Of a stretch of DNA of 34,916 nucleotides, positions 1-34,916 are shown in pieces; position 1 is the first letter of the stretch, and every line of letters starts with the position of its first letter. Location of the stretch: contig JAFZSO010000024.1 in assembly GCA_017619355.1 (NCBI GenBank), positions 1 through 34,916 on the forward strand, read 5' to 3'. This stretch comes from Muribaculaceae bacterium (GTDB lineage: Bacteria; Bacteroidota; Bacteroidia; Bacteroidales; Muribaculaceae). The position numbers were made by a program, and so were the translations under genes. The notes below the pieces were generated by a model that ran no database searches, was not told the origin of the DNA, and saw only the letters and a program-made list of their open reading frames with translations.

Positions 1-5
1 CGACC

Positions 6-41
6 TAAAATGGGTGGGGCATTGAACCCCACACCATTTTA
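6..41. terminator. Hairpin, possible bidirectional terminator
   Basis: The arms at 6-19 and 27-41 are complementary over 14 bp with a single bulged base and a 7-nt loop. The stem starts with TAAAA and ends with TTTTA, so it has an A/T-rich foot on both sides. It could end a transcript entering from the left edge of the window. The T-run is short, so its role as a terminator is inference. Confidence 0.4.
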
Positions 42-141
42 TGCAAACAACAAGGACTCGGGACCTATTACCCGTAATCTTTTTTTGAATTAACATATTA
101 TTAACTTTTCCCGAGTCAACTTTTTTCAGGACGATACAATA

Positions 142-188
142 ATATTGTCATCAATAGTCATTAATTGTCTGATTCAAAATCCCCTCGC
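142..188. repeat. 47-bp direct repeat, copy 1
   Basis: This copy begins ATATTGTCATCAATAGTCAT and ends GATTCAAAATCCCCTCGC. It matches the copy at 331-377 at 45 of 47 positions. It is built from shorter ATTGTCAT and AATTGTCTGATT blocks, and a diverged relative lies at 25698-25755. Confidence 0.85.
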
Positions 189-199
189 CGTCATTGAAA

Positions 200-268
200 A
201 TCCCGCGCACCGCGCGGCTTTTCGACGAGCTCCGCTCGCCGCTTTTTGAATTAATTCCCCCGTCGTCA
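200..268. repeat. GC-hairpin dispersed element, copy 1
   Basis: The order of parts is a CCGCGC/GCGCGG hairpin, then CTTTTCGAC, a short variable segment, CTTTTTGAATTA and CCCCCGTCGTCA. A second element with the same order is at 32726-32800. The hairpin loops and stem lengths differ between the copies while pairing is kept. Confidence 0.6.
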
Positions 269-330
269 AAAATAAAAAGATTTGTTCGATTTCTCGCGAA
301 GCGACTCCACAATAATTGTCATCAATAAAA

Positions 331-377
331 ATATTGTCATCAATAGTCATCCATTGTCTGATTCAAAATCCCCTCGC
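331..377. repeat. 47-bp direct repeat, copy 2
   Basis: Near-identical to the copy at 142-188; the difference is TTAATTG against CCATTG-type bases in the middle. It is preceded by a further partial ATTGTCATCAAT unit at 314-326. Confidence 0.85.
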
Positions 378-446
378 AACCACAATAATACAGGTTAAAT
401 AACTGTTAAAAGCGCACTCTCGTGCCTATATGTGAATTATTTGGGC

Positions 447-454
447 TAAATTTG
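447..454 (+). promoter_or_regulatory. Bacteroidota -7 box for thyA-folA
   Basis: TAAATTTG fits the Bacteroidota -7 consensus TAnnTTTG and lies 30 bp before the thyA start codon. No clear TTTG -33 box lies 19-21 bp upstream, so only the -7 half is supported. Confidence 0.55.
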
Positions 455-483
455 TAAGACAAACAGCAAATCAACTTCTGACT

Positions 484-1278
484 ATGAAACAATATCTCGA
501 CTTGCTCCGCCATGTCATGGAGCATGGCACCATTAAGTCTGACCGCACGGGCACTGGCACCAAGAGCGTCTTCGGTTATCAGTTGCGATGCAACCTGGCC
601 GACGGTTTCCCGTTGCTCACCACCAAAAAGGTTCATTTAAAGTCGATTATCTACGAACTGCTATGGTTCCTTCAGGGCGATACCAATGTGAAGTACCTGC
701 AGGAGCATGGGGTGAGCATTTGGGACGAGTGGGCCGACGAGAATGGCGACTTGGGCCCCGTCTATGGCCATCAGTGGCGTTCCTGGCCCGATGGCAAGGG
801 TGGCACCATCGACCAGATTGCGCAGGTGGTGGATTTGCTGAAGCATAACCCCGACTCGCGCCGCATCATGGTGAGCGCCTGGAATGTGGCCGATGTGCCC
901 AGCATGAAGCTGCCTCCGTGCCATTCTCTCTTCCAGTTCTATGTGGCTGAGGGTAAGCTGAGTCTGCAACTCTACCAGCGCAGTGCCGACCTGTTTCTGG
1001 GGGTGCCGTTCAACATAGCTTCCTACTCGTTGTTGCTCATGATGATGGCGCAGGTCACGGGACTTGAACCAGGCGAGTTCATTCACACTTTTGGCGATGC
1101 CCACATCTATCTGAATCACTTTGATCAGGTGAATTTGCAGTTGAGCCGCACGCCGCGACAGTTGCCGCGCATGGTGCTGAATCCAGATGTGAAGAGCATT
1201 TTTGACTTCCAATATGAGGACTTCACGCTCGAGGGTTACGACCCCTATCCCCTCATCAAAGCGCCCGTTGCTGTTTGA
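484..1278 (+). CDS. thyA: Thymidylate synthase
   Basis: Cytosolic enzyme that methylates dUMP to dTMP, using 5,10-methylene-tetrahydrofolate as carbon donor and reductant and leaving dihydrofolate. The 264 residues equal the length of E. coli ThyA, and the key positions coincide: R21 in the DRTGTGT phosphate loop, R126-R127, the nucleophile C146 in [12 protein letters not shown]169 in [12 protein letters not shown] and N177. Nothing catalytic is missing. The ATG follows a -7 box by 30 bp. The dihydrofolate reductase that recycles its by-product follows on the same strand after 115 bp, the usual thyA-folA pairing. The gap contains a 9-bp-period repeat tract and a short CCCCCTGAAGGGG hairpin, so partial termination between the genes is possible. 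Confidence 0.98.
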
Positions 1279-1318
1279 GGGTTTAGGGTTGAGAGTCCTC
1301 CTCACCCCCTGAAGGGGT

Positions 1319-1363
1319 TTCTAGCCGTTCTAGATAGGCCAGATGGGCTAGAAAGGCTAGAAC
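1319..1363. repeat. Degenerate 9-bp-period tract, CTAG type (5 units)
   Basis: Five consecutive 9-mers read TTCTAGCCG, TTCTAGATA, GGCCAGATG, GGCTAGAAA and GGCTAGAAC. The first and last halves are also inverted (TTCTAGCC against GGCTAGAA), so the RNA can fold. The tract starts 41 bp after the thyA stop codon. The same 9-bp TTCTAGnnn unit recurs at 30958-31011. Confidence 0.75.
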
Positions 1364-1393
1364 ATCTAATAACTAATAACTTACAACTGACTC

Positions 1394-1903
1394 ATGAAAA
1401 AGAAAATATCGGCAATAGTAGTGGTCGCTGAGAATGGCGCGATTGGCAAGAATGGCTACCTGCTGTGTCACTTGCCTGCCGACCTCAAGCACTTCAAGGA
1501 CATTACCATGGGGCACTCCATTGTGATGGGCCGCAAGACGTTCGAGTCGTTCCCCAAAGGGCCGCTGCCGGGCCGCCAGAACATCGTGGTGACACGCAAC
1601 CGCAAGTATCGCCCCGAGGGGGTGACGGTGGCGCACACCATCGATGCGGCACTCCGTAAGGCAGAGCTGCCAGGTGAGGTGTTCATAATTGGCGGTGCCC
1701 AACTCTATGCTGCCACCATCGATCGCGTCAGCACGCTCTATCTCACACGCCTGCACGCCACCTTCGACGATGCCGATGCCTTTTTTCCCGACATCGACCC
1801 CGAGCAATGGCGCGTGGTGAGCGAGGAGGCGCACGAACCCGACGAGCGCAACCGCTATGCCTACACTTTCGTCACGCTTGAGCGTGTCGAAGGGGATAAA
1901 TAA
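1394..1903 (+). CDS. folA: Dihydrofolate reductase
   Basis: Reduces dihydrofolate to tetrahydrofolate with NADPH, closing the cycle opened by ThyA upstream. It has 169 residues, near the usual 160-170. Recognisable parts are the N-terminal strand ISAIVVVAENGAIG, the catalytic acid D30 in HLPADLKHFK, the NADPH-binding MGRKTFESFPKGPLPGR, the second nucleotide segment VFIIGGAQLY (around 95-104) and the C-terminal FVTLERV strand. The residue aligned with W22 of E. coli DHFR is Cys (C25 in LLCHLP). I recall other Bacteroidota enzymes also varying here, so this may be lineage-typical. The start gives the usual family N-terminus. It ends 22 bp before the convergent nhaD stop codon, with no obvious terminator between. 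Confidence 0.95.
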   Translation: MKKKISAIVVVAENGAIGKNGYLLCHLPADLKHFKDITMGHSIVMGRKTFESFPKGPLPGRQNIVVTRNRKYRPEGVTVAHTIDAALRKAELPGEVFIIGGAQLYAATIDRVSTLYLTRLHATFDDADAFFPDIDPEQWRVVSEEAHEPDERNRYAYTFVTLERVEGDK

Positions 1904-1925
1904 AGAATAATGAGAAAAGGGGTGA

Positions 1926-3260
1926 TTAGCGCAGTAGGGTGTTGATACCCAGGTAGCAGAAGATGCCTGCGATATAGCCCACAAAGGCTATCCATGTGAC
2001 TTTTTTCAGATACCAACCAAAGGTGATGCGTTCCAGACCCATCACTACCACGCCTGCGGCCGAACCGATGATGAGTATGCTGCCACCCACGCCAGCGCAG
2101 TAGGCCAGCAGTTGCCAGAAGATGCCGTCCACAGCGAAGTCGCCCATCGGGGCAATCTCATACATACCCATACAGCCAGCCACCAGCGGCACATTATCCA
2201 CAATACTCGAAATCACACCAATGGAGCCGGTCACCAGGTAGTGGTTGCCGTGGCTCACATCGTTGAGCCACTGTCCTGTGACGGTGAGCACCCCAATCTC
2301 CTGCAAGCAGCTCACTGCCATGAGGATGCCCAGGAAGAAGAGGATAGTGGCCATGTCGATGCGCGAGAGCACACGGGTAACACGCTTCTTGAATTTCTTT
2401 TTCTCGTTTTTGCGACGGCCGTAGAAGAACTCGGTCACGAGCCACAACAGACCCAGCACCAGCAAGATGCCCATGAACGGCGGCAGCCCGGTGATGCCCT
2501 TGAAAATGGGCACGAATATGAGGCCGCCCACACCCATGAAGAACACCGTCCTGCGCTCATGCTTGCTCAGTTCCTGCTCCTCGGCATCGGAGTCGTTTTC
2601 CGGCATCTCCAGTTTGCCCTTGAGCGAGTATTGCAGGATGAAGGTGGGTATCACCATCGACACCAGCGACGGGATGAAAATCTCGGTAATCACGCCGGTC
2701 GAGGTCACGGTGCCCACATTCCACAGCATGATGGTGGTCACATCGCCACTGGGCGAGAAGGCACCACCCGAGTTGGCGGCAATCACTACCATACCGGCGT
2801 AGATGAGTCGGTCGGTGCGTTCGGCCACTAGTTTGTGCAGCACCATGATCATCACGATGCTTGTTGTGAGATTGTCGAGTATGGCACTCAGGAAGAATGT
2901 CATGAACACGATGCGCCACAGCAGTTTGCGCTTGCTTGTAGTGCGCAGCGAGGTGCGCACAAAGTCAAAGCCGCCATTCTGGTCCACCAGTTCCACAATG
3001 GTCATTGCGCCCATCAGGAAGAACAGCGTTGAAGCTGTCTCACCCAAGTGATCCTCGATGATTTCAGTCGCTTTTCTGATGATGTCTTCGCCTTGTTCAA
3101 GAATCAAGTAGGCGTTCGGGTCAATCATGAACAGTGTCCAGCATCCTATGAACATGAGCAGCGCAATGGCGGCTTTGTTCACCTTGATCACGCTCTCCAT
3201 GGCTATGCACGCATAGCCCAGAATGAACACGATTACTATGACAAGTGTCAGCGTCGACAT
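1926..3260 (-). CDS. nhaD: NhaD-family sodium/proton antiporter
   Basis: Inner-membrane exchanger expected to expel Na+ (or Li+) for H+, belonging to the ion-transporter superfamily. The 444 residues form about a dozen hydrophobic segments. Hallmarks of NhaD are two inverted-topology re-entrant motifs, each with an Asp-Asn pair: SAILDNLTTS (D129-N130) and SSIVDNVPLV (D355-N356). The segment NSGGAFSPSGDVTTIMLW (163-180) is also typical. A charged cytoplasmic linker (about 213-240 and 281-300) separates the two halves. It stands alone on the minus strand, convergent with folA, with its own -7 box upstream. The TM-start MSTLTLVIVIVFILGYA is a plausible natural N-terminus. Transported ion and direction are inferred from the family. 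Confidence 0.92.
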   Translation of the reverse strand: MSTLTLVIVIVFILGYACIAMESVIKVNKAAIALLMFIGCWTLFMIDPNAYLILEQGEDIIRKATEIIEDHLGETASTLFFLMGAMTIVELVDQNGGFDFVRTSLRTTSKRKLLWRIVFMTFFLSAILDNLTTSIVMIMVLHKLVAERTDRLIYAGMVVIAANSGGAFSPSGDVTTIMLWNVGTVTSTGVITEIFIPSLVSMVIPTFILQYSLKGKLEMPENDSDAEEQELSKHERRTVFFMGVGGLIFVPIFKGITGLPPFMGILLVLGLLWLVTEFFYGRRKNEKKKFKKRVTRVLSRIDMATILFFLGILMAVSCLQEIGVLTVTGQWLNDVSHGNHYLVTGSIGVISSIVDNVPLVAGCMGMYEIAPMGDFAVDGIFWQLLAYCAGVGGSILIIGSAAGVVVMGLERITFGWYLKKVTWIAFVGYIAGIFCYLGINTLLR

Positions 3261-3317
3261 GGTTTTATATCATGAAACTTGATGTGCTTGCGTCAGCAAA
3301 TTATTGAAATGTGCCTG

Positions 3318-3325
3318 CAAATTTA
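3318..3325 (-). promoter_or_regulatory. -7 box for nhaD
   Basis: Read on the minus strand this is TAAATTTG (TAnnTTTG consensus), 57 bp before the nhaD start codon. No convincing TTTG at the -33 spacing. Confidence 0.5.
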
Positions 3326-3414
3326 TCACATTATAATGGATTATGAAAACTTTAGCGCAGGAAATTAAAGAAAAATTTCAGTAAATTTCTTTTCCCTCGC
3401 CCCCTTCTTCAACT

Positions 3415-3450
3415 CCGAGGTCTCTGAGAACTCTGAGTTCTCCGAAACCC
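3415..3450. repeat. Degenerate 9-bp-period tract, CTGAGnnCT type (about 4 units)
   Basis: Successive 9-mers are CCGAGGTCT, CTGAGAACT, CTGAGTTCT and CCGAAACCC. The tract lies just beyond the secDF terminator on the secDF downstream side. The same unit type is found at 15580-15624. Confidence 0.7.
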
Positions 3451-3458
3451 GCTGATGC

Positions 3459-3497
3459 AAAAAAGCAATCGACCCTCAGAGATTGAGGGCCGATTGC
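3459..3497 (-). terminator. Rho-independent terminator of secDF
   Basis: On the minus strand a 14-bp stem (one G-U pair, 7- to 8-nt class loop) at 3465-3497 is followed directly by six Ts (3464-3459). It begins 49 bp after the secDF stop codon, the expected place. Confidence 0.85.
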
Positions 3498-3545
3498 GGC
3501 ATATATGTATTCTCGTTTTATTATTAATTCGAAACGGGAATGGGT

Positions 3546-6500
3546 TTACTTCTTGGCACGGTTCGACAGTGCATGAGCGGTGGGTGCTGCGATGAAGAGC
3601 GAAGCACAGGTACCGATGATGACACCGAGAATCATGGCGAAGATGAAGCTGCGGATTGACTCACCACCCAGGATGAAGATGACGAACAGCACGAGCAAGG
3701 TACTGATTGAGGTCATCATGGTACGGCTCAACGTGCTGTTCAAAGCGCGGTTGAACACTTCCTTCGATTCCATCTTGGGATAGAGTTTCTTGTATTCACG
3801 CACACGGTCAAACACCACCACGGTATCGTTCACCTGATAACCAATCACGGTGAGGATTGCGGCGATAAACGTCTGGTCGATCTCCATTGAGAATGGGAAC
3901 AGGCCGTGCAGCGTGTAGAAGCCAATCACCACCAGTGCAGTGAATGCCACAGCTGCGAGAGCGCCGATAGAGAATGCCACGTTGCGGAAACGGAGCAGGA
4001 TGTAGAGTGCCATAGCAAGCAGTGACCAGAATACGGCCCAGATAGCCTCAGTCTTCATGTCAGATGCAATGCTCGGGCCCACAACCTCGGTCTGCTGGAT
4101 ACCGATTTCTTCATTGCTCAAGCTGAAGTCTTCAAGGCTCATGCCTTTGAGTTCACTCTTCAGACCCTCATAGAGTTTCTTGGAGATTTCCTCGTCGAGA
4201 GCTGCGTCGTTGCTGTCGATCTTGTAGTTGGTAGAGATGCGCACCTTGGTGTCGTTGTCGATGGTGATAACCGATACATTGGCACCCGGGAACAGAGGAA
4301 TCAGGTTCTGTTCGAGTTGCTCAGTGCTCACGGGGTGAGAGAATTGTACCACATAGTTGCGGCCACCCGAGAAGTCGATACCCTGGCTCAAGCCACGGCC
4401 GGGAATGAAGAACATGGCCACGATAACTGCGATGATAACAGCCACTGCAGTGTAAGCGGCTTTGCGCTTGCCAATGAAGTCGAACTTGGTGTTCTGCATC
4501 CAGTTCTTGGCCCAAGGAGTGGTGAAAGTGGTAGATCCGTAACCGAAGCGGTTCTTGTTGATCCAATGCTCAAGAATGAGGCGGGTTACAAACACTGCGG
4601 TGAAGAACGAGCAGCAGATACCGATGATGAGGGTAACAGCAAAACCACGGATGGGACCTGAACCCAGATAGGCCAGGATGGCACCAGTGATGATGGTGGT
4701 GAGGTTACCGTCGAAGATAGCCGAGAAGGCGTTCTTGTAACCATCAGAAACGGCAGCCTTGAGGCCCTTGCCTGCACGCATTTCTTCCTTGATGCGCTCG
4801 AAGATAAGCACATTGGCGTCCACTGCCATACCCAGCGACAGCACGATACCGGCAATACCGGGCAGGGTGAGCACGCTCTGGAACGAGGCAAGAATACCCA
4901 TGGTGAAGAACAGGTTCAGCACCAAACCGATGTTAGCAATCATACCAGCCTTGATGCCGTAGACGAGAACCATCATGAGCATAAGCAGGATGAGAGCTAC
5001 AACGAACGAGATTAAACCCTTGTTGATCGATTCCTGACTCAGCGAAGGACCAATCACACTTTCACTGGCCACATCAACCTTGGCAACCATCTTACCAGAC
5101 TGGAGCACGTTAGCAAGGTCGTTTGCCTCTTCAACGCTGAAGTTACCGGTAATTTGCGAGCGGCCACCGTCGATCTTGGTGTTCACATTAGGATAAGAGT
5201 AAACCTGATCATCGAGCACGATAGCGATGGCGCGGTTGATGTTGTCGCCAGTGAGCTTAGACCACTGCTGTGCGCCTTCGTCGTTCATTTCCATGGTCAC
5301 AATCTGACCCTGCATGTTGTCGAACTCGCCCTGAGCCTTGGTCACCACATCACCAGTCATGGCGGGGGTGCCGTCGGGACGCTTCTTTAAAGCCACGAGG
5401 TTAAACAGACCGGTCTTCTCGTCCTGAGGCTTCACGGTCCAGCACAGTTTCATGTCGGGACGCAGCAGATTGCCATATTGCTTGATGAGCTGGTTCACGC
5501 GGGCAGTGTCGCTGGCGGCGGCACGACCCAGCACGCAGCTGTTGGTCATCTCGCTCAACCACTGGGGAGTGATGTTCAGCATCTGGGCCAGTGTGCGAGG
5601 ACCTTTCTTGGCGGGCTCAGCTTTCTTGGCAGCATCGGCAGGCTTGGCTGCAGCCTTGGTTGCAGTGTCAGCTTTGGCATCGGTTGCCTTGTCAGCCTCA
5701 GCTTTGTCGGCGGGAGCAGCCTCTTCTGTTGCTTCCTCTTCAGCGGGCTCTTCAACTGCGGCACCTGAAGCGGCGGCGAGCAGGTTGTTGATGTCTTCGC
5801 TGATTTCGTTGAGCTTGTAGGTCTCGTAGAATTCGAGGTTGGCGGTACCTTGGAGCAGTTTCTTCACACGCTCGGGTTCCTTGATACCGGGGAGTTCAAG
5901 CAGGATGCGACCGGTGCTCTGCAGCTTCTGGATGTTAGGAGCTACCACACCAAAGCGGTCGATACGCGTGCGCAGTACCTTATAAGAATTGTCAACCATG
6001 TTGTCCACTTCCTTGGAGAGGATGTTCTTCACCTGTTCGTCAGTAGCACCTGGGGTGTCGCGAACGGCGGGAACCTCACGGAAGATTTGAGCCAGATTGC
6101 GTCCGCCCAGCTTCTTGTACTGTTCGCAGAACGATGCCACATAGTCGTCTTGTGCGGCACGGTCCTTCTCCACATTGGCGATGGCCTGGTTGAAAGTTTT
6201 GTCGTTACTGTTGTTAGCGAGTGCGCGCAGAATGTCGGGCACCGAGATCTGCAGGGTCACGTTCATACCGCCCTTCAAGTCAAGACCGAGTCCTAACTGT
6301 TTTTCACGCACTTCCTGGAAAGTGTAGTATCCAAGATACACTTTCTCTTTCGCGATAGAGTCCATAAAACCATTGTAGGTAGCCTTGTAGATGCTGTCGC
6401 TCATATCGGGAGTCTTGATCTTCGCAACGGCGAGCGCCTTGTCCTGTGCCTTGTTTTCGATGCGGTTGGCCACAAACGAGAACGAGAGATAGAAGGCGCA

Positions 6501-6551
6501 AACAAGGATAAGTGCAATGGTTATTACCTTAATAAAACCTTTAGTTTGCAT
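3546..6551 (-). CDS. secDF: Fused protein-export membrane protein SecDF
   Basis: Proton-driven accessory of the SecYEG translocon that pulls secreted proteins into the periplasm. SecD and SecF are fused in one 1001-residue chain, as is common in Bacteroidota. The SecD half has TM1 (about 8-28), the LGLGLDLKGGMNVTLQI motif (about 88-104), the periplasmic P1 region and a TM block from about 510 with GMAVDANVLIFERIKEE (about 574-590). The SecF half starts near 690 and shows GIDFSGGRNYVVQF and VNDTVVVFDRVREYKK (about 903). A Lys/Glu/Ala-rich low-complexity insert (about 258-320) interrupts P1. The gene has its own promoter-like region and terminator, so it is probably monocistronic. The ATG start gives a proper first TM helix. 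Confidence 0.96.
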   Translation of the reverse strand: MQTKGFIKVITIALILVCAFYLSFSFVANRIENKAQDKALAVAKIKTPDMSDSIYKATYNGFMDSIAKEKVYLGYYTFQEVREKQLGLGLDLKGGMNVTLQISVPDILRALANNSNDKTFNQAIANVEKDRAAQDDYVASFCEQYKKLGGRNLAQIFREVPAVRDTPGATDEQVKNILSKEVDNMVDNSYKVLRTRIDRFGVVAPNIQKLQSTGRILLELPGIKEPERVKKLLQGTANLEFYETYKLNEISEDINNLLAAASGAAVEEPAEEEATEEAAPADKAEADKATDAKADTATKAAAKPADAAKKAEPAKKGPRTLAQMLNITPQWLSEMTNSCVLGRAAASDTARVNQLIKQYGNLLRPDMKLCWTVKPQDEKTGLFNLVALKKRPDGTPAMTGDVVTKAQGEFDNMQGQIVTMEMNDEGAQQWSKLTGDNINRAIAIVLDDQVYSYPNVNTKIDGGRSQITGNFSVEEANDLANVLQSGKMVAKVDVASESVIGPSLSQESINKGLISFVVALILLMLMMVLVYGIKAGMIANIGLVLNLFFTMGILASFQSVLTLPGIAGIVLSLGMAVDANVLIFERIKEEMRAGKGLKAAVSDGYKNAFSAIFDGNLTTIITGAILAYLGSGPIRGFAVTLIIGICCSFFTAVFVTRLILEHWINKNRFGYGSTTFTTPWAKNWMQNTKFDFIGKRKAAYTAVAVIIAVIVAMFFIPGRGLSQGIDFSGGRNYVVQFSHPVSTEQLEQNLIPLFPGANVSVITIDNDTKVRISTNYKIDSNDAALDEEISKKLYEGLKSELKGMSLEDFSLSNEEIGIQQTEVVGPSIASDMKTEAIWAVFWSLLAMALYILLRFRNVAFSIGALAAVAFTALVVIGFYTLHGLFPFSMEIDQTFIAAILTVIGYQVNDTVVVFDRVREYKKLYPKMESKEVFNRALNSTLSRTMMTSISTLLVLFVIFILGGESIRSFIFAMILGVIIGTCASLFIAAPTAHALSNRAKK

Positions 6552-6597
6552 GTGTTAAATTGTTTATAATTTTTGTATGTTTTAGTTCAAAGTCATT

Positions 6598-6633
6598 CAC
6601 CCCAATTCGGTCGGGTCAGGACCGATTCGGGTG
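6598..6633 (-). promoter_or_regulatory. Hairpin in the secDF leader
   Basis: Inner 6-bp stem (TCGGTC/GACCGA) and outer 5-bp stem (CACCC/GGGTG) are separated by a 3-4-nt internal loop. It lies between the presumed transcription start and the secDF start codon, so it would be in the 5' untranslated RNA. A regulatory role is inference. Confidence 0.4.
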
Positions 6634-6643
6634 AAACAGCCTG

Positions 6644-6651
6644 CAAATTTA
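6644..6651 (-). promoter_or_regulatory. -7 box for secDF
   Basis: Minus-strand TAAATTTG, about 92 bp before the secDF start codon. It implies a leader of roughly 85 nt containing the hairpin at 6598-6633. Confidence 0.5.
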
Positions 6652-6784
6652 CGATAAATTATTCAAGTAAAAAAATATTTGTTTGCAGTTTTTGTAAAAC
6701 ACAGCCCGAAAAACACCTTAAAAGAGCCATTTTTAAGCAAATACAGCATTTTGTCGGCATGCTTGGCACATTTTATTCGTGATT

Positions 6785-6816
6785 TTTGCCAGAAGTTGAA
6801 AAAAGGCTTATCTTTG
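6785..6816 (+). promoter_or_regulatory. Full Bacteroidota promoter for the SDR gene
   Basis: TTTG at 6785-6788, a spacer of exactly 20 bp and TATCTTTG at 6809-6816. This matches the -33/-7 consensus in both boxes. It places the start of transcription near 6823 and therefore selects the ATG at 6838. Confidence 0.8.
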
Positions 6817-6837
6817 GGTGAGAAAACTGCGATTAAC

Positions 6838-7596
6838 ATGGAAAAAAATGAAAATAGTCGCCGTGCGGTGGTGATGGGTGCGACTTCGGGCATCGGGCTC
6901 GAGGTGGTGCGCGAGTTGTGCCGCAAGGGATGGCAGGTGGGCATAGCAGGCCGCCGTGAACAGGAACTGAAACGCATCCAGACTGAGACGGGTGGGGTGG
7001 TGGCTTGGGCGCGCATCGACATCACCGATGCCGACGCTCCCGCCCGGTTGTTGCAACTGATAGCGCAGATGGGTGGCATCGAGCTTTACTTTCACAGTTC
7101 GGGCATCGGTTACCAGAATCCTGCCCTCGATGCCGATAAGGAACTGCGCACCGTGGAGACTAATGCACTGGGATTCACTCGCATGGTCAATGCGGTTTTC
7201 ACTCACTTTGCCCAGGGTGACCAACCCGCACACATCGCCGTGATCAGCAGCATTGCGCGCACCAAGGGACTTGGGGCGGCACCGGCCTACTCGGCCACCA
7301 AGCGCTATGTGAGCCACTATATGGAATGCCTGCAACAATTGCGCACCATCAGGCACTTGCATAACATTCGTCTGCACGACATTCGTCCCGGCTTTGTGCG
7401 CACCCCGCTCATTGCCGACGGCAACCATTACCCCATGCAACTCGATGCCACCCGTGTGGCACGCAGCATTGTGCGAGGCATTGAGCGCAACCGCTCGGTC
7501 ATCACCATCGACTGGCGCTACCGGCTGCTGGTCGCAGGCTGGCGACTCATCCCCCGCTGGCTATGGGTGCGTCTGCCCATCTCCACCGCCAAATAA
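6838..7596 (+). CDS. Short-chain dehydrogenase/reductase (SDR), classical type
   Basis: Probable NAD(P)(H)-dependent oxidoreductase of 252 residues; substrate unknown. It has the Rossmann motif GATSGIG near residues 14-20, the GRRE segment suggesting NADP preference, the structural HSSGIG segment in place of NNAG, a catalytic Ser in VISSIA and the active-site YSATK. The frame is open upstream to 6679, but a complete promoter at 6785-6816 ends just before the ATG at 6838, so the longer start is not used. A second, active-site-altered SDR lies at 12460. The gene is probably monocistronic and is followed after 6 bp by the inverted-repeat array. Confidence 0.88.
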   Translation: MEKNENSRRAVVMGATSGIGLEVVRELCRKGWQVGIAGRREQELKRIQTETGGVVAWARIDITDADAPARLLQLIAQMGGIELYFHSSGIGYQNPALDADKELRTVETNALGFTRMVNAVFTHFAQGDQPAHIAVISSIARTKGLGAAPAYSATKRYVSHYMECLQQLRTIRHLHNIRLHDIRPGFVRTPLIADGNHYPMQLDATRVARSIVRGIERNRSVITIDWRYRLLVAGWRLIPRWLWVRLPISTAK

Positions 7597-7602
7597 TCCT
7601 GA

Positions 7603-7746
7603 TTTTGGCGCAATCTCCCTCAAAAACCAAGATTGCGCTAAAAATCGCGTTAATTCTGGCGCAATCTCCAAAAAAAATCAAGATTGCGCTAAAAATCTAC
7701 CACTTTTTTGGCGCAATCTCATTTTTTTATTAACTTTACGCCAAAA
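7603..7746. repeat. Tandem array of inverted-repeat units (51-52 bp period)
   Basis: GGCGCAATCT occurs at 7607-7616, 7658-7667 and 7710-7719, a period of 51 and then 52 bp. The first two are each followed by the inverted arm AGATTGCGCT (7630-7639 and 7681-7690), giving two hairpins with 9-bp stems and A-rich loops. The third unit lacks that arm; instead TTTTGGCG (7706-7713) pairs with CGCCAAAA (7739-7746) across the promoter of the next gene. The array fills the whole gap between the SDR gene and the ATPase gene. Confidence 0.9.
7707..7738 (+). promoter_or_regulatory. Promoter of the ATPase gene, embedded in the third repeat unit
   Basis: TTTG at 7707-7710, a 20-bp spacer and TAACTTTA at 7731-7738 (one mismatch to TAnnTTTG). 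The -33 box is part of the repeat core, and both boxes lie inside the perfect 8-bp inverted pair 7706-7713/7739-7746. The implied leader is only about 13 nt. Overlap with an operator-like palindrome suggests repression by a repeat-binding protein (inference). Confidence 0.65.
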
Positions 7747-7757
7747 TTAAGACGATT

Positions 7758-9221
7758 ATGAGACAAAACATCATTGGACGCGAACGCGAAATGACCAATC
7801 TGGATAACTATATTTCCAGTAATCAGTCGGAGTTTATAGCCATTTATGGCCGAAGGCGCATAGGCAAGACATTTCTGGTGAGGGAATTGTTTGAAGATAA
7901 ATTCGCTTTCCGAGCCACTGGGCGTGACAATGTCACCACTCGCCAACAGTTGGAGAATTTCTCTCAGGCACTGAAACGATACTCAGGTAAGGATTCAACA
8001 GCTGGTGACTGGAATCAGGCTTTTGCTTTGTTAGGTGAATACATTGAGAATATGCCTGAAACAGGTCCAAAACTGTTGTTCCTTGATGAATTGCCTTGGT
8101 TTGATACACGAGGTTCAAAATTTGTGAGCGCATTAGAGCACTTTTGGAACGACTGGGCCTCTTATCGTCGCGACATCAAGCTTATTGTGTGCGGTAGCGC
8201 AACCACATGGATGCTCGATGAAATCATCCATTCTCGTGGTGGTTTGCACAACCGTGTCACTCATTCCATACAACTTGAACCATTCACTCTTCATGAAACA
8301 GAACGCTATTTTGCTGCTCATGGTTTCCCCTATGAACGCCCAGAACTACTTGAGTGCTATATGGCAGTGGGAGGTGTTGCCTATTATCTGACTTTGTTTG
8401 ATCGCAGCGAGAGTGTGGCGCAGAACATCAACCGTTTATGCTTCAGTAGGGGAGGAGAAATGGTTGGCGAATTCGAGAACTCGTTTAAGTCGCTGTTCAA
8501 GAAAGCCCACGATCATATAGCGGTGGTTACAGCTCTGCAGACCAAGGGTATGGGAATGTCGCGACTTGAACTGATTGAAAATACTGGGTTAGGAAACAAT
8601 GGCAATATGACTCGGTTGCTCAATGAATTGGAGCGTTGCGATTTCATTCGCAGTTATGTGCCTTTTGGCAAGAGCAAGAAAGATAAACTTTATCAACTCA
8701 TAGATCCTTTTACATTATTCTATTTTAGATTCATGCATGGTCAGACTATCTATCAGCAGGACTATTGGCTTAAACTTCACACGACGCCTGCCTATGACAA
8801 TTGGTGTGGTTATGCGTTTGAGATTGTCTGTCTGAATCATTTGGACCAAATTATGCATGCGTTGGGCATTGATGGTATCATCAGCACCCCATGCTCGTGG
8901 ACCTACCGTCCAAGAAAAGCTGTTTTGGAAGACGATTTTGCCGATGAAGACCTGCGCCATGGTGCACAAATTGACTTGCTGATAGAGCGTGCCGACCGTA
9001 CTATCAACATTTGCGAAATGAAATATAGTCATGGCAAGTATGAGATTACCAAGAGTTACGACAGTCTGGTGGCGCGTCGGATGCAGACATTCCGCAAGGT
9101 AACCAAGACTAACAACACATTGGTTCTCCTATACATTACTCCCGAAGGACTTGTCGATAATGTTTATTCTCGTCGATTGGCTCGCACCGTGGTAGGTAAT
9201 GATTTGTTTGTAGGCAGGTGA
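7758..9221 (+). CDS. Archaeal-type AAA/STAND ATPase fused to a PD-(D/E)XK nuclease-like domain (DUF234/DUF4143-like)
   Basis: 487 residues. The N-terminal ATPase has Walker A GRRRIGKT (31-38), Walker B KLLFLDELPW (105-114, D110-E111) and a sensor-like CGSATTWM (145-152). A winged-helix-like middle follows (about 255-310). The C-terminal part has a nuclease signature: E355 in YAFEIV, D406 in GAQIDLLIE and E420-x-K422 in CEMKYS. All expected catalytic residues are kept, so it may cut DNA. The family is widespread in archaea and Bacteroidota, with no settled function that I know of. The gene is more A/T-rich than its neighbours and has its own promoter inside a tandem inverted-repeat array, which suggests acquisition by transfer. 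It interrupts a run of housekeeping genes without overlapping them. Confidence 0.85.
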   Translation: MRQNIIGREREMTNLDNYISSNQSEFIAIYGRRRIGKTFLVRELFEDKFAFRATGRDNVTTRQQLENFSQALKRYSGKDSTAGDWNQAFALLGEYIENMPETGPKLLFLDELPWFDTRGSKFVSALEHFWNDWASYRRDIKLIVCGSATTWMLDEIIHSRGGLHNRVTHSIQLEPFTLHETERYFAAHGFPYERPELLECYMAVGGVAYYLTLFDRSESVAQNINRLCFSRGGEMVGEFENSFKSLFKKAHDHIAVVTALQTKGMGMSRLELIENTGLGNNGNMTRLLNELERCDFIRSYVPFGKSKKDKLYQLIDPFTLFYFRFMHGQTIYQQDYWLKLHTTPAYDNWCGYAFEIVCLNHLDQIMHALGIDGIISTPCSWTYRPRKAVLEDDFADEDLRHGAQIDLLIERADRTINICEMKYSHGKYEITKSYDSLVARRMQTFRKVTKTNNTLVLLYITPEGLVDNVYSRRLARTVVGNDLFVGR

Positions 9222-9251
9222 GCGTTGTTAATGAATTTTATACTTTTTCAT

Positions 9252-9282
9252 TTTGTATTCTTATCAACATGCAGTAATTTTG
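9252..9282 (+). promoter_or_regulatory. Promoter of the QC-POP-SDR-HAD-ribF-upp operon
   Basis: TTTG at 9252-9255, a 19-bp spacer and TAATTTTG at 9275-9282; both boxes match the consensus. The start of transcription would be near 9289, just before the ATG at 9302. Confidence 0.75.
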
Positions 9283-9301
9283 CTAATAATACACTAATGT
9301 G

Positions 9302-10285
9302 ATGACAATCTTTTTTAAAAAGACCATATTGCTTGCCGTCGCGATTTTTGCGCTTTCGTGTGCTTCGCAGGGCGGCAAGACGGCGGCTGGCGTGAGTGCC
9401 AGCACCAGTGCCGATAATCCCGAAATGCAAGTGAAATTCAATGCCGACAGCGCTTTCGGTCAGGTCGAGGCGCAGTGCAACTTTGGTCCCCGCGTGCCTG
9501 GCACCGAGGCCCACAAGGCTTGTGCCCGCTATCTCGAGGACTACCTGCGCGCCCATTGCGACGAGGTGATAGTGCAACGCGCTCCGGTCACTACCTTCGA
9601 CGGCACCCGCCTCGAGGCGGTAAATCTGATAGGCATCATCAACCCTCAGGCCGAGCGGCGCATTCTGCTGGTGGCGCACTGGGACTGCCGACCCTGGGCC
9701 GACAGCGACCCCGATCCTGCCAAGGTGAACGAGCCGGTGATGGGTGCCAACGACGGTGCCAGTGGCACGGCAGTGATTCTGGAACTGGCACGCCTGCTGC
9801 ATGCTCAGAAACCTGAGGTGGGCATCGACTTGCTCCTGACCGATGTGGAAGACTGGGGTGCCGAGGACAACGAGGACAGTTGGGCGCTGGGCACGCAATA
9901 CTGGGTGGCCAACAAGCACAAGGAGCCTTATAAGCCCCTGTTTGGCATCTTGCTCGACATGGTGGGTGCCAAGGGTGCCACCTTCCACCGCGAGGCCTAT
10001 TCCGAGATGTATGCCCCGAGTGTGGTCGATGAAGTGTGGCGCATAGCTGCCGAACAGGGATTCTCCCGGTTCTTCATCGACCGCAGCACTGGCGGTGGAG
10101 CTACCGACGACCATGTGTGCATCAACAAGGGCGGCATTCCCTGCATCGACATCATCGACATGCGCTCTTCCACAAGCGGTTTCTATCCCGGTTGGCACAC
10201 CACGCACGACACCGTCGACCAGATCGACCGCGCCACCCTGCAAGCGGTGGGGCAGACCCTGGCAACCCTCATCTACGAATACTGA
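9302..10285 (+). CDS. Glutaminyl-peptide cyclotransferase, M28-fold lipoprotein
   Basis: Zinc enzyme predicted to convert N-terminal Gln of exported proteins to pyroglutamate. The 327 residues start with a lipoprotein signal (lipobox ALSC, C20), and no acidic surface-export motif follows, so a periplasmic membrane anchor is likely. Metal-ligand segments of the M28 fold are H126 in VAHWDCRPW, D151 in GANDGASG, E183 in DVEDWG and H299 in WHTTHDT. The TDDH...GIP...DII block is typical of bacterial type II cyclases rather than general M28 peptidases. The ATG at 9302 is preferred over the GTG directly before it. It is first in an operon; prolyl oligopeptidase follows after 17 bp. At least two proteins in this window are predicted to expose Gln after signal peptidase cleavage. 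Confidence 0.85.
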   Translation: MTIFFKKTILLAVAIFALSCASQGGKTAAGVSASTSADNPEMQVKFNADSAFGQVEAQCNFGPRVPGTEAHKACARYLEDYLRAHCDEVIVQRAPVTTFDGTRLEAVNLIGIINPQAERRILLVAHWDCRPWADSDPDPAKVNEPVMGANDGASGTAVILELARLLHAQKPEVGIDLLLTDVEDWGAEDNEDSWALGTQYWVANKHKEPYKPLFGILLDMVGAKGATFHREAYSEMYAPSVVDEVWRIAAEQGFSRFFIDRSTGGGATDDHVCINKGGIPCIDIIDMRSSTSGFYPGWHTTHDTVDQIDRATLQAVGQTLATLIYEY

Positions 10286-10302
10286 ATTAAAAACAATAAA
10301 CT

Positions 10303-12447
10303 ATGAAATTGAACCGATTTTTCATGATGTGTGGCGCTCTGGCGCTCATCGCAAGCACAACAGGCATTATGCAAGCTAAAATCAATTATCCCAAGGCTAA
10401 GAAGGTGGATGTGGTCGACGACTACTTCGGCACCAAGGTGGCCGACCCCTATCGCTGGCTCGAAGATGACAACAGTGCCGAGACCAAGCAATGGGTGGAT
10501 GCCGAGAACAAGATTACCCGCGACTATCTCGACAAAATCCCTTTCCGCAAAGACCTGAAGAAACGACTCACCGAACTGGCCAACTACCAGAAGATGGGCA
10601 CCCCTTTCTATGTAAAAGACAAAATCTACTATTTCTATAACGACGGTCTGCAGAACCAGAGCGTGCTCTATGTCAAAGACAAGATTGACGGCGAAGGTCG
10701 CATGGTTTTTGACCCCAACACCCTGAGCACCGACGGCACCGTGGCCCTGCAGAGCCTCAACTTCTCGAAGGATGGCCGCTATGCCGCCTACACCATCACC
10801 CGCAACGGCAGCGACTGGAACGAGATCCTGGTGCACGACCTGCTCAACAACAAGATGCTCGACGACCACATCGTCTGGGCCAAGTTCACCGATGCGCAGT
10901 GGCTGGGCGACGGTTTCTTCTATAGCGCTTACGACCAGCCCGAGGATGCCAAGAGTTCGAAGAACGAGTGGCACAAGGTGATGTACCACAAACTGGGCAC
11001 ACCCCAGAGCGAGGACTACCTTGAGTATCGCAGCTACGACGACCCGCTGCTCTTCCATCAGGTGGGAGTTGATGAGGATGAGCGCTATGTGTTCATCCTG
11101 CAGAGTGCCGGCGAGGGCAACGCCCTCTATGTGAAGGACCTCAAGGGGCTGAATCCGCACTATGTGAAGCTTGCCCAGGATGGCGAGTTTGCCTTCGATC
11201 CCATTGGGGTAGACAATGGCAAGATATATGTCTATACCAATCAGAATGCTCCCTGTTACAAGATACTTGCCTATGATGCCAACAATCTGGGTGAGAAGAA
11301 TTTCACTGAGTTCATCCCTGAGAAACAGTGGGTGCTGAGCGGCATTCAGATGAGTGACCACAAGTTCATTGTCACCTACGACAAGGATGCCAGCAACCAT
11401 GCCTTCCTCTACGATGCCAACGGCAAGGAGATACAGGAAATCAAACTCCCCGCTCTGGGATCGGTAGGCTTCAGCAGCAAGAACAAGCGCAAGGAGATTT
11501 TCTATAACTTCACTTCCTACACTTTCCCCTCCACGGTTTATAGCTACGATGCAGCCACCAACGAGTCGAAGGTGTTCTTCCAGCCCTCCATCGCCCTCAA
11601 TCCGGCCGACTATCAGATCGACCAGGTATTTTATCCCAGCAAGGACGGCACTAAGATTCCCATGTTCCTTATATATAAAAAAGGTATGAAGAAGGACGGC
11701 AAGCGTCCTGTGTTCCTTTACGGCTATGGCGGTTTCAACGCCAGCATGAATCCGGGCTTCAGCTATTCGCGCACTCCCTTTGCCATGATCGACCAGGGCG
11801 GCATTTGCGCCTACACCAACCTGCGTGGCGGTGGTGAGTATGGTGAAGAGTGGCATGAGGCTGGCACCAAGATGAAGAAGCAGAATGTGTTCGACGACTT
11901 CATCGCCGCTGCCGAGTGGCTCATTGCCGAGGGTTATACCTGTAAAGGCAAGATTGCCTGCAACGGTGCCAGCAACGGCGGTCTGCTCGTGGGTGCCGTG
12001 GTGAACCAGCGTCCTGACCTCTTTGGCGCAGCCGTGCCTCAGGTGGGTGTGATGGACATGCTCCGTTACCACCTGTTCACCATTGGTTGGAACTGGGCTC
12101 CCGACTATGGCCGTAGCGACGACAGCAAGGCCATGTTCAAGTATCTGAAGGGTTACTCGCCCCTGCACACCATCAAGAACGACGGCACCAAGTACCCGCC
12201 CATCCTGGTCACCACCAGCGATCACGACGACCGTGTGGTACCCGCTCACTCGTTCAAGTATGCTGCTCAGCTGCAGGCCAGCGACACAGGCGATGCCGTG
12301 AAGCTCATCCGCATCGATGTGAATGCCGGTCACGGCCATGGCAAGCCAGTGAGCAAGATTATCGAGGAATATACCGATATTCAGGCCTTCATCATGTATA
12401 ATTTGGGTGTGAATTACAAGTACAAGAAAACTAAAGTGAAAAAATAA
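10303..12447 (+). CDS. Prolyl oligopeptidase, S9A family, exported
   Basis: Serine peptidase that cleaves short peptides after proline. The 714 residues include a signal peptide ending near MQA (residue 25), so the enzyme is probably periplasmic, like the well-known flavobacterial prolyl endopeptidase. The N-terminal part (about 30-80) has the PYRWLED motif, a beta-propeller spans about 85-440, and the alpha/beta-hydrolase domain follows. The catalytic triad is visible: S557 in NGASNGG, Asp in SDHDDRVVP (D642 or D643) and H677 in NAGHGHGKP. Length and order are normal for the family. It sits 17 bp after the cyclotransferase and 12 bp before an SDR-like gene, so it is an internal operon gene. 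Confidence 0.95.
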   Translation: MKLNRFFMMCGALALIASTTGIMQAKINYPKAKKVDVVDDYFGTKVADPYRWLEDDNSAETKQWVDAENKITRDYLDKIPFRKDLKKRLTELANYQKMGTPFYVKDKIYYFYNDGLQNQSVLYVKDKIDGEGRMVFDPNTLSTDGTVALQSLNFSKDGRYAAYTITRNGSDWNEILVHDLLNNKMLDDHIVWAKFTDAQWLGDGFFYSAYDQPEDAKSSKNEWHKVMYHKLGTPQSEDYLEYRSYDDPLLFHQVGVDEDERYVFILQSAGEGNALYVKDLKGLNPHYVKLAQDGEFAFDPIGVDNGKIYVYTNQNAPCYKILAYDANNLGEKNFTEFIPEKQWVLSGIQMSDHKFIVTYDKDASNHAFLYDANGKEIQEIKLPALGSVGFSSKNKRKEIFYNFTSYTFPSTVYSYDAATNESKVFFQPSIALNPADYQIDQVFYPSKDGTKIPMFLIYKKGMKKDGKRPVFLYGYGGFNASMNPGFSYSRTPFAMIDQGGICAYTNLRGGGEYGEEWHEAGTKMKKQNVFDDFIAAAEWLIAEGYTCKGKIACNGASNGGLLVGAVVNQRPDLFGAAVPQVGVMDMLRYHLFTIGWNWAPDYGRSDDSKAMFKYLKGYSPLHTIKNDGTKYPPILVTTSDHDDRVVPAHSFKYAAQLQASDTGDAVKLIRIDVNAGHGHGKPVSKIIEEYTDIQAFIMYNLGVNYKYKKTKVKK

Positions 12448-12459
12448 TTCAGTACGACT

Positions 12460-13284
12460 ATGAATACAGAAAACGGACTCTATGTGATAACCGGTGCTAC
12501 CGACGCCATGGGCCGCGTCATCTCGCGCCGATTGGCAGCTCAGGGCAAATCCATTGTCATGGCTTGCTTCAATGTGGAGAAGAGTAGGGCGTATGCTTAC
12601 GAACTCATGGAGATCACGGGTAACACCGACATCTCTACCCTGCATCTCGACCTTAGTTCTTTCGAGTCGGTCAAGTCGTTTGTCAAGCAGCTCAAAGCGC
12701 TGAACCGACCCGTCAAGACGCTCATCAATAACGCCAGCTACATCTCGCACCACAGTGAGAAGTCGCCCGACGGCTACGAGAAACTGGTGCAGGTCAATTT
12801 CTTAAGCACTGTGCTGCTGTCACTGCTCTGCAAAGACCTCATGAACGAGGGGAGTAGCATCATCTTCACCACCTCGCTCACGCGCAACCTGGTTTCGTTG
12901 CCCTACGAGTTCCCGGCAGTGAACAACTTCATGCCCATTGCCGCCTTTGCCCAGAGCAAATTGGCACTCACGCTGTTTGCCATCTACATGTCGACCGTGC
13001 TGCGCTCGAGCCACATCAATGTGAACTGCGTAGATGCCGGCATCATTAACCTGAGCATGGCTCGCGTGAACCGCTGGTTTGAGAAGTTCGACATCCTCAT
13101 CACCCATCGCGACAAGACCGAGGTGGGCGCAAGCACCATGATGCGTGCCATCGAGTCAAACGACACGGGTTTCCTGTTCAAGGGGCAGGACCGCCAGATG
13201 AAGATCACCCAACTGCTCAAGAACCGCGAGGTGTTTGCCAAACTGTGCACCGACACTATGCGCGTGATGAAAAAGCACCTGTGA
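12460..13284 (+). CDS. SDR-fold protein with altered active site
   Basis: 274 residues with the short-chain dehydrogenase fold. The dinucleotide motif TGATDAMG (11-18) and the NNAS motif (90-93) are present, as is a Ser at 139 in FTTSLT. The active-site YxxxK reads F163-AQS-K167, so the catalytic tyrosine is replaced by phenylalanine. It may bind NAD(P) without normal reductase activity, or use another residue. The C-terminal part (about 195-274) is longer than in minimal SDRs and ends in a basic tail. The stop codon overlaps the next start (TGATG), so translation of the HAD gene is probably coupled. Function is unknown. Confidence 0.8.
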   Translation: MNTENGLYVITGATDAMGRVISRRLAAQGKSIVMACFNVEKSRAYAYELMEITGNTDISTLHLDLSSFESVKSFVKQLKALNRPVKTLINNASYISHHSEKSPDGYEKLVQVNFLSTVLLSLLCKDLMNEGSSIIFTTSLTRNLVSLPYEFPAVNNFMPIAAFAQSKLALTLFAIYMSTVLRSSHINVNCVDAGIINLSMARVNRWFEKFDILITHRDKTEVGASTMMRAIESNDTGFLFKGQDRQMKITQLLKNREVFAKLCTDTMRVMKKHL

Positions 13285-13913
13285 TGAAGCGGCGTGGCAA
13301 GATCAAGAACCTGCTCTTCGATATGGGCGGGGTCATCGTCGACCTTGACCGCAACCGCTGTTTGCAGGCGCTGCTCGACATAGGTCTTGAAGATGCCGAT
13401 AACCTCATCGGACTTTACATTCAGGATGGCGTTTTTGCTGATCTTGAAGCAGGGCGCATCAGTGCTGCCGACTTTAGGGCCGAGGTGCACAAGGACCTGC
13501 CTCTCGAGGTGACCGATGAACAGCTCGATGCGGCTTTCAGCAGTTTCATTGTCGACATTCCCCGTCGTCGGCTGGAGTGCCTGCGGCAGTTGCGCAAGCG
13601 CTATGGCGTGTATCTGCTGTCGAACACCAATCCCATCATGTACGATGGCATTTTGGCCGAACTCTTCAAGCAAGAAGGGCTTACCGTCGATGATTACTTC
13701 GACGGCATCACTCTGTCTTACAAGGCGGGGTGCAGCAAGCCTTATCGTGGCATTTTCGATTATGCAGTCGAGACCATGGGCATTGTGCCTGAAGAGACCC
13801 TCTTCCTCGATGATGGACCCGACAACATCGAGGCGGCACGCCAGCTCGGCTTCAACGCGCTGCTGGTGCTTCCTGGAACTGAATTTGAAGACCTCTTAAA
13901 AACTTATTTGTGA
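13284..13913 (+). CDS. HAD-superfamily phosphatase, subfamily IA (YihX-like)
   Basis: 209 residues. Nucleophile D13 lies in LLFDMGGVIVDLD; the Gly two residues later, instead of a second Asp, is common in the YihX-like branch. Motif II is LLSNTNP, motif III Lys is in YKAGCSKP and motif IV is LFLDDGPDN. A helical cap lies between about 25 and 90. The family dephosphorylates small metabolites such as sugar phosphates or nucleotides; the substrate here is not evident. The ATG at 13284 shares one base with the stop of the SDR gene. The longer in-frame start at 13245 would lie inside that gene. ribF follows after 2 bp, so a link with FMN or flavin precursor dephosphorylation is conceivable but speculative. 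Confidence 0.85.
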   Translation: MKRRGKIKNLLFDMGGVIVDLDRNRCLQALLDIGLEDADNLIGLYIQDGVFADLEAGRISAADFRAEVHKDLPLEVTDEQLDAAFSSFIVDIPRRRLECLRQLRKRYGVYLLSNTNPIMYDGILAELFKQEGLTVDDYFDGITLSYKAGCSKPYRGIFDYAVETMGIVPEETLFLDDGPDNIEAARQLGFNALLVLPGTEFEDLLKTYL

Positions 13914-13915
13914 TC

Positions 13916-14863
13916 ATGGCCAACCCGACTGATATCATACCAAAGGGCACTCGACTTGTAGCAGCCATCGGAATGTTCGACGGCGTGCATCTTGGGCACC
14001 TCACCCTGCTCGATGCGTTGAAACGCGAAGCGGCTGCCCGTGGAATGGCTTCGGCGGTGTTCACTTTCAAGCAGCACCCGCGGCAGGTGCTCCATCCAGA
14101 ACACGAGGTGAAGATGCTCATGTCGCTCAATGACAAACTGCAGGCCATTTCACAACAAGACATCGACTACATCGTGCCGCTTGAATTCACTCCTGAATTG
14201 TCTCAGCTCAGTGCGCTCGAGTTTATGCGCATGTTGCACACCTATGGCGTGAAAGTGCTGCTCATGGGCTATAATCACCGCTTTGGGCACGACCGCTCGA
14301 GTTCGTTTGCCGACTATGTGCGCTGGGGAACCGAGTTGGGCATCGATGTAGTCAAGGCGCCTGAATATCTGGGCCAGTATGCCCCGGTGAGTTCATCCAT
14401 CATCCGTAACCTCATCACCGCAGGCAAGGTCGACGATGCCTTGCATTGCATGGGCCGACCCTACTCGTTGTGCGGACGCGTGGTCCATGGCTTCCGCAAC
14501 GGTCGCGCCATGGGTTTCCCCACGGCCAATGTTGGCGAGATTGCGGCTGATGTGCTCATTCCGCACAATGGCGCCTATGCCGTGATGGTTTGGCTCAAAG
14601 GCCAGTGGTGGCAAGGCATGGTGAATGTGGGTTATCGCCCCACGCTGGGCGAGAGCAACCGCTTGAGCATCGAGGTGAATGTGTTTGACTTTGAGGGCGA
14701 TGTGTATGGCGAACCCATCACACTCCAGTTCATCCAGTTCTTGCGGCTGGAGTTCAAGATGGTGAGCGTGGACGAATTGCGCCGCCAGCTTGAGCACGAC
14801 CGCGACAAGGCACGCACCATTCTCACCGCCTATTGCGAGTCACATTTATTGACTGAAAACTAA
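13916..14863 (+). CDS. ribF: Bifunctional riboflavin kinase / FAD synthetase
   Basis: Phosphorylates riboflavin to FMN and adenylylates FMN to FAD. The 315 residues show the two usual domains. The N-terminal nucleotidyltransferase has GMFDGVHLGH (19-28) and a PVSSSIIRNLI segment equivalent to the ISSTxIR motif. The C-terminal flavokinase has MGFPTANV and a catalytic acidic residue in SIEVNVFDF. The N-terminal motif has Met where Asn is more common (GNFDGVH). The ATG at 13916 is preferred to the GTG at 13910, which overlaps the preceding stop. Within the operon it lies 2 bp after the HAD gene and 18 bp before upp. Confidence 0.95.
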   Translation: MANPTDIIPKGTRLVAAIGMFDGVHLGHLTLLDALKREAAARGMASAVFTFKQHPRQVLHPEHEVKMLMSLNDKLQAISQQDIDYIVPLEFTPELSQLSALEFMRMLHTYGVKVLLMGYNHRFGHDRSSSFADYVRWGTELGIDVVKAPEYLGQYAPVSSSIIRNLITAGKVDDALHCMGRPYSLCGRVVHGFRNGRAMGFPTANVGEIAADVLIPHNGAYAVMVWLKGQWWQGMVNVGYRPTLGESNRLSIEVNVFDFEGDVYGEPITLQFIQFLRLEFKMVSVDELRRQLEHDRDKARTILTAYCESHLLTEN

Positions 14864-14881
14864 CAATAAAAATATACCGAT

Positions 14882-15538
14882 ATGGAAGTTATCAATCTTT
14901 GTAAAGAAAATTCACTGGTAGGGCAGTTCATGAGCGAACTGCGCGACTGCCGCCGGCAGCTGGAACGCCTGCGTTTTCGTGCCAACATTCACCGCATTGG
15001 TCAAATCATGGCCTATGAAATCTCTAAGCGACTCGACTATCAGGAGGTAGAGACCATTACCCCGCTCGGCACTGCCAAGACTAATGTGCTGGCCGACAAA
15101 ATTGTGCTCACTACCATTCTGCGCGCCGGACTTCCCTTCCACGAGGGTTTCCTCAGTTTCTTCGACCAGGCCGAGAACGGTTTCGTCTCAGCTTACCGCA
15201 AATACATCGAGAAGACCAACGACTTCAAGGTGCACATCGAGTATATCGCCTGTCCGCGCATCGACGATAAGGTGGTCATCATTGCCGATCCCATGCTTGC
15301 CACAGGCTCGTCGATGGAACTCGCTTATCAGGCACTGATGACCAAGGGCCATCCCAAGCATGTTCACCTGGCAAGTGTCATCTCCACCGACCAGGCCATT
15401 GACTTTATCTCTGAGAGATTGCCCAAGGACAACATCACCTTGTGGACGGCCGACATCGACCACTTGCTCAATGAGCACAGCTACATTGTCCCAGGCCTCG
15501 GCGACGCCGGCGACCTCCTCTACGGCGAAAAAGAATAA
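14882..15538 (+). CDS. upp: Uracil phosphoribosyltransferase
   Basis: Pyrimidine salvage enzyme making UMP from uracil and PRPP. It has 218 residues. The PRPP-binding loop is VVIIADPMLATGSS (131-144) and the uracil-binding C-terminal segment is YIVPGLGDAGDLLYG (201-215); both are diagnostic. ILRAGLPFHEGF (79-90) is the conserved substrate-contacting strand. It is the last gene of the operon starting at 9302, ending before a 9-bp-period repeat tract. Its product feeds UMP to the dUMP pool used by ThyA, though the two loci are not adjacent. Confidence 0.95.
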   Translation: MEVINLCKENSLVGQFMSELRDCRRQLERLRFRANIHRIGQIMAYEISKRLDYQEVETITPLGTAKTNVLADKIVLTTILRAGLPFHEGFLSFFDQAENGFVSAYRKYIEKTNDFKVHIEYIACPRIDDKVVIIADPMLATGSSMELAYQALMTKGHPKHVHLASVISTDQAIDFISERLPKDNITLWTADIDHLLNEHSYIVPGLGDAGDLLYGEKE

Positions 15539-15579
15539 CCCCCTCCCTCTTCTTGTTACAATAGCTGGTTTTGATAAGT

Positions 15580-15624
15580 CAGAGAGCTTTGAGACCTCTG
15601 AGTTCTCTGAGTCCTCAGAGCCTT
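15580..15624. repeat. Degenerate 9-bp-period tract, CTGAGnnCT type (5 units)
   Basis: Successive 9-mers are CAGAGAGCT, TTGAGACCT, CTGAGTTCT, CTGAGTCCT and CAGAGCCTT. The tract begins 42 bp after the upp stop codon. It is the same unit type as 3415-3450. Confidence 0.8.
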
Positions 15625-15695
15625 TTCATCAGGCAATCTGCTCGTTAAAAATCATTAAATTTTGAATTGCTGACAATAATCTCAAGATTAATCTC

Positions 15696-15703
15696 TAAAT
15701 TTG
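15696..15703 (+). promoter_or_regulatory. -7 box for the dockerin-tailed protein
   Basis: TAAATTTG, 82-89 bp before the start codon. No TTTG lies at the standard spacing. The remaining gap (15625-15695) shows nothing else recognisable. Confidence 0.5.
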
Positions 15704-15784
15704 TGGTTTATAGCAAAATAATTGTGCCGACCGTGGCAATCCATCGACAGAACAAACATTATTCACATAACAAACAATATGACT

Positions 15785-16801
15785 ATGAAAAAGTTTCAAT
15801 TACTACTGATTTTTGCCCTTGCTGGCGTGACAGGCGCCTGGGCGGCTTCGGCATCCTTCACGGCTGCCAGCATTACTATTGGTGACCACACCGAGAACCT
15901 GCCTGCCTCGGGCATGAGCATGGTTGTGCTTGAGGAACCCATGGAGAGCTTCATTCTTGATGGTTTCCAAACCACTGTGAGCGGCACTGCCGATAATGTG
16001 AAAATGGTGGGCACTATGTACAAGGAAGGAAACACGCCCAGCGAGTGGCGCGACATTCCTGCTGGCAACAATGGCGGTAGCGTATGGGGCGTTTCAGGGC
16101 TCAATTTCGACATTCTTGAAGGAGAGTCAGCAGGCAAGACCTTCATTTTCGAGTTTTACTTTGAGGGAACCGACAAGGCGGGCCAGTCGTTCTACTACAA
16201 CAATGGAAGTCAAAACTACAAGGTGAAGTTCACCAAGGCCGAAGGCTCGGGTAACCAGCCAGTGCAATTCACCGAAGCCTCTCTGACCCTGACTCTTGAC
16301 AACAACAACACCTTGCAGTACACCTTCCCCGACGAGAATAGTCGCGACCCGTGGGACCAGCCTGGAGAACTCTCCAGCCTGCGCATCGATGGCTTCTCGC
16401 TGCAGGTAGTGCGCGAGAGCGGCGTGAAACTGGAAGACGTTTCGGTGCAGTACAAGGTCTATGAGCAGGGCTCTGACAGCAACTGGAACGGCATTCAGTA
16501 TGCCAGTCAGGAGGATGTGGGTGACAAGTACCACAAGCACTTCTGGAATGACCATGCCTATGTGGAAATCGACACCAGCAACCTGACTGAGGGCAAGACC
16601 TATATGCTCGAGATCATGTTCCAGCTGATTGACGACGAGGGTGACTACTACATCTTCGGCCGCAACAGCGATGCCATGAAGTTTAACTTCTCCAAGAAGG
16701 CTGAGGAGCAGTTCGACCGCTACGATGTGAACCACGACGGCAAGGTGAACGTTTCAGACGTCACCGCCCTCATCAACCGCATCCTGGGCATCATCCACTA
16801 A
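15785..16801 (+). CDS. Secreted two-domain beta protein with C-terminal dockerin-like repeat
   Basis: 338 residues with a signal peptide (hydrophobic 5-19, cleavage probably after AWA at 20). Two homologous beta-rich domains follow. Domain 1 (about 24-160) and domain 2 (about 168-310) share FTxAS(I/L)T(I/L), (I/R)(L/I)DGF, an acidic Trp-containing strand (SEWRDIP / SNWNGIQ) and a final strand ending in VKFTK / FNFSK. The end is a single Ca-binding dockerin/EF-hand-like repeat, YDVNHDGKVNVSDV then TALINRILG. Such lone C-terminal repeats are frequent on Bacteroidales exported proteins. No ligand or enzyme motif is recognised. An alternative start two codons earlier (15779) is equally possible. 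Transcription appears monocistronic, ending at a strong terminator. Confidence 0.75.
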   Translation: MKKFQLLLIFALAGVTGAWAASASFTAASITIGDHTENLPASGMSMVVLEEPMESFILDGFQTTVSGTADNVKMVGTMYKEGNTPSEWRDIPAGNNGGSVWGVSGLNFDILEGESAGKTFIFEFYFEGTDKAGQSFYYNNGSQNYKVKFTKAEGSGNQPVQFTEASLTLTLDNNNTLQYTFPDENSRDPWDQPGELSSLRIDGFSLQVVRESGVKLEDVSVQYKVYEQGSDSNWNGIQYASQEDVGDKYHKHFWNDHAYVEIDTSNLTEGKTYMLEIMFQLIDDEGDYYIFGRNSDAMKFNFSKKAEEQFDRYDVNHDGKVNVSDVTALINRILGIIH

Positions 16802-16827
16802 TCCGCTATTGCTAAGTCAATAAGCAT

Positions 16828-16870
16828 AAAAAATGGAGGGGAGTCACAGCATTGCTCCCCTCCTTTGTTT
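16828..16870. terminator. Bidirectional terminator between the dockerin protein and the sirtuin gene
   Basis: A perfect 9-bp stem GGAGGGGAG/CTCCCCTCC (16835-16843 and 16855-16863) has an 11-nt loop. It has TTTGTTT on the plus side and AAAAAAT on the other, which is a T-run for the minus strand. It fits the convergent genes on both sides. Confidence 0.9.
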
Positions 16871-16887
16871 CTCAAACTCACAGAGGC

Positions 16888-17601
16888 CTACTTGGTGAGG
16901 AGGGCGATGAGGTCGGCGACGCCCTCTGTGGCCTTCTTGGGGATGACGTGCACACGGCTTGGCACAGCGGCGGGTCGCGGATCGATGTAGTAGATCTCGG
17001 CACTGGCGGGCGCATACTGCAGCAGAGCGGCTGCGGGATACACCACCAGCGAGGTGCCTATCACCACAAAGATGTCGGCCTTCTGCGTCAGCTGCACGGC
17101 AGGTTCAAAGTTGGGCACCGCCTCGCCAAAGAACACGATGTGCGGACGCACGGGGTCGCCATAGGGGTCGCGCGTGTCGACCGTGGTGGTCAATCCCTTG
17201 TCGGTGAGCTGGTCGCAGGGCAGCTGATACACGCGGTCGGCGCGGCGCATGGAGCGCACCTTCATCAGTTCGCCATGCAGGTGCAGCACATTCTTCGACC
17301 CGGCACGCTCGTGCAGGTCATCCACATTCTGCGTGATCACATTCACATTGAAGAATTTCTCCAGTTCCACCAGCCCTTTGTGAGCAGCATTAGGCATCAC
17401 CCCTTCGGCCATTTTGGTGCGCAGATTGCTGTAGAACTGATGAATGAGCACAGGATCTTCGGCAAAACCCTCGGCGCTTGCCACTTGCATCACAGGGTAG
17501 TTATCCCACAGGCCGCCTGCATCGCGATAGGTCATCATTCCACTCTCGGCACTGATTCCAGCGCCCGTCGATATCACCAGATTTTTCTTATTTACATCCA
17601 T
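16888..17601 (-). CDS. NAD-dependent protein deacylase, Sir2 family
   Basis: Removes acyl groups from lysines using NAD+. The 237 residues contain STGAGISAESG (11-21), YRDAGGLW, TQNVDDLHERAG (90-101), the catalytic H109 in LHLHGEL and the NAD-binding GTSL near 190. The Zn-binding cysteines of many sirtuins are absent, which I recall as common in Bacteroidota members. The Tyr/Arg pair that gives class III enzymes (E. coli CobB Y92/R95) their succinyl-lysine specificity is only half kept: Y57 is present but the Arg position is L60, with Arg displaced to 61. Acyl preference is therefore uncertain. The start at 17601 is chosen because the upstream in-frame ATG at 17631 falls in the -7 box. Confidence 0.9.
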   Translation of the reverse strand: MDVNKKNLVISTGAGISAESGMMTYRDAGGLWDNYPVMQVASAEGFAEDPVLIHQFYSNLRTKMAEGVMPNAAHKGLVELEKFFNVNVITQNVDDLHERAGSKNVLHLHGELMKVRSMRRADRVYQLPCDQLTDKGLTTTVDTRDPYGDPVRPHIVFFGEAVPNFEPAVQLTQKADIFVVIGTSLVVYPAAALLQYAPASAEIYYIDPRPAAVPSRVHVIPKKATEGVADLIALLTK

Positions 17602-17628
17602 AGCAGTAGAATTTTTGTAATTAGTGAA

Positions 17629-17660
17629 CAAATTTAATCTTTTTTATTCAAAAACTCAAG
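17629..17660 (-). promoter_or_regulatory. Promoter of the sirtuin gene
   Basis: On the minus strand CTTG (17660-17657), a 20-bp spacer and TAAATTTG (17636-17629). The -33 box has one mismatch. It lies 27 bp from the chosen ATG. Confidence 0.65.
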
Positions 17661-17680
17661 GATAAGAATATAAATAAATA

Positions 17681-17688
17681 TAACTTTG
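17681..17688 (+). promoter_or_regulatory. -7 box for the FKBP-ruvB-flippase operon
   Basis: TAACTTTG matches TAnnTTTG and lies 54 bp before the first FKBP start at 17743. It also shows that the in-frame extension starting at 17686 is not translated. No clear -33 box. Confidence 0.6.
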
Positions 17689-17742
17689 CACCGATTTTTG
17701 AATTACAACAATAATACTCAACATAAAAACGATTTTGCAGTG

Positions 17743-18417
17743 ATGAAAAAATGCATGATTCTCCTCGCGGTTACCTTATGGGTATTCTGCTCCCAAGCAC
17801 AAGAAAATCAAAACAATAACAACAATAATATGGACAAATTAAGTTATGCACTGGGCCTGAGCATGGGCCAGAACTTTAAGGGTAGTGGCGTGGCTAAACT
17901 GAACATTGACGATTTTGCCGATGCACTGCGCGCCGTCTACGAAGGCACTGAGAAGAAAATGAGCTACGATGAAGCCAAGCAGGTGGTGACCGAATTCTTC
18001 ACCAACCTCGAGGCCGAGGCTCGCAACAACAACGAGCGTCTGGGCAAGGAATTCCTTGAGCAGAACGCCAAGCAAGAGGGCGTGAAAGTGACCGCCAGCG
18101 GTCTGCAGTACCAGGTGGTGACTGAAGGCACCGGTCCCAAACCCGGACCGAACGATGTGGTTACCGTGCACTACACTGGCCGCCTGATCGACGGCACCGT
18201 GTTCGACAGCTCGGTTGAGCGCGGCGAGCCCGCCACCTTCGCTGTGGGTCAAGTGATTCCTGGCTGGGTCGAAGGTCTGCAGATGATGAACGAAGGCTCG
18301 GCATGGCGCCTGTTCATTCCCGCCGAACTCGCCTATGGTTCGCGTGGCACTGGCCCCATTCAGCCCAACTCCACACTCATCTTCGACGTGCAGCTCATCA
18401 AAGTGACTAAGAAATAA
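17743..18417 (+). CDS. Periplasmic FKBP-type peptidyl-prolyl isomerase, FkpA/Mip-like
   Basis: Folding helper that isomerises Xaa-Pro bonds in exported proteins. It has 224 residues. The signal peptide is expected to be cleaved at CSQA|QEN (after A19), leaving an N-terminal Gln, and a short poly-Asn linker follows. The N-terminal helical FKBP_N dimerisation domain (about 30-105) precedes the FKBP domain (about 118-222). The latter keeps all usual pocket residues: Tyr in VHYTG, FD in TVFDSS, Phe in PATFAV, VIPGW, LAYG and LIFDVQ. It is thus the one canonical enzyme of the four-member cluster. It is the first gene of the operon and is followed after 42 bp by a lipoprotein paralogue. Confidence 0.93.
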   Translation: MKKCMILLAVTLWVFCSQAQENQNNNNNNMDKLSYALGLSMGQNFKGSGVAKLNIDDFADALRAVYEGTEKKMSYDEAKQVVTEFFTNLEAEARNNNERLGKEFLEQNAKQEGVKVTASGLQYQVVTEGTGPKPGPNDVVTVHYTGRLIDGTVFDSSVERGEPATFAVGQVIPGWVEGLQMMNEGSAWRLFIPAELAYGSRGTGPIQPNSTLIFDVQLIKVTKK

Positions 18418-18459
18418 TAAAAGCATAAAAAAACAACATTTTAGAACACACAAACAACA

Positions 18460-19380
18460 ATGAAAAAGTATTTTTCAATCGTTTTGGCAGCTGTGGTAGT
18501 GGGCACCATGCTCTTCAGCTGCAACAAGAAGGGTGGCAACGGAACCACTCCTCTCGAAGACTCAATAGCTCAAATTTTCGGTAAAGGTTTCGGCACCTTC
18601 ATCAAGCAGCAGGCCACTGAGAACCCTCAGGCAAAGAATGACTTCGATGCCAATGCTTTCTTGAAAGGCGTGAGAACCGTGCTCGACTGCGATACCTCCG
18701 ATGTTGAATTCCTGAACGGTCTGCAGGCTGGTCAGCAAATCTTTGGTCAGATTATGCAGATGGAGATGCAAGAAGGTGTGAAACTCGACAGGGATGTTGT
18801 TTACAAGCACATCGAGAAGGCCCTGACCTCCAAAGAAAAAGTGGATGTCGCTGAACTGCAGAACCTCAGCAAGCAAATGGAAGCCATGATTGAGGTGGCA
18901 CGCAAGCAGACGCTCGCCCGCACTCTCAAGGAAGGCGAAGACTTCATCGCCGAGCAGATGAAGGCCGACAAGGAACTGAAGCAGACCAAGAACGGAATCG
19001 TTTACAAAATCACCAAGAAAGGTAACGGCGAGAACTTCAAGCAGGACGATGATGTGATGGTGAAGTACAAAGGCTCGCACATCGACGGTTCGGTATTCGA
19101 CGAGGCCAAGAAGGCCGTCCCCATGGTGGTGTCGGAAGAAGCACTCATCCCTGGCTTCGTTGAGATTCTCAAGCTCATGAGCCCGGGTGCCAAGGCACAT
19201 GTCATCATTCCCGCCCGCCTTGCCTATGGCGAAATGGGCAGCATCGACCGCATGAGCGGCGTTCGCAGCATCAAGGGTAACGAGACGCTCGTCTTCGACA
19301 TCGAGACTGGCAATGTCGCCACTGAGGCCGACCTGAAGGCAGCCGACCATAGCGTCAAGGCTTACAATCAGGGCCGATAA
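18460..19380 (+). CDS. FKBP-type peptidyl-prolyl isomerase lipoprotein, variant pocket (a)
   Basis: 306 residues with a lipoprotein signal (lipobox LFSC, C21). A helical N-terminal region (about 30-180) is followed by an FKBP domain (about 185-292). The domain keeps Tyr (VKYKG), FD (SVFDEA), LAYG and LVFDIE, but the Phe of the pocket wall becomes Met/Val (VPMVVS), the floor Trp is Phe (IPGF), and the loop after AYG is longer (DRMSGVRSIKGNE) without the usual IPxN. Activity may be reduced or chaperone-like. It closely resembles the protein at 20016, from which it is separated by a shorter FKBP, so a tandem duplication is likely. Confidence 0.9.
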   Translation: MKKYFSIVLAAVVVGTMLFSCNKKGGNGTTPLEDSIAQIFGKGFGTFIKQQATENPQAKNDFDANAFLKGVRTVLDCDTSDVEFLNGLQAGQQIFGQIMQMEMQEGVKLDRDVVYKHIEKALTSKEKVDVAELQNLSKQMEAMIEVARKQTLARTLKEGEDFIAEQMKADKELKQTKNGIVYKITKKGNGENFKQDDDVMVKYKGSHIDGSVFDEAKKAVPMVVSEEALIPGFVEILKLMSPGAKAHVIIPARLAYGEMGSIDRMSGVRSIKGNETLVFDIETGNVATEADLKAADHSVKAYNQGR

Positions 19381-19399
19381 TCCCATTATCAAAATACAC

Positions 19400-19426
19400 G
19401 GAGAGGGTGCCAACCACACCCTCTCC
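19400..19426 (+). other. Strong intra-operon hairpin
   Basis: A perfect 10-bp stem GGAGAGGGTG/CACCCTCTCC with a 7-nt loop lies 20 bp after the second FKBP stop and 28 bp before the third start. There is no T-run, so it is more likely an RNA-processing or stability element, or a weak attenuator, than a full terminator. Confidence 0.55.
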
Positions 19427-19454
19427 CTTATTCATCAATCACAACTCACTCATT

Positions 19455-19991
19455 ATGAAAACCATCACATTCCTCTCATTAGCTGCCTGCGCATCGCTCT
19501 TCATGGCCAGTTGCGGCAACAGCAACAAGGTCGACGAAAAGGCCGCTCAGGAGCTGAATGCTCAAATCGACGCCATGAACGAGGCAGGCCAGAAGGTGGC
19601 AAAGGAAAACGCCGAGAAGGGCGCAAAGTTCATCGAGGAGCAAATGAAGGCCGACCCCGAGCTCAAGAAGACCGCCAGCGGACTGGTCTACAAGATCATC
19701 ACTCCTGGCGAGGGTAAGCAGTTCACTGAGTCCGACAATGTCACGGTGCACTACACCGGCAAGCACATCGACGGCTCAACCTTCGACAGCTCGGTCGACC
19801 GTGGCGAACCCGCCACCTTCCCCGTCACCGGCGTGGTGCCCGGCTTCAAGGAGATGCTCATGATGATGCGTCCCGGAGCCAAGGCTCACTGCATCATCCC
19901 CGGCAACTTGGGCTATGGCGAGCAGGGCAATCAGACGATAGGCCCCAACGAGGTGCTCGTGTTCGACATCGAGGCTATAGGTTTAGGTTAA
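19455..19991 (+). CDS. FKBP-type peptidyl-prolyl isomerase lipoprotein, short form
   Basis: 178 residues with a lipoprotein signal (lipobox MASC, C20). A short helical linker (about 25-75) replaces the large N-terminal domain of its neighbours. The FKBP domain (about 80-177) is nearly canonical: VHYTG, TFDSS, PATFPV, VVPGF (Trp to Phe), GYG and VFDIE. The ATG at 19455 is chosen because it starts the signal peptide; the frame is open upstream to 19407 across the hairpin. It is probably anchored on the periplasmic side of a membrane and active on secreted or outer-membrane proteins. Confidence 0.92.
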   Translation: MKTITFLSLAACASLFMASCGNSNKVDEKAAQELNAQIDAMNEAGQKVAKENAEKGAKFIEEQMKADPELKKTASGLVYKIITPGEGKQFTESDNVTVHYTGKHIDGSTFDSSVDRGEPATFPVTGVVPGFKEMLMMMRPGAKAHCIIPGNLGYGEQGNQTIGPNEVLVFDIEAIGLG

Positions 19992-20015
19992 TAATCAAAA
20001 CAATTCAAATTCATC

Positions 20016-20933
20016 ATGAACAAGATATTACTGATGCTCGGCGTGAGTGCCGCTCTCATGACATTCAACGCCTGCAGCAACCAAGAGAAGAAGGCTGACA
20101 CCGAGAAAGTCAAAGACTTTCCTGCAGTTACCATCACTGCTACTGAAGACAGCATGAGCCAGATGTATGGAAAGGGATTCGGTACCTTCCTCGCCGGTCA
20201 ACTCCAGAGTTCGCCCGAAGCAATGAAGAACTTCGACAAGGAGTCGTTTGTCAAGGGACTGGAACTGGTGCTCAAGTGCGACACCTCGAAGGTCGACAAC
20301 AACTTCCTGGGCGGCATTCAGCAAGGCTTTGTCTTGCTCCAGCAGCTCTCGGAGCTGGAGATGGCCAACGATGTTACCTTCGACCGCAAGAAAGTGGTCG
20401 AGAGCCTGCTCAAGGCCATCGACACCAAGGAAATGCCTGCCGAGGCTGAAATCACCAAGATGCAGCAAACCTTCGCCAAGCAACTGGAGGCCGCCAAGGC
20501 CGCCAGCCTGAGCAAGCACCTTGAGGCAGGCAAGAAGTTTGTCGCCGACAAGCTTGCTGCCGACAAGAATCTCAAGAAGACTGCCAGCGGACTCATCTAC
20601 AAGATCACCAAGCAGGGTGCAGGCCAGAACTTCAAGCACAACGACAATGTGACCGTGAAGTACAAGGGCATGCATGTCGATGGTTCGGTATTTGACCAGG
20701 ACACCAAGGGCACTCCCATGAAGATTAACGAGCAGACGCTCATCGCAGGTTTCGTGGAGCTGCTCCAGCTCATGAGTCCCGGTGCCAAGGCCTATGCCAT
20801 CATCCCTGCCGACATCGCCTACGGGTCCGATGGCTCGGTCGACCAGTTCCACAGGAAGAGCATCAAGGGCAACGAGACCCTCGTGTTTGAAGTGGAGACT
20901 GTGGGACTTGCCAAAGACGAAGAGGCAAAGTAA
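20016..20933 (+). CDS. FKBP-type peptidyl-prolyl isomerase lipoprotein, variant pocket (b)
   Basis: 305 residues, the same architecture as the protein at 18460: lipobox FNAC (C20), a long helical N-terminal region with the shared YGKGFGTF motif, then a C-terminal FKBP domain. Shared deviations from a canonical pocket are Met in place of Phe (TPMKIN), IAGF in place of the Trp-bearing VIPGW, and an extended loop (VDQFHRKSIKGNE). FKBP residues kept are VKYKG, SVFDQ, IAYG and LVFEVE. It ends 41 bp before ruvB. The paralogous pair suggests a specialised substrate class, not identified here. Confidence 0.9.
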   Translation: MNKILLMLGVSAALMTFNACSNQEKKADTEKVKDFPAVTITATEDSMSQMYGKGFGTFLAGQLQSSPEAMKNFDKESFVKGLELVLKCDTSKVDNNFLGGIQQGFVLLQQLSELEMANDVTFDRKKVVESLLKAIDTKEMPAEAEITKMQQTFAKQLEAAKAASLSKHLEAGKKFVADKLAADKNLKKTASGLIYKITKQGAGQNFKHNDNVTVKYKGMHVDGSVFDQDTKGTPMKINEQTLIAGFVELLQLMSPGAKAYAIIPADIAYGSDGSVDQFHRKSIKGNETLVFEVETVGLAKDEEAK

Positions 20934-20974
20934 CACACGAAGTATAAACTCAGTAACTTAATTCCCCTTTTTCC

Positions 20975-22009
20975 ATGGAAGAAGAATTCAACATCCACAA
21001 CGAGCGGCTGCGCACCGACCAGGACTTCGAGAAGGCCCTGCGCCCCGTGCGTTTCGAGGACTTTGCAGGTCAAGACAAGATTATCGACAACCTGCGGGTG
21101 TTTGTCGCCGCTGCGCGCATGCGTGGTGAAGCCCTCGACCACACCCTGTTCCACGGTCCTCCGGGACTGGGAAAGACCACGCTGAGCAACATCATTGCCA
21201 ACGAGTTGGGCGTGGGCTTCAAGGTGACATCGGGCCCCGTGCTCGACAAGCCCGGCGACCTGGCTGGCATCCTCACCTCGCTCGAGGAGAACGATGTGCT
21301 CTTCATCGACGAGATTCACCGCCTCAGCCCCATTGTGGAGGAATACCTCTACAGCGCCATGGAAGACTACCGCATCGACATCATGATCGACAAGGGCCCG
21401 GGCGCACGCTCGGTGCAGCTCACCCTGGCCCCGTTTACCCTCATCGGCGCCACCACACGCAGCGGCCTGCTCACCTCGCCGTTGCGTGCCCGCTTCAGCA
21501 TCAACTGCCACCTCGAGTACTATGGCCACGAGGTGCTGGAGGGCATCGTGAAGCGCTCGGCAAGGCTGCTCCACATCCCTATCACCGACGAGGCTGCCCT
21601 CGAGATTGCCCTGCGCAGCCGTGGCACGCCACGCATCGCCAACTCGCTGTTGCGCCGTGTGCGCGACTTCGCCCAGGTGAAGGGCAGTGGCAACATCGAC
21701 ACCGCCATTGCCCGCTATGCCCTCGAGGCCCTCAACATCGACAAGTATGGTCTCGACGAGATCGACAACAAGATTCTGCTCACCATCATCGAGAAGTTCA
21801 ACGGCGGTCCCGTGGGCATTTCCACCATTGCCACCGCCTTGAGCGAAGATGCCGGCACCGTCGAGGAGGTCTATGAGCCTTACCTCATCAAGGAGGGCTT
21901 CATCAAGCGCACCCCCCGTGGCCGTGAGGTGACCGAGCTTGCCTACAGGCACCTGCACCGCCACCGCCCCTACGAGAGCGGTTCCTTGTTCACTAACGAC
22001 GACCAGTAA
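20975..22009 (+). CDS. ruvB: Holliday junction branch migration helicase RuvB
   Basis: AAA+ motor that, with RuvA, drives branch migration in recombinational repair. The 344 residues match the family length. Walker A is GPPGLGKTT (61-69), Walker B is LFIDEIH (D112-E113), and sensor and arginine-finger segments are in [17 protein letters not shown]. The winged-helix DNA-binding domain occupies the C-terminal third (about 265-335, with [12 protein letters not shown] and [15 protein letters not shown]). It is internal to the FKBP-flippase operon, 18 bp before the flippase gene. The ruvB-flippase neighbourhood is one I recall from Bacteroidales genomes. Confidence 0.97.
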
Positions 22010-22027
22010 CCCAAGCACGCAACCACT

Positions 22028-23527
22028 ATGGCAACCAATCTCAAGTCGCTGGCTAAAGACACCGCCATCTATGGCGTGAGCAGCATTTTCGGGCGTTTCC
22101 TGAACTACTTGCTCGTGCCACTCTACACCCAGACGCTTTCGGCCGCCTCGGGTGGCTACGGTGTGATTACCAATGTTTACGCCTGGACGGCGCTCATCCT
22201 GGTCATCCTCACCTTTGGCATGGAGACCACCTTCTTCCGCTTTGCCAACAAGAGCGAGGAGAACCCCCGCACGGTCTATTCCACCACCCTCATTGCCGTG
22301 GCTTGCGTGGCCGTGGCATTTGTGGTGGCCGTGGTGGGCTTCCTGCCCCTCATCGCCCCAGCTATGGGCTATGCCGACCATCCGCAGTACATCGCCGTGA
22401 TGGCAGTGGTGGTGGCGCTCGACGCCATTCAGGCCATCCCCTTTGCCTATCTGCGTTACAACAAGCAGCCCATCAAGTTTGCTGCCCTCAAGCTGCTCTT
22501 CATCGGGCTCAATATCCTGCTCAACCTGCTCTACTTCGTGGTGTTGCCGGCCCTCTACAAGTCGCACCCCGATGTCATAGGCAAAATCTACGACCCCAGC
22601 GTGGGTGCGGGCTATGCCTTCTACCTGAATCTGGTGTGCACGGCCTTCATCACCCTGTTTTTCCGCAAGGAGCTCTTCGGCATCAAGTATGTGTTCGACA
22701 AGCCGCTGCTCAAGCGCATGCTGCGCTACAGCTGGCCCATACTGGTGCTGGGCATCGCCGGCATCCTGAACCAGACTGCCGACAAGATTCTCTTCCCCTT
22801 CATCTACGAGGCTGCCGACCAGAAGACCCAGCTGGGCATCTATGGTGCCGCCGCCAAGATTGCCATGATCATGGCGCTCATCACCCAGGCCTTCCGCTAT
22901 GCCTACGAACCCTTCGTCTTCGGCAAGAGCGAGGACAAGGACAACAAGGAGACCTATGCCAAGGCCATGAAATACTTCATCATCTTCACGCTGCTGGCTT
23001 TCCTCGCCGTGATTGCCTGGATGGAGTTTCTCAAGTACATCATCGCGCGCGACTATTGGGATGGATTGCAAGTCGTTCCCATTGTCATGGCAGCCGAGAT
23101 CATGATGGGCATCTACTTCAACCTCTCGTTCTGGTACAAGCTCATCGACCGCACCATCTGGGGCGCCATTTTCTCGGGCATTGGCTGCGGAGTGCTCATA
23201 CTGGTCAATGTGCTCTTTGTGCCCAAGTATGGCTACATTGCCTGTGCCTGGGGTGGTTTTGCTGGCTATGGTACCGCCATGCTGCTCAGCTACTTCGTGG
23301 GGCAGAAGTATTACCCCATTGCCTATCCCCTCAAGCAAATCGGCATCTATGTCATGCTGGCGGCTGCGCTCTTTGCCACCATGGTGCTGGTGCCCACGCA
23401 GGGCATGTGGCTCACCACCCTCTATCGCACTGCGCTCCTGCTCGTGTTCTGTGCCTTCATGTTCCGCACCGAGCACATGGGCAAGGCCATGAAGAAACTG
23501 CCTGTCGTGGGCCGATTCTTCAGGTAG
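22028..23527 (+). CDS. Polysaccharide/lipid-linked oligosaccharide flippase (Wzx/MATE-like)
   Basis: 499-residue multispanning membrane protein with about 14 hydrophobic helices. The N-terminus (IYGVSSIFGRFLNYLLVPLYT) and the following SAASGGYGVITNVYAW are typical of the polysaccharide-biosynthesis branch of the MOP exporter superfamily. A cytoplasmic basic end lies after helix 14. It probably moves a lipid-linked glycan across the inner membrane for LPS or capsule, but the substrate cannot be read from sequence and no glycan cluster surrounds it. It is the last gene of the operon starting at 17743; the following 80 bp hold an AAGTTTTTTT run but no clear stem. Confidence 0.9.
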   Translation: MATNLKSLAKDTAIYGVSSIFGRFLNYLLVPLYTQTLSAASGGYGVITNVYAWTALILVILTFGMETTFFRFANKSEENPRTVYSTTLIAVACVAVAFVVAVVGFLPLIAPAMGYADHPQYIAVMAVVVALDAIQAIPFAYLRYNKQPIKFAALKLLFIGLNILLNLLYFVVLPALYKSHPDVIGKIYDPSVGAGYAFYLNLVCTAFITLFFRKELFGIKYVFDKPLLKRMLRYSWPILVLGIAGILNQTADKILFPFIYEAADQKTQLGIYGAAAKIAMIMALITQAFRYAYEPFVFGKSEDKDNKETYAKAMKYFIIFTLLAFLAVIAWMEFLKYIIARDYWDGLQVVPIVMAAEIMMGIYFNLSFWYKLIDRTIWGAIFSGIGCGVLILVNVLFVPKYGYIACAWGGFAGYGTAMLLSYFVGQKYYPIAYPLKQIGIYVMLAAALFATMVLVPTQGMWLTTLYRTALLLVFCAFMFRTEHMGKAMKKLPVVGRFFR

Positions 23528-23609
23528 CTGCTGGCTTGCGGCCGCTCCTTATTAAGTTTTTTTCACCACATTTATAAGTTTGCTCCGCCGCATTATAGAA
23601 GATTATTCT

Positions 23610-23617
23610 TAACTTTG
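23610..23617 (+). promoter_or_regulatory. -7 box for the GH25 gene
   Basis: TAACTTTG matches TAnnTTTG. It overlaps the first in-frame alternative start (TTG at 23615), so translation must begin further downstream. It supports the GTG at 23642. A TTTG at 23579-23582 is too far (27-bp spacer). Confidence 0.6.
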
Positions 23618-23641
23618 TGCGTTCTTTTGAATATTTTGACA

Positions 23642-24940
23642 GTGAATTTTAGGCTTTCCATCTGGTGTTTCGTGCTGTGCACAATCTTCGCGGCTTTGGG
23701 CGCAAATGCTCAGAGCGAGATTGTTATCGACGATGAGACTATCGATGCCAGCACCTTGGTCTACGACGGCATCGATGTGTCAAACTACCAGAAGGACATC
23801 GACTGGCGTGCCACTGCCAAGGACAAGAACATCAAGTTTGTGTATGTGAAAGCCACCGAGGGCGCCAACCACAAGCAGCACCGCTATGTCTATAACATCG
23901 AGAACGCCCGCAAGCACGGCATCAAGGTGGGTAGCTACCACTTCTTCCGCACCACCTCGTCGGTCGAGTCGCAGTTCCGCAACTTCATCTCCATCGTCAA
24001 GCCCGAGGACCAGGACCTGGTGCCTCTTATCGATGTGGAAACCCGCAAGGGCTGGAGCGGTGAACAGCTGGCCGACAGCGTGAAACTCTTTGCCGACATG
24101 CTCGAGGACTACTACGGCTGCAAGCCCATGATCTACACGGGCGCCTCGTTCTACAATTCCTTCCTGTCACGCACCCTCAAGGGCTACAAACTGTTCATCG
24201 CCCGCTATTCCAAGTCCGAGCCGCGCCTCAACGACGCCAAGTGGACGCTCTGGCAGTTCTCCGAGCGCGGACGCATTGCCGGCATCGACCACTATGTCGA
24301 CCTGAGCCGCTTCAACAAGGGGTGTGGCCTCAAGGATATTCTCATCAAGAACAACATGACCGGCAACCGCAAGCAGCGCAATGTGATGGGCGAGGTCAGG
24401 GATGTTCCGCCCCCACGCAAGGTCGATGTTGATGAGAAACCCGAGGTGCCCATGTCGGCCAAGCAGCGCGAACGCATGAAGAAGGAGCAGGAAAAGGCCG
24501 AGAAAGAGGCCAAGAAGCGCGCCGAGAAAGAGGCCAAGGAAAAGAAGAAGGAGCAAGACCGCATCAAGAAACAGCGCGAGGAGCAGGAAAAGCGCCAGCG
24601 CGAGCAGCTCAAAAAGCAGCAAAAGGAGCAGCAGGAAAAACTCAAGCAAGAGCAGGAGCGCAAAGACCGTCTTGAGCGTGAACGCCAGGAGCGCATGGAG
24701 AAAGAGCGCAAAGAGAAGCTCAAGAAAGAGCAGCAGGAAAAGGATGAGCGCGCTCGCAAGCAGGCCGAGCAGCAAAAGCGCATCGAAGAGCTTGAGAAAA
24801 AGAAAGCTGCCGACGAGAAGAAGCGTGCCTCTGAAAAGCAGAAGGCTGCCCTGGCCGAGAAGTACAACAAGACCAGCGCCAACCAGCAGAATGTGAACAA
24901 GGGCAAGAAAATCAACCAGAGTTCAGCCGACAACGACTAA
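23642..24940 (+). CDS. GH25 lysozyme (muramidase) with long charged helical tail
   Basis: Predicted exported peptidoglycan hydrolase cleaving MurNAc-GlcNAc bonds. With the GTG start it has 432 residues: a signal peptide cleaved at ANA|QSE (Gln24 exposed), then a GH25 barrel (about 40-235). GH25 active-site acids are present: D45 in YDGIDVSNYQ, E73 in KATEG, D131 and E133 in LIDVET; D220 lies in VDLSRF. From about 270 to 415 the chain is almost only Lys, Glu, Arg, Gln and Ala, predicted as a long coiled coil or single alpha-helix, ending in a polar Asn/Ser tail. The tail could span the periplasm or tether the enzyme. The gene has its own -7 box and converges on the GT2-like gene. Confidence 0.88.
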   Translation: MNFRLSIWCFVLCTIFAALGANAQSEIVIDDETIDASTLVYDGIDVSNYQKDIDWRATAKDKNIKFVYVKATEGANHKQHRYVYNIENARKHGIKVGSYHFFRTTSSVESQFRNFISIVKPEDQDLVPLIDVETRKGWSGEQLADSVKLFADMLEDYYGCKPMIYTGASFYNSFLSRTLKGYKLFIARYSKSEPRLNDAKWTLWQFSERGRIAGIDHYVDLSRFNKGCGLKDILIKNNMTGNRKQRNVMGEVRDVPPPRKVDVDEKPEVPMSAKQRERMKKEQEKAEKEAKKRAEKEAKEKKKEQDRIKKQREEQEKRQREQLKKQQKEQQEKLKQEQERKDRLERERQERMEKERKEKLKKEQQEKDERARKQAEQQKRIEELEKKKAADEKKRASEKQKAALAEKYNKTSANQQNVNKGKKINQSSADND

Positions 24941-24965
24941 TCCCCCCTCTCGGTTCGGTGAGTCT

Positions 24966-25682
24966 TCAAATCTTATCGAGGCCTTTGGTGTATTTCCTCC
25001 AGTAGTACAGTAACGGATTGCTGTGCTTTAATTGCTTCCACGGCCGGCTTGAATTGGGCCTGTGATGCACAGGCAATGTCATGAACAGATAGTTTTTAAA
25101 TCCCAGTTTCAGAGACTTGTGCGAGATTTTCACATCGTGCCAGTGATTCGATGGGTCAAGATCGTGGAAATCAAACTGGCTCAAAAATTCATGAGTCAGC
25201 AAAGTGCAGCAAAAGCTGCAATGCCGGTGGTTCTCAATCACCGTTTTTTCCCACTTGGCCGCATAGGTGTAGGGATAGTTGACCTTGCCTTTCTCATCAA
25301 CCGTAACGGCCGCGGCCAGACCACAATCGGGCATCGAATGTGCTCCCTCCCATAACTGCTGAATCGTCAGCCGGCCCACTTCCACATCGCTTTCCACAAT
25401 GAGCAGGTCGGCTCCATCGGCAAGTGCTTTTTCCTGAGCCGTCTGCAGGGTGAGCAGGTAGTTGGGCGAGGGATGGTTGGTCAGGTCACATAAGTTAATT
25501 AATTCAAAACCAGTGGTTTCTGATAATTGCCTCAGTCGAGCCGTATTCTCATCGGTCGAGAAATCGTTATATATCGTGTAAACAAATGGGATGGATATTT
25601 CAGAGGCGACAATAGCATTGATGGTGTCTATAGTCGTGTCGATAGAGTCTTTTACAGGTGTGATAATATGTAACTTTTTCAT
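24966..25682 (-). CDS. GT2-like glycosyltransferase
   Basis: 238 residues with a GT-A type fold at the N-terminus: strand KLHIITPVKD, the family-2 motif YNDFSTDENT (38-47) and a DxD-like ESDVEV (97-102) for metal and nucleotide-sugar binding. The C-terminal half has many His, Trp and Pro residues (for example NHRHCSFCCTLL and PVHHRPNSSRPW) and no membrane helix, so it is probably cytosolic. Acceptor and donor are unknown. The ATG at 25682 is preferred; an upstream in-frame start at 25709 would place part of a dispersed repeat in the protein. It may be cotranscribed with the membrane protein gene 77 bp upstream. Confidence 0.72.
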   Translation of the reverse strand: MKKLHIITPVKDSIDTTIDTINAIVASEISIPFVYTIYNDFSTDENTARLRQLSETTGFELINLCDLTNHPSPNYLLTLQTAQEKALADGADLLIVESDVEVGRLTIQQLWEGAHSMPDCGLAAAVTVDEKGKVNYPYTYAAKWEKTVIENHRHCSFCCTLLTHEFLSQFDFHDLDPSNHWHDVKISHKSLKLGFKNYLFMTLPVHHRPNSSRPWKQLKHSNPLLYYWRKYTKGLDKI

Positions 25683-25697
25683 CTCAATCAGAGAAGC

Positions 25698-25755
25698 AAT
25701 TGTCATCAATCAATAATTGTCATTTCAATTGTCATTAATAGTCTGATTAAATAGC
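25698..25755. repeat. Dispersed ATTGTCAT-type repeat, diverged copy
   Basis: Three closely spaced ATTGTCAT blocks are followed by TAATAGTCTGATTAAATAG. This is a diverged relative of the 47-bp repeats at 142-188 and 331-377. It fills most of the gap between the GT2-like gene and the membrane protein gene. Confidence 0.65.
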
Positions 25756-25759
25756 CTTT

Positions 25760-26443
25760 TTATCTCGGGGGCAGCGGTGGTGGGCAGCCGTTCTTGCCCA
25801 TAAACTTGTCGCGCGCCTTCAGCGGCACATGGTCCAGGATGTAGCGCAGCACAAAGTCGTGGTCGGCAGCCGACACATACACCTGATTGTGGTTCAGCGT
25901 CTCGTTCACCTTAATCGTGTTCCGTTTCGGGATCGATTCTATATTTTTTACGCTCGCAAATGTGGTGTACATCTCGGTGCGGCCAGCTGCATTCAAGCCC
26001 ACTGCTGTGGTGGTGATGTTGCGGCTCATGACGCCTGCCAGTGTCGTGATGGCCCCTATGAGCTCGGCTTTCTTCGCCTGTTTGGGCATCTGCTTGTGCA
26101 GCACACCCTGTTCGTCCATTTCAAACAGCACGCAGTATTTCCCGCCCATAATCAGGGCATAGATGTAGTAGCTGATCAGGCACAGCAGCATGAACCCGGC
26201 GGTGAAGATCAGGAAGAACTTCGAGTCGTTCAACGCCATGTCCCAGAAGTCTTTCGAATCGCTCGCATCGCATCCGCGCAGCAGTATCGAGAATGCCCAG
26301 ATGCCCACACACACCCAGAAGAATATCTTCAGCAGCAGGAACAGTATCACAGGGTTCTTGTACAGGCTCACCTCGTGCACCCAACGGTATTTACCGTCCT
26401 TGCACAGTTGCACACGCGTCGTTGCATCTTCTTTCTTTCCCAT
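25760..26443 (-). CDS. Unknown two-helix membrane protein with possible PH-like domain
   Basis: 227 residues, not recognised. A cytosolic N-terminus (1-28) is followed by two membrane helices (about 31-52 and 76-98) separated by an acidic loop. A beta-rich C-terminal region then alternates strands and short turns (YCVLFEMDEQGVLHK, TFASVKNIESIP, NTIKVNET, NQVYVSAADHDFVLRYIL). The last part resembles bacterial PH/YcxB-like domains, where a final helix follows an edge strand; this is inference from pattern only. The extreme C-terminus is Pro-rich (CPPPLPPR). It has its own promoter between it and the hsdR stop, so it is not part of the R-M operon. Confidence 0.65.
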   Translation of the reverse strand: MGKKEDATTRVQLCKDGKYRWVHEVSLYKNPVILFLLLKIFFWVCVGIWAFSILLRGCDASDSKDFWDMALNDSKFFLIFTAGFMLLCLISYYIYALIMGGKYCVLFEMDEQGVLHKQMPKQAKKAELIGAITTLAGVMSRNITTTAVGLNAAGRTEMYTTFASVKNIESIPKRNTIKVNETLNHNQVYVSAADHDFVLRYILDHVPLKARDKFMGKNGCPPPLPPR

Positions 26444-26489
26444 CGTCTTACGCTCTTTAATTTTCTGTATGACAAATTTTTTCTCCCCA

Positions 26490-26520
26490 CAAAGATATAA
26501 AAAATTTCTTTAGAAACAAG
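26490..26520 (-). promoter_or_regulatory. Promoter of the unknown membrane protein
   Basis: On the minus strand CTTG (26520-26517), a 19-bp spacer and TATCTTTG (26497-26490). The -33 box has one mismatch. The promoter starts only 14 bp after the hsdR stop codon. Confidence 0.65.
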
Positions 26521-26534
26521 ATTATTCTACCAGC

Positions 26535-29057
26535 TTATTCGGGTTCAGCGGCAAGCGGTATGGAATTGTCGTTGCCGAAAGTGTAGGTAAACGGATTGGT
26601 GCCGTGCGACATCAGGCTGGTGATGCCCGTGCCGTTATACAGGTCGTGCTGCATGTTCAGGAAGAAGTCGCGTATCTCCTTGGGCTCCATGTTCAGGCTG
26701 CGTTTTGCGTCATTGATGGTGTGGTACTTCATATCAATAAGCATCTCTAATTTCTCCATGCCCAGTTCCTTGAATCCATTGCGCACATACATCTGCAAGA
26801 TAAAGTTGGCAAATTCTTGCTGTGCTTTCGACACCTTTTTGAGCATATCCTCGCGCAAGATATCGGCACGGCGCTGGCGGTCGATGGGCGTGGTATTATA
26901 GGCAAGATAGCTCAGCACATCCAGCATGTCGCAGTCTTCCATTTCAAGGAAGCGGCGCATCAGGTTCAGCTTGTCTTCCTGGAACCCCGAACGCTCCAGC
27001 ACATCGAGCAACTCCTGGCGGGTCTTGGGATTGGCCCACTGCTCTCGCAAGTCTTCTTCGCCGTCAAGAAATTCGGGCAGTTTGCCGAAGAGGCGCTGGA
27101 TGTATTCCTCTATGGTGATGAGTTCATCGCCAAATTGTATGCGTTCCATCCAGTCGGTGTGCAGCGACAGACTGCGGCGGGCCGACAATTTCACAACCAC
27201 CTTGTTTTTCTTCCCGCCACCATGGCCTGGGCAAGTACACGGCAGATGTCCACAAACGGGGCAGGGCTCGGGTTGCTTGCCCGCACCGGCACTTTGGCCC
27301 AACTGCTGCCCTGAGGGCTGGATGCTTTTCGAGCAAATGCAAGGGTTATAGCCGCATATCGGGCAGCAGGGGTCGCCATCCCATTCCTCATCCTGGAAAT
27401 TCTTCGAAGCGCCCACATAGTCATAGAGCGTGAAGAAGTATTTGCCGTCGAACAGGCGGGTGCCACGCCCCATAATCTGCTTGAATTCCACAATGTTGTT
27501 CACCGGACGGAACAGCACAATGTTGCGCACATTGCGGGCATCGACGCCTGTGGAGAGTTTTCGCGATGTGGTGAGGATAGTGGGTCGCAGCAGGTCGTTG
27601 TTCTGGAACAGTTTCAGCTGTTTCTCGCCTTCATCCCCGTCATCGGCAGTCACGCGCTCGCAGTAGTTGCTGTCGGGCACCTTCTTCCACTGGTTAATCA
27701 TTGCGGCAATAAGCAGCGCATGCACTTGTGTGGCACAGAAAACGATGGTCTTCTCATCGGGGTTAATCTGCTCCAGCAGTTCTTTCACACGATGCTCGTC
27801 GCGTTCACGCATCTCAATGTTGCCTGCATAGAAATCACCCTCGTCATACACCTTCTCTTTATCGATGTCACCCTCCACATCGTCGTTAGGGTCATAGGTG
27901 TAGGTGTCGATGTTGCTGGTTGCCACTTTCACACGGAATGGCGTCAAGAAACCATCCTCAATGCCCTGCTTCAGCGAGTAGCTGTAAACGGGGTCGTTGA
28001 AGTATTTGTAGGTGTTGGCATTCACCTGGCGCCGAGGCGTGGCGGTCAAACCCAACTGCACCGCAGGTTCAAACCATTCCATCAACTGCCGCCATTCGCT
28101 CTCGTCGTTGGCACCGCCACGGTGACACTCGTCAATGATGATGAAGTCGAAGAAGTCCTTGGGCCATTGCTGGTAATAGGGCTTATCACTATCGGCTGGG
28201 CTGCCCATGATGGTCTGGAATATGGTGAAGTAGAGGTGCCGTGCGGTGGGCAACTTGCCGTTCAGAGCATCTTTCCCGCTCTTCTTGTTGAGCCGCTCGG
28301 CGGTGATGCGCTCCATAGAGTCCTCGCTGAACTGCTCAAAGTCGTTTTTCGCCTGATTGGCAAGAATGTTGCGGTCGGCAAGGAACAGGATGCGGGGTTT
28401 CTGGTCGGTGCCACGCGTGTTCCAGTTGGTTTCATACAGTTTCCAGCAAATCTGGAAGGCAGTATAGGTCTTGCCGGTTCCTGTTGCCATGGTGAGCAAG
28501 ATGCGTTTCTGGTCGTTGGCGATAGCCGTCAGCACCGAGTCGATGGCAATCTCCTGATAATAGCGAGGCTCACGACCTCCACCACGGTTCAGCTGACACA
28601 GGTTGAACTTGTCGCGCCATTCGTTCTTGTCGGGGTAGGTCATCTGCCACAGTTCCTGAGGCGACGGGAACTTGTCTACGGGGCCTTCGGTCGACGGGAT
28701 CAGGTAATTGCCTTGTGCGTCTTTCACGCCCATATCTATCTGCCATATCTCGTCGCCGTTGGTGGCATAGGCAAAACGCAGACGCAGCAACTCGGCATAA
28801 TGTTTAGCCTGAGGAATACCTTCAAATACCGATTTTTCGTCACTTTTGGCCTCAATCACTGCCAACTTCTTTTTCTTGTATTCCAGCACATAGTCGGCCT
28901 TCTTGGGGTGACGGTTCTGGGCGATGGCCGACACCTGGCCGGGAGCAATCTCATAGGCTCGTTGCTCGGTCAGTATCTCGCTTTGAGGCACTTGCTCCCA
29001 ACCCACTTCATAGAATTTTGGGTCTATCTTTTTTCTTCTTGTTGCGGTCTCGTCCAT
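26535..29057 (-). CDS. hsdR: Type I restriction enzyme, R (translocase/endonuclease) subunit
   Basis: Restriction subunit that translocates DNA with ATP and cuts unmodified targets. It has 840 residues. The N-terminal PD-(D/E)XK nuclease has D55, E69-A-K71 and the Q83-x3-Y87 element. The SF2 helicase follows: motif I ATGTGKT (191-197), DECH box (309-312), motif III LTATP (337-341) and motif VI QIMGRGTR (527-534). A helical HsdM-binding C-terminus completes it. Between motif VI and the C-terminus is a Cys-rich insert with two similar blocks, CCPICGYNPCIC (564-575) and CPVCGHLPCTC (599-609), likely Zn-binding. All catalytic motifs are intact, so it should be functional. It is the last gene of the operon, 8 bp after hsdS. 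Confidence 0.95.
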   Translation of the reverse strand: MDETATRRKKIDPKFYEVGWEQVPQSEILTEQRAYEIAPGQVSAIAQNRHPKKADYVLEYKKKKLAVIEAKSDEKSVFEGIPQAKHYAELLRLRFAYATNGDEIWQIDMGVKDAQGNYLIPSTEGPVDKFPSPQELWQMTYPDKNEWRDKFNLCQLNRGGGREPRYYQEIAIDSVLTAIANDQKRILLTMATGTGKTYTAFQICWKLYETNWNTRGTDQKPRILFLADRNILANQAKNDFEQFSEDSMERITAERLNKKSGKDALNGKLPTARHLYFTIFQTIMGSPADSDKPYYQQWPKDFFDFIIIDECHRGGANDESEWRQLMEWFEPAVQLGLTATPRRQVNANTYKYFNDPVYSYSLKQGIEDGFLTPFRVKVATSNIDTYTYDPNDDVEGDIDKEKVYDEGDFYAGNIEMRERDEHRVKELLEQINPDEKTIVFCATQVHALLIAAMINQWKKVPDSNYCERVTADDGDEGEKQLKLFQNNDLLRPTILTTSRKLSTGVDARNVRNIVLFRPVNNIVEFKQIMGRGTRLFDGKYFFTLYDYVGASKNFQDEEWDGDPCCPICGYNPCICSKSIQPSGQQLGQSAGAGKQPEPCPVCGHLPCTCPGHGGGKKNKVVVKLSARRSLSLHTDWMERIQFGDELITIEEYIQRLFGKLPEFLDGEEDLREQWANPKTRQELLDVLERSGFQEDKLNLMRRFLEMEDCDMLDVLSYLAYNTTPIDRQRRADILREDMLKKVSKAQQEFANFILQMYVRNGFKELGMEKLEMLIDMKYHTINDAKRSLNMEPKEIRDFFLNMQHDLYNGTGITSLMSHGTNPFTYTFGNDNSIPLAAEPE

Positions 29058-29065
29058 ATTGCGGG

Positions 29066-30253
29066 TTATTCAAAGGTTTCTCGTAATAATGCTTGTTTCA
29101 GTGCATCGCACTCCGCTATTGTCTGCTTGTGTATCTCCTCCATCTCACGCACTTGAGCCGACAGCTTGTCCAATCGCTCAACTATAGCTTCCTGCTCAGC
29201 AATAGGAATAAAAGGGATTAAAACTTTTTTTATTTTCTCTTGTGATATATTTGGTTGTGCTCCACCTTGAGCTTGCGATGCTAGTTGTTTTTCTATATGC
29301 TTGAACCAAAAATACACAAAGTCAGGTAAAAAATTATTATTTGGCAATATTCCACAGACTGCTTGGTTTGAAGTAGCAGGAAACTTTAGAATACCAACTT
29401 GAGCGGCCGTTGCACCATACATGGCCACAAGAACTGTATCAATAGGATAAAACTTTGCTGATGAGTTTTTTAATCCATCTTCAGTGATAAATAATTCACA
29501 TTCTGTAATAAATCGTTTACATACTTCTCCACTTCTAATCCATGGGATATTCCCATTTTCATAATATGACTTGTTCGATTTGATAGGTGTACCTCCTGAA
29601 TAAGTTTTAAAAATTTCACAAATAGGTTTCTTTTCCCAGCCTTTTTTGGGTTGCATGGCTTCGTTGAGGGAGGCATTGAAAAGGGCACGGGCATCCGCAA
29701 GTTCCTGCTCAGCATTTGCCTTCAGCTCGTCAATCTTCGCAAACGCCGCATCCAGCCGCTCCACAATCCGCTCCTGCTCCTCCAGCGGCGGCACCGGAAT
29801 AGGGATTTTTTCAAGGTTCTTTCTGCTTATTCTTTTTCTTGTTGTACCAGTAATATAATCATTTACACAATTGAGATATTTTGAACATTGAGTATAGTAT
29901 ATAAAAAAACGAGAAAGGTACTCATTTTTAAACCTTATAATTGAACAGTCAACAGCGGTAATCATTCTGTGACCAGTACTGGGTATTATGCAAGCGCGAC
30001 CCACAGGTTCAGGTAATCTTGAAACTAAGCAATCACCTTCAAATATCTCAGTGCATCCTAATCTTGACATCGTCTCTTCTGTTATAAAATGAGCTTTATC
30101 CTCTTTTAATTTGAAAATGCCATTACCAATATTTCCTGTTTGAATTAACCTAATTCCGTTTTTAGATTGGTCTTTACTCTCAATCCAATCTCCATCAGCC
30201 ATAAATCTTACAACCTCTCCCAGTTTCTTATATGTCCATCCTTGCTTACTCAT
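29066..30253 (-). CDS. hsdS: Type I restriction enzyme, specificity subunit
   Basis: DNA-recognition subunit shared by methylase and nuclease complexes. It has 395 residues in two half-repeats. Each target-recognition domain (about 5-150 and 200-345) is followed by a conserved helical region: PPLEEQERIVERLDAAFAKI (about 156-175) and PIAEQEAIVERLDKL (about 349-363), ending in ALLRETFE. The recognition-domain DNA is visibly richer in A/T than the conserved helical parts, as expected for exchanged specificity modules. The ATG overlaps the preceding gene as ATGAGTAA, so translation is coupled; the start five codons upstream is less likely. The recognised sequence cannot be derived here. Confidence 0.94.
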   Translation of the reverse strand: MSKQGWTYKKLGEVVRFMADGDWIESKDQSKNGIRLIQTGNIGNGIFKLKEDKAHFITEETMSRLGCTEIFEGDCLVSRLPEPVGRACIIPSTGHRMITAVDCSIIRFKNEYLSRFFIYYTQCSKYLNCVNDYITGTTRKRISRKNLEKIPIPVPPLEEQERIVERLDAAFAKIDELKANAEQELADARALFNASLNEAMQPKKGWEKKPICEIFKTYSGGTPIKSNKSYYENGNIPWIRSGEVCKRFITECELFITEDGLKNSSAKFYPIDTVLVAMYGATAAQVGILKFPATSNQAVCGILPNNNFLPDFVYFWFKHIEKQLASQAQGGAQPNISQEKIKKVLIPFIPIAEQEAIVERLDKLSAQVREMEEIHKQTIAECDALKQALLRETFE

Positions 30254-30911
30254 AGTTGTTTTTAGCAATGATTTGATTCAGTCTTGCAATCTCGTTTTTC
30301 AATTTGGCGATTTCTTGCCTTGCTTCTTCGAGCTGATGCTTGGTGTCGTTGCGATATCCCAGTCTTGCAGCAGTCATCCTTTCCTTAATGCCACCTTCGG
30401 TTACAAACTGGTTTTCCAATTCTTTGAGATAAGAAGTCATCATCTTGTCGCACATGCGGCACAAGGTATAAGCCACATTGCCCATTTCCTCGTCGGTCCA
30501 CACATCAAAAAATGGTTCATAGTCGGCCACATCATTGTGCGTGCGGCAATATTGTATCATGCCTTCAAAACGCTTGTTGTCTTTATCCCACAAAGGCAAA
30601 CGATGGCTCTTGAGATAATCAACATAGTCTTCCCTTAATTCCTGCAAACTCGAGCGCGCCACATTGAGCAACCTGATTTCCATCTCAGTAGATGTCACCC
30701 CGTCGGCCGAGCCCTCTATGATATTCTGCTTGCCCGAACGGGCGGCTTGCACCATCTGGTCAACGGTCCGGTCGCCATAAGTGGGCAAGAATCTGCTTGT
30801 GAACCTCACAGTAAGGTAATAGAGCGCCACGGCTTTTCGGTAGAACCAGAGCTCTTCCCAAAAGGCCTGCCTGCGCAAGATGGTTGCAGTAGTGGTTTTG
30901 TTGTTATCCAT
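30246..30911 (-). CDS. Four-helix-bundle (S23/Avd-like) protein within the R-M operon
   Basis: 221 residues. The central part matches the four-helix-bundle family that includes S23-type intervening-sequence proteins and the Avd protein of diversity-generating retroelements: QAARSGKQNIIEGSADG (55-71), then EMEIRLLNVARSSLQELREDY (76-96, corresponding to the IA.gSl.El motif). The C-terminus is a heptad coiled coil (KHQLEEARQEIAKLKNEI and onward, about 192-218). Its stop codon overlaps the hsdS start, so it is made in step with HsdS. No reverse transcriptase is in the window. Its role in restriction is unknown; the basic bundle may bind nucleic acid or assist assembly (inference). Confidence 0.8.
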   Translation of the reverse strand: MDNNKTTTATILRRQAFWEELWFYRKAVALYYLTVRFTSRFLPTYGDRTVDQMVQAARSGKQNIIEGSADGVTSTEMEIRLLNVARSSLQELREDYVDYLKSHRLPLWDKDNKRFEGMIQYCRTHNDVADYEPFFDVWTDEEMGNVAYTLCRMCDKMMTSYLKELENQFVTEGGIKERMTAARLGYRNDTKHQLEEARQEIAKLKNEIARLNQIIAKNNYE

Positions 30912-30957
30912 TGTTTTATGCTGGTTTTTATCGTTAATAGCTTGGTTTTTGCTGGTT

Positions 30958-31011
30958 TTCTAGTTTCTCTAGTGCTTCTAGAATTTCTAGTTTTTCTAGA
31001 GTTTCTAGTTG
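30958..31011. repeat. Degenerate 9-bp-period tract, CTAG type (6 units)
   Basis: Six contiguous 9-mers read TTCTAGTTT, CTCTAGTGC, TTCTAGAAT, TTCTAGTTT, TTCTAGAGT and TTCTAGTTG. The last one contains the hsdM stop codon on the opposite strand. The tract fills part of the 93-bp gap between hsdM and the four-helix-bundle gene. The same unit occurs at 1319-1363. Confidence 0.9.
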
Positions 31012-32453
31012 TTGATGGCTTTGAGGTTTTCCAGTATCTCTTTAGCCTTGCCATTGAGTTCCACAAGCTGGTCGAGTATCTGCTGGGGCGTGCGCTCATC
31101 CACTTCCTCCACCTTGTTCGGGTTTTTCACTGAGAGGTCGCAATCCTCGCCCAGTGTGCTGGCATCGAGTGTCCACGAGTTCTCGCTGTCGGGCTTGGTT
31201 TTCTGCAGTTCCACAAACTCGGCAAGGTCATCTTCGTTGAGCGCGTTGGTCTTGCCCAGGTTGCGGCCAGGATTGAGCTGGTAATACCATATCTTCTCGG
31301 TGGGCGTGCCCTTGTCGAAGAAAAGCACCACCGTCTTCACGCCAGCACCTTGAAACACGCCACTGGGCAGGTCAAGTATGGTGTGCAGGTTGCACTGCTC
31401 CAAGAGCAGTTTGCGCAAACTCGCCGCATCGCCATTGCTCAAGAAAGTGTTCTTGATAACAATGCCGGCCCTGCCGCCCACCTTGAGCATCTTGATGAAG
31501 TGCTGCATAAACATATAGGCGGTTTCGCTGGTGTTGATATCGAAGTTCTGCTTCACCTCGCCACGCTCTGAGCCACCAAAAGGCGGATTGGCAAGAATCA
31601 CATTCTTGCGGTCACGCTCCTGCACATTGGCAAGGTTCTCGGCAAGCGTGTTGCCTCGAATAATGTTAGGCGCCTGAAGCCCGTGGAAAATCAGGTTCAT
31701 TGTGGCAATGATGTAGGGCAACGGCTTTTTCTCCTTGCCATAGAAGGTGTCTTCTTGCAGCCTCTTGGCATCGTTGGTGCTCTTGATGCGCTGCTGCATA
31801 TAGGCAAAAGCCTCGCACAAGAAGCCTGCCGAACCGCAAGCAGGGTCATAGACCGTTTCACCTATTTTGGGGTCAACCACCTTCACGATGGTGCGGATGA
31901 GAGGGCGCGGGGTGTAGTACTCGCCACCATTGCGGCCGGCGTTGCCCATCTTGGCAATCTTCGATTCATAGAGCACGGTCATCTCATGCTTGTCTTCGGC
32001 ACTCTGGAAATGCAACTGATCGATGAGGTTGATTACCTCGCGCAGGTTGTAGCCCGAGGTAATCTTGTTGCGCAGTTCCGAGAAAATCTCGCCAATCTTG
32101 TATTCCAGCGTCTTGGCGCTGGTGGCAGTGTCCTTGAACTGGGCCAAGGTGGGAAACAGTTTGCCCTCGACGAACGAGGCCAAGTCGGGGCCCGTCATGG
32201 CATTGACCGTGTCGAGCGTGCCATCGGGCTTTTTGGGTGCAGCCCACTGGCTCCAGCGCATATAGCCCGAGAGGATGGGTTTATAGGTTTTTCCTGTGAG
32301 CAAGGCCTTGTCTTCACGCTCTTTGTCTAAGTCATCAAGATATTTGAGAAACAAGAGCCATGAGGTCTGTTCTATATAATCTAATTCGGTAGAGCATCCC
32401 GCCTCATTGCGCAAGATGTTGTCGATAGCATTGAATGTAGCTTCGTATTGCAT
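31005..32453 (-). CDS. hsdM: Type I restriction-modification system, methyltransferase subunit
   Basis: N6-adenine DNA methyltransferase using S-adenosylmethionine; with HsdS it protects host DNA. It has 482 residues. A helical HsdM_N domain (about 5-140) is followed by the catalytic domain with the AdoMet motif DPACGSAGF (203-211) and the catalytic motif NPPF (289-292). The GGEYYTPRPL segment (176-185) is typical. The C-terminal helices contact HsdS. It is the first gene of the operon, with a -7 box 50 bp upstream; the next gene follows after a 93-bp gap carrying the 9-bp-period tract. Confidence 0.96.
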   Translation of the reverse strand: MQYEATFNAIDNILRNEAGCSTELDYIEQTSWLLFLKYLDDLDKEREDKALLTGKTYKPILSGYMRWSQWAAPKKPDGTLDTVNAMTGPDLASFVEGKLFPTLAQFKDTATSAKTLEYKIGEIFSELRNKITSGYNLREVINLIDQLHFQSAEDKHEMTVLYESKIAKMGNAGRNGGEYYTPRPLIRTIVKVVDPKIGETVYDPACGSAGFLCEAFAYMQQRIKSTNDAKRLQEDTFYGKEKKPLPYIIATMNLIFHGLQAPNIIRGNTLAENLANVQERDRKNVILANPPFGGSERGEVKQNFDINTSETAYMFMQHFIKMLKVGGRAGIVIKNTFLSNGDAASLRKLLLEQCNLHTILDLPSGVFQGAGVKTVVLFFDKGTPTEKIWYYQLNPGRNLGKTNALNEDDLAEFVELQKTKPDSENSWTLDASTLGEDCDLSVKNPNKVEEVDERTPQQILDQLVELNGKAKEILENLKAINN

Positions 32454-32502
32454 GATAATTCCGGTCGAGTTAATGATGTTATTTAGCGTTAAACATAATT
32501 TG

Positions 32503-32510
32503 CAAATTTA
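32503..32510 (-). promoter_or_regulatory. -7 box for the hsd operon
   Basis: Minus-strand TAAATTTG, 50 bp before the hsdM start codon. No clear -33 box at the standard distance. Confidence 0.5.
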
Positions 32511-32603
32511 CGAAAATCTATTTAATAATGTGGTGTTTCCCTCCCTTTTTTCTTCTCTCACATTAAAATGTCCCTGTATTGCGAAAACTGCGAGTAAGCG
32601 AGA

Positions 32604-32629
32604 GCAATGTGAACTTGTTCACTAATTGC
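32604..32629. other. Palindromic hairpin GCAATGTGAAC / GTTCAC-ATTGC
   Basis: GCAAT-GTGAAC (32604-32614) pairs with GTTCAC (32617-32622) and, after a 2-nt bulge, ATTGC (32625-32629). The loop is 2 nt, so the centre is a near-perfect 14-bp palindrome that could be an operator. No T-run follows. Confidence 0.5.
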
Positions 32630-32725
32630 CGAGCGGGAGCAGTTTATCTAGCCTGTGCCTTGGAAATAATCTCCCCCCCCGCCGTCAAGCTCTATGTCCG
32701 TTTTGTTCTTCTGTCTAAAACAGAT

Positions 32726-32800
32726 ATCCCGCGCGCTTCATCGCGCGGCTTTTCGACACCGGGAGGTGCAACTTTTTGAAATTATAACTCCTCGTCCTCA
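32726..32800. repeat. GC-hairpin dispersed element, copy 2
   Basis: It has the same part order as 200-268: a CCGCGCG/CGCGCGG hairpin (7-bp stem, loop CTTCAT), CTTTTCGAC, a variable segment, CTTTTTGAAATTA and CTCCTCGTCCTCA. Confidence 0.6.
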
Positions 32801-32960
32801 TTGAAAAATAACCGCGTCAGCGGCTTTGTGTGCCGCCAGCTTTGTGAGATTATTGTAGCGTAGTTGCATGGAAATCTCCCTTCTCCTCAACTCCTTAGAA
32901 ACCTCTCTAATCCCTAATCCAATCTGTGCAATTAACATAGCGCGGCCATCCCTCATCCCT

Positions 32961-32968
32961 TATCTTCG
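32961..32968 (+). promoter_or_regulatory. Possible -7 box for the winged-helix gene
   Basis: TATCTTCG has one mismatch to TAnnTTTG and lies 35 bp before the ATG at 33003. No -33 box is visible. Confidence 0.35.
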
Positions 32969-33002
32969 CCCCCGCATATGAACCTTTAATAAAAAGAAAA
33001 CC

Positions 33003-33425
33003 ATGAAGACACTACCCAAAACCCACCATGCATCTATCGCACGGCTCATCGACGGAAACCGCACTCGCGCCGCCATCATCCGTACCATCATCAAGCACAA
33101 CGGCTACATCTCCATCTCTGAAATCGCAAAACAATTGCAGTTGGCACGCTCAACTGTCATTAGGCACATCTATGTGCTCAAATATCTGCGCCTCATTCAG
33201 CACGAAGGCAAAGTGCGTGGAGGCCGATGGCGTGTCATCAATTGCTCACGATGGGACATCAACGAGTACATGGGCATCCCCTTGAAGCTTTCTTGTCATC
33301 TCAACCGATTCGCCACCACCGACGACTTAGACTGGGATGAACCTGACGAAAGCAGTATGAAACCCAACGGATGCGGTACAAAAAACAACGAACCCCGAAG
33401 GGCTCGGGGAGATTTCAAAGTCTAA
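33003..33425 (+). CDS. Small winged helix-turn-helix protein
   Basis: 140 residues. Positions about 20-80 form a winged helix: NRTRAAIIRTIIKHNGYIS, the HTH SEIAKQLQLARSTVIRHIYVLKYLRLI and a wing HEGKVRGGRWRVI. It is thus a probable DNA-binding regulator, with no effector domain recognised. Residues 85-140 are low in structure and acidic, then basic. The last residues (CGTKNNE) are encoded by an outlying copy of the 21-bp repeat found downstream, so the present C-terminus may have been created by repeat insertion. It stands divergent from hsdM and convergent with hicAB, and could regulate either or only itself. Its target is unknown. Confidence 0.65.
   Translation: MKTLPKTHHASIARLIDGNRTRAAIIRTIIKHNGYISISEIAKQLQLARSTVIRHIYVLKYLRLIQHEGKVRGGRWRVINCSRWDINEYMGIPLKLSCHLNRFATTDDLDWDEPDESSMKPNGCGTKNNEPRRARGDFKV
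33371..33391. repeat. 21-bp direct repeat, outlying copy
   Basis: A diverged unit with core CGGTACAAAAAACAACGA inside the 3' end of the winged-helix gene, 83 bp before the main array. Confidence 0.6.
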
Positions 33426-33474
33426 GTCGTGCGTAGCACGGTGGACGGTGCCGCAGGCATTGAAACTCGACCCA
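33392..33474. other. Segment with two short hairpins between repeat copies
   Basis: CCCCGA/TCGGGG with a 5-nt loop (33394-33410) and CGTGC/GCACG with a 3-nt loop (33428-33440). It contains the stop codon of the winged-helix gene. No T-run follows either stem. Confidence 0.45.
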
Positions 33475-33558
33475 ATTCGGTACAATAAATAACGAACGCA
33501 GTACGAAAAACAACGACTTCGGTACAATAAATAACGAATTCGGTACGAAGCAATCACT
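33475..33558. repeat. Iteron-like array of 21-bp direct repeats (3 full, 1 partial)
   Basis: Contiguous 21-bp units start at 33475, 33496, 33517 and 33538. The core is CGGTACAATAAATAACGA, with a variant CAGTACGAAAAACAACGA in the second; the fourth copy keeps only ATTCGGTACGAA. A period of exactly two DNA turns would place bound protein on one face of the helix. Confidence 0.85.
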
Positions 33559-33671
33559 GGAGGATATATTTATAACCGCCTATGATTCAACTAATAACCA
33601 TCATCTCCCACCCAAATAAAACTCATTTTTCCCACCTTTCCCACATGCTTCACCCATCCCATCCATCCCCC

Positions 33672-33702
33672 AAAAAACCACGGCCTTAATTGACCGTGGT
33701 TT
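33672..33702 (-). terminator. Rho-independent terminator of hicAB
   Basis: AACCACGG/CCGTGGTT (8-bp stem, 10-nt loop) is followed on the minus strand by a run of six Ts (33677-33672). It begins 32 bp after the hicB stop codon. Confidence 0.8.
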
Positions 33703-33733
33703 CAGATAAAGTCTATAAGCTTAGTAGGGTTTC

Positions 33734-34138
33734 TTAGAGGTGGATTGACAAGAGCTCTTCACCTAATCGGTGTAATGCGTTTTCGATTTTAACCTTCTGG
33801 GCAGTACGAGGGTTGGAAGTGCCAGAAGCATAATGCCAAAGTTGTTTTTGATTAATGCCCGTGAGTCGTGCAAGCCCGGCTTTAGTAAAGATGCCATAGT
33901 AGAACGCAAGGACGCACTTTGTGTCCATCTTGAAAGTCAGGTTGTAGTCATCAAGTAATTGCTCTGGAATTTCAAGCCCCAATTCCTTACAAGTTTCAAT
34001 ATAGGCTTCAATGGCTTCAACCATGTTGCTCTTAATCTCGTCAACAGATTGACCAGTTGTGACTATGCCGTCAATGTCCTGAATATAGGCGGCATAGTTG
34101 TTCTCCGTTTGTTCGATGATAACGGTTAAGTCTGCCAT
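33734..34138 (-). CDS. hicB: HicB-family antitoxin with C-terminal HTH
   Basis: Antitoxin expected to bind and block HicA and to repress its own promoter. It has 134 residues. Residues 1-60 match the HicB partial RNase H-like fold (ADLTVIIEQTENNYAAYIQDIDGIVTTGQSVDEIKSNM region, with the characteristic G-x-S/T-x-x-E-A spacing). Residues about 84-128 form an XRE-type helix-turn-helix (KAGLARLTGINQKQLWHYASG). It is the downstream gene of the pair, 104 bp after hicA, which is a wide gap for this family and contains a long hairpin. Confidence 0.9.
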   Translation of the reverse strand: MADLTVIIEQTENNYAAYIQDIDGIVTTGQSVDEIKSNMVEAIEAYIETCKELGLEIPEQLLDDYNLTFKMDTKCVLAFYYGIFTKAGLARLTGINQKQLWHYASGTSNPRTAQKVKIENALHRLGEELLSIHL

Positions 34139-34194
34139 AATTGTAATTATTTAGTTATTTTGTTTTGTTATAAATGCTTTTGTAATAAATTTCC

Positions 34195-34236
34195 CTATAA
34201 GCAGGGTGGCGCTGTAGCCACCCTACAAGCTTATAG
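34195..34236. other. Long bipartite hairpin in the hicA-hicB gap
   Basis: An inner stem AGGGTGGC/GCCACCCT (8 bp, loop GCTGTA) and an outer stem CTATAAGC/GCTTATAG (8 bp) are joined with a 4-nt bulge on one side. It lies between the hicA stop codon and the hicB start. No T-run, so it is a candidate RNA-processing, stability or translation-control element. Confidence 0.7.
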
Positions 34237-34242
34237 GTGGAA

Positions 34243-34437
34243 TCAATCTTTCAGCTTTGCTTGCCGTTTGATTGATCTCCAGGTACCCTCGGGCAAATCA
34301 TCGTTTAAATGGCCAGGGACAACGACTGGTCTTCGTTCGCCCTCCTTCCAATATATTCGATGATCGCCTTTCGTGCGTTTGTGTTTCCACCCATTAGCTT
34401 CCAAAAGTTCAATTACTGTTTTAACTTTCTTCGTCAT
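34243..34437 (-). CDS. hicA: HicA-family mRNA interferase toxin
   Basis: Ribonuclease toxin of 64 residues with a dsRBD-like fold. It shows ELLEANGWKHKRTKGDHRIYWKEG with the catalytic His (H26) in the KGDHRIY segment, then the conserved VVVPGHLNDDLPEGTWRSI region. The ATG at 34437 is chosen because the upstream alternative at 34470 lies in the -7 box of a full promoter. Toxin-first order and coupling with HicB downstream are usual for the family. Length and key residues are intact, so it should be active when free of HicB. Confidence 0.9.
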   Translation of the reverse strand: MTKKVKTVIELLEANGWKHKRTKGDHRIYWKEGERRPVVVPGHLNDDLPEGTWRSIKRQAKLKD

Positions 34438-34467
34438 AATAATAGGGTTTAATTGTGAAACACTATG

Positions 34468-34498
34468 CAAAAGTAACTATTTTTCTATTGTTTGCAAA
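34468..34498 (-). promoter_or_regulatory. Promoter of hicAB
   Basis: On the minus strand TTTG (34498-34495), a 19-bp spacer and TACTTTTG (34475-34468). Both boxes match the Bacteroidota consensus. It lies 30 bp before the hicA ATG. Confidence 0.75.
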
Positions 34499-34618
34499 AT
34501 TTTTTTGACTTTTTCCCAAAAAAATATTTTGCAGAACACTTTTCGGGGCTCCTTTTTGTGCTTTTTGCGAGAGTAACACCCCCTCGTTAGCGCAATTAGC
34601 TAAATTCGTAAATTCGCA

Positions 34619-34650
34619 TTGGAAAACCGCGTCAGCCGCTCTTACCTTTG
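34619..34650 (+). promoter_or_regulatory. Promoter-like motif reading off the right edge
   Basis: TTGG at 34619-34622 (one mismatch to TTTG), a 20-bp spacer and TACCTTTG at 34643-34650. No gene is seen downstream within the window. Confidence 0.5.
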
Positions 34651-34788
34651 CACCAGATTGTAGATAATGTTCTAAATGTCCAACGTGAGTTTTAGGACAT
34701 GCGGTTGCAATTTTGTAGTTTTGCTGGAGATTGTGGCCGTGGGGGCGAGGCAATTCAGCCGGCAGGCAGGCTTTGAGCCATGCCGACG

Positions 34789-34796
34789 CAAAGATA
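34789..34796 (-). promoter_or_regulatory. Possible -7 box facing left
   Basis: Minus-strand TATCTTTG; the best -33 candidate (CTTG at 34815-34818) gives an 18-bp spacer, one short of normal. It faces the motif at 34619-34650. Confidence 0.35.
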
Positions 34797-34916
34797 CTTG
34801 CCCGTCCCCCTTTTCAAGTCTTTAGAGTCTGGACAAAGAATCGAAGCACGCCATCAGGCGATGCAGTGTCCGACAAGAGTGAAGTCGAAGAAGATTTGGG
34901 CTATAGTCTGATTGAG

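Follow-up and report, generated by a model that had tools for sequence, protein, structure and literature searches.

Results

An ATPase-nuclease gene of the PDC-S27 type

We analyzed a stretch of 34,916 nt from a Muribaculaceae genome, hereafter called the window, in which an ATPase-nuclease gene of the PDC-S27 type occupies positions 7758-9221 of the forward strand (ATG at 7758, stop codon ending at 9221) and encodes 487 amino acids. An ATPase_2 domain (PF01637; residues 8-212, 7779-8393, forward strand) with Walker A at G31-T38 and Walker B at D110-E111 is followed by a winged helix-turn-helix (residues 250-314, 8505-8699, forward strand), recognized from the AlphaFold model (pLDDT 92.1) and fold matches, and by a C-terminal PD-(D/E)xK-like nuclease region (about residues 345-461, 8790-9140, forward strand). 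The protein has the NBD-helical-winged-helix fold of a STAND ATPase of the SSO1545 type, and G31-R34, G36-T38, D110/E111, E355, D406, E420 and K422 are the same in all 66 sequences of an alignment, in agreement with the first-pass annotation, which had described Walker A/B, E355, D406 and E420-x-K422 as kept. The same annotation labeled the protein as DUF234/DUF4143-type; Pfam finds neither family in it at E 0.001 and matches ATPase_2 instead, and both labels were dropped. In Wolbachia phage WO, a relative with 36% identity carries the DUF234 annotation. Pfam likewise finds no Y1 (HUH) transposase domain (PF01797) in the window protein, and sequence comparison gave no relative of solved structure at E 1. 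In comparison with the STAND ATPases SSO1545 (2fna) and PABY2304 (2qen), the protein adds the nuclease region, and for its winged helix we propose a DNA-reading role; in STAND proteins such a helix usually serves regulation and not DNA reading.

The PADLOC profile PDC-S27 matches the protein over its full length (residues 3-484, E 2.7e-189); the PDC names reportedly go back to a 2024 preprint by Payne et al. The PD-(D/E)xK fold class of PDC-S27 is taken from the accessible portion of PMC12988326, and the composition given there, an ATPase with a PD-(D/E)xK nuclease, fits the window protein, in which the full profile match and the ATPase and nuclease residues are shared and the nuclease fold is assigned from the conserved residues together with that source. 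The accessible portions of PMC13356809 and PMC12988326 describe the family as abundant in rumen genomes and archaea, and the latter states that PDCs remain unvalidated; antiviral function is unproven in these portions and for the window gene alike. Repeats at the gene are unmentioned in the same portions of the two papers, the word "inverted" occurring 0 times in the main text of PMC12988326. In the accessible literature, which leaves many subscription papers and all preprints outside, we found no description of repeats at PDC-S27-type genes, and this is therefore no proof of novelty; nor did the literature searched offer a mechanism for ATPases of this type.

The window's own genome carries three further full-length members with 39-44% identity to the window protein, and up to 15 copies of the family coexist in one genome. 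Presence at E 1e-60 is patchy and covers 73 of 101 genomes of the genus, 58/198 of the family, 51/295 of the order and 11/247 of the phylum. Among eight scanned neighbors of the window gene PADLOC matched none, and type I restriction-modification genes, also identified with PADLOC, lie on the same contig about 17 kb away at 26535-32453 (REase 26535-29057, MTase 31005-32453).

The array and promoter at the window locus

Upstream of the gene there is a real array of 2.5 inverted-repeat units (7603-7746) with the period of 51-52 bp described in the first-pass annotation: direct copies start at 7602, 7653 and 7705 (spacings 51 and 52), copies 2 and 3 being 89% and 64% identical to copy 1. Unit 1 (7603-7643, unstranded like the others) has arms at 7603-7616 and 7630-7643 that are complementary at 13 of 14 positions, unit 2 (7654-7694) arms at 7654-7667 and 7681-7694 complementary at 12 of 14, and unit 3 (7706-7746), which encloses the promoter, arms at 7706-7716 and 7736-7746 complementary at 10 of 11. 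In unit 3 the left half-site is complete and the right arm is degraded by the -7 box. As also described before, the unit supplies the -33 box and one arm of a perfect 8-bp palindrome around the promoter, TTTTGGCG/CGCCAAAA at 7706-7713/7739-7746. The -33 element TTTG (7707-7710, forward strand) overlaps the left half-site of unit 3 and is separated by 20 bp from the -7 element TAACTTTA (7731-7738, forward strand), whose last base is A instead of G; both lie inside the unit 3 palindrome and together fit a Bacteroidota-type promoter. The putative operator thus overlaps the gene's own promoter, as the latter is placed by consensus alone.

The array's best inverted-repeat score was reached by 4 of 2000 dinucleotide shuffles, and 40 of 2000 had, like the array, a 10-mer in triplicate without mismatch; in the rest of the window a single other stretch (near 1281) attains that score. 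The strict pair GCGCAATCT-N6..30-AGATTGCGC has its sole occurrence in the window's own genome at the array, and no matching repeat was found downstream of the window gene. Since an equally good dyad exists between units 2 and 3 (7681-7695/7705-7719), the dyad register rests on comparison across the family. Two other tandem repeats were noticed in the window: an TTTCTAGT-type repeat with period 9/18/27 at the 3' end of the type I methyltransferase gene (30956-31010) and a 21-bp AATTCGGTACAAAAAATAACG repeat at 33474-33546.

Repeats of fixed geometry and diverging sequence across the family

We gathered 189, later 322, distinct relatives and scanned the 184 of the first set that had enough upstream sequence, five having <150 nt. 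One locus with no long frame from the chosen start (L057) was left out of the protein analyses, loci lacking a fixed-geometry dyad (8 of 184, and 16 of 307 in the larger set) out of the half-site analyses, loci at <=34% identity out of the co-diversification set, and loci with a best score <9 out of the geometry and bracket analyses. An inverted repeat with a score of at least 8 precedes the gene in 174 of the 184 loci. This score was reached by 16% of the 368 dinucleotide shuffles and by 22% of the upstream regions taken from 189 other ORFs of the same loci; these ORFs were called mechanically and some of them may be no genes. A score of 12 is reached by 57% of the loci vs. 0.3% of the shuffles and 2.6% of the other ORFs, and in the larger set 93% of 316 loci score at least 8. 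Relatives without upstream repeats, which the first-pass annotation had named as evidence against its reading, are the exception, the scan finding none in 10 of the 184.

The repeats share their layout. When the loop was allowed any length from 0 to 70 nt, 133 of 167 loci had their arm midpoints at a distance of 10-19 bp from the dyad vs. 37 of 135 hits in shuffles; of 187 tandem spacings, 118 measure 51-54 bp. A dyad of fixed geometry is found in 176 of 184 loci and, in the larger set, in 291 of 307, leaving about 5% of the loci with none; as 141 of 552 shuffles also show such geometry, single weak dyads may be due to chance. Read inward, the half-site is T G S C N M A A, with its first base 16 bp and its last base 9 bp from the dyad, and comprises 173 distinct 8-mers among 291 loci. 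When spacers of 12-20 bp were permitted, the window-type unit occurred at 11 sites in 8 of the 101 genus genomes, 9 of the 11 with a spacer of 15 bp. The promoter follows the same pattern: TAnnTTTG is present 15-120 nt before the start in 265 of 291 loci vs. 27 of 291 shuffles, and the boxes stand in discrete registers to the half-sites; in 101 of 261 loci the box comes 21-23 nt downstream of where the last left half-site begins. A chance origin of the array was rejected by the family scan against its controls, the fixed-geometry dyads and the dinucleotide shuffles.

Two of the paralogues in the window's own genome (L003 and L004) have tandem palindromes at the promoter in the same layout with different arm sequences, and the third (L002) has one long inverted repeat that fits the register poorly. 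Comparable layouts exist outside Bacteroidales. Six of ten non-archaeal members examined reach a best score of at least 11 (Segatella, Phocaeicola, Butyrivibrio, Emticicia, phage MT835483 and Rhodothermus), those on a Butyrivibrio and an Emticicia plasmid having TGGCGGAA half-sites, and the members of Malaciobacter, Desulfosarcina and B. uniformis score 8-9. For the member in Wolbachia phage WO the scan found no repeat, while by eye two palindromic units with 7-nt arms were visible; there, beside phage head genes, ACCGCGG...CCGCGGT occurs twice upstream of the gene (L390:1390-1500), the first copy with one change. Neither of two distant archaeal relatives examined has such repeats. On a Rhodothermus marinus plasmid, csm5 of a type III-A CRISPR system is followed at about 1.4 kb by a distant relative (L397). 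Phage genomes were discarded as a reservoir of the window-type repeat, as its 11 strict matches in viral_contigs are about what a rough estimate gives for chance and 0 of the 11 fall in a stretch with a relative of the gene.

Palindromes of this kind could also function through hairpins of RNA or single-stranded DNA, like the REPs of RAYT systems, and compensatory change of both arms is expected of hairpins as well as of duplex operators. A hairpin would nevertheless sit poorly with a near-constant distance from dyad to half-site around a variable center, a period near five helical turns and conserved A-rich inner bases. Arm mismatches comprise 106 G.T and 86 A.C, and the lack of a clear wobble bias speaks for duplex DNA over a hairpin; moreover, the promoter lies in the last unit and the gene transcript should therefore exclude the array. 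Given the geometry and the mismatch counts, we consider hairpins a very improbable explanation.

Repeat sequence follows the protein and its recognition helix

The first-pass annotation proposed that the array is the protein's own DNA target and suggested comparing array sequence with protein subclade. The two do covary: half-site similarity follows protein identity in a Mantel test (0 of 200 permutations), repeat sequence tracking subclade, and the proportion of pairs sharing a half-site (>=0.8) rises from 2% of 22,749 pairs at 40-45% identity to 12% at 50-60%, 63% of 533 at 60-70% and 93% of 82 at >=90%. With overall identity held constant, the best predictor of half-site similarity among all 15-residue windows was residues 280-294 (8595-8639, forward strand), which cover the recognition helix H282-293 of the AlphaFold model, in both pair sets examined (partial rho 0.23 for 19,285 pairs and 0.32 for 6,305 pairs). 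In the narrower set the next separate window was the wing (298-312) with 397-411 just below, and in the wider set windows 127-141 and 397-411 were slightly above the wing.

The couplings between single residues and bases point to the same part of the protein, although they are modest and inflated by relatedness. The top four (residue-offset 280-12, 280-13, 308-10 and 283-16) all fall in residues 280-294 or in the wing; of the top ten, 4 lie in 276-314 vs. 0.8 expected. G at 12 accompanies D280, A or C at 12 and C at 13 accompany S280, and A at 10 accompanies K308. Among 143 disjoint near pairs, residue 280 ranked first for association with half-site change (p 4.6e-8), residue 234 being almost level (p 5.9e-8), and residue 283 with offset 15 was first of 3228 residue-offset tests (p 5.3e-8), followed by residue 17; 3 of the 20 top pairs lay in 276-314 vs. 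1.9 expected, a weak enrichment. The first mutual-information run, on 175 loci with a cruder register, was not significant (9 of the 50 top pairs in 256-322 with 7.1 expected, the best pair involving residue 158), and the first window scan peaked at 296-310 with rho 0.15. After these runs the set was enlarged and the register refined with an iterative matrix, based on the repeats and blind to the proteins. Because of the nonsignificant first run and the weak near-pair enrichment, we put the recognition code forward as a well-grounded hypothesis and not as proof. On the strength of the co-diversification and of the recognition helix as its best predictor, the array appears to be the protein's own target, which the comparison supports well.

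Paralogues within one genome share a half-site in 1 of 161 pairs, in comparison with about 6 expected from identity-matched pairs between genomes, which suggests that paralogues are insulated from each other; incomplete assemblies may contribute to the difference. The same count bears on whether some other host regulator, and not the ATPase, binds the repeats. Such a regulator would accommodate the window-type arrays that stand with an intact-looking promoter before another gene in four genomes (G088, G093, G094 and G095), where none of the examined subset of family members has the window half-site. It would leave unexplained that half-sites follow the ATPase subclade and its recognition helix and that paralogues of one genome so seldom share them, and we think another regulator has little chance of being the answer.

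Bracketed genes, solo arrays and one orthologous site

In part of the family the gene's own palindrome recurs behind it. Of 144 loci, 31 have a copy no more than 200 bp behind the stop codon, where 20 permutations of the half-sites gave 1.3 on average and 4 at most, whereas the remaining 113 have no strict downstream copy; at 200-1000 bp none was found in the 131 loci with longer tails, and looser spacing gave one further copy near 1071 bp (L231). The spacer of the downstream copy is identical to that of an upstream copy in 6 of the 31 (mean 0.81). Similarity fades over about 30 bp outside the repeat, and the copied unit is therefore roughly the palindrome.

Two genomes have arrays and no ATPase at relatives of the window's own site. 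In G063 the order is SDR, one half-site and M28, and in G092 1.5 units precede M28, with no SDR in the stretch covered. In the four genomes G088, G093, G094 and G095 the window-type array and promoter stand before a gene of about 380 aa with no Pfam match, and in G020 the ATPase lies between two copies of this region. The gene of about 380 aa is conserved (L323:280-1419, L325:137-1300, L326:1667-2806 and L327:1615-2721), with no ATPase in the stretch covered.

A second repeat type, CTCCGTAAC, has 38 strict sites in 24 of the 101 genus genomes vs. 1 for the reversed control. Repeats found mostly near unrelated genes had been named in the first-pass annotation as speaking against it, and taken literally this is the case, 15 of the 38 sites being near an ATPase gene; however, 22 of the 24 loci group together when their flanks are compared and represent a single intergenic site next to genes for outer-membrane proteins, and 7 of these have the ATPase. 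In a census of this site (30 loci listed of 53 matching genomes, read about 1.5 kb beyond the flank), the ATPase is bracketed in 6 loci, repeats stand alone in 11, a RAYT-like Y1 transposase is present in 6, a PDC-S01 gene lies beside or between repeats in 2, and 5 have no CTCCGTAAC-type palindrome in the stretch covered, one of these with a REP-like palindrome. The solo arrays that the annotation had suggested looking for thus exist. Pfam identifies the Y1 transposases of G051 (L428:2125-3090) and G073 (L444:2100-3095), and the other four (L437, L440, L441 and L446) are 83-88% identical to that of G051; REP-like palindromes surround the genes of G051 and G073. The PDC-S01 genes (AAA_14 and DUF4143) at CTCCGTAAC palindromes, in G056 (L450:1950-2160) and on the reverse strand in G095 (L452), both have three tandem direct repeats AAATCTCAAAAAGGT(G) of their own upstream, and PDC-S01 may be another ATPase family whose promoter array is private.

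Occupancy of the CTCCGTAAC site varies between species whose flanks are 93-95% identical, and its state does not follow the flank-gene tree (18 changes vs. an average of 16.7 in shuffles; 29 of the 30 loci). G064, which has the gene, equals G053, which has none, through the second palindrome, after which G053 joins the flank that in G054, again with the gene, is found after the downstream palindrome. These junctions fit what exchange between two brackets would leave.

Two explanations compete for these patterns with an operator array whose brackets would ease gene loss. The ATPase-nuclease might act on the palindrome ends and move or copy repeat, gene and repeat as a selfish element comparable to REP/RAYT, with solo arrays as remnants or targets. 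The downstream brackets with their occasionally identical spacers and fading outer similarity, the mixed states of the CTCCGTAAC site and their mismatch with the flank tree, junctions fitting repeat-to-repeat exchange and the ATPase-less arrays before M28 in G063 and G092 would all suit such an element. On the other hand, we saw no newly occupied site with a target duplication, each genome has few arrays, most loci and the window gene itself have no strict copy behind the gene, the same solo arrays would come from ordinary recombination, the repeats being about 37 bp long, and recombination of the flank genes may have blurred the tree; we regard the selfish element as possible, though doubtful. 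Alternatively, the gene may be a phage-defense gene gained and lost like others, the array being only its regulator and the solo arrays meaningless deletion scars. The PDC-S27 match, the family's abundance in rumen genomes and archaea, its patchy presence and the other defense candidate, PDC-S01, at the same site in two genomes agree with this, against which stand the unvalidated status of PDCs and the neighbors free of PADLOC matches, type I restriction system some way off notwithstanding. To our judgment this explanation has an even chance of being right.

Discussion

We consider it likely, from comparison of genomes, that the array is a self-targeted cooperative operator that keeps a STAND ATPase-nuclease repressed and that brackets in part of the family enable loss of the gene. 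The comparison itself shows that geometry is conserved while sequence diverges, that the repeats overlap the promoter and covary with the recognition helix, that some genes are bracketed downstream and that loci differ in having or lacking the gene. From this we infer that the protein binds and represses, in which oligomeric state it does so, that paralogues are insulated, that brackets recombine and what the nuclease does. The winged helix, as a dimer or higher oligomer, would bind palindromic half-sites TGnCnnAA about 9-16 bp either side of the dyad, and half-site pairs recurring every 52-53 bp, about five helical turns, would lie on one face of the DNA and permit cooperative binding along the array. 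As the last operator covers the promoter, protein bound there would stop its own synthesis, making the array a cooperative operator. The autoregulation predicted in the first-pass annotation gains support from the discrete registers of operators on promoters, and autorepression through the array is what we infer from them. The ATPase would serve as the switch and the nuclease as the effector, probably acting on invading DNA or on the cell once ATP-driven release or assembly occurs. With a private half-site and a matching recognition helix for each family member, paralogues of one genome appear largely insulated. Where a cognate unit lies just after the gene, recombination between the brackets could remove the gene and leave a solo array, and the gene would then be readily lost and perhaps also gained; at fixed sites, a rapid turnover like that of REPs would therefore be expected.

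The REP-like layout suggested at the outset holds in part. As in REP/RAYT systems (accessible portions of PMC2817692 and PMC3116915), part of the ATPase family is bracketed by its own palindromes and solo palindromes occur, the palindrome sequence follows the protein lineage, and sister species have RAYT-like genes in the same intergenic site. In contrast, the enzyme is a STAND ATPase with a PD-(D/E)xK nuclease and not Y1/HUH, copy number is low, the palindromes carry the promoter and have a fixed duplex geometry, and brackets are wanting in most loci; the many dispersed palindromes per genome typical of REPs were not found either, the strict unit being confined in its own genome to the window array. 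The window locus is therefore not a member of REP/RAYT, its enzyme being unrelated, its copy number low and a second bracket absent. A more elaborate version of the selfish element, in which the ATPase-nuclease reads a private palindrome by an evolvable recognition-helix code, brackets its gene, gains and leaves sites by nuclease action at palindromes and is silenced by them, strikes us as unlikely, slightly more so than the general version. If true, private addresses would keep up to 15 coexisting copies per genome from interfering, and RAYTs and the ATPase family would be unrelated enzymes converged on one way of life and competing for intergenic sites.

Among defense systems, BrxR of BREX is reportedly an example of an autoregulated operator. 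Like BrxR, the window protein would be a regulator of a defense locus acting at the DNA level; unlike there, a single protein would combine regulator, ATPase and nuclease, and each paralogue has an operator sequence of its own.

Under the operator reading, each PDC-S27-type gene seems to name its own DNA target, and binding, regulation and nuclease activity are therefore directly testable with known substrates. The family would at the same time be a natural library of matched winged-helix and palindrome pairs, useful for the study of the protein-DNA recognition code. Finally, the loci that have or lack the repeat-bracketed gene suggest that an enzyme with no relation to RAYTs may have come to a REP-like way of life.
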